NCBI GenBank assembly: GCA_021202015.1
Contig: JAJQDV010000045.1
Location: 1-55,679 of the forward strand
Source of the DNA: Clostridiales bacterium
Lineage (GTDB): Bacteria; Bacillota; Clostridia; Lachnospirales; Lachnospiraceae
Reading direction: 5' to 3'
DNA length: 55,679 bases
Shown: positions 1 through 55,679 of the stretch, piece after piece
How the letters are laid out: each line of letters starts with the position of its first letter
How positions within the stretch are numbered: position 1 is the first letter of the stretch
Notes under the pieces: model-generated
The model's input: only the letters and a program-made list of their open reading frames with translations
What the model was told of the DNA's origin: nothing
Database searches by the model: none
Program-made: the position numbers and the translations under genes

Positions 1-7
1 TCAGTAA

Positions 8-394
8 CTACGCGGGTTTTTCGCCGCAACGGCGTAATCTCGTGAATAATTCAGGATTACTTATAACGTTGTCAATTGTTACAATCTTTTTTCCGTTCTG
101 ATGTACTGCTGTAATAAAGTCAAAGTCATCATACATAGATTCCAATGAATAAGGAAATTCTAATAATATTTCTCTTTTGCTGAACATTCCTGGATGACAC
201 CAACCGGCGGTTGTCCACAGTTTTCCAACTTTCGCATGTTTTGTCCACTGTTTATTCGGAGCTATCATCCGAATGCTTCCCCATGCGACATCGTAATTCG
301 CTTCCTTGTAAAGGTTCACCATGGTTTCTACTGCATCAGGTTCATACCAATCGTCAGCATTAATTTGCCCGACCAATTCTCCATGAGCAAGCAA
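8..394 (-). pseudogene. Family 2 glycosyltransferase fragment (N-terminus missing)
   Basis: The 128 readable residues contain the acceptor half of a GT-A (family 2) glycosyltransferase: the motif INADDWYEPDAVE near residue 11 matches the metal-binding DD segment of the family, which binds the nucleotide-sugar. The frame continues upstream as NKGALLAHGE, a typical lead-in to that motif, but meets an in-frame TGA a few codons earlier (near 409-411). The first 70 or so residues, which bind the nucleotide, are not found. The only start in frame is a TTG without a ribosome site. I read it as the remnant of a truncated gene; a sequencing error is the alternative. Confidence 0.6.
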
Positions 395-806
395 AGCACC
401 TTTATTTGTTCATCCATTTCCTGTTGCTCCTTTGCAGCCGTTCTTCCGGCTCATAATTGACCGCTCTGGCGGCTCTCATTTTTGATGCTTTAAAAGTTAA
501 CTCAATATAGACTGAAAAGCAAGAGGGAAAACGAGAAACGCCCCGGAATTGCTGAAAGTTCGTGAAAGACGGACAAATGCGACAAGGATGAACCTGTGAA
601 AAGTAGACAGAGAAAAAGCCCAGCGGGTAGGCTTTCCGATGTGTAAGAATTCCCACACACTTGGAAAGCAACCCTCTGGGCTTGTGCTTAAATTCCATGA
701 GCTAAGTAGAAGAGGTAAAGTTTCCTCCACCTCATTGAGAGGCTTGATCGGATATAATGCTTTACTCTTGTTTGAAAGCTATTTGCACTCCACCTGCTTT
801 GGCCTT
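395..806. other. Gene-free gap between glycosyltransferase remnant and lipoprotein
   Basis: No convincing gene on either strand. Short open frames here lack ribosome sites and any recognisable motif. The only clear structure is a long imperfect hairpin at 618-681, listed separately as a terminator. Confidence 0.5.
613..681 (-). terminator. Long hairpin with U-tract downstream of the lipoprotein gene
   Basis: On the minus strand three nested paired segments (GCCCAG/CTGGGC, GCTTTCC/GGAAAGC and a GTGT-rich inner stem) form a hairpin of about 64 nt. Five Ts follow at once (plus-strand A-run 613-617). Its place about 125 bp after the stop of the minus-strand lipoprotein gene fits an intrinsic terminator. 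Confidence 0.55.
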
Positions 807-3005
807 TCACTTAATCGTTACTACGAATTCCTGTGAAGTGGAGTGGCTTACGGAACGCTCAATGCCAGTCAGGACGTCTGGCTCTTTTACGCTGTAGGAA
901 TACGTCACCCGCACCCGAATCTCGCCCGCACTTGTCCCAGTAATCCTGCAAATTTGGGCGTTTTCTCCGGTCAATGTCGCAAGCGAATCACCATATACGA
1001 ATTCCCAGCTCCACAAATCATAGCCTGTGTCGTATTCATACGGCCCGGAGATGTCAACATAGCTTCCTACAGAGATGGTATACTCCCCATCTGGCTGGTT
1101 TTCTGCAACCGTATCCAGCCCAATCGGTACAGCAATTAGCGTCTCCACTTCATAAGGTTCTGACTCAAACTGAGCACAGGTATAGAATACAGCGATGGAC
1201 TCATCAACATACATAACGCGCATATTGACATCGGTCATCACACCACTCAAGCCACGGACAGGATAGATATAATTTCCATCATGCAAGCAGGCGAACATTG
1301 CAGTCCACGTATAGGGCGGAATTTTCGACTCAATACCTCTTGTGTTTGTAGCCCAGTTACTTTCGATAATGAAGTAGGAGCTGTCATAGATTTGGTCGGT
1401 TGCCAAAGTTACTGTCGTCGGAATATAAACCACCTGTTGCTCTGTGCCATATTTGTTTTCGACGTAAATTTCCTGCCGGTTGTCATCATTATCATAAATA
1501 TAATCGGACTCATATGTTGTGGAGCTGCCATCCGTAATCATCATTGCCTCGCCCACGGCTGCTGTAAGCCTACCATCCGTTGTTTGGAAACTGCCATCCG
1601 CCAGCCGATATAACCCGGCCGCAAAGGAATCACCAATGTAGCTCGACCCTCCGGATGACGAACCGTATACATATCCATCGTTGCCCGGTTCAAGTGCAGA
1701 ATCATACCACATGGCACCTTTTAGTGTGTCCCTCTTAATTTCCGCATAAATCATAACATCTCCAACATTATCGGTGTAAACTCCCTTAATGCCACTTCCC
1801 GTCATGTTTTTGCTGCCCGTGTAATTGAGCACAAACTCAATAAACGTATATGTGCTGCCTTCTTTATAATGCGGATCAGCCACAAGTTCAAAATCATACT
1901 TATCACACAGCAACTCTACATACGCACACAACACATCATAATCCGCAGCATTTCCCTTAAAATCTCTCACCATGCTGGTGCCACTTGCACTCGCGTCACC
2001 AAGAGTCATCTCCTGCTGTGCATAATAGAGCAAATCCATTGCATCCGAAACAGGCTTTGACAAGGAACCTGAGTCAGAAGAAAGTGCTTCTGTCACAAGG
2101 GTCTTCTCCGCAGTAGATACGCTACCGTTACTTTGGGAATCTTCTGAGGATGAATCTGTTGAACCGCTGTCACTCCATACCACTTCGGCATCCGCCGAAA
2201 GGTTCGATAAATACACATATATGTAATCGTCCCCATTATCAATTGTTGCCGCGATTATGGTAATTTCCCCTTGGCTAATGTCTCCATCTGGTGCAAGCTC
2301 AGCTGTCATTAAGTAGTCCGCTACTTCTGATGAGTCATAATCGTATTCCTTAGAAATCATCTCTAAACCGTAATCGGAGAGAAGAAGTTCTATAAAGGAC
2401 TCTGCATCCTCCTGTGCGTCCGAATCTAAAGTATACTGAACCTCATCAGCATAGTCACTCCAGTCACCAGGAACTCCGAAAACATCATCCGGATTTGGTA
2501 GAATGATGGTAACGTTACCCTGCGCATAGCTTTCCACATCTTCCACCGTGTAATTCGAGCATTCCAACGCCACTACCGTATTATTTTTTGCCAAAACATT
2601 ATGGAAATAGGAAATAGTGACATACCCATCTTCAGAATTATTGTTATAGCTAAGTTCGATATCTGCATCCACCAGAACACCACTACCATTCGGATCAGCA
2701 GGATCTTCACTATAGATGTTGTATACTTCTTGCGTGAAATTATAATCAGAAATAAGAAGTTGCACATACGACTCTATCATGTCCAGAGTAGCATAAGACG
2801 TACTTGCCCAATAAGTAAATTGCCCTTCCTTTTCGGTTACTTCAACGTCTTCTGCATTTGCGTTGAAAAATGCTGTAGGATCTGGGATTACGATATTATT
2901 TTCTGTAGTTGCTTCATCCCCTTCAGTTGTTGTACAGCCAGCCATAGCAAAAACAAGAATGCCGGTCATCAAAGCACATAAAATTCTTTTTAATGCGGTC
3001 ATCAT
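807..3005 (-). CDS. Large secreted lipoprotein of unknown function
   Basis: A protein of about 732 residues that I do not recognise. It begins with a lipoprotein signal: a basic start, a hydrophobic stretch (LCALMTGILVFAMAGC) and a lipobox Cys, followed by an acidic, Thr-rich linker. The first half has two related-looking segments of about 100 residues around SYVQLLISDYNF and SFIELLLSDYGL, and a third around AYVELLCDKYDF, so a domain repeated three times is likely. The C-terminal 90 residues resemble an Ig-like beta domain. The ATG at 3005 is chosen because GGGAGG lies 7 nt before it; the longer frame starts inside that site. It would be anchored on the outer face of the membrane. Base composition is more AT-rich than in the genes to its right. 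Confidence 0.8.
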   Translation of the reverse strand: MMTALKRILCALMTGILVFAMAGCTTTEGDEATTENNIVIPDPTAFFNANAEDVEVTEKEGQFTYWASTSYATLDMIESYVQLLISDYNFTQEVYNIYSEDPADPNGSGVLVDADIELSYNNNSEDGYVTISYFHNVLAKNNTVVALECSNYTVEDVESYAQGNVTIILPNPDDVFGVPGDWSDYADEVQYTLDSDAQEDAESFIELLLSDYGLEMISKEYDYDSSEVADYLMTAELAPDGDISQGEITIIAATIDNGDDYIYVYLSNLSADAEVVWSDSGSTDSSSEDSQSNGSVSTAEKTLVTEALSSDSGSLSKPVSDAMDLLYYAQQEMTLGDASASGTSMVRDFKGNAADYDVLCAYVELLCDKYDFELVADPHYKEGSTYTFIEFVLNYTGSKNMTGSGIKGVYTDNVGDVMIYAEIKRDTLKGAMWYDSALEPGNDGYVYGSSSGGSSYIGDSFAAGLYRLADGSFQTTDGRLTAAVGEAMMITDGSSTTYESDYIYDNDDNRQEIYVENKYGTEQQVVYIPTTVTLATDQIYDSSYFIIESNWATNTRGIESKIPPYTWTAMFACLHDGNYIYPVRGLSGVMTDVNMRVMYVDESIAVFYTCAQFESEPYEVETLIAVPIGLDTVAENQPDGEYTISVGSYVDISGPYEYDTGYDLWSWEFVYGDSLATLTGENAQICRITGTSAGEIRVRVTYSYSVKEPDVLTGIERSVSHSTSQEFVVTIK

Positions 3006-3140
3006 CACACAACCTCCCAAAGTTGTCATCTCCTACTGAAAAATTCGTATCCAGTATTTCTAATTATATAACAGCCATTCTTTTTAAGTAATTTTTTCAA
3101 TTCAGCTGTTTTCATTCTATTTCCCCATCACCCATACAAT

Positions 3141-3192
3141 AACACGCATAAACACGCATGTCAATTTTATTTTGTGCGTATTTATGCGTGTT
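3141..3192. promoter_or_regulatory. Inverted repeat AACACGCATAAA with tandem half-sites
   Basis: Arms 3141-3158 and 3175-3192 are complementary at 17 of 18 positions around a 16-bp spacer. The left arm also contains two tandem copies of an ACACGCAT unit. It sits between the moaC stop (3216) and the lipoprotein start (3005). There is no T-run on the minus strand, so an operator for the lipoprotein gene is more likely than a terminator. The binding protein is unknown. Confidence 0.45.
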
Positions 3193-3215
3193 ACATCCAT
3201 CGAAATAATCTGTCT

Positions 3216-3704
3216 TCAACGCTTCTCAGCTTCCGCCCTGACAAAATGCCCTGATTTTCCTCCGTCCTTTTCCAGCAGGAGGATATCGCGTATCACCATC
3301 CCGCGATCTACCGCCTTACACATGTCATAAATCGTGAGCAGTGTAACCGCCACGGCATTCAGTGCCTCCATCTCTATCCCGGTCTTCCCCGTCGTCTTGA
3401 CGGATGCGATGGCTTCGATCTCCGATGCCTCGGGATAAAGCTTAAAATGAATATCCACGCCGGTCAGCAGCAGAGGATGGCACATGGGAATCGTCTCCCA
3501 GGTCTTTTTTGCTGCCATCACGCCCGCTACCTGGGCAACCGCCAGCACATCTCCCTTTTTCACCTTTCCCTCCGTGATGAGGGAAAATGTCTCCGGCTGC
3601 ATGGAAATCCGGCCGGAGGCCACGCCAATCCGGGCGGTATCTGCCTTCTCTGATACATCCACCATCTTCGCACGGCCCTGATCGTTGATATGTGTTAATT
3701 CCAT
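3216..3704 (-). CDS. moaC: Cyclic pyranopterin monophosphate synthase MoaC
   Basis: Converts the MoaA product (3',8-cyclo-7,8-dihydro-GTP) into cyclic pyranopterin monophosphate, an early cytosolic step of molybdenum cofactor synthesis. The 162-residue length is normal. Family signatures are visible: [12 protein letters not shown] in the middle, then [15 protein letters not shown] and the C-terminal [12 protein letters not shown]. The ATG at 3704 is preceded by AGGAGGAG; the 40 residues of frame upstream of it are not MoaC-like. It is the last gene of a minus-strand cofactor cluster that begins with the MOSC gene. Its partner moaA is not in the window. Confidence 0.95.
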
Positions 3705-3768
3705 CCTGTATCTCCTCCTGATATAATACGGCAGTCCTTTTCCGTCAAAAGAACTGCCATACATAAAA

Positions 3769-4116
3769 TCAATATAAAATATCCCAATCCGTCGGGAAAC
3801 GCTGCACGCCGATGAGCATGCCATCGGTAATCTTACGATATTTCTCGCCTATGGTGTATCCCATCTTGTTCATATCTTCTTCAATATAACGAATCATCTT
3901 ATGGTTATTCGGGACCGCCTTGTACTGCTCCGGAGGAAGCACACCATGCTTTTCATTTTCGCTGTAGAAAGCGATATTGCAGGTCTCCGGACTGTTCCAG
4001 ATCCTAAAATAACCGATTCCTTTGTCCTCATATTTAAATTCAAACCGCATTACCTGAAACACGGAATATCGCTCAAGCATCTCCCAGTGAATTTTCACCT
4101 GTTTTAATTCAGCCAT
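3769..4116 (-). CDS. Conserved-looking 115-aa protein in the Moco cluster, function unknown
   Basis: I do not recognise this protein. It is a soluble 115-residue product, rich in aromatic residues ([30 protein letters not shown] at the end), with no signal peptide or membrane segment. It has a plausible ribosome site (AGAGG before the ATG at 4116) and lies between the moeA-like gene and moaC on the same strand, 64 bp before moaC. A role tied to molybdenum cofactor or its target enzyme is inferred only from position. It is separated from the moeA-like gene by a hairpin-rich repeat. Confidence 0.7.
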
Positions 4117-4146
4117 ATTTTACCTCTTTCTGTATAACTATATTGA

Positions 4147-4309
4147 CCATTGCCTGACTTTTATCCCCTTGTACTATGATACCGGATTGCCTTCGCAATC
4201 CTCAAACATTCGGAATCCGCCCTGCCGGGCTTCTTCCTCATGTTTGTTCGGGTCTCAAAGTCAGCCAATCGGATGCAAGCATCCATTGCCTGACTTTTAT
4301 CCCCTTGTA
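4147..4309. repeat. 27-bp direct repeats bracketing several hairpins
   Basis: An exact 27-bp sequence (starting CCATTGCCTGAC) occurs at 4147-4173 and again at 4283-4309. Between the copies are three short perfect hairpins: GGATTGC/GCAATCC (4184-4201), GCCC/GGGC near 4218, and GGATGC/GCATCC (near 4271-4284). The element fills the gap between two minus-strand genes of the cofactor cluster. It could be a small non-coding mobile or structured RNA element; nothing in it codes for protein. Confidence 0.6.
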
Positions 4310-4314
4310 TCATA

Positions 4315-5343
4315 TCACTTCCCGAAACCGCAGTTGGGGAAAGTACAATCGCCGCAGTTCAGGCACAGTCCGCCCTCGCCCAACACGGCAATATCCTCCT
4401 GCGTGATCTCGTCGTCCGCCAGCACACGCGGCAGAACCAGATCAAAGATCGTGCGTTTCGCGTACATCACGCAGCCGGGCAGACCGAGAATCGGAACCCG
4501 GGATCCGTCCTTCTCATAGTAAGAAACAAGCATCATCGCGCCCGGGAGCACAGGAGCTCCGTAAGTGATAATGCGTGCACCGGTATTCATGATCGCCCCC
4601 GGCGTACAGTCGTCCGGATCGACGCTCATGCCGCCGGTGCAGATCACCAGCTCCGCGCCTGCGTCCAACTGTTTGAAGATAGCCTCCGTGATATGCTCCT
4701 TCTCATCGTCCACATAGATCTGACCGATGACCTCGCAGCCGTACTCCTCCACCTTCGCGTAGATGACCGGACCGAAAGTATCTTTGATCCTTCCCTTGAA
4801 TACTTCACTGCCGGTGGTAACAATCCCGACCTTTTTCTTCTGAATCGGAAGAACATTGAAAAGAGGTGTCTCTCCCGCCGCCCGCTTCGCGGCTTCCATT
4901 TTTTCCTTTTCGATCACAAGAGGGATAATGCGGGTCGCCGCAATCTTATCCCCCTTACGCACGACAAAATCACCGTGCCGCGACGCGATCATCATCTCAC
5001 CCAGCGAGTTGACCGCAACCAGATGTTCCCGGTCAATCTTCAGCAAGCCATTGATATCGGCGACCAGCTCGATCTTGCCCTCCTTTACATCCGAACCGTG
5101 CATGTTCTGTCCGGCGCAGATCTCATATAGAATCTCAGCGGCGTCATTCTCATGCAGCATGGTGTCGTCATTTTCCCACACATAGAGATGCTCTTTTCCG
5201 ACGGAGAGAAGCACGGGAATGTCCTCCTCCTGCACGATATGCCCCTTCCGGAAAACAGCATCCTTCGTAACACCCTTTATAATCTGTGTAATGTCATGGC
5301 AGAGCACGCTTCCGACCGCATCCTCCGTACGAATCAGCTTCAT
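4315..5343 (-). CDS. MoeA-like molybdopterin-binding protein
   Basis: A 342-residue protein with the MoCF fold shared by MoeA and MogA, which inserts molybdenum into adenylylated molybdopterin. The core holds VGIVTTGSEVFKGRI (residues about 180-195), the loop ICTGGMSVDPDDCTPG, and GLPGCVMYAKRTIFD near the end. The first 150 residues differ from classical MoeA domain I/II. The C-terminus carries a compact Cys cluster (CLNCGDCTFPNC) that may bind zinc or an Fe-S cluster. The ATG at 5343 follows TGGAGGG with good spacing, and the 21 residues of frame upstream are discarded. It lies 40 bp after the mogA stop in the same operon. It probably does the MoeA job here, because no other moeA is seen. 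Confidence 0.85.
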   Translation of the reverse strand: MKLIRTEDAVGSVLCHDITQIIKGVTKDAVFRKGHIVQEEDIPVLLSVGKEHLYVWENDDTMLHENDAAEILYEICAGQNMHGSDVKEGKIELVADINGLLKIDREHLVAVNSLGEMMIASRHGDFVVRKGDKIAATRIIPLVIEKEKMEAAKRAAGETPLFNVLPIQKKKVGIVTTGSEVFKGRIKDTFGPVIYAKVEEYGCEVIGQIYVDDEKEHITEAIFKQLDAGAELVICTGGMSVDPDDCTPGAIMNTGARIITYGAPVLPGAMMLVSYYEKDGSRVPILGLPGCVMYAKRTIFDLVLPRVLADDEITQEDIAVLGEGGLCLNCGDCTFPNCGFGK

Positions 5344-5383
5344 ATTAAAAACCCTCCAGAATCTGTTATCTCTCAACCAAACC

Positions 5384-5869
5384 TCAGGACCGGGCGCACT
5401 CCGCATCCCGTCCGAGCAGAATATCCAGTCCGTGCTTTAAGGCCGGAAGGATATAAGTGAGCGCCTCCTCCACTGCCTTCGGACTGCCGGGCAGATTCAC
5501 AATCAACGTTTCCTTGCGGATACCGGCGGTCGCCCTGGAAAGCATCGCACGATCCGTGATTTTCAGAGAATAATTTAAAATCGCCATCGGGATGCCCGCG
5601 GCCTCCCGCTCGATCACCATCTTCGTGGCCTCCGGGGTCACGTCCCTCGGGGAAAATCCCGTACCGCCCGTCGTTAAGATCAGATGAATTCCCGCATCCG
5701 ACATGGATATCATCTCATCGGCAAGCATCTGCCTGTCATCCGGCAAAATGATCGTCTTTGCGACCTCATAGCCGTTCTCCTCCATAATAGAGACAATTTT
5801 TTTCCCGCTGAGATCCTCTCTCTCACCGGCGTAGCCCTTGTCACTGGCAGTGATCACTCCTACTCGCAT
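5384..5869 (-). CDS. mogA: MogA/MoaB family molybdopterin adenylyltransferase
   Basis: Expected to adenylylate molybdopterin before metal insertion. The 161-residue product has the complete MoCF domain: VGVITASDKGYAGERED at the start, LILTTGGTGFSPRDVTPEA in the middle (residues about 65-83; the TGGTG loop binds the pterin and the acidic residues bind the nucleotide), and LIVNLPGSPKAVEEAL towards the end. It sits between the MOSC gene (31 bp upstream) and the moeA-like gene. Whether the enzyme is MogA or MoaB cannot be decided from sequence. Confidence 0.92.
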   Translation of the reverse strand: MRVGVITASDKGYAGEREDLSGKKIVSIMEENGYEVAKTIILPDDRQMLADEMISMSDAGIHLILTTGGTGFSPRDVTPEATKMVIEREAAGIPMAILNYSLKITDRAMLSRATAGIRKETLIVNLPGSPKAVEEALTYILPALKHGLDILLGRDAECARS

Positions 5870-5900
5870 ATATCTTCTCCTTCTTTTTGTTGGTCGATTC

Positions 5901-6335
5901 TCAGTCTTCCACCATCACGAACTCATCTCCCACGGAGATGGTGCCGCCCTCGAGAACCTTCGTAAAAACGCCTTCCCGCGGCATGATACAGTCGCCCATG
6001 ATCTTGTAAATCTCACAGTGGCTGTGACATTCCTTTCCGATCTGCGTCATCTCCAGCAGAGCCGTCCCGCAGCGGAACTTTGTCCCGATGGGAAGGTTCT
6101 TGAAATCATAACCTTCCACAATAATATTCTCACCGAAGGCGCCAAAATCAACCTGTGCGCCTTTCTTACGAAAGTCTTCGATCTTCTCAAAAGAGAGCAG
6201 GCTGACCTGCCGATGCCATTTGCCCGCATGCGCGTCCTCCTGAATGCCCCAGTCCTTAACCAGACAGGCGGTCCCTACTTCCTTTTTCTGTATCCCGCGG
6301 ATATCGCTGATACAGATCCCTTTGATCACTCCCAT
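5901..6335 (-). CDS. MOSC domain protein, likely Moco sulfur carrier or handling factor
   Basis: A single MOSC domain of 144 residues. Visible features are the early GIQKKEV region, DAHAGKWHRQVSLLS (residues about 34-48), FGENIIVEG, and the Cys-bearing IGKECHSHCEIY in which family members place the sulfur-carrying Cys. Proteins of this size often accompany MoaC/MogA/MoeA in clostridia. It is the first gene of the minus-strand cofactor operon and has a strong AAAGGAG site. TATAAT-like sequences lie just upstream (near 6355-6375), but the -35 is poor. The exact reaction is unproven. Confidence 0.85.
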   Translation of the reverse strand: MGVIKGICISDIRGIQKKEVGTACLVKDWGIQEDAHAGKWHRQVSLLSFEKIEDFRKKGAQVDFGAFGENIIVEGYDFKNLPIGTKFRCGTALLEMTQIGKECHSHCEIYKIMGDCIMPREGVFTKVLEGGTISVGDEFVMVED

Positions 6336-6443
6336 AATAATGGTCTCCTTTTCTGCATAATTATATTAATTATAGCCCATTCATCTGCCTTTTTCTATCA
6401 CAAAATGAAATAGCTTTATCCCATATCCGAATAACTGGTTATT

Positions 6444-7067
6444 TTATTCCTTTCGAACCAGCATCATGATCATATTCACCACCATGTCGACGCCCGGCGC
6501 CATGATCTCCCGGGCTTCCTTCGCGATCTGTCGGGAGGTCTCTTCGATGCCGTCATGGACATTTGTGCGCAGGCAGGTGCGGATGATATAACAGAGAAAC
6601 ATCTCCGTAATCGTGGAAATATCCGTCGCCTGAAGCTTATCCGGATACATGGCTTCCAGATAACCCGAGACGAACGTCTTCAGATCCTCCGGTACAAACC
6701 AGAGATATTTGGAAATCGGACCAACATCATGTCCGTCATTGATAAAAATACGAAGGATATGAATATTCTGATACATCAGATCAAAGATGTAGTCCGCCAT
6801 AATCCGGAAATCTCCGTGAAGATTCAGATAGCTGAGTTTCAGATTCAGATCCTCGGCATCGAACTTAAACTCATGATAGCGCTCAACGACCTGAAGAAAA
6901 AGGGTCATCTTATCCTCAAAATGCCGGAAGATCGTCACCGTATTGCAGCCGGCACGATTGCTGATATCCCGGATCGTTGCCGCGGAATATCCCTTATCGG
7001 AAAACACCTCCAGCGCGCTCTCCAGAATTCTCTCATGCATGTCTGTCGCACTGTTTTTTTTCCCCAT
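6444..7067 (-). CDS. TetR/AcrR family transcriptional regulator
   Basis: A 207-residue regulator with an N-terminal TetR helix-turn-helix (residues about 10-56: ILESALEVFSDKGYSAATI through TVTIFRHFEDK) and a helical ligand-binding C-terminal domain with no recognised ligand. It lies between the cofactor operon and the transhydroxylase genes, on the same strand, and is insulated from athS by two hairpin terminators. Control of the cofactor operon is a reasonable guess from position; no ligand is predicted. Confidence 0.9.
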   Translation of the reverse strand: MGKKNSATDMHERILESALEVFSDKGYSAATIRDISNRAGCNTVTIFRHFEDKMTLFLQVVERYHEFKFDAEDLNLKLSYLNLHGDFRIMADYIFDLMYQNIHILRIFINDGHDVGPISKYLWFVPEDLKTFVSGYLEAMYPDKLQATDISTITEMFLCYIIRTCLRTNVHDGIEETSRQIAKEAREIMAPGVDMVVNMIMMLVRKE

Positions 7068-7172
7068 GAAGCAATCCTTTCCTTCACAAATAATTCAATA
7101 GCCGGATTCCGCGTTTCCCGCGAATACTTTTTTTATTATACTACTTTTTCAGAAATTCGTATATACTATATT

Positions 7173-7201
7173 AAAAAAAAGAATCCTGCTTTACGGGATT
7201 C
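7173..7201 (-). terminator. Rho-independent terminator (second of two after athS)
   Basis: The minus strand reads GAATCC, a 9-nt loop, GGATTC, then eight Ts (plus-strand A-run 7173-7180). It backs up the stronger hairpin at 7224-7251. Confidence 0.75.
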
Positions 7202-7217
7202 CTGTATAGCCAATATG

Positions 7218-7251
7218 ACAAAAATTCGGCGCCGCATTCACGGCGCCGAAT
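7218..7251 (-). terminator. Rho-independent terminator of athL-athS
   Basis: A perfect 11-bp stem (ATTCGGCGCCG, 7224-7234, with 7241-7251) and a 6-nt loop, followed on the minus strand by a T-run (TTTTTG). It lies 36 bp after the athS stop. Confidence 0.85.
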
Positions 7252-7286
7252 CCTGTGAGTAGAGAACTACCAATCCCTCTCAAACC

Positions 7287-8105
7287 TCAGATGAAAATCT
7301 CTCCAATATTGAGTGACTTATCCAGTTCTACTGTTTTCACTGTCTTTCCGTCAATCTCCAGTGTGTAAGTACCCGGCAGCAGCTTATCAAACTTGAACTC
7401 GCCGAAGTAATCGGTGATCTGCGTCTCCTCCACGCCGTTTCCTTTCAGTGTAATGGAGACGTTCTCCACATCGTCATCGGTCTCCGTGTCAACCACGGCG
7501 CCGGTGATAAACGCTTTCGTAAAACGATACAGATTCTTATAGTATACGTGAGGTTTCGTGCCAAGCTCGGGACGATATACCTCAAGTCCCTGCTCCTCGA
7601 TGATCTTTGCCATCTCTTCCGGCTCGATATCGTAGTACTCGATGGAATCCGTCGGGCAGCTGTGTGAGCAGCGCGGCTTACAGGGCTGCACGCCGCTGTC
7701 GATGATGTGGGCGCACATCGTACACTTCTGCGCCACATTCTTCTCCTCGTTCCAGTAGATCGCTCCGTAAGGGCAGCTGTCCACGATTTCCTTCTTCCCT
7801 CTCGCCTTATCGGGCTCGATCAGGACAATACCGTCCTCTCTGCGGGTAATGCAGTCAGGAAACGCGTTCAGACAGGGAGCATTCTCGCAGTGCTGGCACA
7901 TAAGCGCCAGGTATCCGACGTCAATCCGCGGACATTGTCCCCGCTCGGTACGGAGAAGCTTCAGCCAGCGGGATTCATGACGCGGCTGCGACTCTGTGTA
8001 GGGCATCCAGTCGTTTCCGACATGCTCATCCTTGCAGGACATAAAGCAGTCATTACAGTCAAAACAGGATGCAATATTCATTACCAGATATTTCTGTTTA
8101 CTCAT
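7287..8105 (-). CDS. athS: Pyrogallol-phloroglucinol transhydroxylase, iron-sulfur small subunit
   Basis: Electron-transfer subunit of the molybdenum transhydroxylase. The 272 residues match the known Pelobacter small subunit in length and layout. A ferredoxin-like part carries [4Fe-4S] ligands (Cys14/17/20/24, Cys70/73/78, Cys111, Cys128/131, Cys142/146/150), including CPYGAIYWNEEKNVAQKC. A C-terminal beta domain (from about residue 198, with TDYFGEFKFDKLLPGTY) resembles a transthyretin/Cna-B fold. The start codon overlaps the athL stop by 8 bp (ATGAGTAA), so the two are translationally coupled. No Tat or Sec signal is present, so the enzyme should be cytoplasmic. Confidence 0.93.
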   Translation of the reverse strand: MSKQKYLVMNIASCFDCNDCFMSCKDEHVGNDWMPYTESQPRHESRWLKLLRTERGQCPRIDVGYLALMCQHCENAPCLNAFPDCITRREDGIVLIEPDKARGKKEIVDSCPYGAIYWNEEKNVAQKCTMCAHIIDSGVQPCKPRCSHSCPTDSIEYYDIEPEEMAKIIEEQGLEVYRPELGTKPHVYYKNLYRFTKAFITGAVVDTETDDDVENVSITLKGNGVEETQITDYFGEFKFDKLLPGTYTLEIDGKTVKTVELDKSLNIGEIFI

Positions 8106-10899
8106 CTAATTTACCTCCCATCCAGTCATGACCGGAGAACTTCCATGCCTTCTCTGTCCAGACCATCTCATGACAGTTCGGATCCTTGTAGAAGTTCGCG
8201 GAACGGTTCGCTCCCTCCGGCGCGTTCGCGGGCTCGTTCCAGGATGCTTTCTCCTCAGCGCCGCCATGGTTCTTGTCAAGCGGTTTTTCTTTCCAGTCTT
8301 TCAGTTCTTTTCTGTCCCATTTCTCAATCTCAACCAGGCAGTGCTCGGTCGCCATACCGCTGGCATATTTGGACAGGAACCGTGACGGAGTCAGGATGTT
8401 GATGCAGCCGCCGCGGTCAACCGCGTGTCCGGGATCACCCAGAGGCTTATACTCCGCGGAGGACTCATAGCAATGGCAGGTGCCCTTCGGCACACGCTCT
8501 GTCAGCTGGGCGGCAAAAATGACCGCGCCGCGCTCGTTATACGCTTTCACCAGGTCGTGCTGTTTGATCCCGCGCTCCGCCGCGTCAAGCGGATTGATAC
8601 GCATGATCCAGTAATAGAAGCCGTCCACAAGTACTCTGTGGTTCTCGATATCGTTGACGAAGGAATCCTTTCCGTCGCCCTGTGTATGGAAACTGAACCG
8701 GGGATGCGGAGACAGCACAGCAAGCGGGTATTTCTTGATACGCTCGGTGTGATGACCCTCCCAGGACGGAATGTACATCGGCATCAGCGGTCTCTCAGTA
8801 TCATCTGTATCATAATGTCCGAAACGTTTCAGGCTGTTGGACACAAACTCCACCTTGCCAGACTGTGTCTGCAGACCCTTCTGGTCTACCAGGTCGCCCG
8901 GACGGAATCTGGAGATCCATCCTCTGGTATCCTGCTCGCGATCCTCCGCAAACCAGCGGAACGAAGGCGCAGGCGGTTTCCTGTCATCATTCGGCACAAT
9001 AAAGTAACCCTTCTCAAAGAACTTCTCCCAGGTCACGACCTTCGGCATATCGGAGGCGTAGAACATCTGCTTCGCCCAGCCGAGCTCGGTCTTGCCCTCA
9101 GAGAAGACATCGCCCACATGCAGACGCTCGCAGATCGCGTTAAAGATCTCATAGTCGGACATGGACTCGCCCAGCGGCTCGATACACTTCTTCTGCAGTG
9201 TAATCACGCGGTGGTTCGCCTGGTTGTGGGAATCCGGGTTGTAGCCGGAGTTGCTCGCCCACTCGCCGATATCCCAGCGCTCGAAGTTCGTGCAGGCCGG
9301 AAGAATGATGTCCGCGAACGGCACCTCGCCCTCAAACCAGATGGACTGGCTGACAACGAAAGGAAGCCTCTTCGTGCGGTACATTCTCGCGTAACGGTCG
9401 CCCTGACCCATCGTGCCGATGTGGGATCCGCCGTATTTATAGAGCAGCTGGATACGGGAATAACCGTTCGCCGGATACTCATATTTGTGGAACTGCTGCT
9501 CCTGGGAGTCGCCGACAAAGCCTCGGCCCCACCACTCTACATGGTCGTCCAGAATACACTCCGGAAGACGCATACGGTCAAGGTGAACGCCTGCCGCCGT
9601 ACTCAGGTTCGAGGACATCGGCTTACTGTCCACGCCGTTAAACATCCTGTATGCCAGAACCGCGCCTGCCGCGGAGTTCTGTGCATCGCCGCCGATACCG
9701 CCGTCAGCATAGCCCGGGAAGTAGAAATCAGAGTCTACCGGCACGCCCTGTGTCGTGCTGTAGAAATTGATGCCCGGCTTGCCGAGACCCTGCATGGTGA
9801 TCAGCGCGATCATCATTCTGGCCCAGTCCATACCGATCGGGCTTCTGCAGCAGCCGCCCCAGCCGCCGAGACCGCCGGCCGCCAGCATCGTCTTATTCTT
9901 TGCCCACTCACGCGCCAGTGCACGGATATCACGGGCCGGGATGTTACACTCTTTTGACGCCCACTCAGAGGACTTGGGTACACCATCGGTCTTGCCGAGC
10001 ACATAGTCCGTCCACTCTTCAAATCCGAAAGCGTGGGTAGCCACATATTCCTTGTCGTATGTACCCTCTACCAGCCAGGTGTAAGCAATACCGAGCGCAA
10101 GCGCAGCGTCCGTTCCCAACTGCGGGGAAAACCACTTGCCGCCATACAGGCCGTTCGTGTGGTTGTAATACGGATCGATGAATACCATCTTCACGCCGAG
10201 CTCCTGCAGCCATTTCCGGCGGATGGTACTCTCAAACGCACCGTAAATACCGTTGTTCGTCTCCGGATCGGAGGACCAGAATACCATCATCTCACAGTTC
10301 TGAAGGCAATCCTCCAGCAGATCGGTCTGCTCCGGGTTACCAAGTCTGGCGGTAAAACCGTACATATGGGTCGCACCCCAGTGCCAGCCCTCCCAGCTGT
10401 CCGGGTTATGATCGCCGTAGGTCAGACCGGCCGCGTTCATAAAACGGAACAGGGTACTGTGACGGTAACCGACCGTTCCCCACAGGTGGTGGGAGCTCGG
10501 CTCGATCACCATCGCGCCCGGCCCGAACTCTCTCTTAATCCGGCGCATCTCGTTACAGACAATATCGAGCGCCTCGTCCCAGCTGATCCGCTCATAGCCG
10601 GAGATCCCGCGGTTCTCCTCGTGTCGGTCGCCGTTCGGATCAAAGTCCACACGCTTCATCGGATACAGGTTGCGGCGGTCAGAATAAATCATGGATTTAA
10701 ACTGTGCCGTAACCGGCGTGTAGGTCGTCTTTCTCGGCGGGGTAAATGTGCGTCCTCTCGCTTCGATTGAGTATGAAGCGGCGTCGTCGTCGTCCAGATC
10801 CATCGGCGTGATACGTATGATCTTGTCAGCCTCTTCGTCCACATAGACAAAGACCGGCCCGCCGGTGGTCATCTGGGTTTTCCTTACCAAATTTCCCAT
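8098..10899 (-). CDS. athL: Pyrogallol-phloroglucinol transhydroxylase, molybdopterin large subunit
   Basis: Catalytic subunit of a DMSO-reductase-family enzyme that moves a hydroxyl group between phenols, turning pyrogallol into phloroglucinol without net redox change. The 933 residues follow the Pelobacter acidigallici protein almost block by block: TGGPVFVYV at the start, FTPPRKT, SSHHLWGTVGYRHS (about 135-148), HNPDSWEGWHWG (164-175), FWSSDPETN, AAGGLGGWGG, VSQSIWFEGEVPFADIILP. From memory of that structure, His144, Tyr152, Asp174 and the Mo-ligand Ser175 correspond here to His137, Tyr145, Asp167 and Ser168, all present. The C-terminus is about 45 residues longer than the Pelobacter protein. 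GAAGGAGG precedes the ATG. No Tat signal is seen. Formate dehydrogenase and other family members fit much less well. Confidence 0.95.
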   Translation of the reverse strand: MGNLVRKTQMTTGGPVFVYVDEEADKIIRITPMDLDDDDAASYSIEARGRTFTPPRKTTYTPVTAQFKSMIYSDRRNLYPMKRVDFDPNGDRHEENRGISGYERISWDEALDIVCNEMRRIKREFGPGAMVIEPSSHHLWGTVGYRHSTLFRFMNAAGLTYGDHNPDSWEGWHWGATHMYGFTARLGNPEQTDLLEDCLQNCEMMVFWSSDPETNNGIYGAFESTIRRKWLQELGVKMVFIDPYYNHTNGLYGGKWFSPQLGTDAALALGIAYTWLVEGTYDKEYVATHAFGFEEWTDYVLGKTDGVPKSSEWASKECNIPARDIRALAREWAKNKTMLAAGGLGGWGGCCRSPIGMDWARMMIALITMQGLGKPGINFYSTTQGVPVDSDFYFPGYADGGIGGDAQNSAAGAVLAYRMFNGVDSKPMSSNLSTAAGVHLDRMRLPECILDDHVEWWGRGFVGDSQEQQFHKYEYPANGYSRIQLLYKYGGSHIGTMGQGDRYARMYRTKRLPFVVSQSIWFEGEVPFADIILPACTNFERWDIGEWASNSGYNPDSHNQANHRVITLQKKCIEPLGESMSDYEIFNAICERLHVGDVFSEGKTELGWAKQMFYASDMPKVVTWEKFFEKGYFIVPNDDRKPPAPSFRWFAEDREQDTRGWISRFRPGDLVDQKGLQTQSGKVEFVSNSLKRFGHYDTDDTERPLMPMYIPSWEGHHTERIKKYPLAVLSPHPRFSFHTQGDGKDSFVNDIENHRVLVDGFYYWIMRINPLDAAERGIKQHDLVKAYNERGAVIFAAQLTERVPKGTCHCYESSAEYKPLGDPGHAVDRGGCINILTPSRFLSKYASGMATEHCLVEIEKWDRKELKDWKEKPLDKNHGGAEEKASWNEPANAPEGANRSANFYKDPNCHEMVWTEKAWKFSGHDWMGGKLDE

Positions 10900-10936
10900 T
10901 TTTTCCTCCTTCTTTCAAGCTCCATTTTTGACATCT

Positions 10937-10961
10937 GTAATTATTAGGAAATTATAATTAC
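10937..10961. promoter_or_regulatory. Dyad operator at the athL transcription start
   Basis: GTAATTAT (10937-10944) and ATAATTAC (10954-10961) form perfect 8-bp arms around a 9-bp spacer. The dyad lies just downstream of the athL -10, so a bound repressor would block transcription. One of the two TetR proteins of the locus is the likely ligand; this is inference. Confidence 0.5.
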
Positions 10962-10970
10962 GATGTATTT

Positions 10971-10999
10971 TTTATAACATTAAATAAATATCGTGTCAA
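10971..10999 (-). promoter_or_regulatory. athL promoter, sigma-A type
   Basis: The minus strand reads TTGACA (10994-10999), a 17-bp spacer, TATAAA (10971-10976). This predicts a leader of about 65 nt before the athL ATG. Confidence 0.75.
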
Positions 11000-11009
11000 A
11001 AAAATCCTC

Positions 11010-11040
11010 AGAATCAGGACAGTTAAATGTTCCGGATTCT
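11010..11040. promoter_or_regulatory. Hairpin flanked by A- and T-runs, just upstream of the athL -35
   Basis: AGAATC and GGATTCT end an imperfect hairpin with T-rich tails on both strands (T-run 11044-11049; A-run 10998-11004). It resembles a bidirectional terminator insulating the athL promoter, or a binding site for an activator. Confidence 0.45.
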
Positions 11041-11247
11041 TCCTTTTTTATGCAACCGGTCACTTTCAGGCGTTTGTTACAATACACCTGTTTTTATTAT
11101 GAAACATGCACGAAATTAAGAATCATTTTTGTATGTATCCTACAAGTTTCGCACGATTTTATCGAAAAGAATGCAATCATTCACTTGCATTTTTTAATTC
11201 CAAACGTAATTTCAAAACGTTTTTGTCATTCATTCTGAAAATTCGCT

Positions 11248-11295
11248 CCTGTTTTCTAAAAATATCTGGTTTTTTTTACAGAAAACAGGTATACT
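11248..11295 (+). promoter_or_regulatory. Promoter and inverted repeat for the divergent tetR gene
   Basis: A perfect 10-bp inverted repeat, CCTGTTTTCT (11248-11257) and AGAAAACAGG (11280-11289), encloses a weak -35 (TGGTTT, 11267-11272). A -10 TATACT (11290-11295) follows at 17 bp. The layout suggests autoregulation by the TetR protein encoded 50 bp downstream. The rest of the 446-bp gap (10900-11345) holds the athL promoter elements and no gene. Confidence 0.5.
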
Positions 11296-11345
11296 GTATG
11301 TAGATGTATTGCTAAAAAAGCAGAGGAAGCAAGGGGATAATCATC

Positions 11346-11927
11346 ATGAAGGATACCAAATCCTGGATTCTGGACGCGGCAGCTATGCTGTTTACACAAA
11401 ACGGATATAACGGAACCACGACCAGAGCGATCGCGGAGCTCGCGGGGATCAGTGAATCCACCTTTTTCCGAATTTATAAGAGCAAGGACGCCATGCTGAC
11501 AGATCTGCTCTATATCATGACGCCGGGACCGGAGGACATCCCCATGAAGGAGATGACCAACGGCGCCGACATCCAAAAGGATTTCGAACTGTTTTTTTAT
11601 TACAATGCGATTCTGCATATCCGGCACCTGCCGGTATTCCGCCTTGCCATGCATCTGGAGGAGGTTTATGACAAATCCCGTTTTTCGAAGATCAAGGGCC
11701 TGGTTTCCCAGATGGCCGGATACTTCCAGCATCTGAATGAGATCGGATTTCTCATTGATTTCGATTATGAGATGCTTGCGGAACACATCAATGCGCTGTC
11801 CATCGTAAAGGCCTCCGAGTTTATCACCGGTGAGATCTACGGGGTTCCCATGGAACAGTCCGTGCGGGCATATTCGAAACAGTACGCGGAGTTTTTCGCC
11901 CGGCTGCTGACAACAAAGGATTCCTGA
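11346..11927 (+). CDS. TetR family regulator divergent from athLS
   Basis: A 193-residue TetR protein. The N-terminal helix-turn-helix is clear (AAAMLFTQNGYNGTTTRAIAE at about 9-29, then STFFRIYKSKDAM). The remaining helical domain should bind the inducer. It is the only plus-strand gene near the transhydroxylase and is transcribed away from athL, the usual arrangement for a local repressor whose ligand is the pathway substrate. Pyrogallol or a related phenol is the natural candidate by position, but no binding residue can be read. AGAGGAAGCAAGGGG precedes the ATG. Confidence 0.9.
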   Translation: MKDTKSWILDAAAMLFTQNGYNGTTTRAIAELAGISESTFFRIYKSKDAMLTDLLYIMTPGPEDIPMKEMTNGADIQKDFELFFYYNAILHIRHLPVFRLAMHLEEVYDKSRFSKIKGLVSQMAGYFQHLNEIGFLIDFDYEMLAEHINALSIVKASEFITGEIYGVPMEQSVRAYSKQYAEFFARLLTTKDS

Positions 11928-12014
11928 CCCGGCGGTTCCGCATCCCCCCGGCATTCTTCATCCGCACACACCGTCCTGATTTTCAGGCGGGCAGAATTTC
12001 GTTACCCTCCGCGC

Positions 12015-12368
12015 TTATCGCTCCGCGTCGGTATCATCTGTCACGCTGTCCTTAATCGCTTCGCCGGTATCCCGGACAGAGTCTCCCGCGTCATCCAATG
12101 CGTCCCGCGCGCTGTCCGCCGCGTCATCCGGCGCTTCATCTTCCGTCGTATCCCGATCGGTTCCGTCCGTTGTTCCCGCCGTATCGTCCTCTGTATCCGT
12201 AATATTACCGGTCCCGGCGTCGTCATCCGTGCTGTCATCAGTCCGATCATCGTCCGTGCTGTCCTCGACTCTGGTATCGCTGTCGGTCTTGTCCTTCCCG
12301 CATGCCGTAAACGTCGTCAGGCTGAGCGCCAGCATGGCAATAAAAGCAAATTGTTTCCATTTTCTCAT
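12015..12368 (-). CDS. Small acidic lipoprotein
   Basis: A 117-residue product with a clear lipoprotein signal (MRKWKQFAFIAMLALSLTTFTAC) followed by a low-complexity tail made almost only of Asp, Thr, Glu, Ala and Ser. The last 35 residues (DAADSARDALDDAGDSVRD) have heptad-like Ala spacing and may be helical. No enzyme domain is visible. AGGAGAT precedes the ATG. It may be a surface or spore-envelope protein, but nothing proves a role. It stands alone between the tetR gene and spoVAE. Confidence 0.7.
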   Translation of the reverse strand: MRKWKQFAFIAMLALSLTTFTACGKDKTDSDTRVEDSTDDDRTDDSTDDDAGTGNITDTEDDTAGTTDGTDRDTTEDEAPDDAADSARDALDDAGDSVRDTGEAIKDSVTDDTDAER

Positions 12369-12517
12369 CGTATTTCCATCTCCTTTTTATTTCGAAAATG
12401 CGCTTCATTTTCGAATCTCTACGATACTAATATGAGCGTTTTTTCTTTTTTTATGCAGGTCCGTAATATCCCCGGTCCGGGAGACCGTCCGTCCCTCATG
12501 TGCCGTCACGCGACGAT

Positions 12518-12874
12518 TTACTTTCTCATCTTCGGCTGAAAAATCAGCGAGACAATATAGCCGAAGATCAATGCCGCGGATACGCCCACCGCACAGGCAG
12601 TAAAACCACCCGTAAAAAGGCCGAGGAATCCGCTCTCATCGATCGCGGTCTTCATCCCCTCCCAGAGAAGGTTCCCGAAGCCGAGCAGCGGAACCGAAGC
12701 GCCTGCGCCGGCAAACTCCGAGAATGGCCCATACAGACCGACCGCACCCAGCACGGCGCCCGAACAGACGAGCAGGACCATCACCCTGCCCGGCAGCATT
12801 TTTGTTTTATCAATAAGGATCTGAACCAGGGCGCAGATGAGGCCGCCGACCCAAAACGCAGTCAGATAAGACAT
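12518..12874 (-). CDS. spoVAE: Stage V sporulation protein AE
   Basis: A 118-residue integral membrane protein with about four hydrophobic segments and the SpoVAE pattern: FWVGGLICALVQILID at the N-terminus, PGRVMVLLVCSGAVLGAVGLY in the middle, and ESGFLGLFTGGFTACAVGV near the end. It is part of the SpoVA complex in the spore inner membrane that moves dipicolinic acid into the forespore and releases it at germination. It lies 16 bp after spoVAD, in one operon. Confidence 0.92.
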   Translation of the reverse strand: MSYLTAFWVGGLICALVQILIDKTKMLPGRVMVLLVCSGAVLGAVGLYGPFSEFAGAGASVPLLGFGNLLWEGMKTAIDESGFLGLFTGGFTACAVGVSAALIFGYIVSLIFQPKMRK

Positions 12875-12890
12875 TTTTCTCTCCTTTCTG

Positions 12891-13967
12891 TCACCGAGGC
12901 GAACCGGATCTGTCCGTTCTCCGCCGCGAACAGGATTCTTCGCAGCACTCGATCACTACGGCATGCGCGATGCCGGGAACATTCTGTCCCTCATTGAAAC
13001 TGATCCTGGAAAGCAAAGCCCCGGTCGGGACAAACAGGATCCGACGCAGTTTCCCCGAGCGAAGCAGCGGGAGAAAATGCGCGCTCAGCATCACGGCGGA
13101 GCAGCCGCAGCCGCTTCCTCCGGAACCGGTTCCCTGCTTCTCATTATCAAATATCTCTATACCGCAATCCATATGCTTCTCTGAAATATCAATATTCTTT
13201 TCCTTCAGCAGATCAATGAGAATCTCCCGGCCGACCTTTCCGAGATCACCGGTAATGATTCTGTCATAGTCATCGGCCGTCCGGCCGAAGTCCTCCAGAT
13301 GCGCCTCGATCACATCCTTTGCGGCGGGAGCCATCGCGGCACCCATATTCATGGAATCGCGAACGCCGTAATCTACGATTTTTCCCGTCGTCACCCCGGT
13401 GATTCTTACCGGACACTCATCTTTTTTCCGAAAGTCCTGTCCGGCAATTAAAAAAGCTCCGCTTCCGGTGACTGTCCAGGTCGTCGACAGGGGTCTCTGG
13501 TTTGCATACTCCAGGGGAAACCGAAACTGTTTCTCCGCACTCGCAAAATGGCTCGAGGTGACCGCACCCGCCAGATACGCATAGCCGGCGGCGACGGTCA
13601 TTGCCGCCAGGGAAAGCGCAAGGCCCGAAGTGGAACAGGCGCCGTAAAGGCCGAACAGCGGTACGCCAAAGGGCTGCAACGCAAAGGAAGAGGCCACGGA
13701 CTGCCCGAGCAGATCGCCGGCAAACAGGTAGCGTATGTCCTCCGGACTGACGCCGGCTTTTTCGATCGCAATCTCCATCGCCTTTTTCTGGAAAGCGCTC
13801 TCCGCCTCCTCCCAGTTCTCGCTTCCGAATTTGTCGTCCTCGACGACCAGATCAAACCGACCGCTTAAGGGACCCTCCCCTTCCTTCTTACCCACGACAG
13901 AGCTGCTGCTGACAATGCAGGGAGGATGTGAAAAACACAGACTTTGTCTGCCTCTCTGTTCTGACAT
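12891..13967 (-). CDS. spoVAD: Stage V sporulation protein AD
   Basis: A 358-residue thiolase-fold protein that binds dipicolinic acid in the SpoVA complex. Family signatures are present: SSSVVGKKEGEGPLSGRFD at the N-terminus, YGACSTSGLALSLAAM near residue 110, SSHFASAEKQFRFPLEY, and TWTVTGSGAFLIA. It is about 20 residues longer than the Bacillus protein, from an extended Arg/Ser-rich C-terminus. GGAGGG precedes the ATG. spoVAC, which normally lies directly upstream, is absent; upstream are a repeat element and a flavodoxin gene. A sigma-G-type promoter lies just upstream. Confidence 0.93.
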   Translation of the reverse strand: MSEQRGRQSLCFSHPPCIVSSSSVVGKKEGEGPLSGRFDLVVEDDKFGSENWEEAESAFQKKAMEIAIEKAGVSPEDIRYLFAGDLLGQSVASSFALQPFGVPLFGLYGACSTSGLALSLAAMTVAAGYAYLAGAVTSSHFASAEKQFRFPLEYANQRPLSTTWTVTGSGAFLIAGQDFRKKDECPVRITGVTTGKIVDYGVRDSMNMGAAMAPAAKDVIEAHLEDFGRTADDYDRIITGDLGKVGREILIDLLKEKNIDISEKHMDCGIEIFDNEKQGTGSGGSGCGCSAVMLSAHFLPLLRSGKLRRILFVPTGALLSRISFNEGQNVPGIAHAVVIECCEESCSRRRTDRSGSPR

Positions 13968-14002
13968 CTGATCCCTCCTTTCACTGTGCTTTTGTTTTTA
14001 AA

Positions 14003-14033
14003 TAGTATCTCGTAGAAATAAAAAAATTATACA
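14003..14033 (-). promoter_or_regulatory. Sigma-G-like promoter of spoVAD-spoVAE
   Basis: The minus strand reads TGTATA (14028-14033), 18 bp, GATACTA (14003-14009), close to the sigma-G consensus TGAATA-18-CATACTA. It ends 35 bp before the spoVAD ATG. Confidence 0.55.
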
Positions 14034-14103
14034 TAAAATAAAGTGTCGCTTGCGACAGGTCTGCCCCGTGGGTACTTCGCGCGCGAGCGGTTGCATCGCA
14101 AAA

Positions 14104-14232
14104 TTTCCTATCCGCGAGCTGCGCATCCACAGCGGAGCGTTTTTTGTCATATAGGAAGTTCGGAGAACTTTCCTATATGATAAAAAAACGCCCTGACGCA
14201 TTCCTGCGCCGGGCGCGGTCGCTTTTGCGACA
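14104..14232. repeat. Dispersed hairpin repeat, copy A
   Basis: Module 2 (14104-14181) ends in a long stem: TCATATAGGAAGTTC (14147-14161) pairs with 14165-14180, with T- and A-runs outside. Module 1 (about 14196-14232, GCGCGGTCGCTTTTGCGAC core) follows. The same modules occur in copy B in the opposite order. It lies downstream of the minus-strand flavodoxin gene and may also terminate its transcript. Confidence 0.75.
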
Positions 14233-14255
14233 TAACTCCAAATCCTGTATGCGGT

Positions 14256-14693
14256 TCAGCCCGCAGCTTCCGCCAGCGCCTTCCCGGCGGCGATCAACGC
14301 GGCTTCCGCGTCGGCATCGGGCGCCTCGTTGCAGATTACGCCCTCAGGCACGATCATCTCCGCACCCGCTCCCGTCATCTGATCCGCCCAGGTCCGCATC
14401 CATTCGCCGTCGCCCCAGCCGTAGGATCCGAATAAAAGGATTTTCTTCCCTGAAACATAAGCTTTCAGCTCCTCGACAAACGGATCCACCACGGATTCCT
14501 CCAGCTGCTCCGCTCCCATGGATGGACAGCCCATCGCAAACACAGACTCCTTCGCGAGCGCGTCAGGCGTAATATCCTCAAACGGCACGATGACCGGCGT
14601 CGCTTTGCCCGCCGTCACTCCGTTCGCCACAAGCTCCGCCATGGAAGCGGTGTTTCCGGTTCCCGACCAATAAACAATTTTTACTTCTGCCAT
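14256..14693 (-). CDS. Flavodoxin
   Basis: A 145-residue short-chain flavodoxin, a cytosolic FMN electron carrier that can replace ferredoxin. The phosphate-binding loop is WSGTGNTASMA at residues 9-19. GCPSMGAEQLEES and LFGSYGWGDGEWM supply the two loops that flank the flavin ring. It is the last gene of a minus-strand run with DUF3793 and DUF2325 genes (gaps 24 and 141 bp). Confidence 0.95.
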   Translation of the reverse strand: MAEVKIVYWSGTGNTASMAELVANGVTAGKATPVIVPFEDITPDALAKESVFAMGCPSMGAEQLEESVVDPFVEELKAYVSGKKILLFGSYGWGDGEWMRTWADQMTGAGAEMIVPEGVICNEAPDADAEAALIAAGKALAEAAG

Positions 14694-14717
14694 TTTAACT
14701 CTCCTTTTTTGTTCTGA

Positions 14718-15305
14718 TTAACAGGCGATCTCTCTGATATTTTTCCCGGAAAAAAACTCATTTACGGCGCAGGCCTTTGCCTCGTCATAAACACGAAACA
14801 TCCGCTTCGCCCCCTCTACATCCGAATATACCTTCCAGTAACCCGTGCATCTGCAGCCCTTCCCCCGATGGCGGATAAAGCCCCTGACATCCTCCAGCGG
14901 ATATCCGAGAAACACCCCCGTCTCATGAGGAAAATCCTGCGACTGATTATAAAAATACGCGATCCGTTCTCCCAGATAAGAAAGCTTCTGCCTGAGAGGC
15001 TCATCTGCATACCCGTATCCGGATAAAAAGGCGGCGATCTCTCTCCTGTTCAGCCAGCTCTCCATCCACTTCTCCCGGTAGAGCAGGATAATATCTCTCC
15101 GGCCGCTGCTGCAGAGCCGGCAAAGTCTGATATCCGTCTGATACAGAAAAGAGCAGACAAGGCGGGAGGTACCCGCCGGCACGGTAAACATGCAGGACAT
15201 CTTTACATTTTTTAATACGGGAGCGCTCTGTACGATCATCTGCATCTGAACACTCTCCGCCGCCTCTGAACTTGTCAGGCATCTTACCACCGCTTCTGTC
15301 GACAT
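14718..15305 (-). CDS. DUF3793 family protein
   Basis: A 195-residue cytosolic protein of the uncharacterised DUF3793 family, judged by the conserved end part: FLGYPLEDVRGFIRHRG, GYWKVYSDVEGAKRMF and the preceding GERIAYFYN. The ATG at 15305 follows AAAGGAG; the 21 upstream residues of the longer frame are discarded. Members of this family are often found beside flavodoxin and DUF2325 genes in clostridia, as here, so a link to iron or flavin redox metabolism is suspected. No reaction is known to me. Confidence 0.8.
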   Translation of the reverse strand: MSTEAVVRCLTSSEAAESVQMQMIVQSAPVLKNVKMSCMFTVPAGTSRLVCSFLYQTDIRLCRLCSSGRRDIILLYREKWMESWLNRREIAAFLSGYGYADEPLRQKLSYLGERIAYFYNQSQDFPHETGVFLGYPLEDVRGFIRHRGKGCRCTGYWKVYSDVEGAKRMFRVYDEAKACAVNEFFSGKNIREIAC

Positions 15306-15446
15306 TTTGTCTCCTTTCCGTTCGATTCCCGTATACCAGTATCTCCGGATTCCGCCGCGGGTATTCACGGACGCCCGCGCAATTTCAGTTCCGGGTGTAA
15401 TTCACATCCGGCGAATATTCACGGATAACCACGCGATTGCATCTGT

Positions 15447-15725
15447 TTACGCATACTGTTCCAGAATCCCGATCAGCGCGCTGGCGCTGCTGCTGTGCGA
15501 TCTCTCGATAATGGCATTGCTGCGTTCCGCCTCCGTCACGGCGCAGTTTACCATCTTGTGAGAAACCGTGGAAGTAAACAGGATCATCAGATCCGGACTC
15601 CCGATCTTGCTTTTCAGATCGGTCTTCATCTTCGTAAAAACCTTTGCCTTGCATTTATAGCGCCTGCAAATATCCTTATACTGCGTCTCCATCCGCTCAT
15701 GCCCGCCGATAATAACAATGCTCAT
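15447..15725 (-). CDS. DUF2325 domain protein
   Basis: A 92-residue protein that begins MSIVIIGGHERMETQYKDI and contains DLMILFTSTVSHKMV, the pattern of DUF2325, a small Rossmann-like family of unknown function. It is the first gene of the DUF2325-DUF3793-flavodoxin run. AAGGAG precedes the ATG. Confidence 0.85.
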   Translation of the reverse strand: MSIVIIGGHERMETQYKDICRRYKCKAKVFTKMKTDLKSKIGSPDLMILFTSTVSHKMVNCAVTEAERSNAIIERSHSSSASALIGILEQYA

Positions 15726-15847
15726 GCTTTTCTCCTTCCCGTTCTTTTTCCGTTTCGATGGTTAGTATACTATAACTTTTGTTAAATGTCAATTACTTTC
15801 TCCAAATTCCGGATTGTTACGGACTGTACCCGGATTTTTCTGAAAAA

Positions 15848-15867
15848 GAATGCGCCTTGGCGCATTC
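15848..15867 (-). terminator. Perfect 9-bp hairpin at the edge of repeat copy B
   Basis: GAATGCGCC (15848-15856) and GGCGCATTC (15859-15867) with a 2-nt loop, followed on the minus strand by five Ts. It may act as an additional stop for transcription entering from fprA. Confidence 0.5.
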
Positions 15868-15977
15868 TCGCGCCGAGCGCGGTCGCTTTTTGCGACATTC
15901 TTCCTATCGCGCGAGTGCGCATCCACAGCGGAGCGTTTTTTATCATATAGGAAATTCGGAGAACTTTCCTATATGAT
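15848..15977. repeat. Dispersed hairpin repeat, copy B
   Basis: Module 1 (about 15861-15898) is followed by module 2 (about 15901-15977), whose stem is 15943-15957 with 15961-15976. Module 2 differs from copy A by only a few bases over about 75 bp. It occupies most of the 333-bp gap between fprA and the DUF2325 gene; nothing there codes for protein. Confidence 0.75.
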
Positions 15978-15983
15978 AAAAAA

Positions 15984-16020
15984 GAAAGTCCTGCGCTGAT
16001 TTCTCGCGCAAAGGACTTTC
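15984..16020 (-). terminator. Rho-independent terminator of fprA
   Basis: GAAAGTCCT pairs with AGGACTTTC, with an inner GCGC pair. On the minus strand a T-rich run (TTTCTTTTTT) follows. It lies about 40 bp after the fprA stop. Confidence 0.8.
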
Positions 16021-16058
16021 CTTTTCCATCCGGATCTCCTATGTAATTTTCAAAAATA

Positions 16059-17285
16059 TCAATTCGTTGATTCCATGCGCCGCCGCGTCTGCACGGAACC
16101 CGCCAGCGCGTCGGCCAGCCGGTCGATCTCCTCTCCCTGATCCGTGCGCAGCGCGGATTTTAAGGAAACGCTCTCCTCCAGCACGTTTATATTCTTCAGG
16201 CCGCCAATGATCTCGCGCATCTGTTTTGCGCTGGTCGCCGCCCAGGAGCCGTTCTCGATAAAGGCGACCGTGCGGTTCTGGAGATTATGCGACGCCAGAT
16301 CGCGCAGCAGCTCGTCCATCGTGATAAAGATCCCCGCGTTATACGTGGTGGACGCAAACACCAGATGGCTGTACGCAAACGCCGCGGCGACGATCTCGGA
16401 GGAAGCCGTCACGGACACGTCAAAGACAGTCGTCCGGATCCCCCTGTCGCGGAGCCTGCAGGCCAGTATATTCGCCGCATTCTCCGTATTCCCGTATACA
16501 GAAGCATAGGCGATCATCACACCGTCCACCTCCGGCTCATAACGGCTCCACTGCTGATATTTCGCGACATAATCACCGATGTCCCTGCGCCATACAAAAC
16601 CGTGCAGCGGGCAGATCATGCGGATCTCGACCGCTGCCGCCTTTTTCAGCAGCGCCTGCACCTGCGCGCCGTATTTCCCGACGATGTTCGTATAATACCG
16701 GCGCGATTCCTTCAGATAATCGGCGAAAAAATCCACCTCATCCGCAAACAGCGCACCGTTTAACGCCCCGAATGTGCCGAAAGCGTCCGCGGAAAACAGA
16801 ATCCCATCCGTAACATCATAAGTAACCATGACCTCAGGCCAGTGTACCATCGGCGCCATCAGGAAGGTCAGCTTATGCGCGCCTGTCTCCAGGACGTCCC
16901 CCTCCTTCACGATCTGAACCTTCATCTGCAGATCCGCACCGAAAAACTGATAGATCATCCCCTCCGTCTTTTTATTGCAGACGACCGTCACATCCGGATA
17001 ACGCAGCAGAATCCCGCCCAGGGTGGCCGAGTGGTCCGGCTCCATGTGGTGAACCACCAGATAATCCAGCTTCCGCCCGTCCAGCGCGTGGGTTACATTT
17101 TCAAAAAACACGGCATCCACGGCCTTATCCACCGTGTCAAACAGAACCGTCTTCTCATCCGACAGAAGGTAGGAGTTGTAGGAAACGCCGTCCGGAACCG
17201 AATAGACGCCCTCGAACATGGCGAGCCTGCGGTCATCTCCTCCCACCCAGATCAAATCGTTCGTTACATTTCTGGTACAATACAT
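16059..17285 (-). CDS. fprA: FprA family A-type flavoprotein (flavodiiron protein)
   Basis: A 408-residue cytosolic enzyme that reduces oxygen to water (or NO to N2O) in anaerobes. The N-terminal metallo-beta-lactamase-like domain shows the diiron ligands HHMEPDH (residues about 79-85), APMVHWPEVM and the late CPLHGFVWR. The C-terminal flavodoxin domain begins near residue 258 with IAYASVYGNTENAA and has ASTTYNAGIF. It has its own sigma-A promoter. It lies upstream of the flavodoxin group, separated by a terminator and repeat copy B, so it is a separate unit. It gives a strict anaerobe oxygen tolerance. Confidence 0.95.
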   Translation of the reverse strand: MYCTRNVTNDLIWVGGDDRRLAMFEGVYSVPDGVSYNSYLLSDEKTVLFDTVDKAVDAVFFENVTHALDGRKLDYLVVHHMEPDHSATLGGILLRYPDVTVVCNKKTEGMIYQFFGADLQMKVQIVKEGDVLETGAHKLTFLMAPMVHWPEVMVTYDVTDGILFSADAFGTFGALNGALFADEVDFFADYLKESRRYYTNIVGKYGAQVQALLKKAAAVEIRMICPLHGFVWRRDIGDYVAKYQQWSRYEPEVDGVMIAYASVYGNTENAANILACRLRDRGIRTTVFDVSVTASSEIVAAAFAYSHLVFASTTYNAGIFITMDELLRDLASHNLQNRTVAFIENGSWAATSAKQMREIIGGLKNINVLEESVSLKSALRTDQGEEIDRLADALAGSVQTRRRMESTN

Positions 17286-17372
17286 AGCCTTACCTCATTT
17301 CTCAAATTCATTTGAAACGTCCATGCGCCGCTGTCGCAGCACATCACACGTCTGTCTGTTGACAACACTCTC

Positions 17373-17401
17373 ATTTTAATACAAGATGCCTTCCCGGTCA
17401 A
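17373..17401 (-). promoter_or_regulatory. fprA promoter, sigma-A type
   Basis: The minus strand reads TTGACC (17396-17401), 17 bp, TAAAAT (17373-17378), about 80 bp before the fprA ATG. Confidence 0.7.
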
Positions 17402-17438
17402 TTCTGATTATGGATACACCACACCGTTCTTCAATGCA

Positions 17439-17466
17439 AAAAAACGGAGGTAACCCTCCGTTTTTT
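17439..17466. terminator. Bidirectional terminator after the ABC exporter operon
   Basis: AAAAAACGGAGG (17439-17450) pairs fully with CCTCCGTTTTTT (17455-17466). It ends the minus-strand ABC operon 20 bp after its last stop. Confidence 0.9.
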
Positions 17467-17485
17467 GCATCCGTCTCCCGTATAT

Positions 17486-19282
17486 CTATTGTTCAAACTG
17501 TGCGTTATACAGTTCGGCGTAGAAACCGTTATGGCGGAGCAGTTCTTCATGCCGCCCCTGTTCCACGATGTCGCCGTCACGCATGACCAGAATCACGTCC
17601 GCGTCCCGGATCGTGGAAAGGCGATGCGCGATGACAAAGCTGGTCCTGCCCTCCATCAGGCGGTTCATGGCCTCCTGGATCAGCAGCTCCGTGCGGGTAT
17701 CCACACTGGATGTCGCCTCGTCCAGAATCAGGATCGGACGATCCGCAAGGATGGCGCGCGCGATGGTGAGAAGCTGTTTCTGACCCTGGGAGATATTATT
17801 GGCCTCTTCATTGATTTCCATATTATATCCGCCCGGAAGCGTCTGGATAAACGAGTGTGCACGGGCGGTCTTTGCAGCCGCGATAACCTCCTCATCCGTC
17901 GCCTCCGGCCTTCCGTAGCGGATGTTTTCCATGATCGTGCCGTTGAACAGCCAGGTATCCTGCAGCACCATACCGATGTTCTGGCGCAGATCCCGGCGGT
18001 TGAAGTCGCGCAGGTCGTGGCCGTCCACCCGGATGGCTCCGGAATTCACGTCATAGAAACGCATCAGCAGTTTCACCATGGTCGTTTTTCCTGCGCCGGT
18101 CGGGCCGACGATTGCCACGGTCTGTCCCGGCTTTGCCTCACTGGTAAAGTCATGGATGATGACTTTGTCCTCATGGTAACCGAAACTTACATGGTCGAAC
18201 TCCACTTCTCCCGCAGCGGATTCCAGCTGCACCGGATTCTCCACGGACTGAATCTCCTCCGACTCTTCCAGGAATTCAAAGATACGCTCCGCGGCGGCAG
18301 CCATGCTCTGGAACATGTTGGATACCTGAGCCAGCTGCGTCAGAGGCTGCGTAAACCGCTGGACATACTGGGTGAAGGAGACGATATAACCCACCTGTAT
18401 GGTGCCCGCTGCGGTCAGGACGCCGCCCACGATTACGACCGCCACATATCCGGCGTTGCTGATCATATTCATGATCGGCTGCATCAGGCCCGACAGGAAC
18501 TGGCTCTTCCAGGCGGACTGGTACAGCTTCTCATTGGTATCCTCAAACTCCTCCATCACCTTTCCTTCGCGGTTAAAGGCTTTGATGATATTCTGCCCGC
18601 TGAAGCTCTCCTCGATCTGTCCGTCGATCTGTCCCAGATAATGCTGCTGCGCCTTGAAATGCTTCTGGCTGAACCGGATGATGATCATCACGCAGATCAG
18701 CGAGATCGGCAGGATGATCACCGTGATCAGCGTCATCAGGGGACTTAAGGTCAGCATCATAACAATCACACCCACCATGGTGGCGATGCTGGTGATCAGC
18801 TGCCGAAGGCTCTGGTTTAAACTCTGCCCCAGCGTATCCACATCGTTCGTGATCCTCGAAAGCACATCTCCGGTCTGCTCGGAATCAAAATAGGCCATCG
18901 GCATACGGTTGATCTTCTCGCTGATGTCTTTGCGCAGGCTGTAGCTGATCTTCTGGCTGATGCCGGACATGATCCATCCCTGCAGGAAGTTGAACACGGA
19001 GCTTGCCACATACAGGATCAGAAGGGTGATCAGGATCTTCCCGATGGCTCCGAAATCAATGCCTCCCGTTCCCGTCACCTTCGCCATAAATCCGTTGGAC
19101 AGCTCTGTGGTGGCGTTGCCCAGCAGTTTCGGCCCGTACACATTGAATACTGTACTGACGACGGCAAAGATAATAACCAGGATCATGCCGATCTTATAGC
19201 GTCCCATGTAGCGGAACAGTTTTCCGATACTGCCCCTGAAATCTGTAGCTTTATCCTGTGACTGATTTCTCCTCATCGGCAT
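17486..19282 (-). CDS. ABC exporter half-transporter, subunit B
   Basis: A 598-residue fusion of a six-helix membrane domain and an ATPase. The ATPase holds Walker A GPTGAGKTTMVKLL, signature NISQGQKQLL (a Q replaces the usual G, common in one partner of heterodimeric exporters) and Walker B ILILDEATSSVD. The membrane domain has the coupling segment RMPMAYFDSEQTGDVLSRI. Its start overlaps the stop of the partner gene (TAATG), so the two are translated together and should form a heterodimer. Likely substrates are drugs, lipids or peptides; the sequence does not say. Confidence 0.93.
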   Translation of the reverse strand: MPMRRNQSQDKATDFRGSIGKLFRYMGRYKIGMILVIIFAVVSTVFNVYGPKLLGNATTELSNGFMAKVTGTGGIDFGAIGKILITLLILYVASSVFNFLQGWIMSGISQKISYSLRKDISEKINRMPMAYFDSEQTGDVLSRITNDVDTLGQSLNQSLRQLITSIATMVGVIVMMLTLSPLMTLITVIILPISLICVMIIIRFSQKHFKAQQHYLGQIDGQIEESFSGQNIIKAFNREGKVMEEFEDTNEKLYQSAWKSQFLSGLMQPIMNMISNAGYVAVVIVGGVLTAAGTIQVGYIVSFTQYVQRFTQPLTQLAQVSNMFQSMAAAAERIFEFLEESEEIQSVENPVQLESAAGEVEFDHVSFGYHEDKVIIHDFTSEAKPGQTVAIVGPTGAGKTTMVKLLMRFYDVNSGAIRVDGHDLRDFNRRDLRQNIGMVLQDTWLFNGTIMENIRYGRPEATDEEVIAAAKTARAHSFIQTLPGGYNMEINEEANNISQGQKQLLTIARAILADRPILILDEATSSVDTRTELLIQEAMNRLMEGRTSFVIAHRLSTIRDADVILVMRDGDIVEQGRHEELLRHNGFYAELYNAQFEQ

Positions 19283-21570
19283 TACAGATCACCTCCGTTC
19301 AGAGCGAGTTCCTGTTCGCTCAGCTGACTCCTTGCGATTTCCCGGTAGGTCTCGCAGCTCTTCATGAGTTCCCCGTGCGTGCCCTTGCCGACGATTTTCC
19401 CTTCGTTCATGACGAGGATCTCATCCGCGTGCAGGACGGTGGAAATCCGCTGCGCGACGATCAGCACGGTGGCTTTGGCTGATTTCCGGCCGAGCTCCCG
19501 CCGCAGCGCGACATCCGTCTTGTAGTCCAGCGCGGAAAAGCTGTCGTCAAAAATCAGGATCTGCGCATGTTTCGCCAGTGCGCGGGCGATGGAAAGCCGC
19601 TGCTTCTGACCGCCGGACACATTCGTGCCGCCCTGTGCGATGTCGCTCCGGTAGCGGTCTTCCTTCTGATCGATGAATTCCGTGGCCTGCGCGGTGGCCG
19701 CCGCGTCCTCCATCCACGCGTCCGTCACACTTTCGCCGGCGTATTTGATATTTGACTCAATGGTGCCGGAGAACAGAAATCCCTTCTGCGGCACCAGGCC
19801 GATCTGGTCGCGGAGCTTTTTCTGGCTAATCTCCCGGATATCCACACCGTCCAGACGGATGGCTCCATCCGTCACGTCATAAAAGCGCGGGATCAGGTTG
19901 ACCAGCGTGGATTTCCCACAGCCGGTGCTCCCGATGATCGCCGTGGTGGCGCCGGGTTTCGCGGTAAAACTGATATCATTAAGAACCGGATCTTCCGCTC
20001 CCGGATAGGAGAAGGTGACATGATCAAAGACCAGCTCTCCTTTAAACTGCCTATCTTCATACGACGGAGCCTCTTTGCTGTCCCGGATCTCGCTTTCCGT
20101 CTCGATCACCTCATGGATCCGGTTCGCGGCTACGCCCGACCGCGGCAGCATAATGGAGATCATCTCAATCATCATAAACGCCATGATGATCTGAAGCGCG
20201 TAGGTCATAAACGCCACCAGGTCGCCGACCTGCATCATTCCCTCATCCATGCCTTTGGCGGCGAACCATACGATCAGCAGGTTGACGCCGTTCATCACGA
20301 ACATCATACACGGCAGCATAAAACTCATTACGCGGTTGGTAAACAGCTGTACCCGCATCAGATCCTCGTTCGCCACGTCAAAGCGCTTTTCTTCATATTT
20401 TTCTCTGCCGAACGCCCGGATCACCGGGACGCCTTCCAGAATCTCCCTGGAAACCAGGTTGACCCTGTCGATCAGCTTCTGTATGATCCGGAACTTCGGC
20501 ATCGCCACAACGACCAGGCCGATGATCAGGCCGGTCATGGCCAGTGCGGCCACTACAATGATCCAGGCCAGGCCGGTATGCGAGCTGACCACCCGGATAA
20601 TACCGCCGATAGCAAGAATCGGAGCAAACAGTACGATACGCAGCAGAATCTGCATGGTCATCTGCATCTGCTGGATATCATTGGTACAGCGCGTAATCAG
20701 GGAAGAAGTACTGAACCGGTCGATCTCACTGTTTCCGAAAGAGAGCACCCGGTCAAACACCTGGTGCCGCAGGCTTTTGCAGACCTTCGCGGACGTCACG
20801 CTGGCAAAGTAGCAGGCCAGGATGGCCGCTATGCTCATCAGAACCGTCATGATGATCATTCTCCGGCCAATCCGGAAAAGATACTGCCTCTGAATCTGAT
20901 CCTGATCCACCCCGATTTTCGCGTATTCCGCGCTGACCTCCTCGATCGCGACGGCGGAGAAGATCAGGTCGCCGGAATCACCGTACTGCTCAACGATCGC
21001 GTCCGCCATTTCCAACAATGTCCCATCGTCCATCTGTCCGGCCGCAACCATCGCCTGAATCATGGGGAGCATGTTCACGGTAACCTCGCCGTCTTCATCT
21101 TCTGAAGTCTCCAGTTCCATCCCCAACATGGCGCCCAGATCATCCAGAGACATGTTGTCGAGAGCGCCCGACTCCATGGACATCTGCTCCTCCAGCATCT
21201 CTTTAAAACTGTCTTCCGAGAGAGCCGACAGCTGATATACCAAAACCATGGGCGTCTGCAGCGCGTCGGACACCTCCTCCGTGTCGCTGATTTCCTCATC
21301 GAGGTACCAGACACCGTCCTCCAGCGTATAGGCATCCTCCACGACCGCAGCATCGTCCTCATCCATAAACAGCATCAGATACTCCATCGTCTCCTCACTG
21401 ATCTGAACCGCGGCCGCATCCTCTATGCCGCCCTGTTCGATTCCCACATCTACGATGTCGCTCGTATAGGAAGGCAGCGACAGCTGACAGTACGCCTGAA
21501 TGATCAGCAGAACGACAATGATCAGCACGGCCGGAATGTGGTGTTTCAGTGGCCTTATCAGGTTTTTCAT
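19282..21570 (-). CDS. ABC exporter half-transporter, subunit A, with large extracellular insertion
   Basis: A 762-residue partner of the downstream half-transporter. After the first membrane helix (about residues 11-33) comes an acidic insertion of about 180 residues (roughly 48-228), rich in Asp, Glu and Met, before helix 2; the topology places it outside the cell. The ATPase has Walker A GSTGCGKSTLVNLI, the standard signature NVSGGQKQRL and ILIFDDSFSALD, where Asp replaces the usual catalytic Glu. This subunit therefore has the degenerate Walker B and its partner the Glu. The ATG at 21570 follows GAAAGGAG; the longer frame starts at a GTG inside that site. Confidence 0.93.
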   Translation of the reverse strand: MKNLIRPLKHHIPAVLIIVVLLIIQAYCQLSLPSYTSDIVDVGIEQGGIEDAAAVQISEETMEYLMLFMDEDDAAVVEDAYTLEDGVWYLDEEISDTEEVSDALQTPMVLVYQLSALSEDSFKEMLEEQMSMESGALDNMSLDDLGAMLGMELETSEDEDGEVTVNMLPMIQAMVAAGQMDDGTLLEMADAIVEQYGDSGDLIFSAVAIEEVSAEYAKIGVDQDQIQRQYLFRIGRRMIIMTVLMSIAAILACYFASVTSAKVCKSLRHQVFDRVLSFGNSEIDRFSTSSLITRCTNDIQQMQMTMQILLRIVLFAPILAIGGIIRVVSSHTGLAWIIVVAALAMTGLIIGLVVVAMPKFRIIQKLIDRVNLVSREILEGVPVIRAFGREKYEEKRFDVANEDLMRVQLFTNRVMSFMLPCMMFVMNGVNLLIVWFAAKGMDEGMMQVGDLVAFMTYALQIIMAFMMIEMISIMLPRSGVAANRIHEVIETESEIRDSKEAPSYEDRQFKGELVFDHVTFSYPGAEDPVLNDISFTAKPGATTAIIGSTGCGKSTLVNLIPRFYDVTDGAIRLDGVDIREISQKKLRDQIGLVPQKGFLFSGTIESNIKYAGESVTDAWMEDAAATAQATEFIDQKEDRYRSDIAQGGTNVSGGQKQRLSIARALAKHAQILIFDDSFSALDYKTDVALRRELGRKSAKATVLIVAQRISTVLHADEILVMNEGKIVGKGTHGELMKSCETYREIARSQLSEQELALNGGDL

Positions 21571-21643
21571 GTTTTGCTCCTTTCTCACCGGTCTGTTCCG
21601 AAAAATAAGTAGAATTCACCGGTTGATTTTTATACTGTTGTGT

Positions 21644-21671
21644 ATTATAATTCATGTATATTTGATTTCAA
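21644..21671 (-). promoter_or_regulatory. Promoter of the ABC exporter operon
   Basis: The minus strand reads TTGAAA (21666-21671), 16 bp, TATAAT (21644-21649). It lies in the gap shared with the divergent tetR gene, so the regulator can reach both promoters. Confidence 0.7.
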
Positions 21672-21757
21672 TTACCAATATAAAGTAAATGCGCATTATT
21701 ACACACACAACAAAAAGATGTGTCATATTTTCTGAAAATGTTTACGAGGTGAAGAAC

Positions 21758-22342
21758 ATGGCGAGAAAACCGGACCGCAGGATAAAGAAAACAAAAGCGT
21801 CCCTGCATCAGGCATTTTACAATCTGTTAAAGAAAAAGAATTACAGCGATATCACGGTAAAGGAGCTGGCGGATGAGGCAGACATCACGCGGAAAACCTT
21901 TTATCTCCATTACAACTCGCTGGACGACCTCCTCCGGGAATTTATGACGGAGCGATATGAACGGCTCCGTGAGCCGATGGAGTACGCAGATTTATTTTCG
22001 GAAGATTTTGACTATATGGGCTTATTTACACACCTCAGGGACGTACTGGAGGAAAACCATGATATCGTCAAAAAGCTGATGAACGATCAGAACTCCCGCT
22101 ATGTGATGCAGCATCTGATGGAGGAGAATGAGACCCTGACCTTTGAGCATGCAAAAACGCATTTTAACCTGAGGCCGGAGATCCTGCATATTTACTTTCG
22201 TTATTACACGCGGGGGATATCCGGGACGTTTCTGGAGTGGTTCGCAGACCCGAACGCCATTCCCCTGGAGGAGTTTGTCGACACAGTGAAAAATATCAAC
22301 CTGCAGATGAGGCAGGCGCTGGTAAAATACAGGATACCATAA
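21758..22342 (+). CDS. TetR family regulator of the ABC exporter
   Basis: A 194-residue TetR protein with a basic N-terminus (MARKPDRRIKKTKASLHQAF) and the helix-turn-helix around SDITVKELADEADITRKTFYLHY (residues about 30-52). The C-terminal part is helical and resembles the TetR group with a DUF-type dimerisation domain. The ATG at 21758 follows GAGGTGAAG; the 23 upstream residues of the longer frame are not family-like. Divergent placement from the exporter genes suggests that it represses them until a substrate binds. Confidence 0.9.
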   Translation: MARKPDRRIKKTKASLHQAFYNLLKKKNYSDITVKELADEADITRKTFYLHYNSLDDLLREFMTERYERLREPMEYADLFSEDFDYMGLFTHLRDVLEENHDIVKKLMNDQNSRYVMQHLMEENETLTFEHAKTHFNLRPEILHIYFRYYTRGISGTFLEWFADPNAIPLEEFVDTVKNINLQMRQALVKYRIP

Positions 22343-22470
22343 TTGCAGGATAAAGAACTGATTTTTTATATATTTTTCACAGGTTATGGCTTGCTTTTTC
22401 TCATGGTATTCTATATACTTCAGATTGTACTCGGAAAAATACAATTTTCACAGACAAGGAGATGGTGCAA

Positions 22471-23244
22471 ATGAAAAACTATTTTGACCTTTCGGGACAG
22501 ACAGCGGTCGTGACCGGCGCTTCCACCGGCCTGGGCGTGCAGATGGCAAAAGCTCTGGCGAATCAGGGAGCCAACATCGTCTGCCTCGCACGAAGAAAAG
22601 AAAAGGTGGATTCCAACGCGGCGGAGATCGCATCGGCTTACGGTGTAAACGCCATCGGCGTAAAGTGTGACATCACCGACACCGCAGCCGTGGAAGCTGC
22701 CGTAGACGAGATCCTGAATAAGATGGGACGCATTGATATCCTGATCAACAATGCCGGAACCGGCGCCGTGGCGCCCGCTGAGGATATCACGGATGAACAG
22801 TTTATGAATGAAGTAAACATCGATCTGGCGGGTACGTTCAAAATGGCCCGCGCCGTTGCAAAGAAAGCCATGATCCCTGCCGGATACGGCCGGATCATCA
22901 ATATCGCTTCCATGTACGGACTGGTCGGCAACAAGATCGCTCCCGCCACACCCTACCACGCGGCCAAGGGCGGCGTCGTAAACCTGACCCGCGCGCTGGC
23001 AGCCGAGTGGGGAGAAAAGGGCATCAATGTCAATGCCATCTGCCCCGGATATTTTGAAACCCCGCTGACAAAAGAAACTCTGGAAAGTGAATTCTTCCAG
23101 GAGTACGCGCGCACCATGATCCCCATGTCCCGGTACGGAAAAGAGGGTGAGCTGGATACGGCAGCCATCTTCCTGGCTTCCCCCTGCTCCTCCTATGTAA
23201 ACGGGTTGATCTGCGCCGTCGACGGCGGTTATACCAGTATGTGA
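22471..23244 (+). CDS. Short-chain dehydrogenase/reductase (gluconate 5-dehydrogenase-like)
   Basis: A 257-residue classical SDR that oxidises or reduces an alcohol/ketone with NAD(P). The cofactor motif is VTGASTGLG (about 15-23), then NNAG near residue 92, the catalytic Ser in NIASMYG, and YHAAKGG with Tyr and Lys. PGYFETPLT follows. An Arg-Arg after the second strand (CLARRKEK) suggests NADP preference. The ATG at 22471 is preferred because AAGGAG lies 9 nt before it and directly abuts the earlier ATG. The substrate could be a sugar acid, a steroid or a diketone; sequence alone does not decide. Confidence 0.88.
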   Translation: MKNYFDLSGQTAVVTGASTGLGVQMAKALANQGANIVCLARRKEKVDSNAAEIASAYGVNAIGVKCDITDTAAVEAAVDEILNKMGRIDILINNAGTGAVAPAEDITDEQFMNEVNIDLAGTFKMARAVAKKAMIPAGYGRIINIASMYGLVGNKIAPATPYHAAKGGVVNLTRALAAEWGEKGINVNAICPGYFETPLTKETLESEFFQEYARTMIPMSRYGKEGELDTAAIFLASPCSSYVNGLICAVDGGYTSM

Positions 23245-23270
23245 TCATCTGTCAAAATCAGTTTACCGCA

Positions 23271-23300
23271 CAGAGCACCGGTCAGCGAACCGGTGCTCTG
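23271..23300 (+). terminator. Strong hairpin after the SDR gene
   Basis: A perfect 12-bp stem (CAGAGCACCGGT, 23271-23282, with 23289-23300) and a 6-nt loop, 27 bp after the stop. The tail is only moderately T-rich. Confidence 0.6.
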
Positions 23301-23337
23301 CCTGAATTTATTCAATTTCCATTTAACAGCAAATCCC

Positions 23338-23367
23338 GCATAGAAACCCTTCCGATTACAGATACTA
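23338..23367 (+). promoter_or_regulatory. Possible sigma-G-type promoter of spoVT
   Basis: GCATAG (23338-23343), 17 bp, GATACTA (23361-23367), the same -10 form as at spoVAD. spoVT is known to be sigma-G-dependent in Bacillus. The -35 is weak. Confidence 0.35.
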
Positions 23368-23416
23368 ATACCGCTTACCATCACGAAAAAAAGGGAAACG
23401 GAGGAAAATAAGGTAT

Positions 23417-23965
23417 ATGAAAGCAACAGGAATCGTACGCAGAATCGATGATCTTGGCCGAGTCGTCGTCCCAAAGGAAATCCGGCGAACGCTGCGTATC
23501 CGTGAGGGCGACCCGCTGGAAATCTTTACGGATCGCGAAGGCGAGATCATCCTGAAGAAATACTCCCCCATCGGCGAGCTCGCCACATTTGCCGGTCAGT
23601 ACGCAGAGAGCCTTGCCCAGGCCGCGGGCTGCCTGGTCTGCGTCAGCGACAGGGATCATATCATCGCCGCGGCCGGAAGCGGGAAAAAAAATTACGACGG
23701 CAAACCTATCAGCCGTCAGCTGGAGACAATTATTGAGGACCGCGTCCACCGGGTTTCCGAAAAAGCAGACGCGAACTTTGTAAAAATAACAGCGGACGAC
23801 AGTTCCGACTACCAGACGCAGGCCATCAGCACCATCATCAGTGACGGAGACGCCATCGGCGCCGTTATCATGTGCGGCAGAGAAGGGCGGGAAGCTTCCT
23901 GCGAAACGCAGGAAAAGCTGGTTCTGACCGCGGCAGGTTTTCTCGGAAAACAGATGAATGTCTGA
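23417..23965 (+). CDS. spoVT: Stage V sporulation protein T (AbrB-type regulator)
   Basis: A 182-residue transcription factor of late forespore development. The N-terminal AbrB domain is nearly canonical: MKATGIVRRIDDLGRVVVP, then KEIRRTLRIREGDPLEI. From about residue 55 a GAF-like domain follows (AGQYAESLAQAAGCLVCVSD through GAVIMCGREG). Length and layout equal Bacillus SpoVT, which distinguishes it from short AbrB proteins. It stands alone upstream of the riboflavin operon. Together with spoVAD/AE it supports a spore-forming host. Confidence 0.95.
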   Translation: MKATGIVRRIDDLGRVVVPKEIRRTLRIREGDPLEIFTDREGEIILKKYSPIGELATFAGQYAESLAQAAGCLVCVSDRDHIIAAAGSGKKNYDGKPISRQLETIIEDRVHRVSEKADANFVKITADDSSDYQTQAISTIISDGDAIGAVIMCGREGREASCETQEKLVLTAAGFLGKQMNV

Positions 23966-23992
23966 TTCCCCGGTTCGTTTTCAAAAACCCTC

Positions 23993-24021
23993 TTGTAATC
24001 TATGATACAGTGTGTTATCAT
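23993..24021 (+). promoter_or_regulatory. Promoter of the riboflavin operon
   Basis: TTGTAA (23993-23998), 17 bp, TATCAT (24016-24021). The predicted start lies about 20 bp before the FMN aptamer. Confidence 0.55.
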
Positions 24022-24049
24022 TCTTGACGAGAAAAATCATAATAGAAGA

Positions 24050-24172
24050 TTCTTCAGGGCAGGGTGCGATTCCCGACCGGCGGTACAGCCCGCGAGCGCG
24101 AAAGCGTTGATTTGGTGATTCCCATGCGGATATTCCAAAGCCGACAGTATAGTCTGGATGGAAGAAAGAATT
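24050..24172 (+). ncRNA. FMN riboswitch (RFN element)
   Basis: The conserved aptamer blocks are present in order: TTCAGGGCAGGGTG at the 5' side, ATTCCCGACCGGCGGT, AGCCCGCGAGCG, TGATTTGGTGA with the following TCC, and CCGACAGTATAGTCTGGATG closing the junction. FMN binding should favour the terminator at 24213-24239, switching off ribD-ribE-ribBA-ribH when flavin is plentiful. Confidence 0.96.
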
Positions 24173-24212
24173 TTGTAAACGGAAGATTTATTCCGAATAC
24201 GAACACCAAAAT

Positions 24213-24239
24213 CCCTGAGATGAATCTCAGGGTTTTTTT
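24213..24239 (+). terminator. Riboswitch-controlled intrinsic terminator
   Basis: CCCTGAGAT (24213-24221) and ATCTCAGGG (24224-24232) with a 2-nt loop, then seven Ts. It lies between the FMN aptamer and ribD. Confidence 0.9.
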
Positions 24240-24375
24240 ATGCACAGGACTGCGTATGAAAATTATGCGACAGAGCCGCACGCAGCCCGCGCGGCGAGTA
24301 TGAGGAAAAACCGCCTCCTACTCGATTCTTACAGGAAAATTCATCCTATGAAAAAAATAAAGGGGCGAATCGATC

Positions 24376-25548
24376 ATGAACAGGGAATTTTATATGCGGC
24401 GCGCGCTGGAACTGGCGGAGCAAGGCGCCGGGTACACGAGCCCGAATCCGATGGTGGGCTGTGTGGTTGTGAAGGACGGCCGCATCATCAGCGAAGGGTA
24501 TCATGAAAAATACGGTGAATTCCACGCGGAACGAAACGCGCTGACCCGATGTGAGGAGGATCCGGCCGGTGCCGACCTGTACGTCACGCTGGAGCCCTGC
24601 TGCCATTACGGAAAAACACCTCCCTGCACGGAGATTATCATCGAAAAGAAAATCCGACGTGTATTCGTCGGCAGCACGGATTCCAACCCGCTGGTTGCGG
24701 GAAAAGGGATTCAGTTCCTCCGGGATGCCGGGATTGAAGTGGAGACCGGCATTCTCGAAGCGGAATGCCGGAAGCTGAACGAGGTTTTTTACCATTTTAT
24801 CGAGACGAAACTGCCGTTTGTCGTCATGAAATACGCAATGTCGCTGGACGGCAAGATCGCCTGTACGACCGGCGATTCCAAATGGGTGACCGGCGAAGCG
24901 GCCAGAGCACATGTCCACGAGCTTCGCAGACGATACAGTGCAATTATGGTCGGCATCGGCACGGTATTAGCGGACGACCCCATGCTGAACTGCCGGATTC
25001 CCGGAGAGGTTCGTGCGAACCCGGAAGAACGCAATGCGGACGCATCGACTTCAGACCAGCGGCCCGCATCCGCAATGAACCCGACACGCATTGTATGCGA
25101 CAGCAGCATCCGGATCCCCGCCGACTGCCGGCTGGTCCGCACAGCCCGCGAGATTCCGACGATCGTCGCCTGTTCGCATTCCGCATACCGGTCCGACCGG
25201 CGGCAGAAAAAGATACAGAGTCTGAAGGACGCCGGGATTCAGTTCATCCCGACCAGCGGCTCACACGGCGTGAATCTCAAAGAGCTCCTGACGGAGCTCG
25301 GAAAACAGAACATCGACAGTATCCTGCTCGAGGGCGGCGGCACACTGAACTCCTCCGCACTGGATGAACGTATTGTCAACAAGGTATACGCCTATATCTC
25401 CGGCAAACTGATCGGCGGCAGGGACGCGCCCACACCGGTCTCCGGAATGGGTGCGGACCGCATGGCGGAAGCCGTTTCGCTGAGGGACATGGAAGTCCGC
25501 ACCATCGGAGAGGATCTCTGTATCACCGGGTATCCGGTTTACAGTTAA
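24376..25548 (+). CDS. ribD: Bifunctional diaminohydroxyphosphoribosylaminopyrimidine deaminase / reductase RibD
   Basis: Catalyses the second and third steps of riboflavin synthesis: deamination of the pyrimidine, then NADPH reduction of the ribose. The N-terminal deaminase shows SPNPMVGCVVV, the zinc motif HAER (about residue 50) and LEPCCHYGKTPPCTE. The reductase half begins near residue 150 with VVMKYAMSLDGKIA and has GIGTVLADDPML and LLEGGGTLN. The 390 residues include a linker of about 20 residues after the GIGT region that is rich in polar residues. First gene of the operon. Confidence 0.96.
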   Translation: MNREFYMRRALELAEQGAGYTSPNPMVGCVVVKDGRIISEGYHEKYGEFHAERNALTRCEEDPAGADLYVTLEPCCHYGKTPPCTEIIIEKKIRRVFVGSTDSNPLVAGKGIQFLRDAGIEVETGILEAECRKLNEVFYHFIETKLPFVVMKYAMSLDGKIACTTGDSKWVTGEAARAHVHELRRRYSAIMVGIGTVLADDPMLNCRIPGEVRANPEERNADASTSDQRPASAMNPTRIVCDSSIRIPADCRLVRTAREIPTIVACSHSAYRSDRRQKKIQSLKDAGIQFIPTSGSHGVNLKELLTELGKQNIDSILLEGGGTLNSSALDERIVNKVYAYISGKLIGGRDAPTPVSGMGADRMAEAVSLRDMEVRTIGEDLCITGYPVYS

Positions 25549-25615
25549 CAGGCGTGGGAAAAAGACATATGTTTTCACACAGTGCTCCGTTATTTATAAA
25601 AGAGGTGAATCATAC

Positions 25616-26281
25616 ATGTTTACAGGATTAATCGAGGAGGTCGGCACCCTTCAGAATATCCGCCGCGGACAGCGTTCCTGCGTGCTGACGATCGGGTGCA
25701 GTGACGTCCTGGAAAACACCAGAGTCGGGGACAGCATCGCGGTCAACGGTGTCTGTCTGACCGTCACCGGAATCGGCCGCGGGTCTTACACGGCGGACGT
25801 TATGTCGGAGACCATGAACCGCAGCGCTCTCGGCCGCCTGTTCCCGGGAGCGAAGGTAAATCTTGAACGGGCCATGCCGGCGGACGGCAGGTTCGGCGGT
25901 CACATCGTCTCCGGACATATCGACGGAACCGGCGCCGTACAGGCCATCGAACGGGACGACAATGCCGTATGGTACACGATCGCGGCCGCGCCGGAACTCC
26001 TTCGCTATATTGTAGAAAAGGGCTCTGTCGCTATCGACGGCATCAGTCTGACCGTGGCCGCTGTGGACGAGTCCTGTTTTCGGGTCTCCGTCATCCCGCA
26101 CACGCAGCAGGTAACCGCGCTCCGAGACCGGGGCGTCGGCGATCTCGTCAACCTGGAATGCGACATTATCGGAAAATACGTGGAAAAACTGCTGATGCAG
26201 CCGCTCTCCGGGACAGGCGCGAAAGGACAGCCGAAAAGCGGTCTCACGGAGGAATTCCTGCTGGAACACGGATTCTGCTGA
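25616..26281 (+). CDS. ribE: Riboflavin synthase alpha chain
   Basis: Dismutates two lumazine molecules into riboflavin. The two internally homologous lumazine-binding domains are visible: [11 protein letters not shown] with NGVCLTV in the first, and [11 protein letters not shown] with DGISLTV in the second. The 221-residue length is normal. AAAGAGGTGA precedes the ATG. It lies 67 bp after ribD. Confidence 0.96.
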
Positions 26282-26385
26282 AGTCCGGATTCAACAGTAA
26301 ACACAGCATGTCTGCCGTACGTACGATACCGCAAACGTACGGAATACTTTGTACATACAAGAACACATCGGGAGGGAAACAGAGA

Positions 26386-27591
26386 ATGGCAAAAGAATTG
26401 GGAACCATAGAACAGGCTCTGGAGGATATCCGAAACGGCAAAATCATCCTGGCCATTGACGATCCGGAGCGGGAGAACGAGGGCGATATGATCTGCGCCG
26501 CGGAATTTGCCACACAGCAGAATGTCAATCTCATGGCCAGCGAAGCGAAAGGCCTCATCTGCATGCCGATGAGCGGAGAGCTCTGCGACCGGCTGGGGCT
26601 GGATCAGATGGTCACAAATAACACGGACAACCATTGTACCGCGTTCACCGTATCCATCGACCATGTGGATACCACCACCGGCATTTCGGCGGCGGAGCGC
26701 TCCGTCACCGCCATGAAAACCGTGGAGGACGGCGCCAAACCGTCCGACTTCCGCCGCCCGGGACATATGTTCCCGCTTCGCGCGCGGGAGGGCGGCGTCC
26801 TGGTCCGCGACGGCCACACGGAGGCGACTGTCGACCTGTGCAGACTGGCCGGTTTAAAGCCCTGCGGGCTCTGCTGTGAGATCATGCGGGAGGACGGCAC
26901 CATGATGCGGACCTCAGAACTGCTGGAGTTCGCGGAACGGCTCGATCTCACCGTCATCACCATCACAGATCTGATCGAGTACCGGATGCGCAACGAAAGC
27001 CTGATCAAACGCCAGGCAGAGGCAAAGCTTCCGACCAAATACGGCGAATTTAAGATCTACGGCTATGAAAACACCCTGAACGGAGCGGAGCATGTCGCCC
27101 TTGTCATGGGAGACTTCACGGAGGACGAGCCGATCCTCTGCCGCGTCCATTCCGAGTGCCTGACCGGCGACGTCTTCGGATCCGCGCGCTGTGACTGCGG
27201 CGAACAGCTCGACGCCGCCATGAAGGCCATCGCGAAGGAAGGAAAAGGCGTCCTCCTCTACCTGCGTCAGGAGGGCAGAGGTATCGGACTCCTGAATAAA
27301 ATCAAAGCCTACTCGCTCCAGGAGCAGGGCTATGACACGGTGGACGCGAATATCAAGCTCGGCTTCCCGCCCGATATGCGGGAATACGGCATCGGCGCAC
27401 AGATTCTCAGCGACCTCGGTGCCAAACGCCTGCGTCTGCTGACGAACAATCCGAAAAAGATCACCGGTCTCGCCGGATACGGCATTACGATCGAGGAACG
27501 AGTACCGATCCAGATCCGGGCACAGAAGTTCGATTACTTTTATCTGAAAACAAAACAGGAAAAAATGGATCACATGACGAATTATCAATAA
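26386..27591 (+). CDS. ribBA: Bifunctional DHBP synthase / GTP cyclohydrolase II RibBA
   Basis: A 401-residue fusion making both precursors of the lumazine ring. The DHBP synthase half has [16 protein letters not shown] (about 25-40), [18 protein letters not shown] and [11 protein letters not shown]. The GTP cyclohydrolase II half (from about 205) has [18 protein letters not shown] with its zinc Cys residues, [13 protein letters not shown] and TNNPKKI. A longer open frame reaches back into ribE, but GGGAGGGAAACAGAGA directly precedes the ATG at 26386 and homology starts there. Confidence 0.96.
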
Positions 27592-27706
27592 TCCGGGACA
27601 AACCGTAAGCATAACTTTCGATTCTGAATCAGGAACGGATAAAAAACGGCAAAACGACAACACATTTATAATAGAAAAGAACATCTGTTCAGAAAGGAAG
27701 ATCACC

Positions 27707-28168
27707 ATGAGAATTTTAGAAGGAAACGTCGTAGCGGAGGGAATCAAAATCGGAATCGTCGCAGCCAGATTCAACGAATTCATCGTATCAAAACTGATCA
27801 GCGGCGCACAGGACGCCTGCATCCGGCACGGTGTAAGGGACGAGGATATCGACCTGGCCTGGGTGCCCGGCGCATTCGAACTGCCGATCATCGCGCAGAA
27901 AATGGCGGAATCCGGAAAATATGACGCCGTCCTCTGCCTGGGCGCCGTCATCCGGGGCGCGACCAGTCATTATGAGCTGGTCTGCGCGGAGACGAGCAAG
28001 GGAATCGCCACCGTCGGGCTGAAAACGGGCGTGCCGACTCTGTTCGGCGTGATCACCACGGATAATATCGAGCAGGCCATCGAGAGAGCCGGGACAAAGG
28101 CCGGCAACAAAGGGTATGACGTTGCCTGCTCCGCGATCGAGATGGTAAATCTGCTCAGGAGTATCTGA
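27707..28168 (+). CDS. ribH: 6,7-dimethyl-8-ribityllumazine synthase
   Basis: Condenses the two precursors into lumazine, in a capsid-like icosahedral or pentameric assembly. The 153 residues carry the family landmarks [38 protein letters not shown] (with the catalytic His) and [31 protein letters not shown] precedes the ATG. It is the last gene of the operon; a long inverted repeat follows. Confidence 0.97.
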
Positions 28169-28178
28169 AAAAGTGCAG

Positions 28179-28310
28179 GATTGCGAAACTCATATTCACG
28201 TTCTGTTTAACATGAACAGGAAAACGAATTCAACGCAGTCACAAGGAGCGCCTGCTTTTGAATTGTTTTCCTGTCCATGTATTTACATTGAGGAAATAAG
28301 TTTCGCAATC
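28179..28310. repeat. 132-bp long inverted repeat between convergent genes
   Basis: The outer arms GATTGCGAAACT (28179-28190) and AGTTTCGCAATC (28299-28310) match perfectly. An inner pair, 28211-28233 with about 28257-28279 (CATGAACAGGAAAAC side), matches with one mismatch and one bulge, and a GCAG/CTGC pair closes the centre. It lies between ribH and the convergent HAD gene. It could act as a bidirectional terminator or be a small non-autonomous element; the flanks show no obvious target duplication. Confidence 0.75.
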
Positions 28311-28314
28311 ATTT

Positions 28315-29091
28315 TCAATTCCGCAGATTCGGATTCGAAAACAGGAATGGAACCTCCCTCGCAGAGGGAAGCACGGCGGCAGCCATCTTCGCAATCTCCG
28401 GAGACGGCTGTTTTAAATCCGGGATGCAGATGACGGGGATCTGCGCGGCGCAGGCCGCGCGGACGCCGTTCTCGGAATCCTCCAGGACGAGTGCGTCCTC
28501 CGGCGCCACTCCCATCCGGGCACAGGCCGCGAGAAAAATATCCGGCTCCGGCTTGGAGCGGGCGACCTCGTCCCCGCCGACGATGCACAGGATTTCCTCA
28601 CTGAAGCATTCACCCGGTTTCGGTACGCCGGATATTTCCTCACTGAAGTATTCCCCCGGTTTCGGTACGCCGGATAAAAGCATGCGGGAGTCACAGCAGA
28701 AATACCCGTCCAGCTTCGCCAGACGCAGGAATTTTTCCACATAGACCCGCACCGTGGAGGAAGCCACGCAGCAGAGGACGCCGTGCTCCCGGAACCACTG
28801 CAGCAACTCCTCAATGCCGGGCTTCACGTCCGGTCCGTTCTTTTCAAGGTATTTATCCATCGCCGCCCGGGTCCTCCGGGTGATCTCCTCCGCCGGATAC
28901 TCCGGACCGTATATCTCAATCAGTTTTTCCCGCAGCAGCGTGCCGGACAGGCCGATGGTCTGTATGTAATCCTCCTCCCGTGCGGGATAGCCCATCTGCC
29001 TCAGAATCTCATGTTTTTTTTCCATAAACAGACGCTCTGTATCAAACATCAGACCGTCCATATCAAAGATTGCCAGTTTTTTTAATTTCAT
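28315..29091 (-). CDS. HAD family hydrolase with an internal 14-residue tandem duplication
   Basis: A beta-phosphoglucomutase-like HAD phosphatase. The nucleophile motif IFDMDGLMFDTE is at residues 8-19, the Ser motif is in CCVASSTVR, the Lys in ARSKPEPDIF, and the acidic motif in VLEDSENGVRAA. Between the third and fourth motifs, SGVPKPGEYFSEEI is followed directly by SGVPKPGECFSEEI, encoded by two 42-bp units (28593-28634 and 28635-28676). This insertion sits where relatives run straight from the strand to GDEVARGKP. The start overlaps the stop of the flippase-like gene by 29 bp. The substrate is unknown, probably a sugar phosphate. Confidence 0.88.
   Translation of the reverse strand: MKLKKLAIFDMDGLMFDTERLFMEKKHEILRQMGYPAREEDYIQTIGLSGTLLREKLIEIYGPEYPAEEITRRTRAAMDKYLEKNGPDVKPGIEELLQWFREHGVLCCVASSTVRVYVEKFLRLAKLDGYFCCDSRMLLSGVPKPGEYFSEEISGVPKPGECFSEEILCIVGGDEVARSKPEPDIFLAACARMGVAPEDALVLEDSENGVRAACAAQIPVICIPDLKQPSPEIAKMAAAVLPSAREVPFLFSNPNLRN
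28593..28676 (-). repeat. 42-bp tandem duplication inside the HAD gene
   Basis: Two adjacent 42-bp units differ at only two bases (near 28607/28649 and 28612/28654), keeping the frame. Low divergence points to a fairly recent duplication. Confidence 0.9.
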
Positions 29092-30115
29092 TTTCTGCTC
29101 CCGATCCGGCTTTTGTATATCCGAACCCCAGACGCCATTTCACAATACGGTTTACGAGGATGCACACGGCGCCGATCACAAAAGGCAGGATAAAGGTCGC
29201 GATGCGATAAAGAAGCGTGACCGCCGCCGCCTTTTCCTTTCCTGTCATTACGCTGAAAAGACCGGTCATGATCAGTTCCGTAGAGCCGATTCCCGCCGGT
29301 GTCGGAATCACGCCCGCCGTCATAACGGACAGTGATGTGATTGAAAGTGAGGATAAAAAAGAAATCTCTCCCGTCTGAAACAGGATCAGGAACGGTATAC
29401 TGTACCAGGCGCACAGCTTTGCCATGTTTTTCAGCACACAGATCACCAGGATTCTGCCGTTCTTCAGGATTTTTGACGAAGACACCTCCAGAATCCCCAT
29501 ATTATCCTCCAGCTTTTTGATCGCGCCGTCATGCTTATGACTGCGGTTCAGCTTCTGTGCCAGTGCCAGGATCAGTCTGTGAAACCTCGGATAGATCACC
29601 AGCAGAATACAGATCAGGCAGATCCCCGCCGTCAGCAGATAGGCCAGGATCAGATATACGGCATAATTCCTGTAATGAGCAGCCATGATTCCCCAGTTCA
29701 CCAGGAAAAACACCCCGCTGAAGATCGCGATGCTGATCTTATGGATGATATATTGGAGCGCATAAAGTCCGGTCGCTTCCGCATAGCTCAGGCCATGCCT
29801 TCCCAGATACACGATCGCCGCCACGCCGGCTCCGCTCCCCAGTGTGGAAAGCCTGTAAAAAGAACAGTAAAACGCGTTATACACCGCGTTCCGGTAACGG
29901 AAAGACGGGCAGTACAGTCTCGCCAGGGAATACGTAATCCATGCCTCGATCAGATGATAAACAATCGTAGCGCCCGCAATCAGCGCCAGTATCAGCGGCG
30001 CCGTTTCGGCAATCTGCTGCAGAATACTTTTCCAGGAACCGCGAAACGTATAGATGATAATGCATATTAAAATTGCGACAAAAATAATCTTAAGCCAAAA
30101 TCTTCTGTTTCTCAT
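29063..30115 (-). CDS. Flippase-like membrane protein (YbhN/AglD, LPG synthase TM family)
   Basis: A 350-residue protein with about eight membrane segments. It carries the family signature GVIPTPAGIGSTELI near residue 270, plus a typical N-terminal anchor and the YNAFYCSFYRLSTLGSGAG segment. Relatives include the membrane half of lysyl-phosphatidylglycerol synthase and proteins near glycolipid genes, so transfer or flipping of a lipid-linked substrate is likely. There is no attached lysyltransferase domain. The C-terminal 20 residues are hydrophilic and overlap the start of the HAD gene. Confidence 0.87.
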   Translation of the reverse strand: MRNRRFWLKIIFVAILICIIIYTFRGSWKSILQQIAETAPLILALIAGATIVYHLIEAWITYSLARLYCPSFRYRNAVYNAFYCSFYRLSTLGSGAGVAAIVYLGRHGLSYAEATGLYALQYIIHKISIAIFSGVFFLVNWGIMAAHYRNYAVYLILAYLLTAGICLICILLVIYPRFHRLILALAQKLNRSHKHDGAIKKLEDNMGILEVSSSKILKNGRILVICVLKNMAKLCAWYSIPFLILFQTGEISFLSSLSITSLSVMTAGVIPTPAGIGSTELIMTGLFSVMTGKEKAAAVTLLYRIATFILPFVIGAVCILVNRIVKWRLGFGYTKAGSGAENEIKKTGNL

Positions 30116-30130
30116 ATACGATTATACCCC

Positions 30131-30195
30131 GGACTCCGCATCGGAGCGTTTTTGTCATATAGGAAGCTCGGAGAACTATCCTATATGACAAAAAA
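30131..30195. repeat. Dispersed hairpin repeat, copy C (module 2 only)
   Basis: The stem 30155-30169 pairs with 30173-30188 (GTCATATAGGAAGCTC form) and is flanked by T- and A-runs as in copies A and B. A GGAGCG block precedes it. It overlaps the last codons of the dehydrogenase gene, providing its stop codon. Module 1 is absent. Confidence 0.7.
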
Positions 30196-31131
30196 TTCTT
30201 TCACCTGTCCGAATATGATCTCCATCAGGCGCGTACGCGCTTCCACGCTTGCCCAGGCAATGTGGGGCGTGATCAGAAGCCTGCTGCTGTCCTGAAAACG
30301 CCGCAGCGGATTGTCAGCCGTCATCGGCTCCGTCCGAAGCACATCAAGGCCCGCCGCAGCGATCTCCCCGCGCTCCAGGGCATCCGCAAGATCCTCCTCC
30401 ACCACAATGGGACCGCGCCCGACATTGATAAAAATGGCGGAATTCTTCATTTTATGAAAAGCTCCGGCATCCATCAGATCCAGCGTATGCTCATTTAAGG
30501 GCGCATGGACGGAAACGATATCCGATGTCCGTAATAATGTATCCAGATCTGTCTGCTCGTATCCCTCCTGAGGCGGTCTGCCCGAAGTCGAACAGTAAAT
30601 CACCCGGCAGCCGAACGTCTTCGCGATGTCCGCTACCCTGCGTCCGATACTCCCCAGGCCGATGATTCCCCAGGTCAGGCCCTGCAGTTCATGGAATACA
30701 TTGGAAAAATGCGTGAAGGAATTCCCTTCCGTATATTTCCCGGACTTTACATAATCGTCATAGTAGCTGAGCTTCTCCAGCAGGGCGAACATCAGTGCAA
30801 ACGTGTGCTGCGCCACATTCTCCGTGGAATACCCCGCCACGTTCCTCCAGGCAATCCCTCGGCTTTTCAGAAAATCCATGTCCAGATTGTTTGTGCCGGT
30901 CGCGCTCACACAGACCAGCTTCAGACGCGGCGCCTCGCCCACAGTCCGTGCGTTGACCTCCGTCTTGTTTACGATGATCACATCCGCCTCCCGGATGCGC
31001 GTCGGCATCTCGGACTCCGGTGTATATCCGTAAACCGTTACGTTTCCAAGCTCGGAAAATCCGGACAGATCGATGTCTGCCCCGATCGTATCCGCATCCA
31101 CAAAAACCAGATTCATCCTTCCATCCATCAT
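30181..31131 (-). CDS. D-2-hydroxyacid dehydrogenase
   Basis: A 316-residue NAD-dependent oxidoreductase of the D-2-hydroxyacid family (2-oxo acid to D-hydroxy acid). The dinucleotide motif is GIIGLGSIGRRVADIA. The catalytic Arg lies in VSATGTNNLD-to-NVGRGPIV, the Glu in LDVLRTEPM, and the His in LITPHIAWAS. CSTSGRPPQ after the second strand lacks the usual acidic residue, so NADP use is possible. The ATG at 31131 follows AGGAGAACGA; an adjacent ATG at 31128 is equally possible. Glycerate, hydroxypyruvate or lactate are candidate substrates. The final residues EFFVI and the stop are read from repeat copy C. Confidence 0.92.
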   Translation of the reverse strand: MMDGRMNLVFVDADTIGADIDLSGFSELGNVTVYGYTPESEMPTRIREADVIIVNKTEVNARTVGEAPRLKLVCVSATGTNNLDMDFLKSRGIAWRNVAGYSTENVAQHTFALMFALLEKLSYYDDYVKSGKYTEGNSFTHFSNVFHELQGLTWGIIGLGSIGRRVADIAKTFGCRVIYCSTSGRPPQEGYEQTDLDTLLRTSDIVSVHAPLNEHTLDLMDAGAFHKMKNSAIFINVGRGPIVVEEDLADALERGEIAAAGLDVLRTEPMTADNPLRRFQDSSRLLITPHIAWASVEARTRLMEIIFGQVKEFFVI

Positions 31132-31425
31132 TCGTTCTCCTGTAATTCGCAACCGGCAGACTCTTTTCCGGTTACCGTATAAAACCATTTACAGTAATTC
31201 CTGTTATTCACCGTGACAGAACCCTCACCCGACGCAGAGATCAATGCATCCCCTGTTTCCGGTAAACACTTTACACCCTGTTTACCTCTGTGACTGCTAT
31301 ATTTTACATCAACTTAATTAAAAAGAAAAGCGCAATCTCCGAAAAAACATGCCGTAAAATTCTTAAAAATCAGTGTGAATCACATTTTGCGGTAAAAATT
31401 TTCTTCCGGGGTGTCCTCCTGAGGA

Positions 31426-31454
31426 TTGACTCGCAAAATTTTATATGATATATT
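31426..31454 (+). promoter_or_regulatory. Promoter of the YczE-like gene
   Basis: TTGACT (31426-31431), 17 bp, TATATT (31449-31454). The rest of the 373-bp gap (31132-31504) is AT-rich with no gene. Confidence 0.7.
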
Positions 31455-31504
31455 TTATAAGAAATAAGGAGAAAAATGCAGAATAAAGGGGGTTCCATCC
31501 AAAT

Positions 31505-32221
31505 ATGAAAAATGTAAGACCGGTCAATATCGTAAAACAGCTGATCATCTATGTCGCCGGACTTTTCATCATCACGCTCGGCATCAATATTTCAAAAATG
31601 TCCGCGCTCGGCATCTCACCTGTCAGCTCGATTCCCCGCGCCTGCGAACAGATCTGGGGATTCACGCTCGGCACTACGACATTTATTGTCTATATTTTCC
31701 TGGTCGTCGCACAGCTGGTCGTCCTGCGGAAAAATTTTCGCATCATCAACGCCCTGGGGCTGCTGCTGACGATCCTTTTCAGCGTTATGGTGGACTTTAC
31801 CGGCTCAGATCCGGACGCCTTCGGCCACATCTTATATAACTTTCCGCGTCCGGAAGGGTACATAATGAAACTGATCTATATGATCGTCAGCGTGATCATC
31901 ATCGGGATCGGCGCTTTTCTGTACCTGCGGCCGAACTGGGTTCCCATGCCGTCGGAAGGTCTCGCCGGCGCCATATCAGGAGTCACCGGCATCAAATTCG
32001 GCAACTGCAAAACCATGGTGGATACCGGGATGGTCATCATCGCGCTGATCTTCCAGCTCATCTTTCTGGGCGGCTTAAGCTCCTTCCTGAGCGACAGCGT
32101 CGTTGTCCGGGAAGGAACCATCGTCGCCGCGATCTTTGTGGGACAGATTGTAAAAATTCTTTCAAAATATTTTGCAAAGCCGATGGAAAACTGGCTGCAC
32201 GCCGGGGAGAACAGATCGTAA
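31505..32221 (+). CDS. YczE/YitT-like integral membrane protein
   Basis: A 238-residue protein with about five to six membrane helices. It follows the YczE pattern: FIITLGINISKMSALGISPVS at the N-terminus, GTTTFIVYIFLVVAQLVVL, and VPMPSEGLAGAISGVTG before the last helices. The molecular role of the family is unknown; small-molecule transport is suspected. AAAGGGGG lies about 12 nt before the ATG, a rather long spacing. It has its own promoter and is probably not part of the zinc operon that follows. Confidence 0.85.
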   Translation: MKNVRPVNIVKQLIIYVAGLFIITLGINISKMSALGISPVSSIPRACEQIWGFTLGTTTFIVYIFLVVAQLVVLRKNFRIINALGLLLTILFSVMVDFTGSDPDAFGHILYNFPRPEGYIMKLIYMIVSVIIIGIGAFLYLRPNWVPMPSEGLAGAISGVTGIKFGNCKTMVDTGMVIIALIFQLIFLGGLSSFLSDSVVVREGTIVAAIFVGQIVKILSKYFAKPMENWLHAGENRS

Positions 32222-32227
32222 ATTGTA

Positions 32228-32256
32228 TTGACATAATTTTTGTAATGCGCTAGAAT
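32228..32256 (+). promoter_or_regulatory. Promoter of the small Cys-rich protein
   Basis: TTGACA (32228-32233), 17 bp, TAGAAT (32251-32256). A near-consensus sigma-A promoter 33 bp before the ATG. No clear Zur palindrome was seen. Confidence 0.75.
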
Positions 32257-32288
32257 GGGGGCAGATTTCAAAAAGGAGGAGGATAAAC

Positions 32289-32588
32289 ATGTTCAGGAAA
32301 AGCAGAAAGTACTTCGCATGTCTGATCTGCGTTTTATATGTTTCTGTCATCCTTTTTTCCGGCCTTTTTATCCTCAGAGCATACGGTCATGACTGTACCG
32401 GCGAAAGCTGTCCTGTCTGTGCCTGTGTAGAACAGGCTGAGCAGGCGCTGAATCAGCTTGGCGGAGGCGCCATCTGTGCGGCAGCCGCTGTACTTATTGT
32501 TGTTGCGGCGCTTCAGATTACCGTACCCGTATGTCCTTTTATTTCATGCACATCTCCTGTAAATTCCAAGGTAAGATTAAACAATTGA
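32289..32588 (+). CDS. Small membrane protein with HDCxGExCPVC motif ahead of the zinc operon
   Basis: A 99-residue protein with two membrane helices (about 8-30 and 57-78). The short loop between them carries HDCTGESCPVCACVE, a compact His/Cys metal-binding-like site. Cys residues also occur near the end (VCPFISC). I know of no assigned function. Position directly ahead of znuACB, with its own promoter and terminator, suggests a part in zinc uptake or sensing. AAAAAGGAGGAGG precedes the ATG. Confidence 0.8.
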   Translation: MFRKSRKYFACLICVLYVSVILFSGLFILRAYGHDCTGESCPVCACVEQAEQALNQLGGGAICAAAAVLIVVAALQITVPVCPFISCTSPVNSKVRLNN

Positions 32589-32651
32589 ATCCCTCCCTCC
32601 GTACCATGACGCAGGGAACTGATATTCTGCGCCCCGGTACGAATGGAAAGT

Positions 32652-32687
32652 AAGGCAGTACACGTCAGTGGTGGAGTCTGCCTTTTT
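32652..32687 (+). terminator. Terminator between the small Cys-rich gene and znuA
   Basis: AAGGCAG (32652-32658) pairs with CTGCCTT (32678-32684) and runs into five Ts. The long loop makes it moderate in strength. Confidence 0.6.
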
Positions 32688-32853
32688 GTTGTTTGCCGTT
32701 TTGAACCGATACCAGGGAAAATACATGACATTTTCTCTGTACGGTTTATTTGCGCATCTGATTTTTACCGCTTTACCGGTATGAACGGACCGTTTCACAG
32801 TGAACAACATTCTATTATTCCCAATAAAAAAGAATATTATTTGGAGGCAAATC

Positions 32854-33879
32854 ATGAAAAAATTTATCGTATTGCTTATCGCGGCCGTGACCGCGTTCAC
32901 TCTGGCTGCCTGCGGGAACGAGTCCGCACAGACATCCACATCCGTCTCCTCTGATTCCGTGGATTCGGAGGAAACCTCTTCCGACACAATTCAGATCGTA
33001 ACCACGATTTTTCCCGAATACGACTGGATTTGCGAGATCCTCGGCGATGCCGCGGACCACGCGGAAGTCACCATGCTCCTGGACAGCGGCGTCGATCTGC
33101 ACAGTTTTCAGCCGACCGCCGATGACATTCTGAAAATTTCGAATTGCGACCTGTTCATCTATGTCGGCGGCGAATCCGACGCCTGGGCAGAGGATGCCCT
33201 TGCGGAAGCCGCAAATAAGGACATGGTCGTCATCAACCTGCTGGACGCTCTGGGCAATCTCGCAAAGGAAGAAGAGACAGTCGAGGGCATGGAGACTGAC
33301 GAAGAGGAAAATGAGGAGGAGGAAACCGAATATGATGAACATGTATGGCTTTCGCTGAAAAACGCCGAAGTCCTCTGTGATGTGATCGCGGACGCAATGA
33401 CAGAGATCGACACAGACTACGCGGACGTCTACACGGCCAACGCTGCATCTTACCGGGAGAAACTGGAAGCTCTCGACGCAGATTACCAGACAGCCGTTGA
33501 CAATGCGTCAGTGACGACTCTGCTGTTCGGCGACCGTTTCCCGTTCCGCTACCTCGCGGACGATTACGGTCTTTCCTATTACGCGGCGTTCTCGGGCTGC
33601 TCCGCTGAAACAGAAGCAAGCTTTGAAACCATCGTATTTCTCGCTGAAAAAACAGATGAGCTGAATCTGGACTATATCCTGACTCTGGAAAATTCAGACC
33701 ATACGATTGCAACTACCATCATTCAGAATACGCAGAACGGCGATCAGGAGATACTCATCATGAATTCCATGCAGTCGATCACCTCAGAAAACGTCGAGCA
33801 CGGCGTCACTTATCTCAACATCGCGGAGGCGAATCTCAAGGTTCTGAAACAGGCGCTCGGGACAGTCGAGGCCGAGTAG
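32854..33879 (+). CDS. znuA: Zinc/manganese ABC transporter substrate-binding lipoprotein
   Basis: A 341-residue cluster A-I metal-binding protein. The lipobox is AFTLAAC near residue 21, then a Ser/Thr linker. Metal-ligand candidates are VDLHSFQPT (His), YDEHVWLS (His) and the late acidic residue in SGCSAETE. The flexible loop between the first two ligands, usually His-rich in ZnuA, is here strongly acidic (EEETVEGMETDEEENEEEET). The ATG at 32854 follows TTGGAGG; the 18 upstream residues of the longer frame are not a signal peptide. Followed by the ATPase gene at 20 bp. Confidence 0.9.
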   Translation: MKKFIVLLIAAVTAFTLAACGNESAQTSTSVSSDSVDSEETSSDTIQIVTTIFPEYDWICEILGDAADHAEVTMLLDSGVDLHSFQPTADDILKISNCDLFIYVGGESDAWAEDALAEAANKDMVVINLLDALGNLAKEEETVEGMETDEEENEEEETEYDEHVWLSLKNAEVLCDVIADAMTEIDTDYADVYTANAASYREKLEALDADYQTAVDNASVTTLLFGDRFPFRYLADDYGLSYYAAFSGCSAETEASFETIVFLAEKTDELNLDYILTLENSDHTIATTIIQNTQNGDQEILIMNSMQSITSENVEHGVTYLNIAEANLKVLKQALGTVEAE

Positions 33880-33899
33880 GCAGACATGGAAAGGAGAAC

Positions 33900-34616
33900 A
33901 TGATGGAACAGATCGTATGCCGCAATCTGACTCTGGGATATGAGGGAAAGCCGATTCTCGAAAACTTAAGCTTCACGGTCTGCAAAGGCAATTATTTCTG
34001 TATCGTCGGGGAAAACGGCGCGGGGAAATCTACCCTGATGAAGACGCTCCTCCACCTGCAGCCGCCCATCAGCGGAACCATTGAACTGAAAAACGGGCTG
34101 AAAGCCAATGAGATCGGCTATCTGCCGCAGCAGACTTATGTGCAAAGAGATTTCCCCGCGTCGGTACGGGAGATCGTCCTCTCCGGCTGCCAGAGCCGAT
34201 GCGGACGCCGTCCGTTTTACAGCAGGGAAGAGAAATCCATTGCCGCGGACGCCATGAAAAAAATGATGGTCGACCGGCTGGCCGGCCGCTGCTACCGGGA
34301 GCTTTCCGGCGGACAGCAGCAGAGAGTCCTTCTGGCCCGGGCTCTCTGCGCCACCCGAAAAGTGCTTCTTCTCGACGAGCCGGTATCCGGGCTTGATCCG
34401 AAAGTAACCGCCGAGATGTACAGCCTGATCGAAAAGCTGAATCACGAAGACGGCATCACCGTCATTATGATCTCCCACGATATCGCAGCCGCGGTCCGAT
34501 ACGCCGGCCACATTCTTCATATCGGGAAAAAATCTTTCTTCGGGACGAAGGAAAACTACCTCCGGAGCGATCTCGGAAAAATGTTTGCCGCTGAATTCGG
34601 AGGTGAAAATTCATGA
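33900..34616 (+). CDS. znuC: Zinc/manganese ABC transporter ATP-binding protein
   Basis: A 238-residue ATPase that drives the metal importer. Walker A is GENGAGKSTLMK (about 36-47), the Q-loop is in GYLPQQ, the signature is RELSGGQQQRV, and Walker B is VLLLDEPVSGLD. The C-terminal His of ISHDIAAA is present. Two adjacent ATGs follow AAGGAG; the second (33903) has slightly better spacing. Its stop overlaps the permease start (ATGA). Confidence 0.93.
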   Translation: MMEQIVCRNLTLGYEGKPILENLSFTVCKGNYFCIVGENGAGKSTLMKTLLHLQPPISGTIELKNGLKANEIGYLPQQTYVQRDFPASVREIVLSGCQSRCGRRPFYSREEKSIAADAMKKMMVDRLAGRCYRELSGGQQQRVLLARALCATRKVLLLDEPVSGLDPKVTAEMYSLIEKLNHEDGITVIMISHDIAAAVRYAGHILHIGKKSFFGTKENYLRSDLGKMFAAEFGGENS

Positions 34617-35449
34617 TCGACAAATTGATTTTATATTTACAATATCCCTTTGTGTGGTACGCGTTTATCGTCGGCATTCTTATTGCGCTGTGCTCCTCTC
34701 TGCTGGGCGTCACCCTGGTACTGAAGCGGTTTTCCTTCATCGGGGACGGGCTCTCTCATGTAGCCTTCGGCGCCATGGCCGTCGCGGCGATCCTGAATCT
34801 CGGCAACAATATGTACTTTACGCTGCCGGTCACCATCGTCTTCGCCATCCTGCTGCTGCGCAGCGGCCGAAATGCGAAAATCAAAGGAGACGCTGCCGTC
34901 GCCATGATCTCCGTCGGCTCGCTGGCCATCGGATACCTGTTGATGAACGTATTTTCTACCAGCTCGAACCTGTCCGGGGATGTATGCAGCACCCTGTTCG
35001 GTTCCACATCGATCCTGACGCTGACGTCGACGGAGGTAGGGCTCTGCGTTGCCCTGTCGATTCTGGTTGTGGTTCTTTTCATTCTTTTTTATAACAAGAT
35101 CTTCGCCGTAACGTTCGATGAGGATTTTGCACAGGCGACAGGAACAAAAGCAGATGTCTATAACCTGTTGATCGCGATCATTGTCGCCATCATCATCGTT
35201 CTGGCCATGAACCTTGTCGGTTCCCTGCTGATCTCCGCGCTGGTGATTTTCCCGGCGCTGTCGGCAATGAGAATCTTCAGGAGCTTTTTATCGGTCACAC
35301 TCTGCTCGGCAATTCTCTCGGTAATCTGCGCCTTTCTCGGAATTATCATTTCCATCCTGGCGGGAACACCGGTCGGATCTACCATCGTAGCAGTTGACAT
35401 AGTCGTATTTTTTATCACATTTTGTATCGGAAAAACAGCAAGGAGGTAA
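34613..35449 (+). CDS. znuB: Zinc/manganese ABC transporter permease
   Basis: A 278-residue membrane component with about eight helices and the ABC-3 family pattern: SSLLGVTLVLKRFSFIGDGLSHVAFG near the N-terminus, MISVGSLAIGYLLMNVF in the middle, and LLISALVIFPALSAMRIF, which contacts the ATPase. Overlaps znuC by 4 bp. Metal choice (Zn, Mn or Fe) cannot be set by sequence. Confidence 0.93.
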   Translation: MIDKLILYLQYPFVWYAFIVGILIALCSSLLGVTLVLKRFSFIGDGLSHVAFGAMAVAAILNLGNNMYFTLPVTIVFAILLLRSGRNAKIKGDAAVAMISVGSLAIGYLLMNVFSTSSNLSGDVCSTLFGSTSILTLTSTEVGLCVALSILVVVLFILFYNKIFAVTFDEDFAQATGTKADVYNLLIAIIVAIIIVLAMNLVGSLLISALVIFPALSAMRIFRSFLSVTLCSAILSVICAFLGIIISILAGTPVGSTIVAVDIVVFFITFCIGKTARR

Positions 35450-35455
35450 GACATT

Positions 35456-36094
35456 ATGAAACACCGCATGAAAATTTTTATCGTAACGATCTCCATCCTG
35501 ACGGTCTCTGTTTTTGCGCTCGCGGGCTGTGACAGTACCACAGACAGCTCGAGCAGCAAATCGACAGGTACCACTGCCACAGTGGACGATGTCATCAATG
35601 ACCAGATTGACAGCACGGAAGACACGTCGGACACGGACATTTCGGAAGACGCATCAGACAGCGCCGCTGCCGACACGGATGAAACAGAAACCGCCGCAGC
35701 GGATGCCGACACAACGGCAGACGAAACCGTTTATGAGAACGTGGACTATGACCTTACCGAAATGAGCAGCGATATGGTCTATGCCACCGTGTATGACATG
35801 ATGGCAAATCCGTCCGAGTACACCGGGAAAACCTTCCGCATGAACGGGAGCTATTACAGCTTTTATTATGAGGCGACCGATCAGTATTATCACTATTGTA
35901 TTGTAGCGGACGCCACAGCCTGCTGTTCTCAGGGACTGGAATTTGTCTGGGGCGACGGCAGCCATGCGTATCCGGACGAATACCCGGAGGAGTACGCGGA
36001 AGTCACGGTCACGGGAACATTTGAGACCTACAGGGAGGAAGGCGACGACACCCTTTACTGTCATCTCGCCAACGCAACGCTGGAAACAGCATAA
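35456..36094 (+). CDS. Lipoprotein with OB-like C-terminal domain, last gene of the zinc operon
   Basis: A 212-residue lipoprotein: signal and lipobox VSVFALAGC, then about 80 residues of acidic, Ser/Thr/Asp/Ala-rich linker. A globular domain of about 100 residues follows (MMANPSEYTGKTFRMNGSYY, CIVADATACCSQGLEFVWG, EVTVTGTFETY). That domain resembles the C-terminal part of the TIGR03943/DUF1980 proteins, which occur with metal-uptake genes; this is a loose resemblance. It starts 6 bp after znuB, so it belongs to the operon and may hand metal to ZnuA. AAGGAGGT precedes the ATG. Confidence 0.75.
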   Translation: MKHRMKIFIVTISILTVSVFALAGCDSTTDSSSSKSTGTTATVDDVINDQIDSTEDTSDTDISEDASDSAAADTDETETAAADADTTADETVYENVDYDLTEMSSDMVYATVYDMMANPSEYTGKTFRMNGSYYSFYYEATDQYYHYCIVADATACCSQGLEFVWGDGSHAYPDEYPEEYAEVTVTGTFETYREEGDDTLYCHLANATLETA

Positions 36095-36138
36095 AAAGGC
36101 ATCGAACCGGGGCCGCATTCATTTGTGCTGTTCATCTG

Positions 36139-36582
36139 TTATCCGCAGCATTTATGAATGCGGTCGGTATGCAGTACCATCGGCTGTCGGGAAATACCGC
36201 CTTCTTCATACGGTTTCCCCTCCGCTTCAAACCCGATGGTTCTGAAAAATCCTTCCGTTCCGGGCAGCGCATCCAGACAGATTTCCCGGGCGCCGGACAT
36301 CATGGCTCTGTCGATCAGAAGCCTGACCATAAAGTCCCCGTATTTCTCACCGCGATATTCGGGCAGCACGGCAACCTCCATAATTTTAAAATCGGTTCCG
36401 TCAAAAAATATCCGTCCCATGCCGGCGGGTTCCTCCCCGGCAAACACGAGGGCGCTGAGGCAGAATTCGTCTGCCGTCACGCCGGATAAATCCGGTCCGT
36501 ATTCCTGCCGGAAAACCTGTTTGCAGATCTCCCGGACCAGATTTATATCCTTTTCTTCTGTCACAAATTTACCGAAAACCAT
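36139..36582 (-). CDS. GNAT family N-acetyltransferase
   Basis: A 147-residue acetyl-CoA-dependent transferase. The GNAT core is visible: FKIMEVAVLPEYRGEKYGDF (motif A with the acetyl-CoA-binding R/G loop) and FFRTIGFEAEGKPYEEGG near the C-terminus. The acceptor is unknown. It lies 33 bp after the histidine phosphatase gene and probably shares its transcript. A CCGCATTCAT/ATGAATGCGG inverted repeat (36113-36122 and 36154-36163) overlaps its 3' end and faces the convergent lipoprotein gene. Confidence 0.88.
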   Translation of the reverse strand: MVFGKFVTEEKDINLVREICKQVFRQEYGPDLSGVTADEFCLSALVFAGEEPAGMGRIFFDGTDFKIMEVAVLPEYRGEKYGDFMVRLLIDRAMMSGAREICLDALPGTEGFFRTIGFEAEGKPYEEGGISRQPMVLHTDRIHKCCG

Positions 36583-36615
36583 GCATTTCGCTCCTTTATT
36601 TTCTTACAATTACTG

Positions 36616-37212
36616 TCACAAATACAGGTACGGGAGCCGGCGCTTCTCATCGGTGTGAACCTGATAGCCGCGTCCGTTCTGCAATTGCCAGTGATAGTAG
36701 TCCGCCCGCGGACGGGCAAAGGCCTCCATGATCGACATGATCACGCCGCCGTGCGTAACGACCGCGATTTTTTCCGCGCCCCGGTGTTCGGCGTCGCGCA
36801 GACAGATCAGAAATGCTTCCCGGCAGCGCTCCCGAAATCCGGTTCCGGATTCCCCTCCGGGGACGGCGGCCGTCCCGTTACTATCGATCCAGTCCCGATA
36901 AGCGGACTGCCCTTTTAATTCCTCATATGTTTTGTATTCAAAAATGCCGAAATCCATCTCTTTAAGCCCTTCGCAGATGATCAGGCGGTTTAATTCAGAT
37001 TCCCCGCACATCAGCTCCGGGAAAAGGATCTCCGCAGTCTGACGGCAGCGCAGCAGCGGACTGACGTATACCAGCTCCGGGCAGAAGCATCTGTATTCGG
37101 AATGTTCCAGTTCCTCCGCCGCGGACGGCAGAAGAGGTTCATCCGTGCGGCCGACATAACGCCGTTCCAGATTCCCCTGTGTCATTCCGTGCCTGAGCAG
37201 CAAAATTTCCAT
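36616..37212 (-). CDS. Histidine phosphatase (phosphoglycerate mutase-like) protein
   Basis: A 198-residue member of the branch-1 histidine phosphatases. The catalytic motif is LLLRHGMTQGN at residues 4-14, the second Arg/Glu set is in VYVSPLLRCRQTAEI and EMDFGIFE, and the second His in VVTHGGVIMS. CobC-type alpha-ribazole phosphatase is a possibility, but no cobalamin genes are near. A large palindromic element lies immediately upstream. Confidence 0.92.
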   Translation of the reverse strand: MEILLLRHGMTQGNLERRYVGRTDEPLLPSAAEELEHSEYRCFCPELVYVSPLLRCRQTAEILFPELMCGESELNRLIICEGLKEMDFGIFEYKTYEELKGQSAYRDWIDSNGTAAVPGGESGTGFRERCREAFLICLRDAEHRGAEKIAVVTHGGVIMSIMEAFARPRADYYHWQLQNGRGYQVHTDEKRRLPYLYL

Positions 37213-37229
37213 GATTTACAACATTCCCT

Positions 37230-37476
37230 GTTACTATTCACAGTCGATTGAAACATAGCTGCAGACTTGTCGTGGCCCAGGCCACCCTCTCTTGCCGCAA
37301 TGCGGCAATTCACCTTGTGCTTGCACGTAAGAGGCTGTAGCTATGCTTCAATCAGACCTGTGAAGCAGGAACTCCACCCACATAAGCAATTCCAGAACGC
37401 GCAAGCGGGCGGATGAGCCTGCAAAGCAGGCGTGAATTGCGCATGCGGTGTGGAGGACTGTGAATAGTTACTATTC
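37230..37476. repeat. 245-bp nested palindromic element bounded by 10-bp direct repeats
   Basis: GTTACTATTC occurs at both ends (37230-37239 and 37467-37476). Inside, terminal arms ACTATTCACAGTC / GACTGTGAATAGT pair. A 19-bp stem (37245-37263 with 37335-37353, 17 matches) encloses the hairpins GTGGCC/GGCCAC (37272-37285), TTGCCGCA/TGCGGCAA (37292-37308) and GTGC/GCAC. A second half has GCAATTC/GAATTGC and GCCTGC/GCAGGC (37417-37431). It fills the gap between the patatin and phosphatase genes and has no reading frame of note. A MITE-like element or a structured RNA are the options. Confidence 0.75.
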
Positions 37477-37515
37477 CCTTTATGAATTCAGTTCCGACAA
37501 AACAGGATCCTGCCT

Positions 37516-38364
37516 CTACAAGAGATATTCCCTTAGCGCTCCCATCTGATCCGTCGCAACATCGACGCCCTCCCGATAGAGCTTCCCGAGAAGCTCCCAC
37601 CGTCCCTCCGTACGGCTTACACCGAAGGTCTCGCGCGGTGCGATGAGAAAAATATTTCCCTTTTTTTCTTCCTCAAGAAGTTCCTCGGACAGCTGATTAT
37701 AGGACTCCGCGCGGCGCTTCATAAGCTCCACGATCCGCGGATGCTTCCGATAGGCGAAATTCACGATCCCGGTTCCGGTTTCCTTTCCTTTGATATAATC
37801 CCGCTCGCGCGTCAGGATCACGATGATCCGGTCGCAGCCCTCCTGCATGGCCTTACGGTAAGGAACCGGATCCGCCAGACCGCCGTCCAGATAACGGTTT
37901 CCCCTGATCTCCACCGGCGGAAAAAGCACCGGCAGGGAACAGCTGGCGATCGTCGTCTCCCAGCGCGTCTCATAAGGCGGAATATCAAGATATTCCGCCT
38001 GCCCGGTTTCGATATTCGTCACAACCGCCACGACACGGCCGGGATAATTCGCCAGCGCTTCATAATCAAAGGGCACCAGCCGGTTCGGAACCTCGTCAAA
38101 ATCAAAACCCAGATTGTAATAACAGCGTTTTTTCGGATTCAGGAAATGATGCAGACCCATGTAGTAGTGTTTCCCCATATATTTCCGCGTAAACTCAGCG
38201 TTTCTGCCGCGCTGCGCGGACGCGTAGGAAACGCCGTAGGCGATACCCGCGGAAACCCCGATCAGATAATCGGGATAGAGTTCCTCATCCATAAACACAT
38301 CGGTTACCCCGCAGGAGAATATCGTCCTGCTGGCTCCGCCTTCCATCACAATTCCCAGTTTCAT
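37516..38364 (-). CDS. Patatin-like phospholipase
   Basis: A 282-residue cytosolic or membrane-associated lipase of the patatin family with a Ser-Asp dyad. The oxyanion loop is MEGGASRTIF (about 7-16), the nucleophile elbow GVSAGIAYG near residue 38, and the Asp motif YLDGGLADPVP near 160. The architecture resembles E. coli YjjU. It is the last gene of a likely run pbp-aroA-aldolase-patatin and starts 26 bp after the aldolase-like gene. Confidence 0.92.
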   Translation of the reverse strand: MKLGIVMEGGASRTIFSCGVTDVFMDEELYPDYLIGVSAGIAYGVSYASAQRGRNAEFTRKYMGKHYYMGLHHFLNPKKRCYYNLGFDFDEVPNRLVPFDYEALANYPGRVVAVVTNIETGQAEYLDIPPYETRWETTIASCSLPVLFPPVEIRGNRYLDGGLADPVPYRKAMQEGCDRIIVILTRERDYIKGKETGTGIVNFAYRKHPRIVELMKRRAESYNQLSEELLEEEKKGNIFLIAPRETFGVSRTEGRWELLGKLYREGVDVATDQMGALREYLL

Positions 38365-38390
38365 CTTTTATCGTTTTTGTTTTATCTCTC

Positions 38391-39362
38391 TTAATCCCAG
38401 ATCTCGTTATAGAAATCCAGATAATGCCGGTTGTTCTCCTGTACCGCGGCGATCGCGGAACGGGGATGCTGGTCGGTGAGTCCGGTCAGCAGATAGGGAA
38501 TGTCGTATCCCCAGACAGAGCCGTCCTCTCTCAACTGCAGCATATAATCCTCGATAAAGGACAGCACCGGTGAAATGTCATACTTCGGATTCTTCAGAAA
38601 ACCGAGCAGTCCTTCCAGCGAACAGTTGCCCGCGCCGCGGCCCATTCCCATGACCGTACCGTCCATCATGCTCGCGCCGACAGACATCGCCTCGATCGTG
38701 TTGGCAAAAGCACACTGCTGGTTGTTGTGCGCATGGATGCCGACCAGTTTGCCGCTCTCCGCCAGCCCCTCGGCATAGAAATTTACGATATCACGAATCT
38801 GAATCGGATAGAGGGCGCCGTAGCTGTCCACTACATAGACGGCCTTCACGGGGGATTTGGACAGCATATCCAACGCGATTGTCAGATCTCTCTCCTGGCA
38901 TTTGGATACCGCCATGATATTACAGGTCGTCTCATATCCCTTCTGTGCGGCATCCTCGATCATCGCGACCGCCTCGGGCATGGTATTGATGTAGGTCGCG
39001 ATCCGAAACAGATCCACCGGGCTCTCGGACTTCGGACGGATCGAATTTTTATAATCACATCTTCCCACATCCGCCATCACGGAAATCTTCATATTTGTAT
39101 CGTTGTCCCCGACGATAGCACGGATATCATCATCCTCGGCGAATTTCCATTTTCCGAACTTGTTCACATCGAACTGCTTTTTATCCGCGCGGTAGCCGAA
39201 TTCCATGAAATCAACGCCGGCGGCAAGATTCATCCGGTACAGTGCACGGACAAAATCGTCCGAAAAATAAAAATCATTCACCAGGCCGCCGTCCCGCAGC
39301 GTTGCATCCAGCACCTTTACGTCCTCGCGGACGGACATCATACTTCCCTTAATCTGTATCAT
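38391..39362 (-). CDS. Aldolase catalytic domain protein (HMGL-like family)
   Basis: A 323-residue TIM-barrel protein of the DRE-metallolyase superfamily (4-hydroxy-2-oxovalerate aldolase, HMG-CoA lyase, isopropylmalate synthase). The signature VLDATLRDGGLVNDF is at residues 18-32. The metal-binding HAHNN lies near residue 212, and DGTVMGMGRGAGN follows. There is no regulatory domain. The substrate is not evident; some relatives occur in sugar or polyketide clusters. The ATG at 39362 follows AAAGGAG at about 10 nt; an internal ATG eight codons later is an alternative. Confidence 0.88.
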   Translation of the reverse strand: MIQIKGSMMSVREDVKVLDATLRDGGLVNDFYFSDDFVRALYRMNLAAGVDFMEFGYRADKKQFDVNKFGKWKFAEDDDIRAIVGDNDTNMKISVMADVGRCDYKNSIRPKSESPVDLFRIATYINTMPEAVAMIEDAAQKGYETTCNIMAVSKCQERDLTIALDMLSKSPVKAVYVVDSYGALYPIQIRDIVNFYAEGLAESGKLVGIHAHNNQQCAFANTIEAMSVGASMMDGTVMGMGRGAGNCSLEGLLGFLKNPKYDISPVLSFIEDYMLQLREDGSVWGYDIPYLLTGLTDQHPRSAIAAVQENNRHYLDFYNEIWD

Positions 39363-39441
39363 AGCTTTTGTCTCCTTTATTTTATGATGTTGGTATCCTC
39401 ATCATCTGTCACGATGGGGATACCTGCGTTCCGTCTTTATC

Positions 39442-40791
39442 TCATGTGCTTTCACAGCAGGAACCTCCTCTCTGCAGAAGCGCATCAAGCAAATCAAAAT
39501 AATGTTCAAACGTCTTGCTGCAGCACATCGGATTTTCAATTATAATTCCGTCCGCGCACAGACCTGTCACCGCAAAGGCCATGGCCACGCGATGGTCGTC
39601 GAAGGTCTCGATCCGGCAGGGCCGCGGCTGTCCCGGCTCAATCCGCACGCCGTCGGAATATTCCGTACACGTGATGCCGGCGCGCGTCAGATTCGTCACG
39701 ATCGCGCGAATGCGGTCGGACTCCTGTCCGCGAATATGCGCGACATTCCGAATTTCGACCGGCGCGTTGGCATAGGGAGCGATCGCCGCCAGCGTCAGCG
39801 CCTGATCGGAAAAATCATTCATATCGACAATGAGCCCGCGCAGCCGGTCACCGCGCCCCGGTCCGACGACAAGGATGCCGTCCGGCTCGTCACGCACACC
39901 GCATCCCATCCGCTCCAGAACATCCAGGAATTTCAGATCCCCCTGCATCCCGTCCCGGTGAACGCCTCTCACCCGCGCGGTTCCCCCGGTGACGGCCGCC
40001 GCCGCGTAAAAATAACAGGCCGCCGAAACATCCGGTTCAATCGAATAGGACAGTTTCCGATAAACGGAACCCGCCGGAACCATATAACAGTCCTCCCGAA
40101 ACTCAGTGTGTACGCCGAACTGCTCCATCATCTTTCTGGTGATGCGAATGTAGGATCCATCCTTTTTATCACTCGTGATCCGGATGCAAAGACCTTCCGC
40201 AAACACAGGCGCGACCAGCAGAAACGCGCTCAGAAACTGTGTGCTCTCGCTGATGTCCATCTGCAATACCGTCGGAGAACCATTCACGTCCGTCTGTCGG
40301 CACCTCCCCGCTCCCGTAATACGAACCGGCAGATGCCAGGGCTTTCCCAGCCACTCCACCTGTGCGCCGAGAGAAAGAAGCGCCTCAAACAACGGCTTCA
40401 TTGGGCGTTTCTGCATCTGCGGCGAAGCCTGAATGCGCCAGGTTCCGGCGGACACGCCCAGAAAGGCCGTCAGAAAACGTGCCGCCGTTCCGGCGCTGCC
40501 CACATAGATCTCGCCCTCCGACTGCGGAATCCGCCCGCCGCAGCCCTCAACGACCACCTGATGTTCCGTTGCGCGGACATCCGTCCGGAAGCCCAGAGAC
40601 TTAAGAGCCTCCAGAAAGTATCCGGAATCATCGCTGAACAGGACGCCGTCCAGCCGCACCGCTCCCTCTGACAGAGCCGCCAGAAGAAGCGCCCGGTTTG
40701 TAATGCTCTTCGATCCGGGAACCTCCACAGTCCAGCGGATCAGCTGTTCTGTTTTTTTTACCTCATAAGTATTTCTTATTTTTTCTGTCAT
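39442..40791 (-). CDS. aroA: 3-phosphoshikimate 1-carboxyvinyltransferase (EPSP synthase)
   Basis: Sixth step of the shikimate pathway, joining PEP to shikimate 3-phosphate. The 449 residues show VEVPGSKSITNRALLLAAL near the N-terminus, VGSAGTAARFLTAFL (the loop usually read GNAGTA, here with Ser for Asn), KRPMKPL, SESTQFLSAFL in the middle, and FDDHRVAMAFAV near the C-terminus. Slightly long, with a Cys-rich tail. It follows the PBP gene by 12 bp. No other shikimate gene is present. Confidence 0.94.
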   Translation of the reverse strand: MTEKIRNTYEVKKTEQLIRWTVEVPGSKSITNRALLLAALSEGAVRLDGVLFSDDSGYFLEALKSLGFRTDVRATEHQVVVEGCGGRIPQSEGEIYVGSAGTAARFLTAFLGVSAGTWRIQASPQMQKRPMKPLFEALLSLGAQVEWLGKPWHLPVRITGAGRCRQTDVNGSPTVLQMDISESTQFLSAFLLVAPVFAEGLCIRITSDKKDGSYIRITRKMMEQFGVHTEFREDCYMVPAGSVYRKLSYSIEPDVSAACYFYAAAAVTGGTARVRGVHRDGMQGDLKFLDVLERMGCGVRDEPDGILVVGPGRGDRLRGLIVDMNDFSDQALTLAAIAPYANAPVEIRNVAHIRGQESDRIRAIVTNLTRAGITCTEYSDGVRIEPGQPRPCRIETFDDHRVAMAFAVTGLCADGIIIENPMCCSKTFEHYFDLLDALLQRGGSCCEST

Positions 40792-40803
40792 TTTTCTTAA
40801 AAA

Positions 40804-43299
40804 TTAATTCGTCTCTCCGCTCTGTGTGGAATCGCCCGAAGAATCTGTCGTGTCTCCCGCATTACTTTCAGATGACGATCCCTCCGTTCCCGTCGACCCG
40901 GAATCCCCGGAAGTACCCGATGAGCCGGAATCCCCGGAGCTGTCGGTATTCGCGGAAGATCCGCCTGTATCAGAGCCCGAGGACGATGTCGAATTATCCG
41001 TGTCTGATGTCGGGACATCCGCTCCGTTGATCGTGGTACCGGTATCACCGGTCGTTCCGCTGATCGTACTGTCATCATCAGCATCTTCATCGGTGCTGCC
41101 GTCATCCTCCGCTTCTTCGATATCCTCGGTCTCTTCCTCATCCTCCGTATCATCTGTCGTCTGTTCATACGTCGTTCCGGAGGATGCGGACGAAGAAATC
41201 TCCAGATCAAAATCCATCGCGTCGAGTCCATCCGTCATATACAGCATCGCCGCCGTCCATATGTAGAGAGGATATGTGTTGCCCTGCAGGCCGGAAATGG
41301 TCTTAGGCGTATCACAACCCACCCATACCGCAATCGTATAATACGGTGTATATCCGCAGAACCATCCCGCCTTGTAATCGTTTGTCGTACCGGTCTTCCC
41401 GGCCGCCGCGATATCAGAGTAAGAGGACCATTTCGCCGACGACGCGGTTCCGCTCGTGAGAACGCCCTCCAGAATATCGGTCATGGCGTCCGCCGCGCTT
41501 CGGTCATAAACGGTTTTTGTCTCCGGTTCTTCATAAATATCCTCACCATCCGAATCATAAATCGCCTCCAGGCAGTCCGTCTGCGTATACTCACCGTGAT
41601 TTTCCAGCGTGGAGTAAGCATTCGCCATCTCCACCGTGGTCACCCCGTAAGTCAGGCCGCCCAGCGCCGCGCTCAGCGTATAATCATCCGGAACGATTTT
41701 GGTAAAACACATATCCGTAACATAGGAAAGCCCCACGGAAGGCGTAATCTGGTTAAACAGCCAGTAGGCACAGCCGTTCTCACTCTTCTCGACGGCTCTG
41801 CGCAGCGTCATCTTCGTTCCGGACATCGACGAGATCGTTGAGGATGTGCTGTTTTTTGCCGTATCCACATCTATATTCGTCAATGTAGAGGAAGCGGTAT
41901 ACCCATCATTCAGAGCAGGCGTATAAACCGCAAGAGGCTTAAACGAGCTTCCCGGCTGCGCATATCCCTGATAAGCGCGGTTCAGTGAATAGACATTGCT
42001 GATATCCTCCTGGGAACGCCCGCCGATGATCGCGACGACCTTCCCGGTTTCATTGTCAATGACCGTCATCGCTCCCTGCAGTTCATAGATACCGTCATCT
42101 GTCAGATCCTCACTGAATTCCAGCTGTTCATCCAGGATCTCCTGCAGATCGCTCTGCGCCTCAAGATCGATCGTCGTATAGACCTCATATCCTCCGGTAT
42201 ACAGCTTATGCTTCGCCTGGGCGTAATACTCGTCATACTCGTCATTGTACTCCTCATACTCCTCATCGGTATCAAACTCATACTGAAACTCAAACCCGTC
42301 CAGCTTCATCAGATAACGCACTGCGCAGTTGATCGCGTAGGTAGTCTCATAATTGTAGAAGGTATCGTCCTCCTCAACCTCCGCCACCTGAATCGTCTGT
42401 TCCTTCGCTTCTTCACATTCGGCCGATGTAATATATCCGCACTCCTCCATATCGTCCAGAATCTTATCCCTGCGCGTCAGCGCGTTCTCCGGAGCCTTCA
42501 GGGGATTATAGTATTCCGGCCGGTTCGGGATGGCGCAGATATAGGCGATCTCCGAGAGCGTCAGGTCGTCCACCGACTCCCCGAAATACGTCTCGGCGGC
42601 ATCCTCGACGCCGTAAATACCGTTTGCGAAGCAGCAGGTGTTACAGTAAAATGTCATGATCTCCTCTTTGGAGTACTTTTTCGTCAGCTCCCGCGCGATA
42701 AAGATCTCCCGGATCTTGCGCAGCATCGTCTTCTCATTGGAGAGAAAAACAGTCCTCGCCAGCTGCTGCGTGATCGTGCTGGCGCCCTCCGCCACCTCCC
42801 CGCGGGTCCTGACATAATTCACGCAGACGCGGGCAATCCCCTTCATATCCACGCCGGAATTCGTCCAGAAGGTACGGTCCTCCACCGATACAAAAGCGTT
42901 CACCACATCGGCGGGAATCTCGTCATAGGTCAGAAACGTCGCGTCCGTGTCTTCTGCAAGCTCGGCAATCTTCGTGCCGTCCGCGCTGTAAATATAAGAT
43001 GTCTCCGCATATTTAAAATCATCCTCTGTACTGTTCTCCACCAGTTCCTTCGCATCGCGGGATATACTGACCAGCGTCTCGCCGGTCTGCCTGTAAAGCA
43101 TAAAATTTGCAGCCAGAAAAACTGCGACGATCACGATACAGACGGCAAGAACTGCCTTCCACAGGCACCGGAAGAAATCCTTCCGCCTCGCAATGCGAAG
43201 CTTTTCCTGATATTTCTTCGTGCTCATCGGATTTCTCTTCTGCTGCAGTTTCAGGCGTTTTACATGGGATCTGATCTTTTTCTTTCTTTTTTTAGCCAT
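40804..43299 (-). CDS. Class A penicillin-binding protein (PBP1a-like)
   Basis: An 831-residue bifunctional peptidoglycan synthase. It has a very basic cytoplasmic tail (MAKKRKKKIRSHVK), one membrane helix (about 48-68), a GT51 transglycosylase domain with SVEDRTFW (catalytic Glu140) and GASTITQQLARTVFL, and a transpeptidase domain. The latter has the nucleophile in PGSSFKPLAVY, the second motif in EKSENGC, and AAGKTGTTNDYKAGW as the third. The last 130 residues are a low-complexity Ser/Thr/Asp/Gly/Glu tail, probably extending through the wall. GAGGATTC precedes the ATG. Confidence 0.95.
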   Translation of the reverse strand: MAKKRKKKIRSHVKRLKLQQKRNPMSTKKYQEKLRIARRKDFFRCLWKAVLAVCIVIVAVFLAANFMLYRQTGETLVSISRDAKELVENSTEDDFKYAETSYIYSADGTKIAELAEDTDATFLTYDEIPADVVNAFVSVEDRTFWTNSGVDMKGIARVCVNYVRTRGEVAEGASTITQQLARTVFLSNEKTMLRKIREIFIARELTKKYSKEEIMTFYCNTCCFANGIYGVEDAAETYFGESVDDLTLSEIAYICAIPNRPEYYNPLKAPENALTRRDKILDDMEECGYITSAECEEAKEQTIQVAEVEEDDTFYNYETTYAINCAVRYLMKLDGFEFQYEFDTDEEYEEYNDEYDEYYAQAKHKLYTGGYEVYTTIDLEAQSDLQEILDEQLEFSEDLTDDGIYELQGAMTVIDNETGKVVAIIGGRSQEDISNVYSLNRAYQGYAQPGSSFKPLAVYTPALNDGYTASSTLTNIDVDTAKNSTSSTISSMSGTKMTLRRAVEKSENGCAYWLFNQITPSVGLSYVTDMCFTKIVPDDYTLSAALGGLTYGVTTVEMANAYSTLENHGEYTQTDCLEAIYDSDGEDIYEEPETKTVYDRSAADAMTDILEGVLTSGTASSAKWSSYSDIAAAGKTGTTNDYKAGWFCGYTPYYTIAVWVGCDTPKTISGLQGNTYPLYIWTAAMLYMTDGLDAMDFDLEISSSASSGTTYEQTTDDTEDEEETEDIEEAEDDGSTDEDADDDSTISGTTGDTGTTINGADVPTSDTDNSTSSSGSDTGGSSANTDSSGDSGSSGTSGDSGSTGTEGSSSESNAGDTTDSSGDSTQSGETN

Positions 43300-43402
43300 G
43301 AGAATCCTCCTGTTGCTCTCTTCACACGGTTCCCAGTATTATACATGAAAACTTCCGGATTGTAAATCCGTTGCTTTCGAATGCAGCATAAAACACAAAA
43401 AA

Positions 43403-43455
43403 ACCGCCAATATTCCATGATCATCAGCTTATCATAAAAATACTGGCGGTTTTTT
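43403..43455. terminator. Terminator between carD and the PBP gene
   Basis: ACCGCCA (43403-43409) pairs with TGGCGGT (43444-43450), with A- and T-runs on the outer sides. The loop is long but AT-rich. It can stop transcription in both directions. Confidence 0.65.
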
Positions 43456-43514
43456 CTGTTCAAATACTTATTTCAATCCACGCTACCCTCGCGGGGAACG
43501 ACATCAGAACCGGA

Positions 43515-44021
43515 TCATCCGTCCTTTTCGAGGGAATCATGGATGTAAGACTCCATCTCCTCCCTCGGCTTGCCCAGCGCGACCGAAAGCTCCCCGTAAA
43601 GTTCCTGCTCCGCCGCCTTCAGATAACGCTCATCCAGGGCGGTAATCTTTTTTCCTACCGCAAGCCGCTCGGTTTTCCGGACATACAGCGCCTTGATAAT
43701 GCTGACCCACTCGCGGACACTGCAGGTCAGCAGAGCTTCTTTATAGCTGGCCTCGCGCCTCTTTTCATCAGGTACCTTCAGCTGTTCGATCTGCGGAATC
43801 TCATCGATCAGCTGATGCGCCTCCTCCGGGGACATCACGCGCCGGATCACAGCCTTTGTGCTGTCCGTCGGCAAATATACGGTTCCTCTGCTGTTCTGAA
43901 TCGGCCGCATGATATAATACAGCCGATTCTTGTCTACGCCCGGAATATCCACATTCGATATGTCCTGGATCTGACAAACACCCTTGCTGCCATAAACAAC
44001 ATATTCTCCTTTTTCAAACAT
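43515..44021 (-). CDS. CarD family transcriptional regulator
   Basis: A 168-residue RNA-polymerase-binding regulator. The N-terminal Tudor-like domain is MFEKGEYVVYGSKGVCQIQD, with YYIMRPIQNSRGTVYLPTDS. The C-terminal part is all-helical (EWVSIIKALYVRKTERLAVGKKIT), the part that in CarD contacts promoter DNA. The ATG at 44021 follows AAGGAGAAAAAA; the extra 11 residues of the longer frame span that site and are discarded. Monocistronic, upstream of the PBP gene. Confidence 0.9.
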   Translation of the reverse strand: MFEKGEYVVYGSKGVCQIQDISNVDIPGVDKNRLYYIMRPIQNSRGTVYLPTDSTKAVIRRVMSPEEAHQLIDEIPQIEQLKVPDEKRREASYKEALLTCSVREWVSIIKALYVRKTERLAVGKKITALDERYLKAAEQELYGELSVALGKPREEMESYIHDSLEKDG

Positions 44022-44134
44022 TTTTTTCTCCTTCGGGAAAACATATACCCTCAACCAATATTTCCCTTATCAACCAATCACTGCTTCATTAGATAAGAGT
44101 ATACCACATTTTTCCCGAAATGTCAGTAAAAAAA

Positions 44135-44419
44135 TTAAATTGTCTGTCTATTATAGCATTTCACGGACCGGATCGGAACGTTTGCAAACAGCGCCGGCAG
44201 GCCTCTTTCTCCCTCCTCCGTCCCGGCCTGCAGAATCCGGATTTCCAGCTCTTCCGTGTCAATTTCAATATATTTGGAGATCGCCTTCACAATATCGGCA
44301 CGTATCATTTCCAATACCTCCGGCGAACAGTTCACCCTGTCCGAGACAAGGAGAAGCTTCAGCCTGTCCTTTGCCAGACTCCCGGAGTTTTTTTTACAAA
44401 AAAATATCCCAACTCCCAC
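44135..44419 (-). CDS. minE: Cell division topological factor MinE
   Basis: A 94-residue protein that stimulates MinD ATPase and drives Min oscillation. Shows KNSGSLAKDRLKLLLVSDRVNCSPEV at the N-terminus (split here by the usual membrane-binding and MinD-contact segments), and IVKAISKYIEIDTEELEI. It lies 11 bp after minD. Min oscillation with MinE is found in many clostridia and replaces the DivIVA/MinJ system. Confidence 0.94.
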   Translation of the reverse strand: MGVGIFFCKKNSGSLAKDRLKLLLVSDRVNCSPEVLEMIRADIVKAISKYIEIDTEELEIRILQAGTEEGERGLPALFANVPIRSVKCYNRQTI

Positions 44420-44430
44420 GGCCGTCCCTC

Positions 44431-45222
44431 CTATTTTTTGTGAAACCGGTTTCTGAACTTTCCGAACATGCCCTTTTTTTCTTCCAGATTCAGGAAATCC
44501 ACTTCTTCCCCCAGAATCCGCCGGGCAATATTCAGATAAGCCTGTCCCGCGAGACAGGCGGATCCCGCCAGGGGTTCTCCGCGGTTTGCCGAGACTACGA
44601 TATTCTCATCGTCGGGAACCGCACCGATCAGAGGGATTGCCAGGATCTCGCAGACATCCTCCACCGACATCATATCCCCGCGCCGGACCAGTTCCATGCG
44701 GACACGGTTGACGATCAGCTCCGTCTGCCGGATCCCGTTTGTCTCCAGAAGCCCGATGATACGGTCCGCATCGCGGATCGCGGAGACCTCCGGCGTCGTC
44801 ACGACAACTGCCCGGTCCGCCCCGGCTATGGCATTCTGAAATCCCTGTTCGATTCCCGCCGGACAGTCCAGCAGGATAAAATCAAACTCCTCCCGCAGCT
44901 CATCCGTCAGTTTTTTCATCTGCTCCGGTTTGACGGAGGATTTGTCTCTCGTCTGCGCGGACGGAAGCAGATACAGCTCCGTATATTTTTTGTCGCGTAT
45001 CAGCGCCTGGCGGACACGGCAGTTTCCTTCCACCACATCGACCAGATTATATACGATACGGTTCTCCAGTCCCATCACCACGTCCAGATTACGAAGCCCG
45101 ATATCCGTGTCGATCATGACCGCCTTTTTCTTCATCTGAGCAAGTCCTGTCCCGATATTCGCCGTAGTCGTCGTCTTTCCGACGCCGCCCTTGCCGGAGG
45201 TGATCACTATCACTTCACTCAT
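44431..45222 (-). CDS. minD: Septum site-determining protein MinD
   Basis: A 263-residue deviant Walker ATPase. The P-loop is ITSGKGGVGKTTTTANIG (about 6-23), then DTDIGLRNLDVVMGLENR and LDCPAGIEQGFQNA. The C-terminus ends in a basic, amphipathic helix (MFGKFRNRFHKK) that binds the membrane. It recruits MinC to block division away from midcell. Located 19 bp after minC. Confidence 0.96.
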   Translation of the reverse strand: MSEVIVITSGKGGVGKTTTTANIGTGLAQMKKKAVMIDTDIGLRNLDVVMGLENRIVYNLVDVVEGNCRVRQALIRDKKYTELYLLPSAQTRDKSSVKPEQMKKLTDELREEFDFILLDCPAGIEQGFQNAIAGADRAVVVTTPEVSAIRDADRIIGLLETNGIRQTELIVNRVRMELVRRGDMMSVEDVCEILAIPLIGAVPDDENIVVSANRGEPLAGSACLAGQAYLNIARRILGEEVDFLNLEEKKGMFGKFRNRFHKK

Positions 45223-45241
45223 GCTGCATATCCTCCATCAC

Positions 45242-45922
45242 CTACATTTGATTATGAATTATTGGCTCGATGTAAATATCTCCGCCCTTCACCACCGCCA
45301 TCTGCGGCTGTTCGGCAGCCGGAGTCTTCTCTTTGTGCCTCAGGATACGCGCCCGTTTCTTTTTTTCCGGGATCCTGGCCAGGACGTCCCCGATCTGGAG
45401 CTGTGTCGGATGCATCTCAAGCGCGGCGATAAAACAGTTCTCATTTCCGGCAGCGCCCGCATAGGCATTCCCCCGAAGCGCGCCGAGCACAATAATATTC
45501 CCCTGTGAAATAATCCTGGCATCCGGATTCACGTCTCCGACGACCACGATACCGGACACGCTCTCCAGAACCTGTCCGGCCTGGAGGCTGCCTCTGTAGA
45601 ACTCGCCGTTCTTCCCGGCTTCGGTCTCATTATATGTATCGATCTGTTTTTTAAACATGTCTTCATGCGCTTTATCATTATCAATCACGCAGATCACCGT
45701 GATGTCCGTGTGGTCCGTGATCGCCTCGACGAGCCGGAAACTCTCCTCCGGCGTCAGATCGCGCCCCTCAAAGGCAACCGCCAGCTTTGCGTCCTTAAAA
45801 AATTTCCTGGAGTCCTCAAATTTTTCGATGACGGCTCCCAGAAGATCGGCAAACGGCATGTCCGGATCCAATATTAACTGAATGCCATATTTGTTGCTTT
45901 TGATCATTACTGCCTGTGACAT
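45242..45922 (-). CDS. minC: Septum site-determining protein MinC
   Basis: A 226-residue FtsZ inhibitor. The N-terminal domain starts MIKSNKYGIQLILD. The C-terminal beta-helix domain is clear: GSLQAGQVLESVSGIVVVGD, VNPDARIISQGNIIVLGAL and GNAYAGAAGNENCFIAAL, the signature that binds MinD. The last 40 residues form a basic and Pro-containing tail. First gene of minC-minD-minE with its own promoter. Confidence 0.95.
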   Translation of the reverse strand: MSQAVMIKSNKYGIQLILDPDMPFADLLGAVIEKFEDSRKFFKDAKLAVAFEGRDLTPEESFRLVEAITDHTDITVICVIDNDKAHEDMFKKQIDTYNETEAGKNGEFYRGSLQAGQVLESVSGIVVVGDVNPDARIISQGNIIVLGALRGNAYAGAAGNENCFIAALEMHPTQLQIGDVLARIPEKKKRARILRHKEKTPAAEQPQMAVVKGGDIYIEPIIHNQM

Positions 45923-45968
45923 ATATTCCTCCTGATTCTACTTTAAACGGATCTGCCCTGTCGTTCCT

Positions 45969-45997
45969 ATTATAGCGATTCCCGGCAAATATGCAAA
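45969..45997 (-). promoter_or_regulatory. Promoter of minCDE
   Basis: The minus strand reads TTTGCA (45992-45997), 17 bp, TATAAT (45969-45974), about 45 bp before the minC ATG. Confidence 0.65.
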
Positions 45998-46060
45998 GAT
46001 TTTCCGATCAAAATAAAATATTCGTACATAAACACCCTGAATTTTCGGGTTCTCATCCCC

Positions 46061-46088
46061 TTGCATTTTTCTCTAACAGGTATATAAT
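46061..46088 (+). promoter_or_regulatory. Promoter of the first MATE gene
   Basis: TTGCAT (46061-46066), 16 bp, TATAAT (46083-46088). It overlaps the longer open frame, which supports the later start at 46157. Confidence 0.65.
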
Positions 46089-46156
46089 AAATGCAGTACG
46101 AAAAAACAAGAAAATTTACGATAACTGTTAAAATTCATTCGTTAAAGGGGCAGAAA

Positions 46157-47551
46157 ATGGAAGCGGTAAAGGAAACCTTTTTTACAAGGGATCGGGATTT
46201 CTATAAGTCATTGTTCCGCATGCTGATTTTCGTCGCGCTGCAGAACGTGATTGCCTACAGCGTGAACATGGCGGATAATATCATGCTGGGCAGCTACAGT
46301 CAGGAAGCGCTGTCCGGCGCGGCGACAGTCAACCAGATCTTTTTTATGGTACAGCAGTTCGCTCTCTCCATCGGCAATACACTGGTCGCCCTGGCCGCCC
46401 AGTACTGGGGCAAGAAGCAGATCGAGCCGATCCGCATCCTGACCGGCATCTCCCTGAAGCTCAGCCTTATTGTAGCAGCCTGCATCCTCTTTATATGCGG
46501 CTGTTTCCCGGAGCTTGTACTGCGGATCTTTACCAACTCGCCGGAGATCATTGCTGAAGGCAAATCCTATCTGACGCTCGTCATGTGGTCCTTCGCACTG
46601 TATATCGTCAGCAATGTGCTGATGTCCGTGCTGCGCGCCGTCGGCACGGTCAATATCTCCTTTATCGTGTCGATCATCTCCCTTGTCGTCAATGTGAGCA
46701 TCAACTATGTTTTGATCTTCGGCAAGTTCGGTTTTCCGGAGATGGGTATCCGCGGCGCTGCCATCGGCACCCTGATTGCCAGAGCCCTGGAGTTTCTGAT
46801 CATCCTTATCTACCTGCTGCGGGTGGATAAGAAGCTGCACCTGCTCCATAAGGACATCTGGAAATTCAACCGCGAGCTGAAACACGATTACACGAAACTG
46901 TATCTGCCGGCCATGTGCGCCCAGGTGCTCTGGGGCGTGTCCGTTCCGATGCAGACCGCCATCCTCGGCCATCTGTCCGCCGACGCCATCGCGGCCAACT
47001 CCGTAGCGACGACCTTTTATCAGTACTTTAAGGTCGTCGTCCTCGCCATGAGCGCCACCTCGGCGGCCCTCATCGGCAATACCATCGGACGCGGGGATAT
47101 GCGCCGGATCAAATCGGACGCCCGTACCATGTCCGTGATCGATATCATCATCGGCGTGATCCTCGGTCTCGGACTGATCGCACTGCGGGGACCTCTGCTT
47201 GAAATGTACGTGCTGAACGACAACGCTACCACACTCGCCATCCAGATGATCTTTCTGCTGGGAATCGTTATGATGTCCATGTCCTACCAGATGCCGGTCA
47301 GCTTCGGCGTGATGCAGGGCGGAGGCGACGCACCCTTCCTTATGAAGATGAACATGATCAGTACCTGGTGCATTGTGATGCCGCTGTCTTTCATGGCGGC
47401 CTTCTGGTGGAAGCTGCCGGTGATCCTTGTCGTGCTCGTCATCCAGTCGGATCAGTTCTTCAAATGTGTGCCGGTATTTTTGCATTTCCGGTCTTATAAA
47501 TGGATCAAAAAGCTGACGCGGGAGGAAAATACGGAGATCGCCCATGAATAA
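46157..47551 (+). CDS. MATE family efflux transporter (first)
   Basis: A 464-residue exporter with about twelve membrane helices that uses a cation gradient to expel drugs or metabolites. Typical stretches are MLGSYSQEALSGAATVNQIFF near the N-terminus, ALAAQYWGKKQ, and the pseudo-symmetric GNTIGRGDMRRIKSDA in the second half. The ATG at 46157 follows AAAGGGGCAGAAA; the 22 residues upstream in frame lie over the promoter. Its stop overlaps the MerR start by 8 bp (ATGAATAA), so the two are co-translated. Confidence 0.93.
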   Translation: MEAVKETFFTRDRDFYKSLFRMLIFVALQNVIAYSVNMADNIMLGSYSQEALSGAATVNQIFFMVQQFALSIGNTLVALAAQYWGKKQIEPIRILTGISLKLSLIVAACILFICGCFPELVLRIFTNSPEIIAEGKSYLTLVMWSFALYIVSNVLMSVLRAVGTVNISFIVSIISLVVNVSINYVLIFGKFGFPEMGIRGAAIGTLIARALEFLIILIYLLRVDKKLHLLHKDIWKFNRELKHDYTKLYLPAMCAQVLWGVSVPMQTAILGHLSADAIAANSVATTFYQYFKVVVLAMSATSAALIGNTIGRGDMRRIKSDARTMSVIDIIIGVILGLGLIALRGPLLEMYVLNDNATTLAIQMIFLLGIVMMSMSYQMPVSFGVMQGGGDAPFLMKMNMISTWCIVMPLSFMAAFWWKLPVILVVLVIQSDQFFKCVPVFLHFRSYKWIKKLTREENTEIAHE

Positions 47552-48350
47552 TTATCTTACCATCGGAGAGTTTGCGAAACTTCGGGGAGTGAACATCAAT
47601 TCTCTGCTTTACTATGAGAAGCTTGGCATTCTTCTTCCTGCTTACACCGATCCCCACAGCAGATACCGCTATTATGCACCCGAACAACTGTCCACGCTCG
47701 ATATTATTCTTCTTTGCATCAATCTGGATATCCCGCTAAAAGACCTGAAAAAATATCAGGATGAAAACGCATATTGGCAAAAAAAAATGCTGGAAGACGG
47801 CAAACGGATTGCAGAAGATAAAATCCGCAGGATGCAGAACGACCTGCGTAAAATAGAATCTTCCCTGAAATGCCAGGAAGAACAGCACAGATATGCAGGC
47901 TGTGACGGAATTTATCAAAGAGAAATTGCTTCCCGCTTTTATATTGTGGAAGAGTACTTCGGGGAATTGGCGAACATAACTCATTTTGGAAAGATTTCTA
48001 CCCATCTGTTTGACTATGCTGAAAATAAAGGCTTTTCCACGGTTCTTCCATCGGGATATATGTTTGCATTCAACGATGGGGAAGTTCGACAGTTTCTTTT
48101 TTATGAGGTTCTTCCTGCCGGGAAGAAAGACGAAAAGATAATTGAAATACCGAAAGGCATTTATTCCTGTCTGCAGATAAAGTTTGAGCCTGATATGGAT
48201 CATATCCATTTTCTCGAGCACCATTTTGGTTCTTCTGATAAACGCCTCGCGATCGTATCGAATCTGATCCGTGATAAGCTGCAGATCAACAGCAGATACA
48301 ATGAGATACAGGTGATTGACGGATATACAATACCGGACAGCAGGAGGTAA
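47544..48350 (+). CDS. MerR family regulator, BmrR-like
   Basis: A 268-residue activator. The N-terminal winged HTH is MNNYLTIGEFAKLRGVNIN with LLYYEKLGIL, followed by a dimerisation helix (about 85-125). The C-terminal half (from about 130) resembles a GyrI-like multidrug-binding domain (IPKGIYSCLQIKFEP). The gene overlaps the first MATE gene but is more AT-rich, so it may have been joined later. A 19-bp-spaced promoter with a dyad, typical of MerR targets, lies before the second MATE gene and is its probable target. Confidence 0.88.
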   Translation: MNNYLTIGEFAKLRGVNINSLLYYEKLGILLPAYTDPHSRYRYYAPEQLSTLDIILLCINLDIPLKDLKKYQDENAYWQKKMLEDGKRIAEDKIRRMQNDLRKIESSLKCQEEQHRYAGCDGIYQREIASRFYIVEEYFGELANITHFGKISTHLFDYAENKGFSTVLPSGYMFAFNDGEVRQFLFYEVLPAGKKDEKIIEIPKGIYSCLQIKFEPDMDHIHFLEHHFGSSDKRLAIVSNLIRDKLQINSRYNEIQVIDGYTIPDSRR

Positions 48351-48382
48351 AATACTGCCCGGTATTTTCGTATAGAGGATTT

Positions 48383-49759
48383 TCAACCCGGAACCGGAAA
48401 TATCTTATTCCAGTTCCTCTTAAGAAGCACCACGGAAATGATGAACGCGATCCCGTCAACGATCGCTTCTGCCCAGAGAACGCCTGTCACTCCCATAATG
48501 TGTGCCAGGATAACCATACACAGCGGAACCAGCACAATCTGTTTTACAAACGTATTAATGGATGCCTGCAGAGGTTTCCCTACAGACTGGAAAAAAATAC
48601 TGGTACTGTTCTGCACTCCGTTTACAATGCAGAGCATCATATAAATACGCAGACACATGACGGCGAATTCGTTATAAAGCTCGCTTTCCGATCCGAAGAG
48701 CGAGATAAGGGACATCGGGAATACCTGGATGATAACAGTAGCCAAAACCAGGAACACGGTGCTGGTGAGTATGGCAATCTTAAACGTAGCCTTTGTGCGT
48801 GCATACTTGCCCGCGCCATAGTTATAGCCGATGATTGGCTGTGAACCGGTAATAACACCCTGTATTACGTTGATGGCCACCTGATTAATCTTAACGGTAA
48901 TGCCAAAGGCAGCCACGGTGATATCCGCGCCGTATTTAGACAGTGCTCCATGGAGAGCAAGCAGATTGTTGGCCACAGCGGAGATTAACGCGAAAGAGAG
49001 CTGCAAAATAAAGCTGGCGAAGCCAAGGCCGGCAATGCTTTTAATAACGGATATATTTGGCCGGAAATATCTTTTGCGGATATCAATATTTTTAAACCTT
49101 GGTACGTAGGACAGCACCCACAGAACATTTATCAGTTCGCCAAGCACGGTGGCGATCGCGGCTCCCCGTACGCCCCATCCCAACTTCAAACAGAAAAGCG
49201 CGTCCAGTACAATATTTGAACCACAGGCTACCAGCAGTCCGATCATACCGTAAGTGGCACCTCCATCCACACGGATACACGAGGTAAGCGGATTGAGAAT
49301 TGCCATGAGAGGAAAACCGATTGCGATGATCGAACCATAAGCCATTGCATACGGCAAAGAGTTTTCGGAAGCCCCAAACAGCCAGCACAAAGGTTCCAAT
49401 GCGAGCCAGGTGATGACCATCACGGTCAGTCCCATGATCAGTGACATGGCAAAGGTATTACAAACGCCTGTGGATGCAATTTCGCGGTTCCCTTTTCCCT
49501 GTTGAAGACTCGTATACGATGCGCAGCCATCACCCCAAAGCATGGCGATCGCCAACATAGTTATCATAATGGGGTAGATAATGTTTGTCGCGGCGTTACC
49601 CAGATATCCGACGCTCTGCCCTATAAAAATCTGGTCAACAATATTATAGAGCGCATTTACGACCAGCGCAACGGTAGACGGGACTGTGTAGTGAGGGATC
49701 AGCCAGCTAAGCGGCTTCGTACCTAATGGATTTTGGGCAACCGTTTCTTTCTCATTCAT
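48383..49759 (-). CDS. MATE family efflux transporter (second)
   Basis: A 458-residue transporter with about twelve helices, not closely similar to the first one. It has IDQIFIGQSVGYLGNAATNIIYP and QGKGNREIASTGVCN near the N-terminus and VITGSQPIIGYNYGAGKYARTKAT in the second half. These resemble the MepA-like branch (multidrug efflux). It is convergent with the merR gene (32 bp between stops). GGAGGAAGATAAACAG precedes the ATG. Confidence 0.93.
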   Translation of the reverse strand: MNEKETVAQNPLGTKPLSWLIPHYTVPSTVALVVNALYNIVDQIFIGQSVGYLGNAATNIIYPIMITMLAIAMLWGDGCASYTSLQQGKGNREIASTGVCNTFAMSLIMGLTVMVITWLALEPLCWLFGASENSLPYAMAYGSIIAIGFPLMAILNPLTSCIRVDGGATYGMIGLLVACGSNIVLDALFCLKLGWGVRGAAIATVLGELINVLWVLSYVPRFKNIDIRKRYFRPNISVIKSIAGLGFASFILQLSFALISAVANNLLALHGALSKYGADITVAAFGITVKINQVAINVIQGVITGSQPIIGYNYGAGKYARTKATFKIAILTSTVFLVLATVIIQVFPMSLISLFGSESELYNEFAVMCLRIYMMLCIVNGVQNSTSIFFQSVGKPLQASINTFVKQIVLVPLCMVILAHIMGVTGVLWAEAIVDGIAFIISVVLLKRNWNKIFPVPG

Positions 49760-49785
49760 TCTGTTTATCTTCCTCCGGCCTGTTT

Positions 49786-49816
49786 ATTTTAAACCCCACC
49801 ATAATAATGGAGTCAA
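49786..49816 (-). promoter_or_regulatory. MerR-type promoter with 19-bp spacer before the second MATE gene
   Basis: The minus strand reads TTGACT (49811-49816), a 19-bp spacer, TAAAAT (49786-49791). The spacer contains the dyad CCATTATTATGG. Long spacers with a central dyad are the hallmark of MerR-activated promoters. Confidence 0.6.
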
Positions 49817-49929
49817 TGAGCAAATAAAATAGTATATGCTCTGCTTCTGTACAGGCGCAGTCAGGATACACCGGTTTCTGTTGAGGAATATTACAAACCA
49901 TTGTATTAAAAGAGACACCTCCAGAGAAT

Positions 49930-50159
49930 ATGAAACTTGCGGATATTTTAAAGGAAGCAAAAGAATTGCATGAATATTCTCTCTGGTATACAGAGAGGAG
50001 AAAGACTAAAAACAGCTGATAATTATTTTGCCGGTATCCACCAACGGAGAACCTGACTAGGAGTACATGGAGCAGTATAGAAAAATTCTGCGCGAAAAAC
50101 TAAGCATGTTAAAAGAAACATACATAGTACCAGAAAGGAGGCTATTCCTGTATATGTGA
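49930..50159 (+). pseudogene. Degraded small reading frames (possible XRE regulator remnant)
   Basis: Two short frames, 49930-50019 (29 residues, MKLADILKEAKELHEYSL at the start, like the first helix of XRE-type repressors) and 50067-50159 (30 residues, not recognised), are separated by stop codons. No intact HTH remains. The whole stretch 49817-50185 is AT-rich and otherwise empty. It is probably decayed accessory DNA. Confidence 0.3.
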
Positions 50160-50185
50160 CAATGCAGGCGTATGGTCTTGGATTT

Positions 50186-50740
50186 TTAATCGACTGACCG
50201 CCAGCGCTCTATGAAAGCCCGGTTATTCGACACCATCTCCCCGAATGTCACAGGGACAAAATGGTTGATGTCACAACCGGCGTTTAAAGCTTTCTCGCGC
50301 TCTGCAAGGAGCGGGAAGAAATCCGCTTCCGTGTCATTGTGCATATGGCCGTAGACCATGTATGTCCTTGCCTGGCGCGGCCAGGACAGCAGAGGATAAT
50401 GGCAGGCAGTGAAAACATGCTGCCCGTCCGTCCCCTCCATCATCAGGGATATCTCATCAAAATAGCGGGAAGCATCGATCCCGGACATCCAGCTGCGGTC
50501 ATGGTTCCCGACGATCAGTATCTTCCTGCCCTTCAGCCTGCGCAGGATATCCTCCGCTTTTTCAGTGTCACAGCGGTAGAACATGTCGCCGAGGACATAC
50601 ACCGTGTCGTCATTCTTTACGCGGCTGTTCCAGTTTTCTGACAGGACATGGTCCATTTCATCCACGGTCTCAAACGGCCGTTCGCAGGTACGGATAATAT
50701 TCGCATGGCCGAAGTGCGTATCCGCGGTAAAATATATCAT
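50186..50740 (-). CDS. Calcineurin-like metallophosphoesterase
   Basis: A 184-residue small phosphoesterase. Metal-ligand motifs appear in order: FTADTHFGHANII (DxH), VLGDMFYR (GD), VGNHDRSW (GNHD), ACHYPLLSW and VYGHMHND (GHxH). This set is complete, so it is likely active. Such short proteins are often phage- or accessory-associated, and the substrate is unknown. AAGGAGAC precedes the ATG. It starts 63 bp after the AlbA_2 gene and may share its transcript. Confidence 0.92.
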   Translation of the reverse strand: MIYFTADTHFGHANIIRTCERPFETVDEMDHVLSENWNSRVKNDDTVYVLGDMFYRCDTEKAEDILRRLKGRKILIVGNHDRSWMSGIDASRYFDEISLMMEGTDGQHVFTACHYPLLSWPRQARTYMVYGHMHNDTEADFFPLLAEREKALNAGCDINHFVPVTFGEMVSNNRAFIERWRSVD

Positions 50741-50803
50741 AATGTCTCCTTCATAACCTCCCGGTTATTTGCGCCTGGGTTGTATATCAGCACGAAATCC
50801 TTT

Positions 50804-52192
50804 TTATCTTACATTCCACCAGCCGTTTTTTCTGGAACCCACCCGTTCCACCAATCCATTCTTTTTCAGGAAAGAAATATTATTTTCAATCGCTGTTTTT
50901 TTGATTCCAATCATCAGCGCCAGTTGTTCGCCTGTGACATTTGGATTGTTCCTCATCTCCTCCAGAATCCGCTGACGTGTTGGGTTTAATTTGATCGTGT
51001 AATCCCCACTTTTATTCCCCACCTTATTTCCCAGATCTGTCTGGAGATAATGAAAAGGGATTGTTACCACAATGGAATTTTCACGGAATTCAAACGCTTC
51101 CTTCCCATATACTCCGGTTATTTTAGGAACGCCTCTGCCTGAGCGCTCACTTATATGGAGCTGTAAAAATATATCTGACAACTTCTGATTTACCGGCACA
51201 GATTCTCCCAGATAAAATCCCTGTATCGTTTGTTTCGGGGGAAGCGTACCTCTGGATAAAATTTCTATCCGGTCACTGTACACCGTTATCATCGGCGCAT
51301 TCCCGTTTATCCATAAATTATGCACAAATGCGTTGATCACTGCCTCGCGGAAAGCACTCTGATCAAACAGCGGAACCTCTTTTCTTTCCACAATGCGGTC
51401 ACTTTCATCCGCCTGTATAATATTTAGGACGTCCCCATATTCCAGCACCTTATCCAATGACAGGAGCAAACTGTTATTGCCGAATTCCCTCACAGAGTAG
51501 AGAGAAGATGTCTTATCCTTCCCCTTAAAGATAGATACACGGATCGGGATCTGGCTGTTATCAGATAACAGTTGCGCAAGCAGATTGTATTTTCCGTACT
51601 TTGTCAAAAAACCCAGATTTTTTTCAAAAGTCTTTTTATTTAATATGATTCCCCTGTCCTCATAATAGAGAAATAGTTTGCGGAAAGTTAACTCCTGGCT
51701 ATATGCCTCCGTATTCTCCATCGTGGGAAAGCCATTCCTTAAAATATCAAACAGGTTCGCTTCCCGATCCGGATATTTATTTAAATTCACTTTACTGGAA
51801 CCGATTCTCAGGAAACGATGTCCGTTAAATGCCGTCGGGACCTGATGAGCAGCGGGTATTACAAGCACCACGATACGCTTATGGTTGATCTGCATCTCCT
51901 GAAATTGAAACGCAATATCCGGCATAAGCTGCCTTGCAAGATAATGCTGTAAGGGTTCGTTCTTTACATCCTTGCGGTAATCAATGACAGTTCCAACAAC
52001 TTCATGGCTTTTATCATTTACGCCCCATATCAAATAGCCATATTCTTTACTAAACATAGCAGCTGCATTCGACAGGGCAGAAATATACTCGCCTATTCCT
52101 GTTGGTTCATACCAGTTTTCCTTAAATTCGAACCATTCTTCCTCTGTTTCCATGGAAATCATTTCCCTCACAGCCTGTTTCAAATCAACCAT
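50804..52192 (-). CDS. AlbA_2 / HATPase-domain transcriptional regulator-like protein
   Basis: A 462-residue protein of the family with an N-terminal AlbA_2 (Schlafen-like) domain (EWFEFKENWYEPTGIGEYISALSNAAA at about 17-45, then HRFLRIGSSK), a central GHKL-type ATPase region (FREAVINAFVHNLW and SERSGRGVPKI), and a C-terminal winged helix (PTRQRILEEMRNNPNVTGEQLALMIGIKKTAIENNI). The central and C-terminal domains are joined by a linker containing VGNK repeats (LGNKVGNKSGD). AT-rich compared with the core genome. Such proteins are common in accessory regions and may act in regulation or defence; the function is unproven. Confidence 0.88.
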   Translation of the reverse strand: MVDLKQAVREMISMETEEEWFEFKENWYEPTGIGEYISALSNAAAMFSKEYGYLIWGVNDKSHEVVGTVIDYRKDVKNEPLQHYLARQLMPDIAFQFQEMQINHKRIVVLVIPAAHQVPTAFNGHRFLRIGSSKVNLNKYPDREANLFDILRNGFPTMENTEAYSQELTFRKLFLYYEDRGIILNKKTFEKNLGFLTKYGKYNLLAQLLSDNSQIPIRVSIFKGKDKTSSLYSVREFGNNSLLLSLDKVLEYGDVLNIIQADESDRIVERKEVPLFDQSAFREAVINAFVHNLWINGNAPMITVYSDRIEILSRGTLPPKQTIQGFYLGESVPVNQKLSDIFLQLHISERSGRGVPKITGVYGKEAFEFRENSIVVTIPFHYLQTDLGNKVGNKSGDYTIKLNPTRQRILEEMRNNPNVTGEQLALMIGIKKTAIENNISFLKKNGLVERVGSRKNGWWNVR

Positions 52193-52212
52193 ACAGTGCC
52201 TCCCAGTCAGAG

Positions 52213-52271
52213 TTTATTCCCCACTTTATTCCCCACTTTATTCCCCACTTAAATATACCATAGGTGGGGAA
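52213..52271. repeat. Three tandem 12-bp repeats plus an inverted copy upstream of the AlbA_2 gene
   Basis: TTTATTCCCCAC occurs three times in a row (52213-52224, 52225-52236, 52237-52248). An inverted GTGGGGAA follows at 52264-52271. Read on the minus strand the unit is GTGGGGAATAAA, which would code for VGNK, the same sequence found inside the gene at about 51008-51028. Either operator iterons or the remnant of a VGNK-coding gene. Confidence 0.75.
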
Positions 52272-52688
52272 TATAATAAATATCATTTTGCACCTCGGCA
52301 ACAATTATTCGCTTAACCTTTTGATTTCTTCTTTGATGACTATGTATTTTTTTCGGAATAGCGGGTGCCGTCATTATATGTAGTTCCGGTCTTATTCTTT
52401 TTTATTAACCATACTCATTGCCTCATGGCTGTTTTTTATCTTTATATACAGGGTGGGCTGCAATTTGTCAAGGCAAAGGTCGCTGGATGACATGGAGATC
52501 GCCGCGCTGTTTTTGCATGTCGGGCCGAAGGCCAGCCTCCGGGAGCCGGGTGTTTACCTGGCGGAGATCGACAGTGGTTTATTTCTTACGCGAGGAGGTG
52601 TACATATGAACCGACCCAGATGCGGCATAATGCCGCCGCGAAGCGGTAAATGCTCATGGCGCGAGTAAGGTATGTATTAACGATTTAA
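52272..52688. other. Gene-poor stretch with a probable mobile-element remnant
   Basis: AT-rich up to about 52440, then a GC-richer segment (52440-52660) with a short frame (52453-52668) that I do not recognise and that lacks a full gene's length. A tiny frame at 52606-52668 has a good ribosome site (GAGGAGG) but codes for only 20 residues. Most likely remains of an integrated element. Confidence 0.4.
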
Positions 52689-53076
52689 AACAAAAAGAAG
52701 GGAGTCGGAGCCGCTGGCCAGCGTAAAAGGATATCCCCGGCTACACATACCAGAAATAAACAGGTTTTTAATCGACACTTTAAGAAGTTTGGGAAACGCA
52801 AGATCAAGTCGGTGTCGCCGGAGGAGTTCACAGAATTCCTGGAAAACCAGATTCCTGACAGGAATTCCCCGTCGTTCACCGCACAAAATTCGCAAGACGT
52901 ATTGTTCGATACTGTTTGACAGCGGAATGGACCAGAAGTTGATCACTGATCAGATGGGGCATACAGATATTATGTGTTCTGAGTTACATTATCACAGAAA
53001 TCGGAAAGACCTTGATGATAAGATCAAAAAAATAAGTGCCATTCCTGAATTTCGTCAGAAACTGGCACTTGTATAA
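52689..53076 (+). pseudogene. Tyrosine integrase remnant (internal deletion and frameshift)
   Basis: Frame one gives GQRKRISPATHTRNKQVF and FGKRKIKSVSPEEFTEF, a core-binding domain. The reading then continues only in another frame with SPHKIRKTYCSILFDSG and MGHTDIMCSELHYHRNRK, the HxxR box and the C-terminal Tyr region of phage/ICE tyrosine recombinases. About 150 residues between, with the first catalytic Arg, are missing. The frames join near 52850. The gene points at tRNA-Ala, 70 bp away, the usual attachment target of such elements. Confidence 0.75.
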
Positions 53077-53145
53077 GTAGCAAGGTAGTCAAGAGGTAGT
53101 CAAACCAAAAACGCCGAACCCCTTGATTTTCCTTACTTTTTCGGA

Positions 53146-53218
53146 TGGAGCATACGGGACTTGAACCCGTGACCTCCACACTGCCAGTGTGGCGCGCTCC
53201 CAACTGCGCTAATGCCCC
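53146..53218 (-). tRNA. tRNA-Ala(GGC)
   Basis: Cloverleaf reading on the minus strand: acceptor GGGGCAT with ATGCTCC, including the G3-U70 wobble pair that identifies Ala tRNA. D-arm with AGTTGGGAGC, anticodon stem CCACA/TGTGG with loop CTGGCAG (anticodon GGC), T-arm GGGTTCAAGTCCC, discriminator A. CCA is not encoded. Its 3' end faces the integrase remnant. Confidence 0.95.
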
Positions 53219-53239
53219 GTGAAAGTTACTATATCATAA

Positions 53240-53280
53240 AATAAAAGAAAAGGGAAGAAAAACTTCCCTTTTCTTTTATT
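53240..53280. terminator. 18-bp perfect bidirectional terminator
   Basis: AATAAAAGAAAAGGGAAG (53240-53257) pairs completely with 53263-53280 around a 5-nt A loop. It follows the NuoG-like gene on the minus strand by 10 bp and separates it from the tRNA. Confidence 0.85.
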
Positions 53281-53289
53281 TTTTACTTT

Positions 53290-54210
53290 TTAAGCCAGCG
53301 GCTTTACATCCAGCTGCTTCAGCATCTCCTCCTGATAACGCAGCCGATCCTTTTCATTCAGAACAGCCACCTGCTCCGGAACCTCGGCGTCGTAGAACTC
53401 AAACCTGCCTTTATTGCAGATCCGTCCCTGATTCGGCTCATCCATCTTCGCTATGACATCCACGATCTTTCCCTTTTTGATCAGCAGATATCGCTGGCAG
53501 CCGTTGCCGTTCTTACAGTTATAACAGGTCGCCAAAACCTTCGTAACCTCCCACGGACGGTATTTCCTGCGGTTCTTCGTGCGGAGAGCCCCCGTCGGAC
53601 AGGCCTGTACGCAGTTCCCGCAGAACTCGCATTCCCGGTTGTCGATCCAGTTCATATAAAACGGCGATGAAACCTGAGACACAAATCCCCGCTCAAAGGT
53701 AGAGATCGCGCCCCGTTTTACAATCTGCGCACAGGTATTCACACATCTGTGGCATAAAATACAGAGATTCGGGTTGTATGTAAAATACGGATTCGAATCG
53801 TCGATCGGCTTTTCGATCCGCTCTCCCGGATAGCTGGTTTTTTCGAGACCATATTCATAGCAGAGATTCTGCAGCTTGCAGTCTCCGTTCCCCGGACAGG
53901 AAAAACAGTCTGTCTTATGGTTTGACAACAGCAGATCCAGTGTGGACATCCTGGACTCACGGATCCTGTCGTTCATCGTAGTCACTTCGTTCCCCTCCGC
54001 CAGCGGAAAGGAACAGGCCGTAACCAGCTTCGGATTCCCCTTGATCTCCACCATACACATCCTGCAGGCTCCCTCCGGATTCAGCCCTTTTAAGTAACAA
54101 AGCGTGGGAATCTCGATCCCGGCAGCCTCGGCAGCCTCCAAAATGGTCGTGCCCTCCTCTACCGTCATCTCAATGCCGTCGATCGTTACGTTCAGCATCT
54201 TTTTTTCCAT
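53290..54210 (-). CDS. NuoG-like iron-sulfur electron-transfer protein
   Basis: A 306-residue cytosolic protein with several clusters in order: a [2Fe-2S] ferredoxin domain (CYLKGLNPEGACRMC, about 38-52, plus a later Cys), a His-Cys4Fe cluster (HKTDCFSCPGNGDC), two [4Fe-4S] clusters (CILCHRCVNTC and CEFCGNCVQAC), and a last Cys set (CYNCKNGNGC to GRICNKGRF) that looks like the first domain of bis-MGD oxidoreductases. It ends there: the molybdopterin domains are missing. It probably works as the NuoG-type subunit of a formate dehydrogenase or hydrogenase with NuoE/F partners. A NuoF-like C-terminus lies upstream. Confidence 0.88.
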   Translation of the reverse strand: MEKKMLNVTIDGIEMTVEEGTTILEAAEAAGIEIPTLCYLKGLNPEGACRMCMVEIKGNPKLVTACSFPLAEGNEVTTMNDRIRESRMSTLDLLLSNHKTDCFSCPGNGDCKLQNLCYEYGLEKTSYPGERIEKPIDDSNPYFTYNPNLCILCHRCVNTCAQIVKRGAISTFERGFVSQVSSPFYMNWIDNRECEFCGNCVQACPTGALRTKNRRKYRPWEVTKVLATCYNCKNGNGCQRYLLIKKGKIVDVIAKMDEPNQGRICNKGRFEFYDAEVPEQVAVLNEKDRLRYQEEMLKQLDVKPLA

Positions 54211-54382
54211 TATTTTCCTCCAAATTTATTCCTAAGTCATCTGACTGCGGATACTGACATTTCTGTTTCGATAAAACTGTTTCTATTTTACATCAGAATC
54301 GCTTATTACACAACACCTTTTACAATAAATCGCAATTTTTATTCGTTACATTTATAACTTTTACACAAATACACTCTTCAAG

Positions 54383-55612
54383 TCAGAATTTCTCCGGATG
54401 AACCTCCCACCAGATTACTGCCGTGCGGGTAGGAATCAGCAAATCCCAGCTTCCATCCTCCCGCCGGGTCAGAAACTGCATGACATTCTTTCGGTAGGTC
54501 TCCTCCCGGTCCGGATCTACGGTTCCCAGCATGCGCAGGTCGTCGCAGGCCTCTTCCACGGAAGCATAGCTCGCAGTAAATCCGTCCGGAACAATCGTAC
54601 AGTTCGGCTCATAGCCGAGATCATAAACCGTATTCCAGAGCGCGTTATAATCCAGACGGCGGTCGTGAATCCTGTGCGGACCTCTTTCCGCAGGCTTCTC
54701 CGTGGTCCCCGAAAACAGCTTCCCCAACAGTTCCGGAAGGCTGGGAGCATTGGCAAAAATCAATACCGCAACATATTTCCGGGCAAAGGTGCAAAGCTTC
54801 TCGATCTCCCAGATCGCAGCCGACCGTGAGCAGAACACAAGATCATGAACGGGTACGTTCACTCCGGCTTCCGCCTCGAAAAAATCAAGAAACAGGGGCG
54901 TCAGATTCTCCGCTCCGGCCGCTTTCGCGTTCGCCGCGCAGTTCGCAAGCATTTTTTCGGAAGAGTCCAGACTGGTGACCGCCTTTACTCTCTGTGCGAT
55001 CGGTACGCTCAGCCTGCCGCAGCCGCAGCCCATATCCAGAACGGTGTCTTCCGGAGACAACGGCAGAGCGTCGACCTGTTTTACGGTAAGCTCTTTTTCC
55101 AATGCGGACATCTTGTTGTAGCGCGCAGATTCCAGATCCCACATATTCACATATTTCCGGGCAAAGGTGCAAAGCTTCTCGATCTCCCAGATCGCAGCCG
55201 ACCGTGAGCAGAACACAAGATCATGAACGGGTACGTTCACTCCGGCTTCCGCCTCGAAAAAATCAAGAAACAGGGGCGTCAGATTCTCCGCTCCGGCCGC
55301 TTTCGCGTTCGCCGCGCAGTTCGCAAGCATTTTTTCGGAAGAGTCCAGACTGGTGACCGCCTTTACTCTCTGTGCGATCGGTACGCTCAGCCTGCCGCAG
55401 CCGCAGCCCATATCCAGAACGGTGTCTTCCGGAGACAACGGCAGAGCGTCGACCTGTTTTACGGTAAGCTCTTTTTCCAATGCGGACATCTTGTTGTAGC
55501 GCGCAGATTCCAGATCCCACATATTCACTCCGTTCTCCGGACGAACAGGCGGACGCTGCGCCATGTGAATGCCGGATAATGCTTTCCAGTTTATAAAAGG
55601 TTCCTGATTCAT
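54383..55612 (-). CDS. SAM-dependent methyltransferase with duplicated Rossmann core
   Basis: A 409-residue class I methyltransferase. The SAM-binding motif I is TVLDMGCGCGRLSVPIA. A 126-residue block (NMWDLESARYNK to FARKYV) occurs twice in tandem, so motif I, the acidic motif II region (SLDSSEKMLAN) and motif IV (HDLVFCSRSA) are all present twice. Without one copy, the protein would be about 283 residues, normal for the family. The C-terminal 125 residues hold the substrate region (TASYASVEEACDDLRML). GAGGAGG precedes the ATG. It lies between a NuoF-like gene and the NuoG-like gene, on the same strand. The substrate is unknown. Confidence 0.88.
   Translation of the reverse strand: MNQEPFINWKALSGIHMAQRPPVRPENGVNMWDLESARYNKMSALEKELTVKQVDALPLSPEDTVLDMGCGCGRLSVPIAQRVKAVTSLDSSEKMLANCAANAKAAGAENLTPLFLDFFEAEAGVNVPVHDLVFCSRSAAIWEIEKLCTFARKYVNMWDLESARYNKMSALEKELTVKQVDALPLSPEDTVLDMGCGCGRLSVPIAQRVKAVTSLDSSEKMLANCAANAKAAGAENLTPLFLDFFEAEAGVNVPVHDLVFCSRSAAIWEIEKLCTFARKYVAVLIFANAPSLPELLGKLFSGTTEKPAERGPHRIHDRRLDYNALWNTVYDLGYEPNCTIVPDGFTASYASVEEACDDLRMLGTVDPDREETYRKNVMQFLTRREDGSWDLLIPTRTAVIWWEVHPEKF
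54771..55526 (-). repeat. Perfect 378-bp tandem duplication
   Basis: Unit one (54771-55148) and unit two (55149-55526) appear identical base for base. The shared ACATATT at the junctions could have served as microhomology. The length is a multiple of three, so the frame is kept. Confidence 0.9.
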
Positions 55613-55623
55613 AAACGCCTCCT

Positions 55624-55679
55624 CTATTCTTTATAAATCGCGCCAAAGCGGCATTTCTCGATACAGGTGCCGCACTTGA
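55624..55679 (-). CDS. C-terminus of a NuoF-like protein (partial)
   Basis: Only the last 17 codons are in the window, reading KCGTCIEKCRFGAIYKE and a stop. This is the ferredoxin-type end CxxCxxxC-RFGAI seen at the C-terminus of NuoF/HydB-like NADH-binding subunits of clostridial hydrogenases and formate dehydrogenases. The gene continues beyond 55679. It lies 11 bp before the methyltransferase start and is probably in one operon with it and the NuoG-like gene. Confidence 0.7.
   Translation of the reverse strand, partial: KCGTCIEKCRFGAIYKE

Follow-up and report, generated by a model that had tools for sequence, protein, structure and literature searches.

Does the molybdenum enzyme locus at positions 3216–11927 of the window (the whole 55,679-nucleotide stretch of Clostridiales DNA analysed here) form a self-contained module with its own molybdenum cofactor (Moco) genes, and is its enzyme the direct equivalent of the pyrogallol transhydroxylase of Pelobacter acidigallici, as the initial annotation proposed? 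Based on our findings, we consider it probable that athL1 and athS1 encode a two-subunit Mo-bisMGD/[4Fe-4S] transhydroxylase (EC 1.97.1.2 family), accompanied by about half of the sole Moco gene set found, and that they are part of a route for gallate/pyrogallol fermentation whose genes are distributed over three contigs. We observed directly the gene content, the phylogeny, the pairing and linkage of the genes, and the single moaC gene; the substrates of all enzymes are predicted.

Locus layout and family membership

All of the genes named in the initial annotation are present on the strands it gave. The large (Mo-bisMGD) subunit gene athL1 (8098–10899, minus strand, 933 aa) overlaps by 8 bases the gene for the small [4Fe-4S] subunit, athS1 (7287–8105, minus strand), whose product ends in a C-terminal CarboxypepD_reg-like domain. 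Two TetR genes flank the pair: TetR1 (6444–7067, minus strand; TetR_N match) and TetR2 (11346–11927, plus strand; Pfam TetR match), the latter divergent from athL1. The Moco genes, all on the minus strand, encode a MOSC-domain protein (5901–6335; PF03473), a MogA/MoaB-type molybdopterin-binding protein (5384–5869; PF00994, and TIGR00177 at 114.9 bits, above its cut-off), a MoeA-like molybdopterin-binding protein (4315–5343; PF00994, with no NCBIfam model at its cut-off) and MoaC (3216–3704; family models over their cut-offs). For the MoeA-like gene, we rejected the open reading frame start at 5406 and took the ATG that follows GGAGGG. Between this gene and moaC lie two features missing from the initial annotation, a Clostridiales-1 RNA (4177–4312) and a 115-aa open reading frame, orf115 (3769–4116, minus strand).

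Judged by their sequences, AthL1 and AthS1 clearly belong to the pyrogallol transhydroxylase family. Both subunits find their best PDB match in 4v4c, the enzyme of P. acidigallici, with 1266 bits for AthL1 against chain A and 305 bits for AthS1 against chain B, and the next-best matches are far lower (247 and 75 bits, respectively). AthL1 also carries the AthL-like first domain PF21423 (89.5 bits, cut-off 27), together with PF00384 and PF01568. These scores bear out the family originally assigned to the locus, and in our tree AthL1 is nested with P. acidigallici. That AthL1 is instead a catechol dehydroxylase or some other DMSO-reductase-family enzyme seems to us extremely improbable: a common fold family is the one thing that speaks for it, while AthL1 scores 247 bits against DMSO reductase and 44.5 bits against acetylene hydratase, and it nests with P. 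acidigallici in a tree that contained no catechol dehydroxylase sequences. The catechol dehydroxylase (Cdh) candidate was rejected on 44.5 versus 1266 bits, a comparison made through acetylene hydratase and not with Cdh sequences themselves. According to PMC7028382, acetylene hydratase is the nearest relative of the catechol dehydroxylases, which sit apart from the transhydroxylase.

The claimed match with the Pelobacter enzyme in length is not exact: AthL1 has 933 residues against 875 and bears a C-terminal extension of about 65 residues. All 11 letters of what we take to be the P. acidigallici active-site list agree with the 4v4c sequence, and AthL1 has the Ser at the position that is presumably the Mo ligand. 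Ten of the 11 positions are invariant across all 31 AthL1 and AthL2 sequences; the exception is position 557, which is Asn in 18/18 AthL1 sequences and Cys in 13/13 AthL2 sequences.

Two clades of transhydroxylase

The genome encodes a second large subunit, AthL2, on contig C5. It is 77.9% identical to the P. acidigallici large subunit, whereas AthL1 of the window is 63.5% identical. In the tree, 18 AthL1 sequences and 13 AthL2 sequences, the latter including P. acidigallici, form separate clades with 100/100 support each, and a grouping of P. acidigallici with AthL1 was rejected (p-AU 1.3e-5). On this phylogeny, AthL1 falls in a sister clade, as an old paralogue and not the direct counterpart of the characterised enzyme; in the window genome, the counterpart is AthL2. 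The proposed direct equivalence is not supported. All 18 AthL1 genomes searched carry a second transhydroxylase, AthL2 in 15 of them and a third-clade enzyme in 3, and the AthL1 and AthL2 copies appear to travel together.

The regulators differ around the two genes. The athL1–TetR2 intergenic region holds two operator-like sites on the plus strand, at 11050–11069 and, 121 bp away, at 11171–11190 (ATGCAA-N8-TTGCAT). The pattern was built from this region itself, and its expected 0.10 occurrences in the window indicate only that it is rare elsewhere. Paired sites precede athL1 in 7 of 17 genomes; the motif is absent from the other 10 AthL1 upstream regions. A TetR2 homologue divergent from athL1 also occurs in loci L031 (80% identity) and L033 (55%), and L033 has a TetR1 homologue near athL1 (50%). 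The suggested tie between regulators and enzyme is thus seen in part of the AthL1 clade but not across it. In the window, AthL1 would be under its own regulators, with TetR2 most likely acting on the paired candidate sites.

What, then, might the two enzymes do? One plausible reading, which we would still place short of probable, is that both turn pyrogallol into phloroglucinol as isoenzymes, retained for differing expression or kinetics. The ten shared active-site residues agree with this idea, as do the differing regulators, with TetR sites only before athL1 and LysR, MerR and GntR genes around athL2. At locus L030, moreover, genes of the UbiD, UbiX and PF21758 types stand ahead of an AthL1-type gene, separated from it by a LysR gene. 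The constant pairing in the 18 genomes hints at different tasks, and so do the 39 fixed differences between the clades, 8 of which fall within 5 residues of the presumed active-site list (p 0.02). The residue at position 557, Asn in AthL1 but Cys in the characterised clade, may mean a different substrate. AthL1 could take another substrate, such as hydroxyhydroquinone, or make or recycle the tetrahydroxybenzene co-substrate for AthL2, a proposal that we hold tentatively. Its separate clade, Asn557 and paired retention are consistent with such a role, and Pelobacter massiliensis reportedly carries out sequential transhydroxylations of hydroxyhydroquinone. Against it, none of the AthL1 neighbours could be tied to hydroxyhydroquinone, the decarboxylase-type genes at L030 point to pyrogallol, and the cluster of four differences in eight residues around position 557 loses significance once scanning is allowed for, since 8% of random draws match it.

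Presumed sharing of the cofactor genes

In the initial annotation, the Moco genes were seen as a dedicated set of this enzyme. The same-strand gene run in the window suggests this at first sight, and Moco genes also lie near athL2 in Eubacterium oxidoreducens, Parasporobacterium and three further genomes (G062, G067 and G068). We nevertheless consider a dedicated set very unlikely, and the idea already largely refuted. Each of the 15 athL genomes searched (8 + 7), the window genome included, has one moaC, and no enzyme-specific extra Moco copy beside a housekeeping set was found in these assemblies, which are not closed. Within the genus, moaC occurs in 18/20 genomes versus 8/20 for athL. The window genome also encodes other Mo enzymes, namely three more PF00384 proteins, one of them above the formate dehydrogenase cut-off (853 versus 666 bits), and one xanthine-dehydrogenase-type protein. 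The same Moco set presumably serves formate dehydrogenase and these other enzymes as well. Of this set, the only one found in the genome, about half is in the window, and contig C5 carries mobAB, moaA and moeA alongside the AthL2 and UbiD-type decarboxylase genes. No MoaE was found in the window genome (G000) or in its four nearest relatives (G014, G009, G010 and G016); the other 9 of the 14 genomes searched gave weak matches above the cut-off.

A link between Moco genes and transhydroxylases does recur among related genomes, chiefly by way of the sister gene: moaC lies 3.5–12.7 kb from athL2 in 9 of 16 athL2 genomes, on a separate contig in 6 and 93 kb away in 1. AthL1 itself adjoins Moco genes only in the close clade of the window (G000, G014, G016, G009 and the fragment L045); the G010 contig ends before such genes could appear. 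The fetched AthL1 flanks of E. oxidoreducens, Parasporobacterium, L025, L027, L030, L033 and L034 contain no Moco gene. Moco genes cluster with transhydroxylases probably because these enzymes are major Mo consumers in these species. The small conserved gene orf115, which matches no Pfam or NCBIfam family, occurs in 13 of 31 genomes searched, only in those with both AthL1 and AthL2, and is beside Moco genes in all 13.

A putative gallate route on three contigs

The module is not self-contained. Contig C5 carries UbiD, UbiX, PF21758 and DctP families in addition to the Moco genes and AthL2, and the phloroglucinol genes are on contig C56, with SDR (425 bits to 5g4k), 3HCDH, Cyclase, BKACE and PTA_PTB families. 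Synteny with G014 suggests that C5 adjoins C60. Thus decarboxylase, transhydroxylase, phloroglucinol reductase, cyclohydrolase and cleavage enzyme families, assigned at family level only, all occur in one genome on three contigs. The UbiD/UbiX-type decarboxylase (C5) would form pyrogallol from gallate; the two paralogous transhydroxylases, AthL1 in the window and AthL2 on C5, would then shift hydroxyls to yield phloroglucinol. In this enzyme family, 1,2,3,5-tetrahydroxybenzene is the co-substrate for pyrogallol–phloroglucinol transhydroxylation. The phloroglucinol reductase, cyclase-family cyclohydrolase and beta-keto-acid cleavage enzyme (C56) would lead on to acetyl-CoA and butyrate. Since the UbiD and BKACE proteins stay under the thresholds of the NCBIfam models that fit them best (442 of 650 and 287 of 382 bits), gallate is a putative substrate only.

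Taken together, a possible though rather doubtful picture is that Lachnospiraceae-type gallate degraders use two transhydroxylases, AthL2 converting pyrogallol to phloroglucinol and AthL1, with Asn557 and its own TetR control, acting on another polyphenol or supplying the co-substrate, with orf115 as an accessory factor for cofactor loading or insertion in part of them. Pyrogallol is the junction at which tannin and gallate breakdown meets the phloroglucinol route, and phloroglucinol feeding reduced hydrogen loss in methane-inhibited cattle, according to PMC5633678. Should two transhydroxylases with separate roles be required, cultured E. oxidoreducens, which has both genes, would allow the origin of the tetrahydroxybenzene co-substrate to be tested; metagenome annotations that name every such gene pyrogallol transhydroxylase would need splitting if the roles differ.

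Comparison with known systems

Like the P. acidigallici enzyme, the window enzyme has two subunits, with 63.5% large-subunit identity, the presumed Mo-ligand Ser and 10 of the 11 presumed active-site residues; it differs in its sister clade, Asn for Cys557 and the C-terminal extension. The relatives of the locus are gut-type Lachnospiraceae and E. oxidoreducens (AthL1 89%), in keeping with the gut-type clostridium initially suggested. The genome of E. oxidoreducens, whose gallate/phloroglucinol pathway is credited to Krumholz and Bryant in PMC10470551, resembles ours in having both AthL1 and AthL2 (88%), and its moaC and orf115 lie at a distance of about 5 kb from athL2, but the fetched flank of its AthL1 is without a Moco gene. 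The activity measured in this species in the 1980s could belong to either paralogue. The phloroglucinol cluster of Clostridium scatologenes, as described in PMC10470551, recalls contig C56, where SDR reductase, cyclase-family enzyme, BKACE and 3-hydroxyacyl-CoA dehydrogenase genes are likewise clustered; in the window genome it is accompanied by two transhydroxylases and a decarboxylase of the UbiD type, encoded on contigs other than C56.

The window enzyme and its paralogue

Both subunits of the window's transhydroxylase, AthL1 and AthS1, have the Pelobacter acidigallici transhydroxylase as their best match by a wide margin, and the known transhydroxylase chemistry, judged from sequence, is probably right for this enzyme. 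On contig C5 the same genome carries another such pair, athL2-athS2. Identity to the P. acidigallici protein is 77.9% for AthL2 and 63.5% for AthL1, and the two paralogues are 62.6% identical to each other; the small-subunit match is 350 bits for AthS2 versus 305 bits for AthS1. From a first tree of 51 rows and a careful tree on 41 of those rows, AthL2 and P. acidigallici form one clade (13 rows) and AthL1 a separate one (18 rows), each at 100/100 in the careful tree; the 6 rows of a third transhydroxylase clade stem from genomes of Family XIII type and from a single Oscillospiraceae genome. Grouping P. acidigallici with AthL1 was rejected, the constraint costing 196.5 log units (p-AU 1.3e-5). 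Since it is AthL2, not AthL1, that falls in the P. acidigallici clade, the match made in the initial annotation is correct as to family but picks out the wrong paralogue. Some genomes have several strong transhydroxylase-family matches: 5 in G073 (L137, L151, L157, L162), 4 in G072 (L138, L152, L158, L163) and 4 in G065 (L124, L129); two of these three are Family XIII MAGs.

For the active site we used a list of 11 residues of the P. acidigallici crystal structure (4v4c). Each of the 11 letters is the one found in the 4v4c sequence, and 10 of the 11 positions are invariant across all 31 rows of the AthL1 and AthL2 clades. At position 557, 18/18 AthL1 rows have Asn and 13/13 AthL2 rows Cys; beyond these clades the position is variable (Cys, Ser, Ala, Val, Leu, Gly and one Asn). 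AthL1 and AthL2 differ by 39 fixed differences, 8 of them no more than 5 residues from a position on this list (p 0.02); a local cluster of such differences at 554-561 was not significant after scanning.

Gene layout and molybdenum-cofactor genes

The gene set described in the initial annotation is real and present in the window, which corresponds to contig C60 in full (55,679 bases); the genome, 2.2 Mb in 73 contigs, is 91% complete. A minus-strand run extends from athL1 (8098-10899), its rightmost gene, through athS1 (7287-8105, overlapping athL1 by 8 bases), TetR1 (6444-7067), MOSC (5901-6335), a mogA/moaB-like gene (5384-5869), a MoeA-like gene (4315-5343) and orf115 (3769-4116) to moaC (3216-3704), its leftmost; TetR2 (11346-11927, plus strand) is read in the opposite direction. 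A Clostridiales-1 RNA (RF01699) is found at 4177-4312 (minus strand, 89.5 bits); this RNA has 11 matches in the window genome, 8 above cut-off, and none above cut-off in relatives L052, L170 and L171. Between moaC and the contig end lies a 740-aa lipoprotein-like ORF, orf740 (807-3029, minus strand), with a weak coding score and no Pfam family, which is not among the genes listed at the corresponding place in the near relative G014. Elsewhere in the window are an FMN riboswitch (24046-24174, plus strand) upstream of an ORF at 24376 resembling a riboflavin gene, and a 306-aa protein (53290-54210, minus strand) resembling, below every cut-off, the N-terminal iron-sulfur part of NADH-dependent FeFe hydrogenase or NuoG.

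The cofactor genes had been read as dedicated to the transhydroxylase, which we judge to be wrong. moaC was found once in the window genome and likewise once in all 14 further athL genomes searched for it; within the genus it occurs in 18/20 genomes, athL-type genes in 8/20. The window genome has three more PF00384 proteins, of which the one tested scores above the formate dehydrogenase cut-off, and one xanthine-dehydrogenase-type protein. The set is therefore most likely shared among molybdenum enzymes. Three genus members without athL (G008, G011, G019) have the same mogA-MoeA-like-moaC run with no transhydroxylases beside it.

Linkage of moaC to athL2 is real. The two share a contig in 10/16 athL2 genomes, 3.5 to 12.7 kb apart in nine and 93 kb apart in G003, and are on separate contigs in six (G000, the window genome, and G007, G012, G063, G065, G069). 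Because four of the nine closely linked genomes belong to the window's own clade, with five others, there are fewer events than genomes. In Parasporobacterium paucivorans a single stretch comprises athL2, athS2, FMN reductase, moeA, moaA, moaC, MOSC, MoeA-like and mogA, and a GntR gene lies on the opposite strand; a Moco riboswitch (L167:14249-14384, plus strand) precedes moeA in this stretch, after athL2. Moco genes adjoining athL1 were seen only in the window's clade and in L037 and L038, where athL1 comes after athL2.

Nor is the module self-contained, as had been proposed: decarboxylase-type genes are on C5 and phloroglucinol-route genes on C56. C5 carries a DctP-type importer gene (with neighbours that resemble its TRAP partners), UbiD, UbiX, a PF21758 protein (presumably LpdD-like, although Pfam gives it another name), a MobA/MobB fusion (families assigned on the G014 copy), an ABC importer, moaA, moeA, FMN reductase, athS2-athL2, LysR and a sodium symporter. 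Against VdcC, a hydroxyarylic acid decarboxylase model with a cut-off of 650, the UbiD protein falls short at 442 bits. In G014 a single contig carries, in matching order, both the genes from UbiD on and those of the window; C5 and C60 are therefore probably adjacent, with orf740 and a glycosyltransferase-like fragment between them. C56 encodes SDR, 3HCDH, Cyclase, BKACE and PTA_PTB families; the best PDB match of the SDR is 5g4k, listed under the SDR family name only, which we take to be phloroglucinol reductase. A 222-aa protein (L053:6634-7302, minus strand) without a Pfam family is conserved beside GntR and an ABC importer in several athL2 loci.

Operator-like sites and orf115

Two copies of a 20-bp motif with inverted ends (ATGCAA-N8-TTGCAT) lie between athL1 and TetR2, at 11050 and 11171, a count not independent of the pattern, which was derived from an alignment of five athL1-TetR2 intergenic regions. 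In relaxed form the motif occurs in 17/195 loci from 7 genomes, before athL1 in each. Outside the alignment, G007 (L031) has one site, with TetR2 at 80%, and G066 (L033) two, with TetR2 at 55%; ten further regions upstream of AthL1 genes, that of E. oxidoreducens included, have no exact match (L028 not covered). TetR2 may be expected to bind the paired sites before athL1.

The 115-aa product of orf115 has no Pfam or NCBIfam family. It was found in 13/31 genomes searched (52-100% identity), all carrying AthL1 and AthL2, and in 13/13 its neighbour is moaC or the MoeA-like gene, by reading or by coordinates; a match in G072, inside an 1826-aa frame, was set aside as chance-level. Within the genus it occurs in 7/7 genomes with both paralogues and 0/13 others (p 1.3e-5, kinship ignored), and the Moco run of G008, G011 and G019 lacks it. 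It was not found in five AthL1 genomes (G064, G065, G066, G072, G073) and the enzyme therefore does not require it; that it plays an accessory part in Moco supply is our guess.

Co-occurrence of the paralogues

Among 18 distinct genomes with an AthL1-clade gene (G070 and G071 counted as repeats of G003 and G007; the AthL1 fragment L045 outside the count), every one searched has a second transhydroxylase: AthL2 in 15, 12 assigned as tree rows and three (G007, G010, G016) by 89-100% identity, and a third-clade enzyme in three (G066, G072, G073). The counter-case is G012, with AthL2 and a 54% relative but without AthL1; its athL2 (L008, G012:C13) has one in-frame TAG. The athL1 copy of G007 (L031) is split over two frames, and both lesions may reflect decay or assembly error. 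We consider the paired-paralogue pattern the part worth following. The genome of E. oxidoreducens, a known gallate fermenter, has both AthL1 and AthL2.
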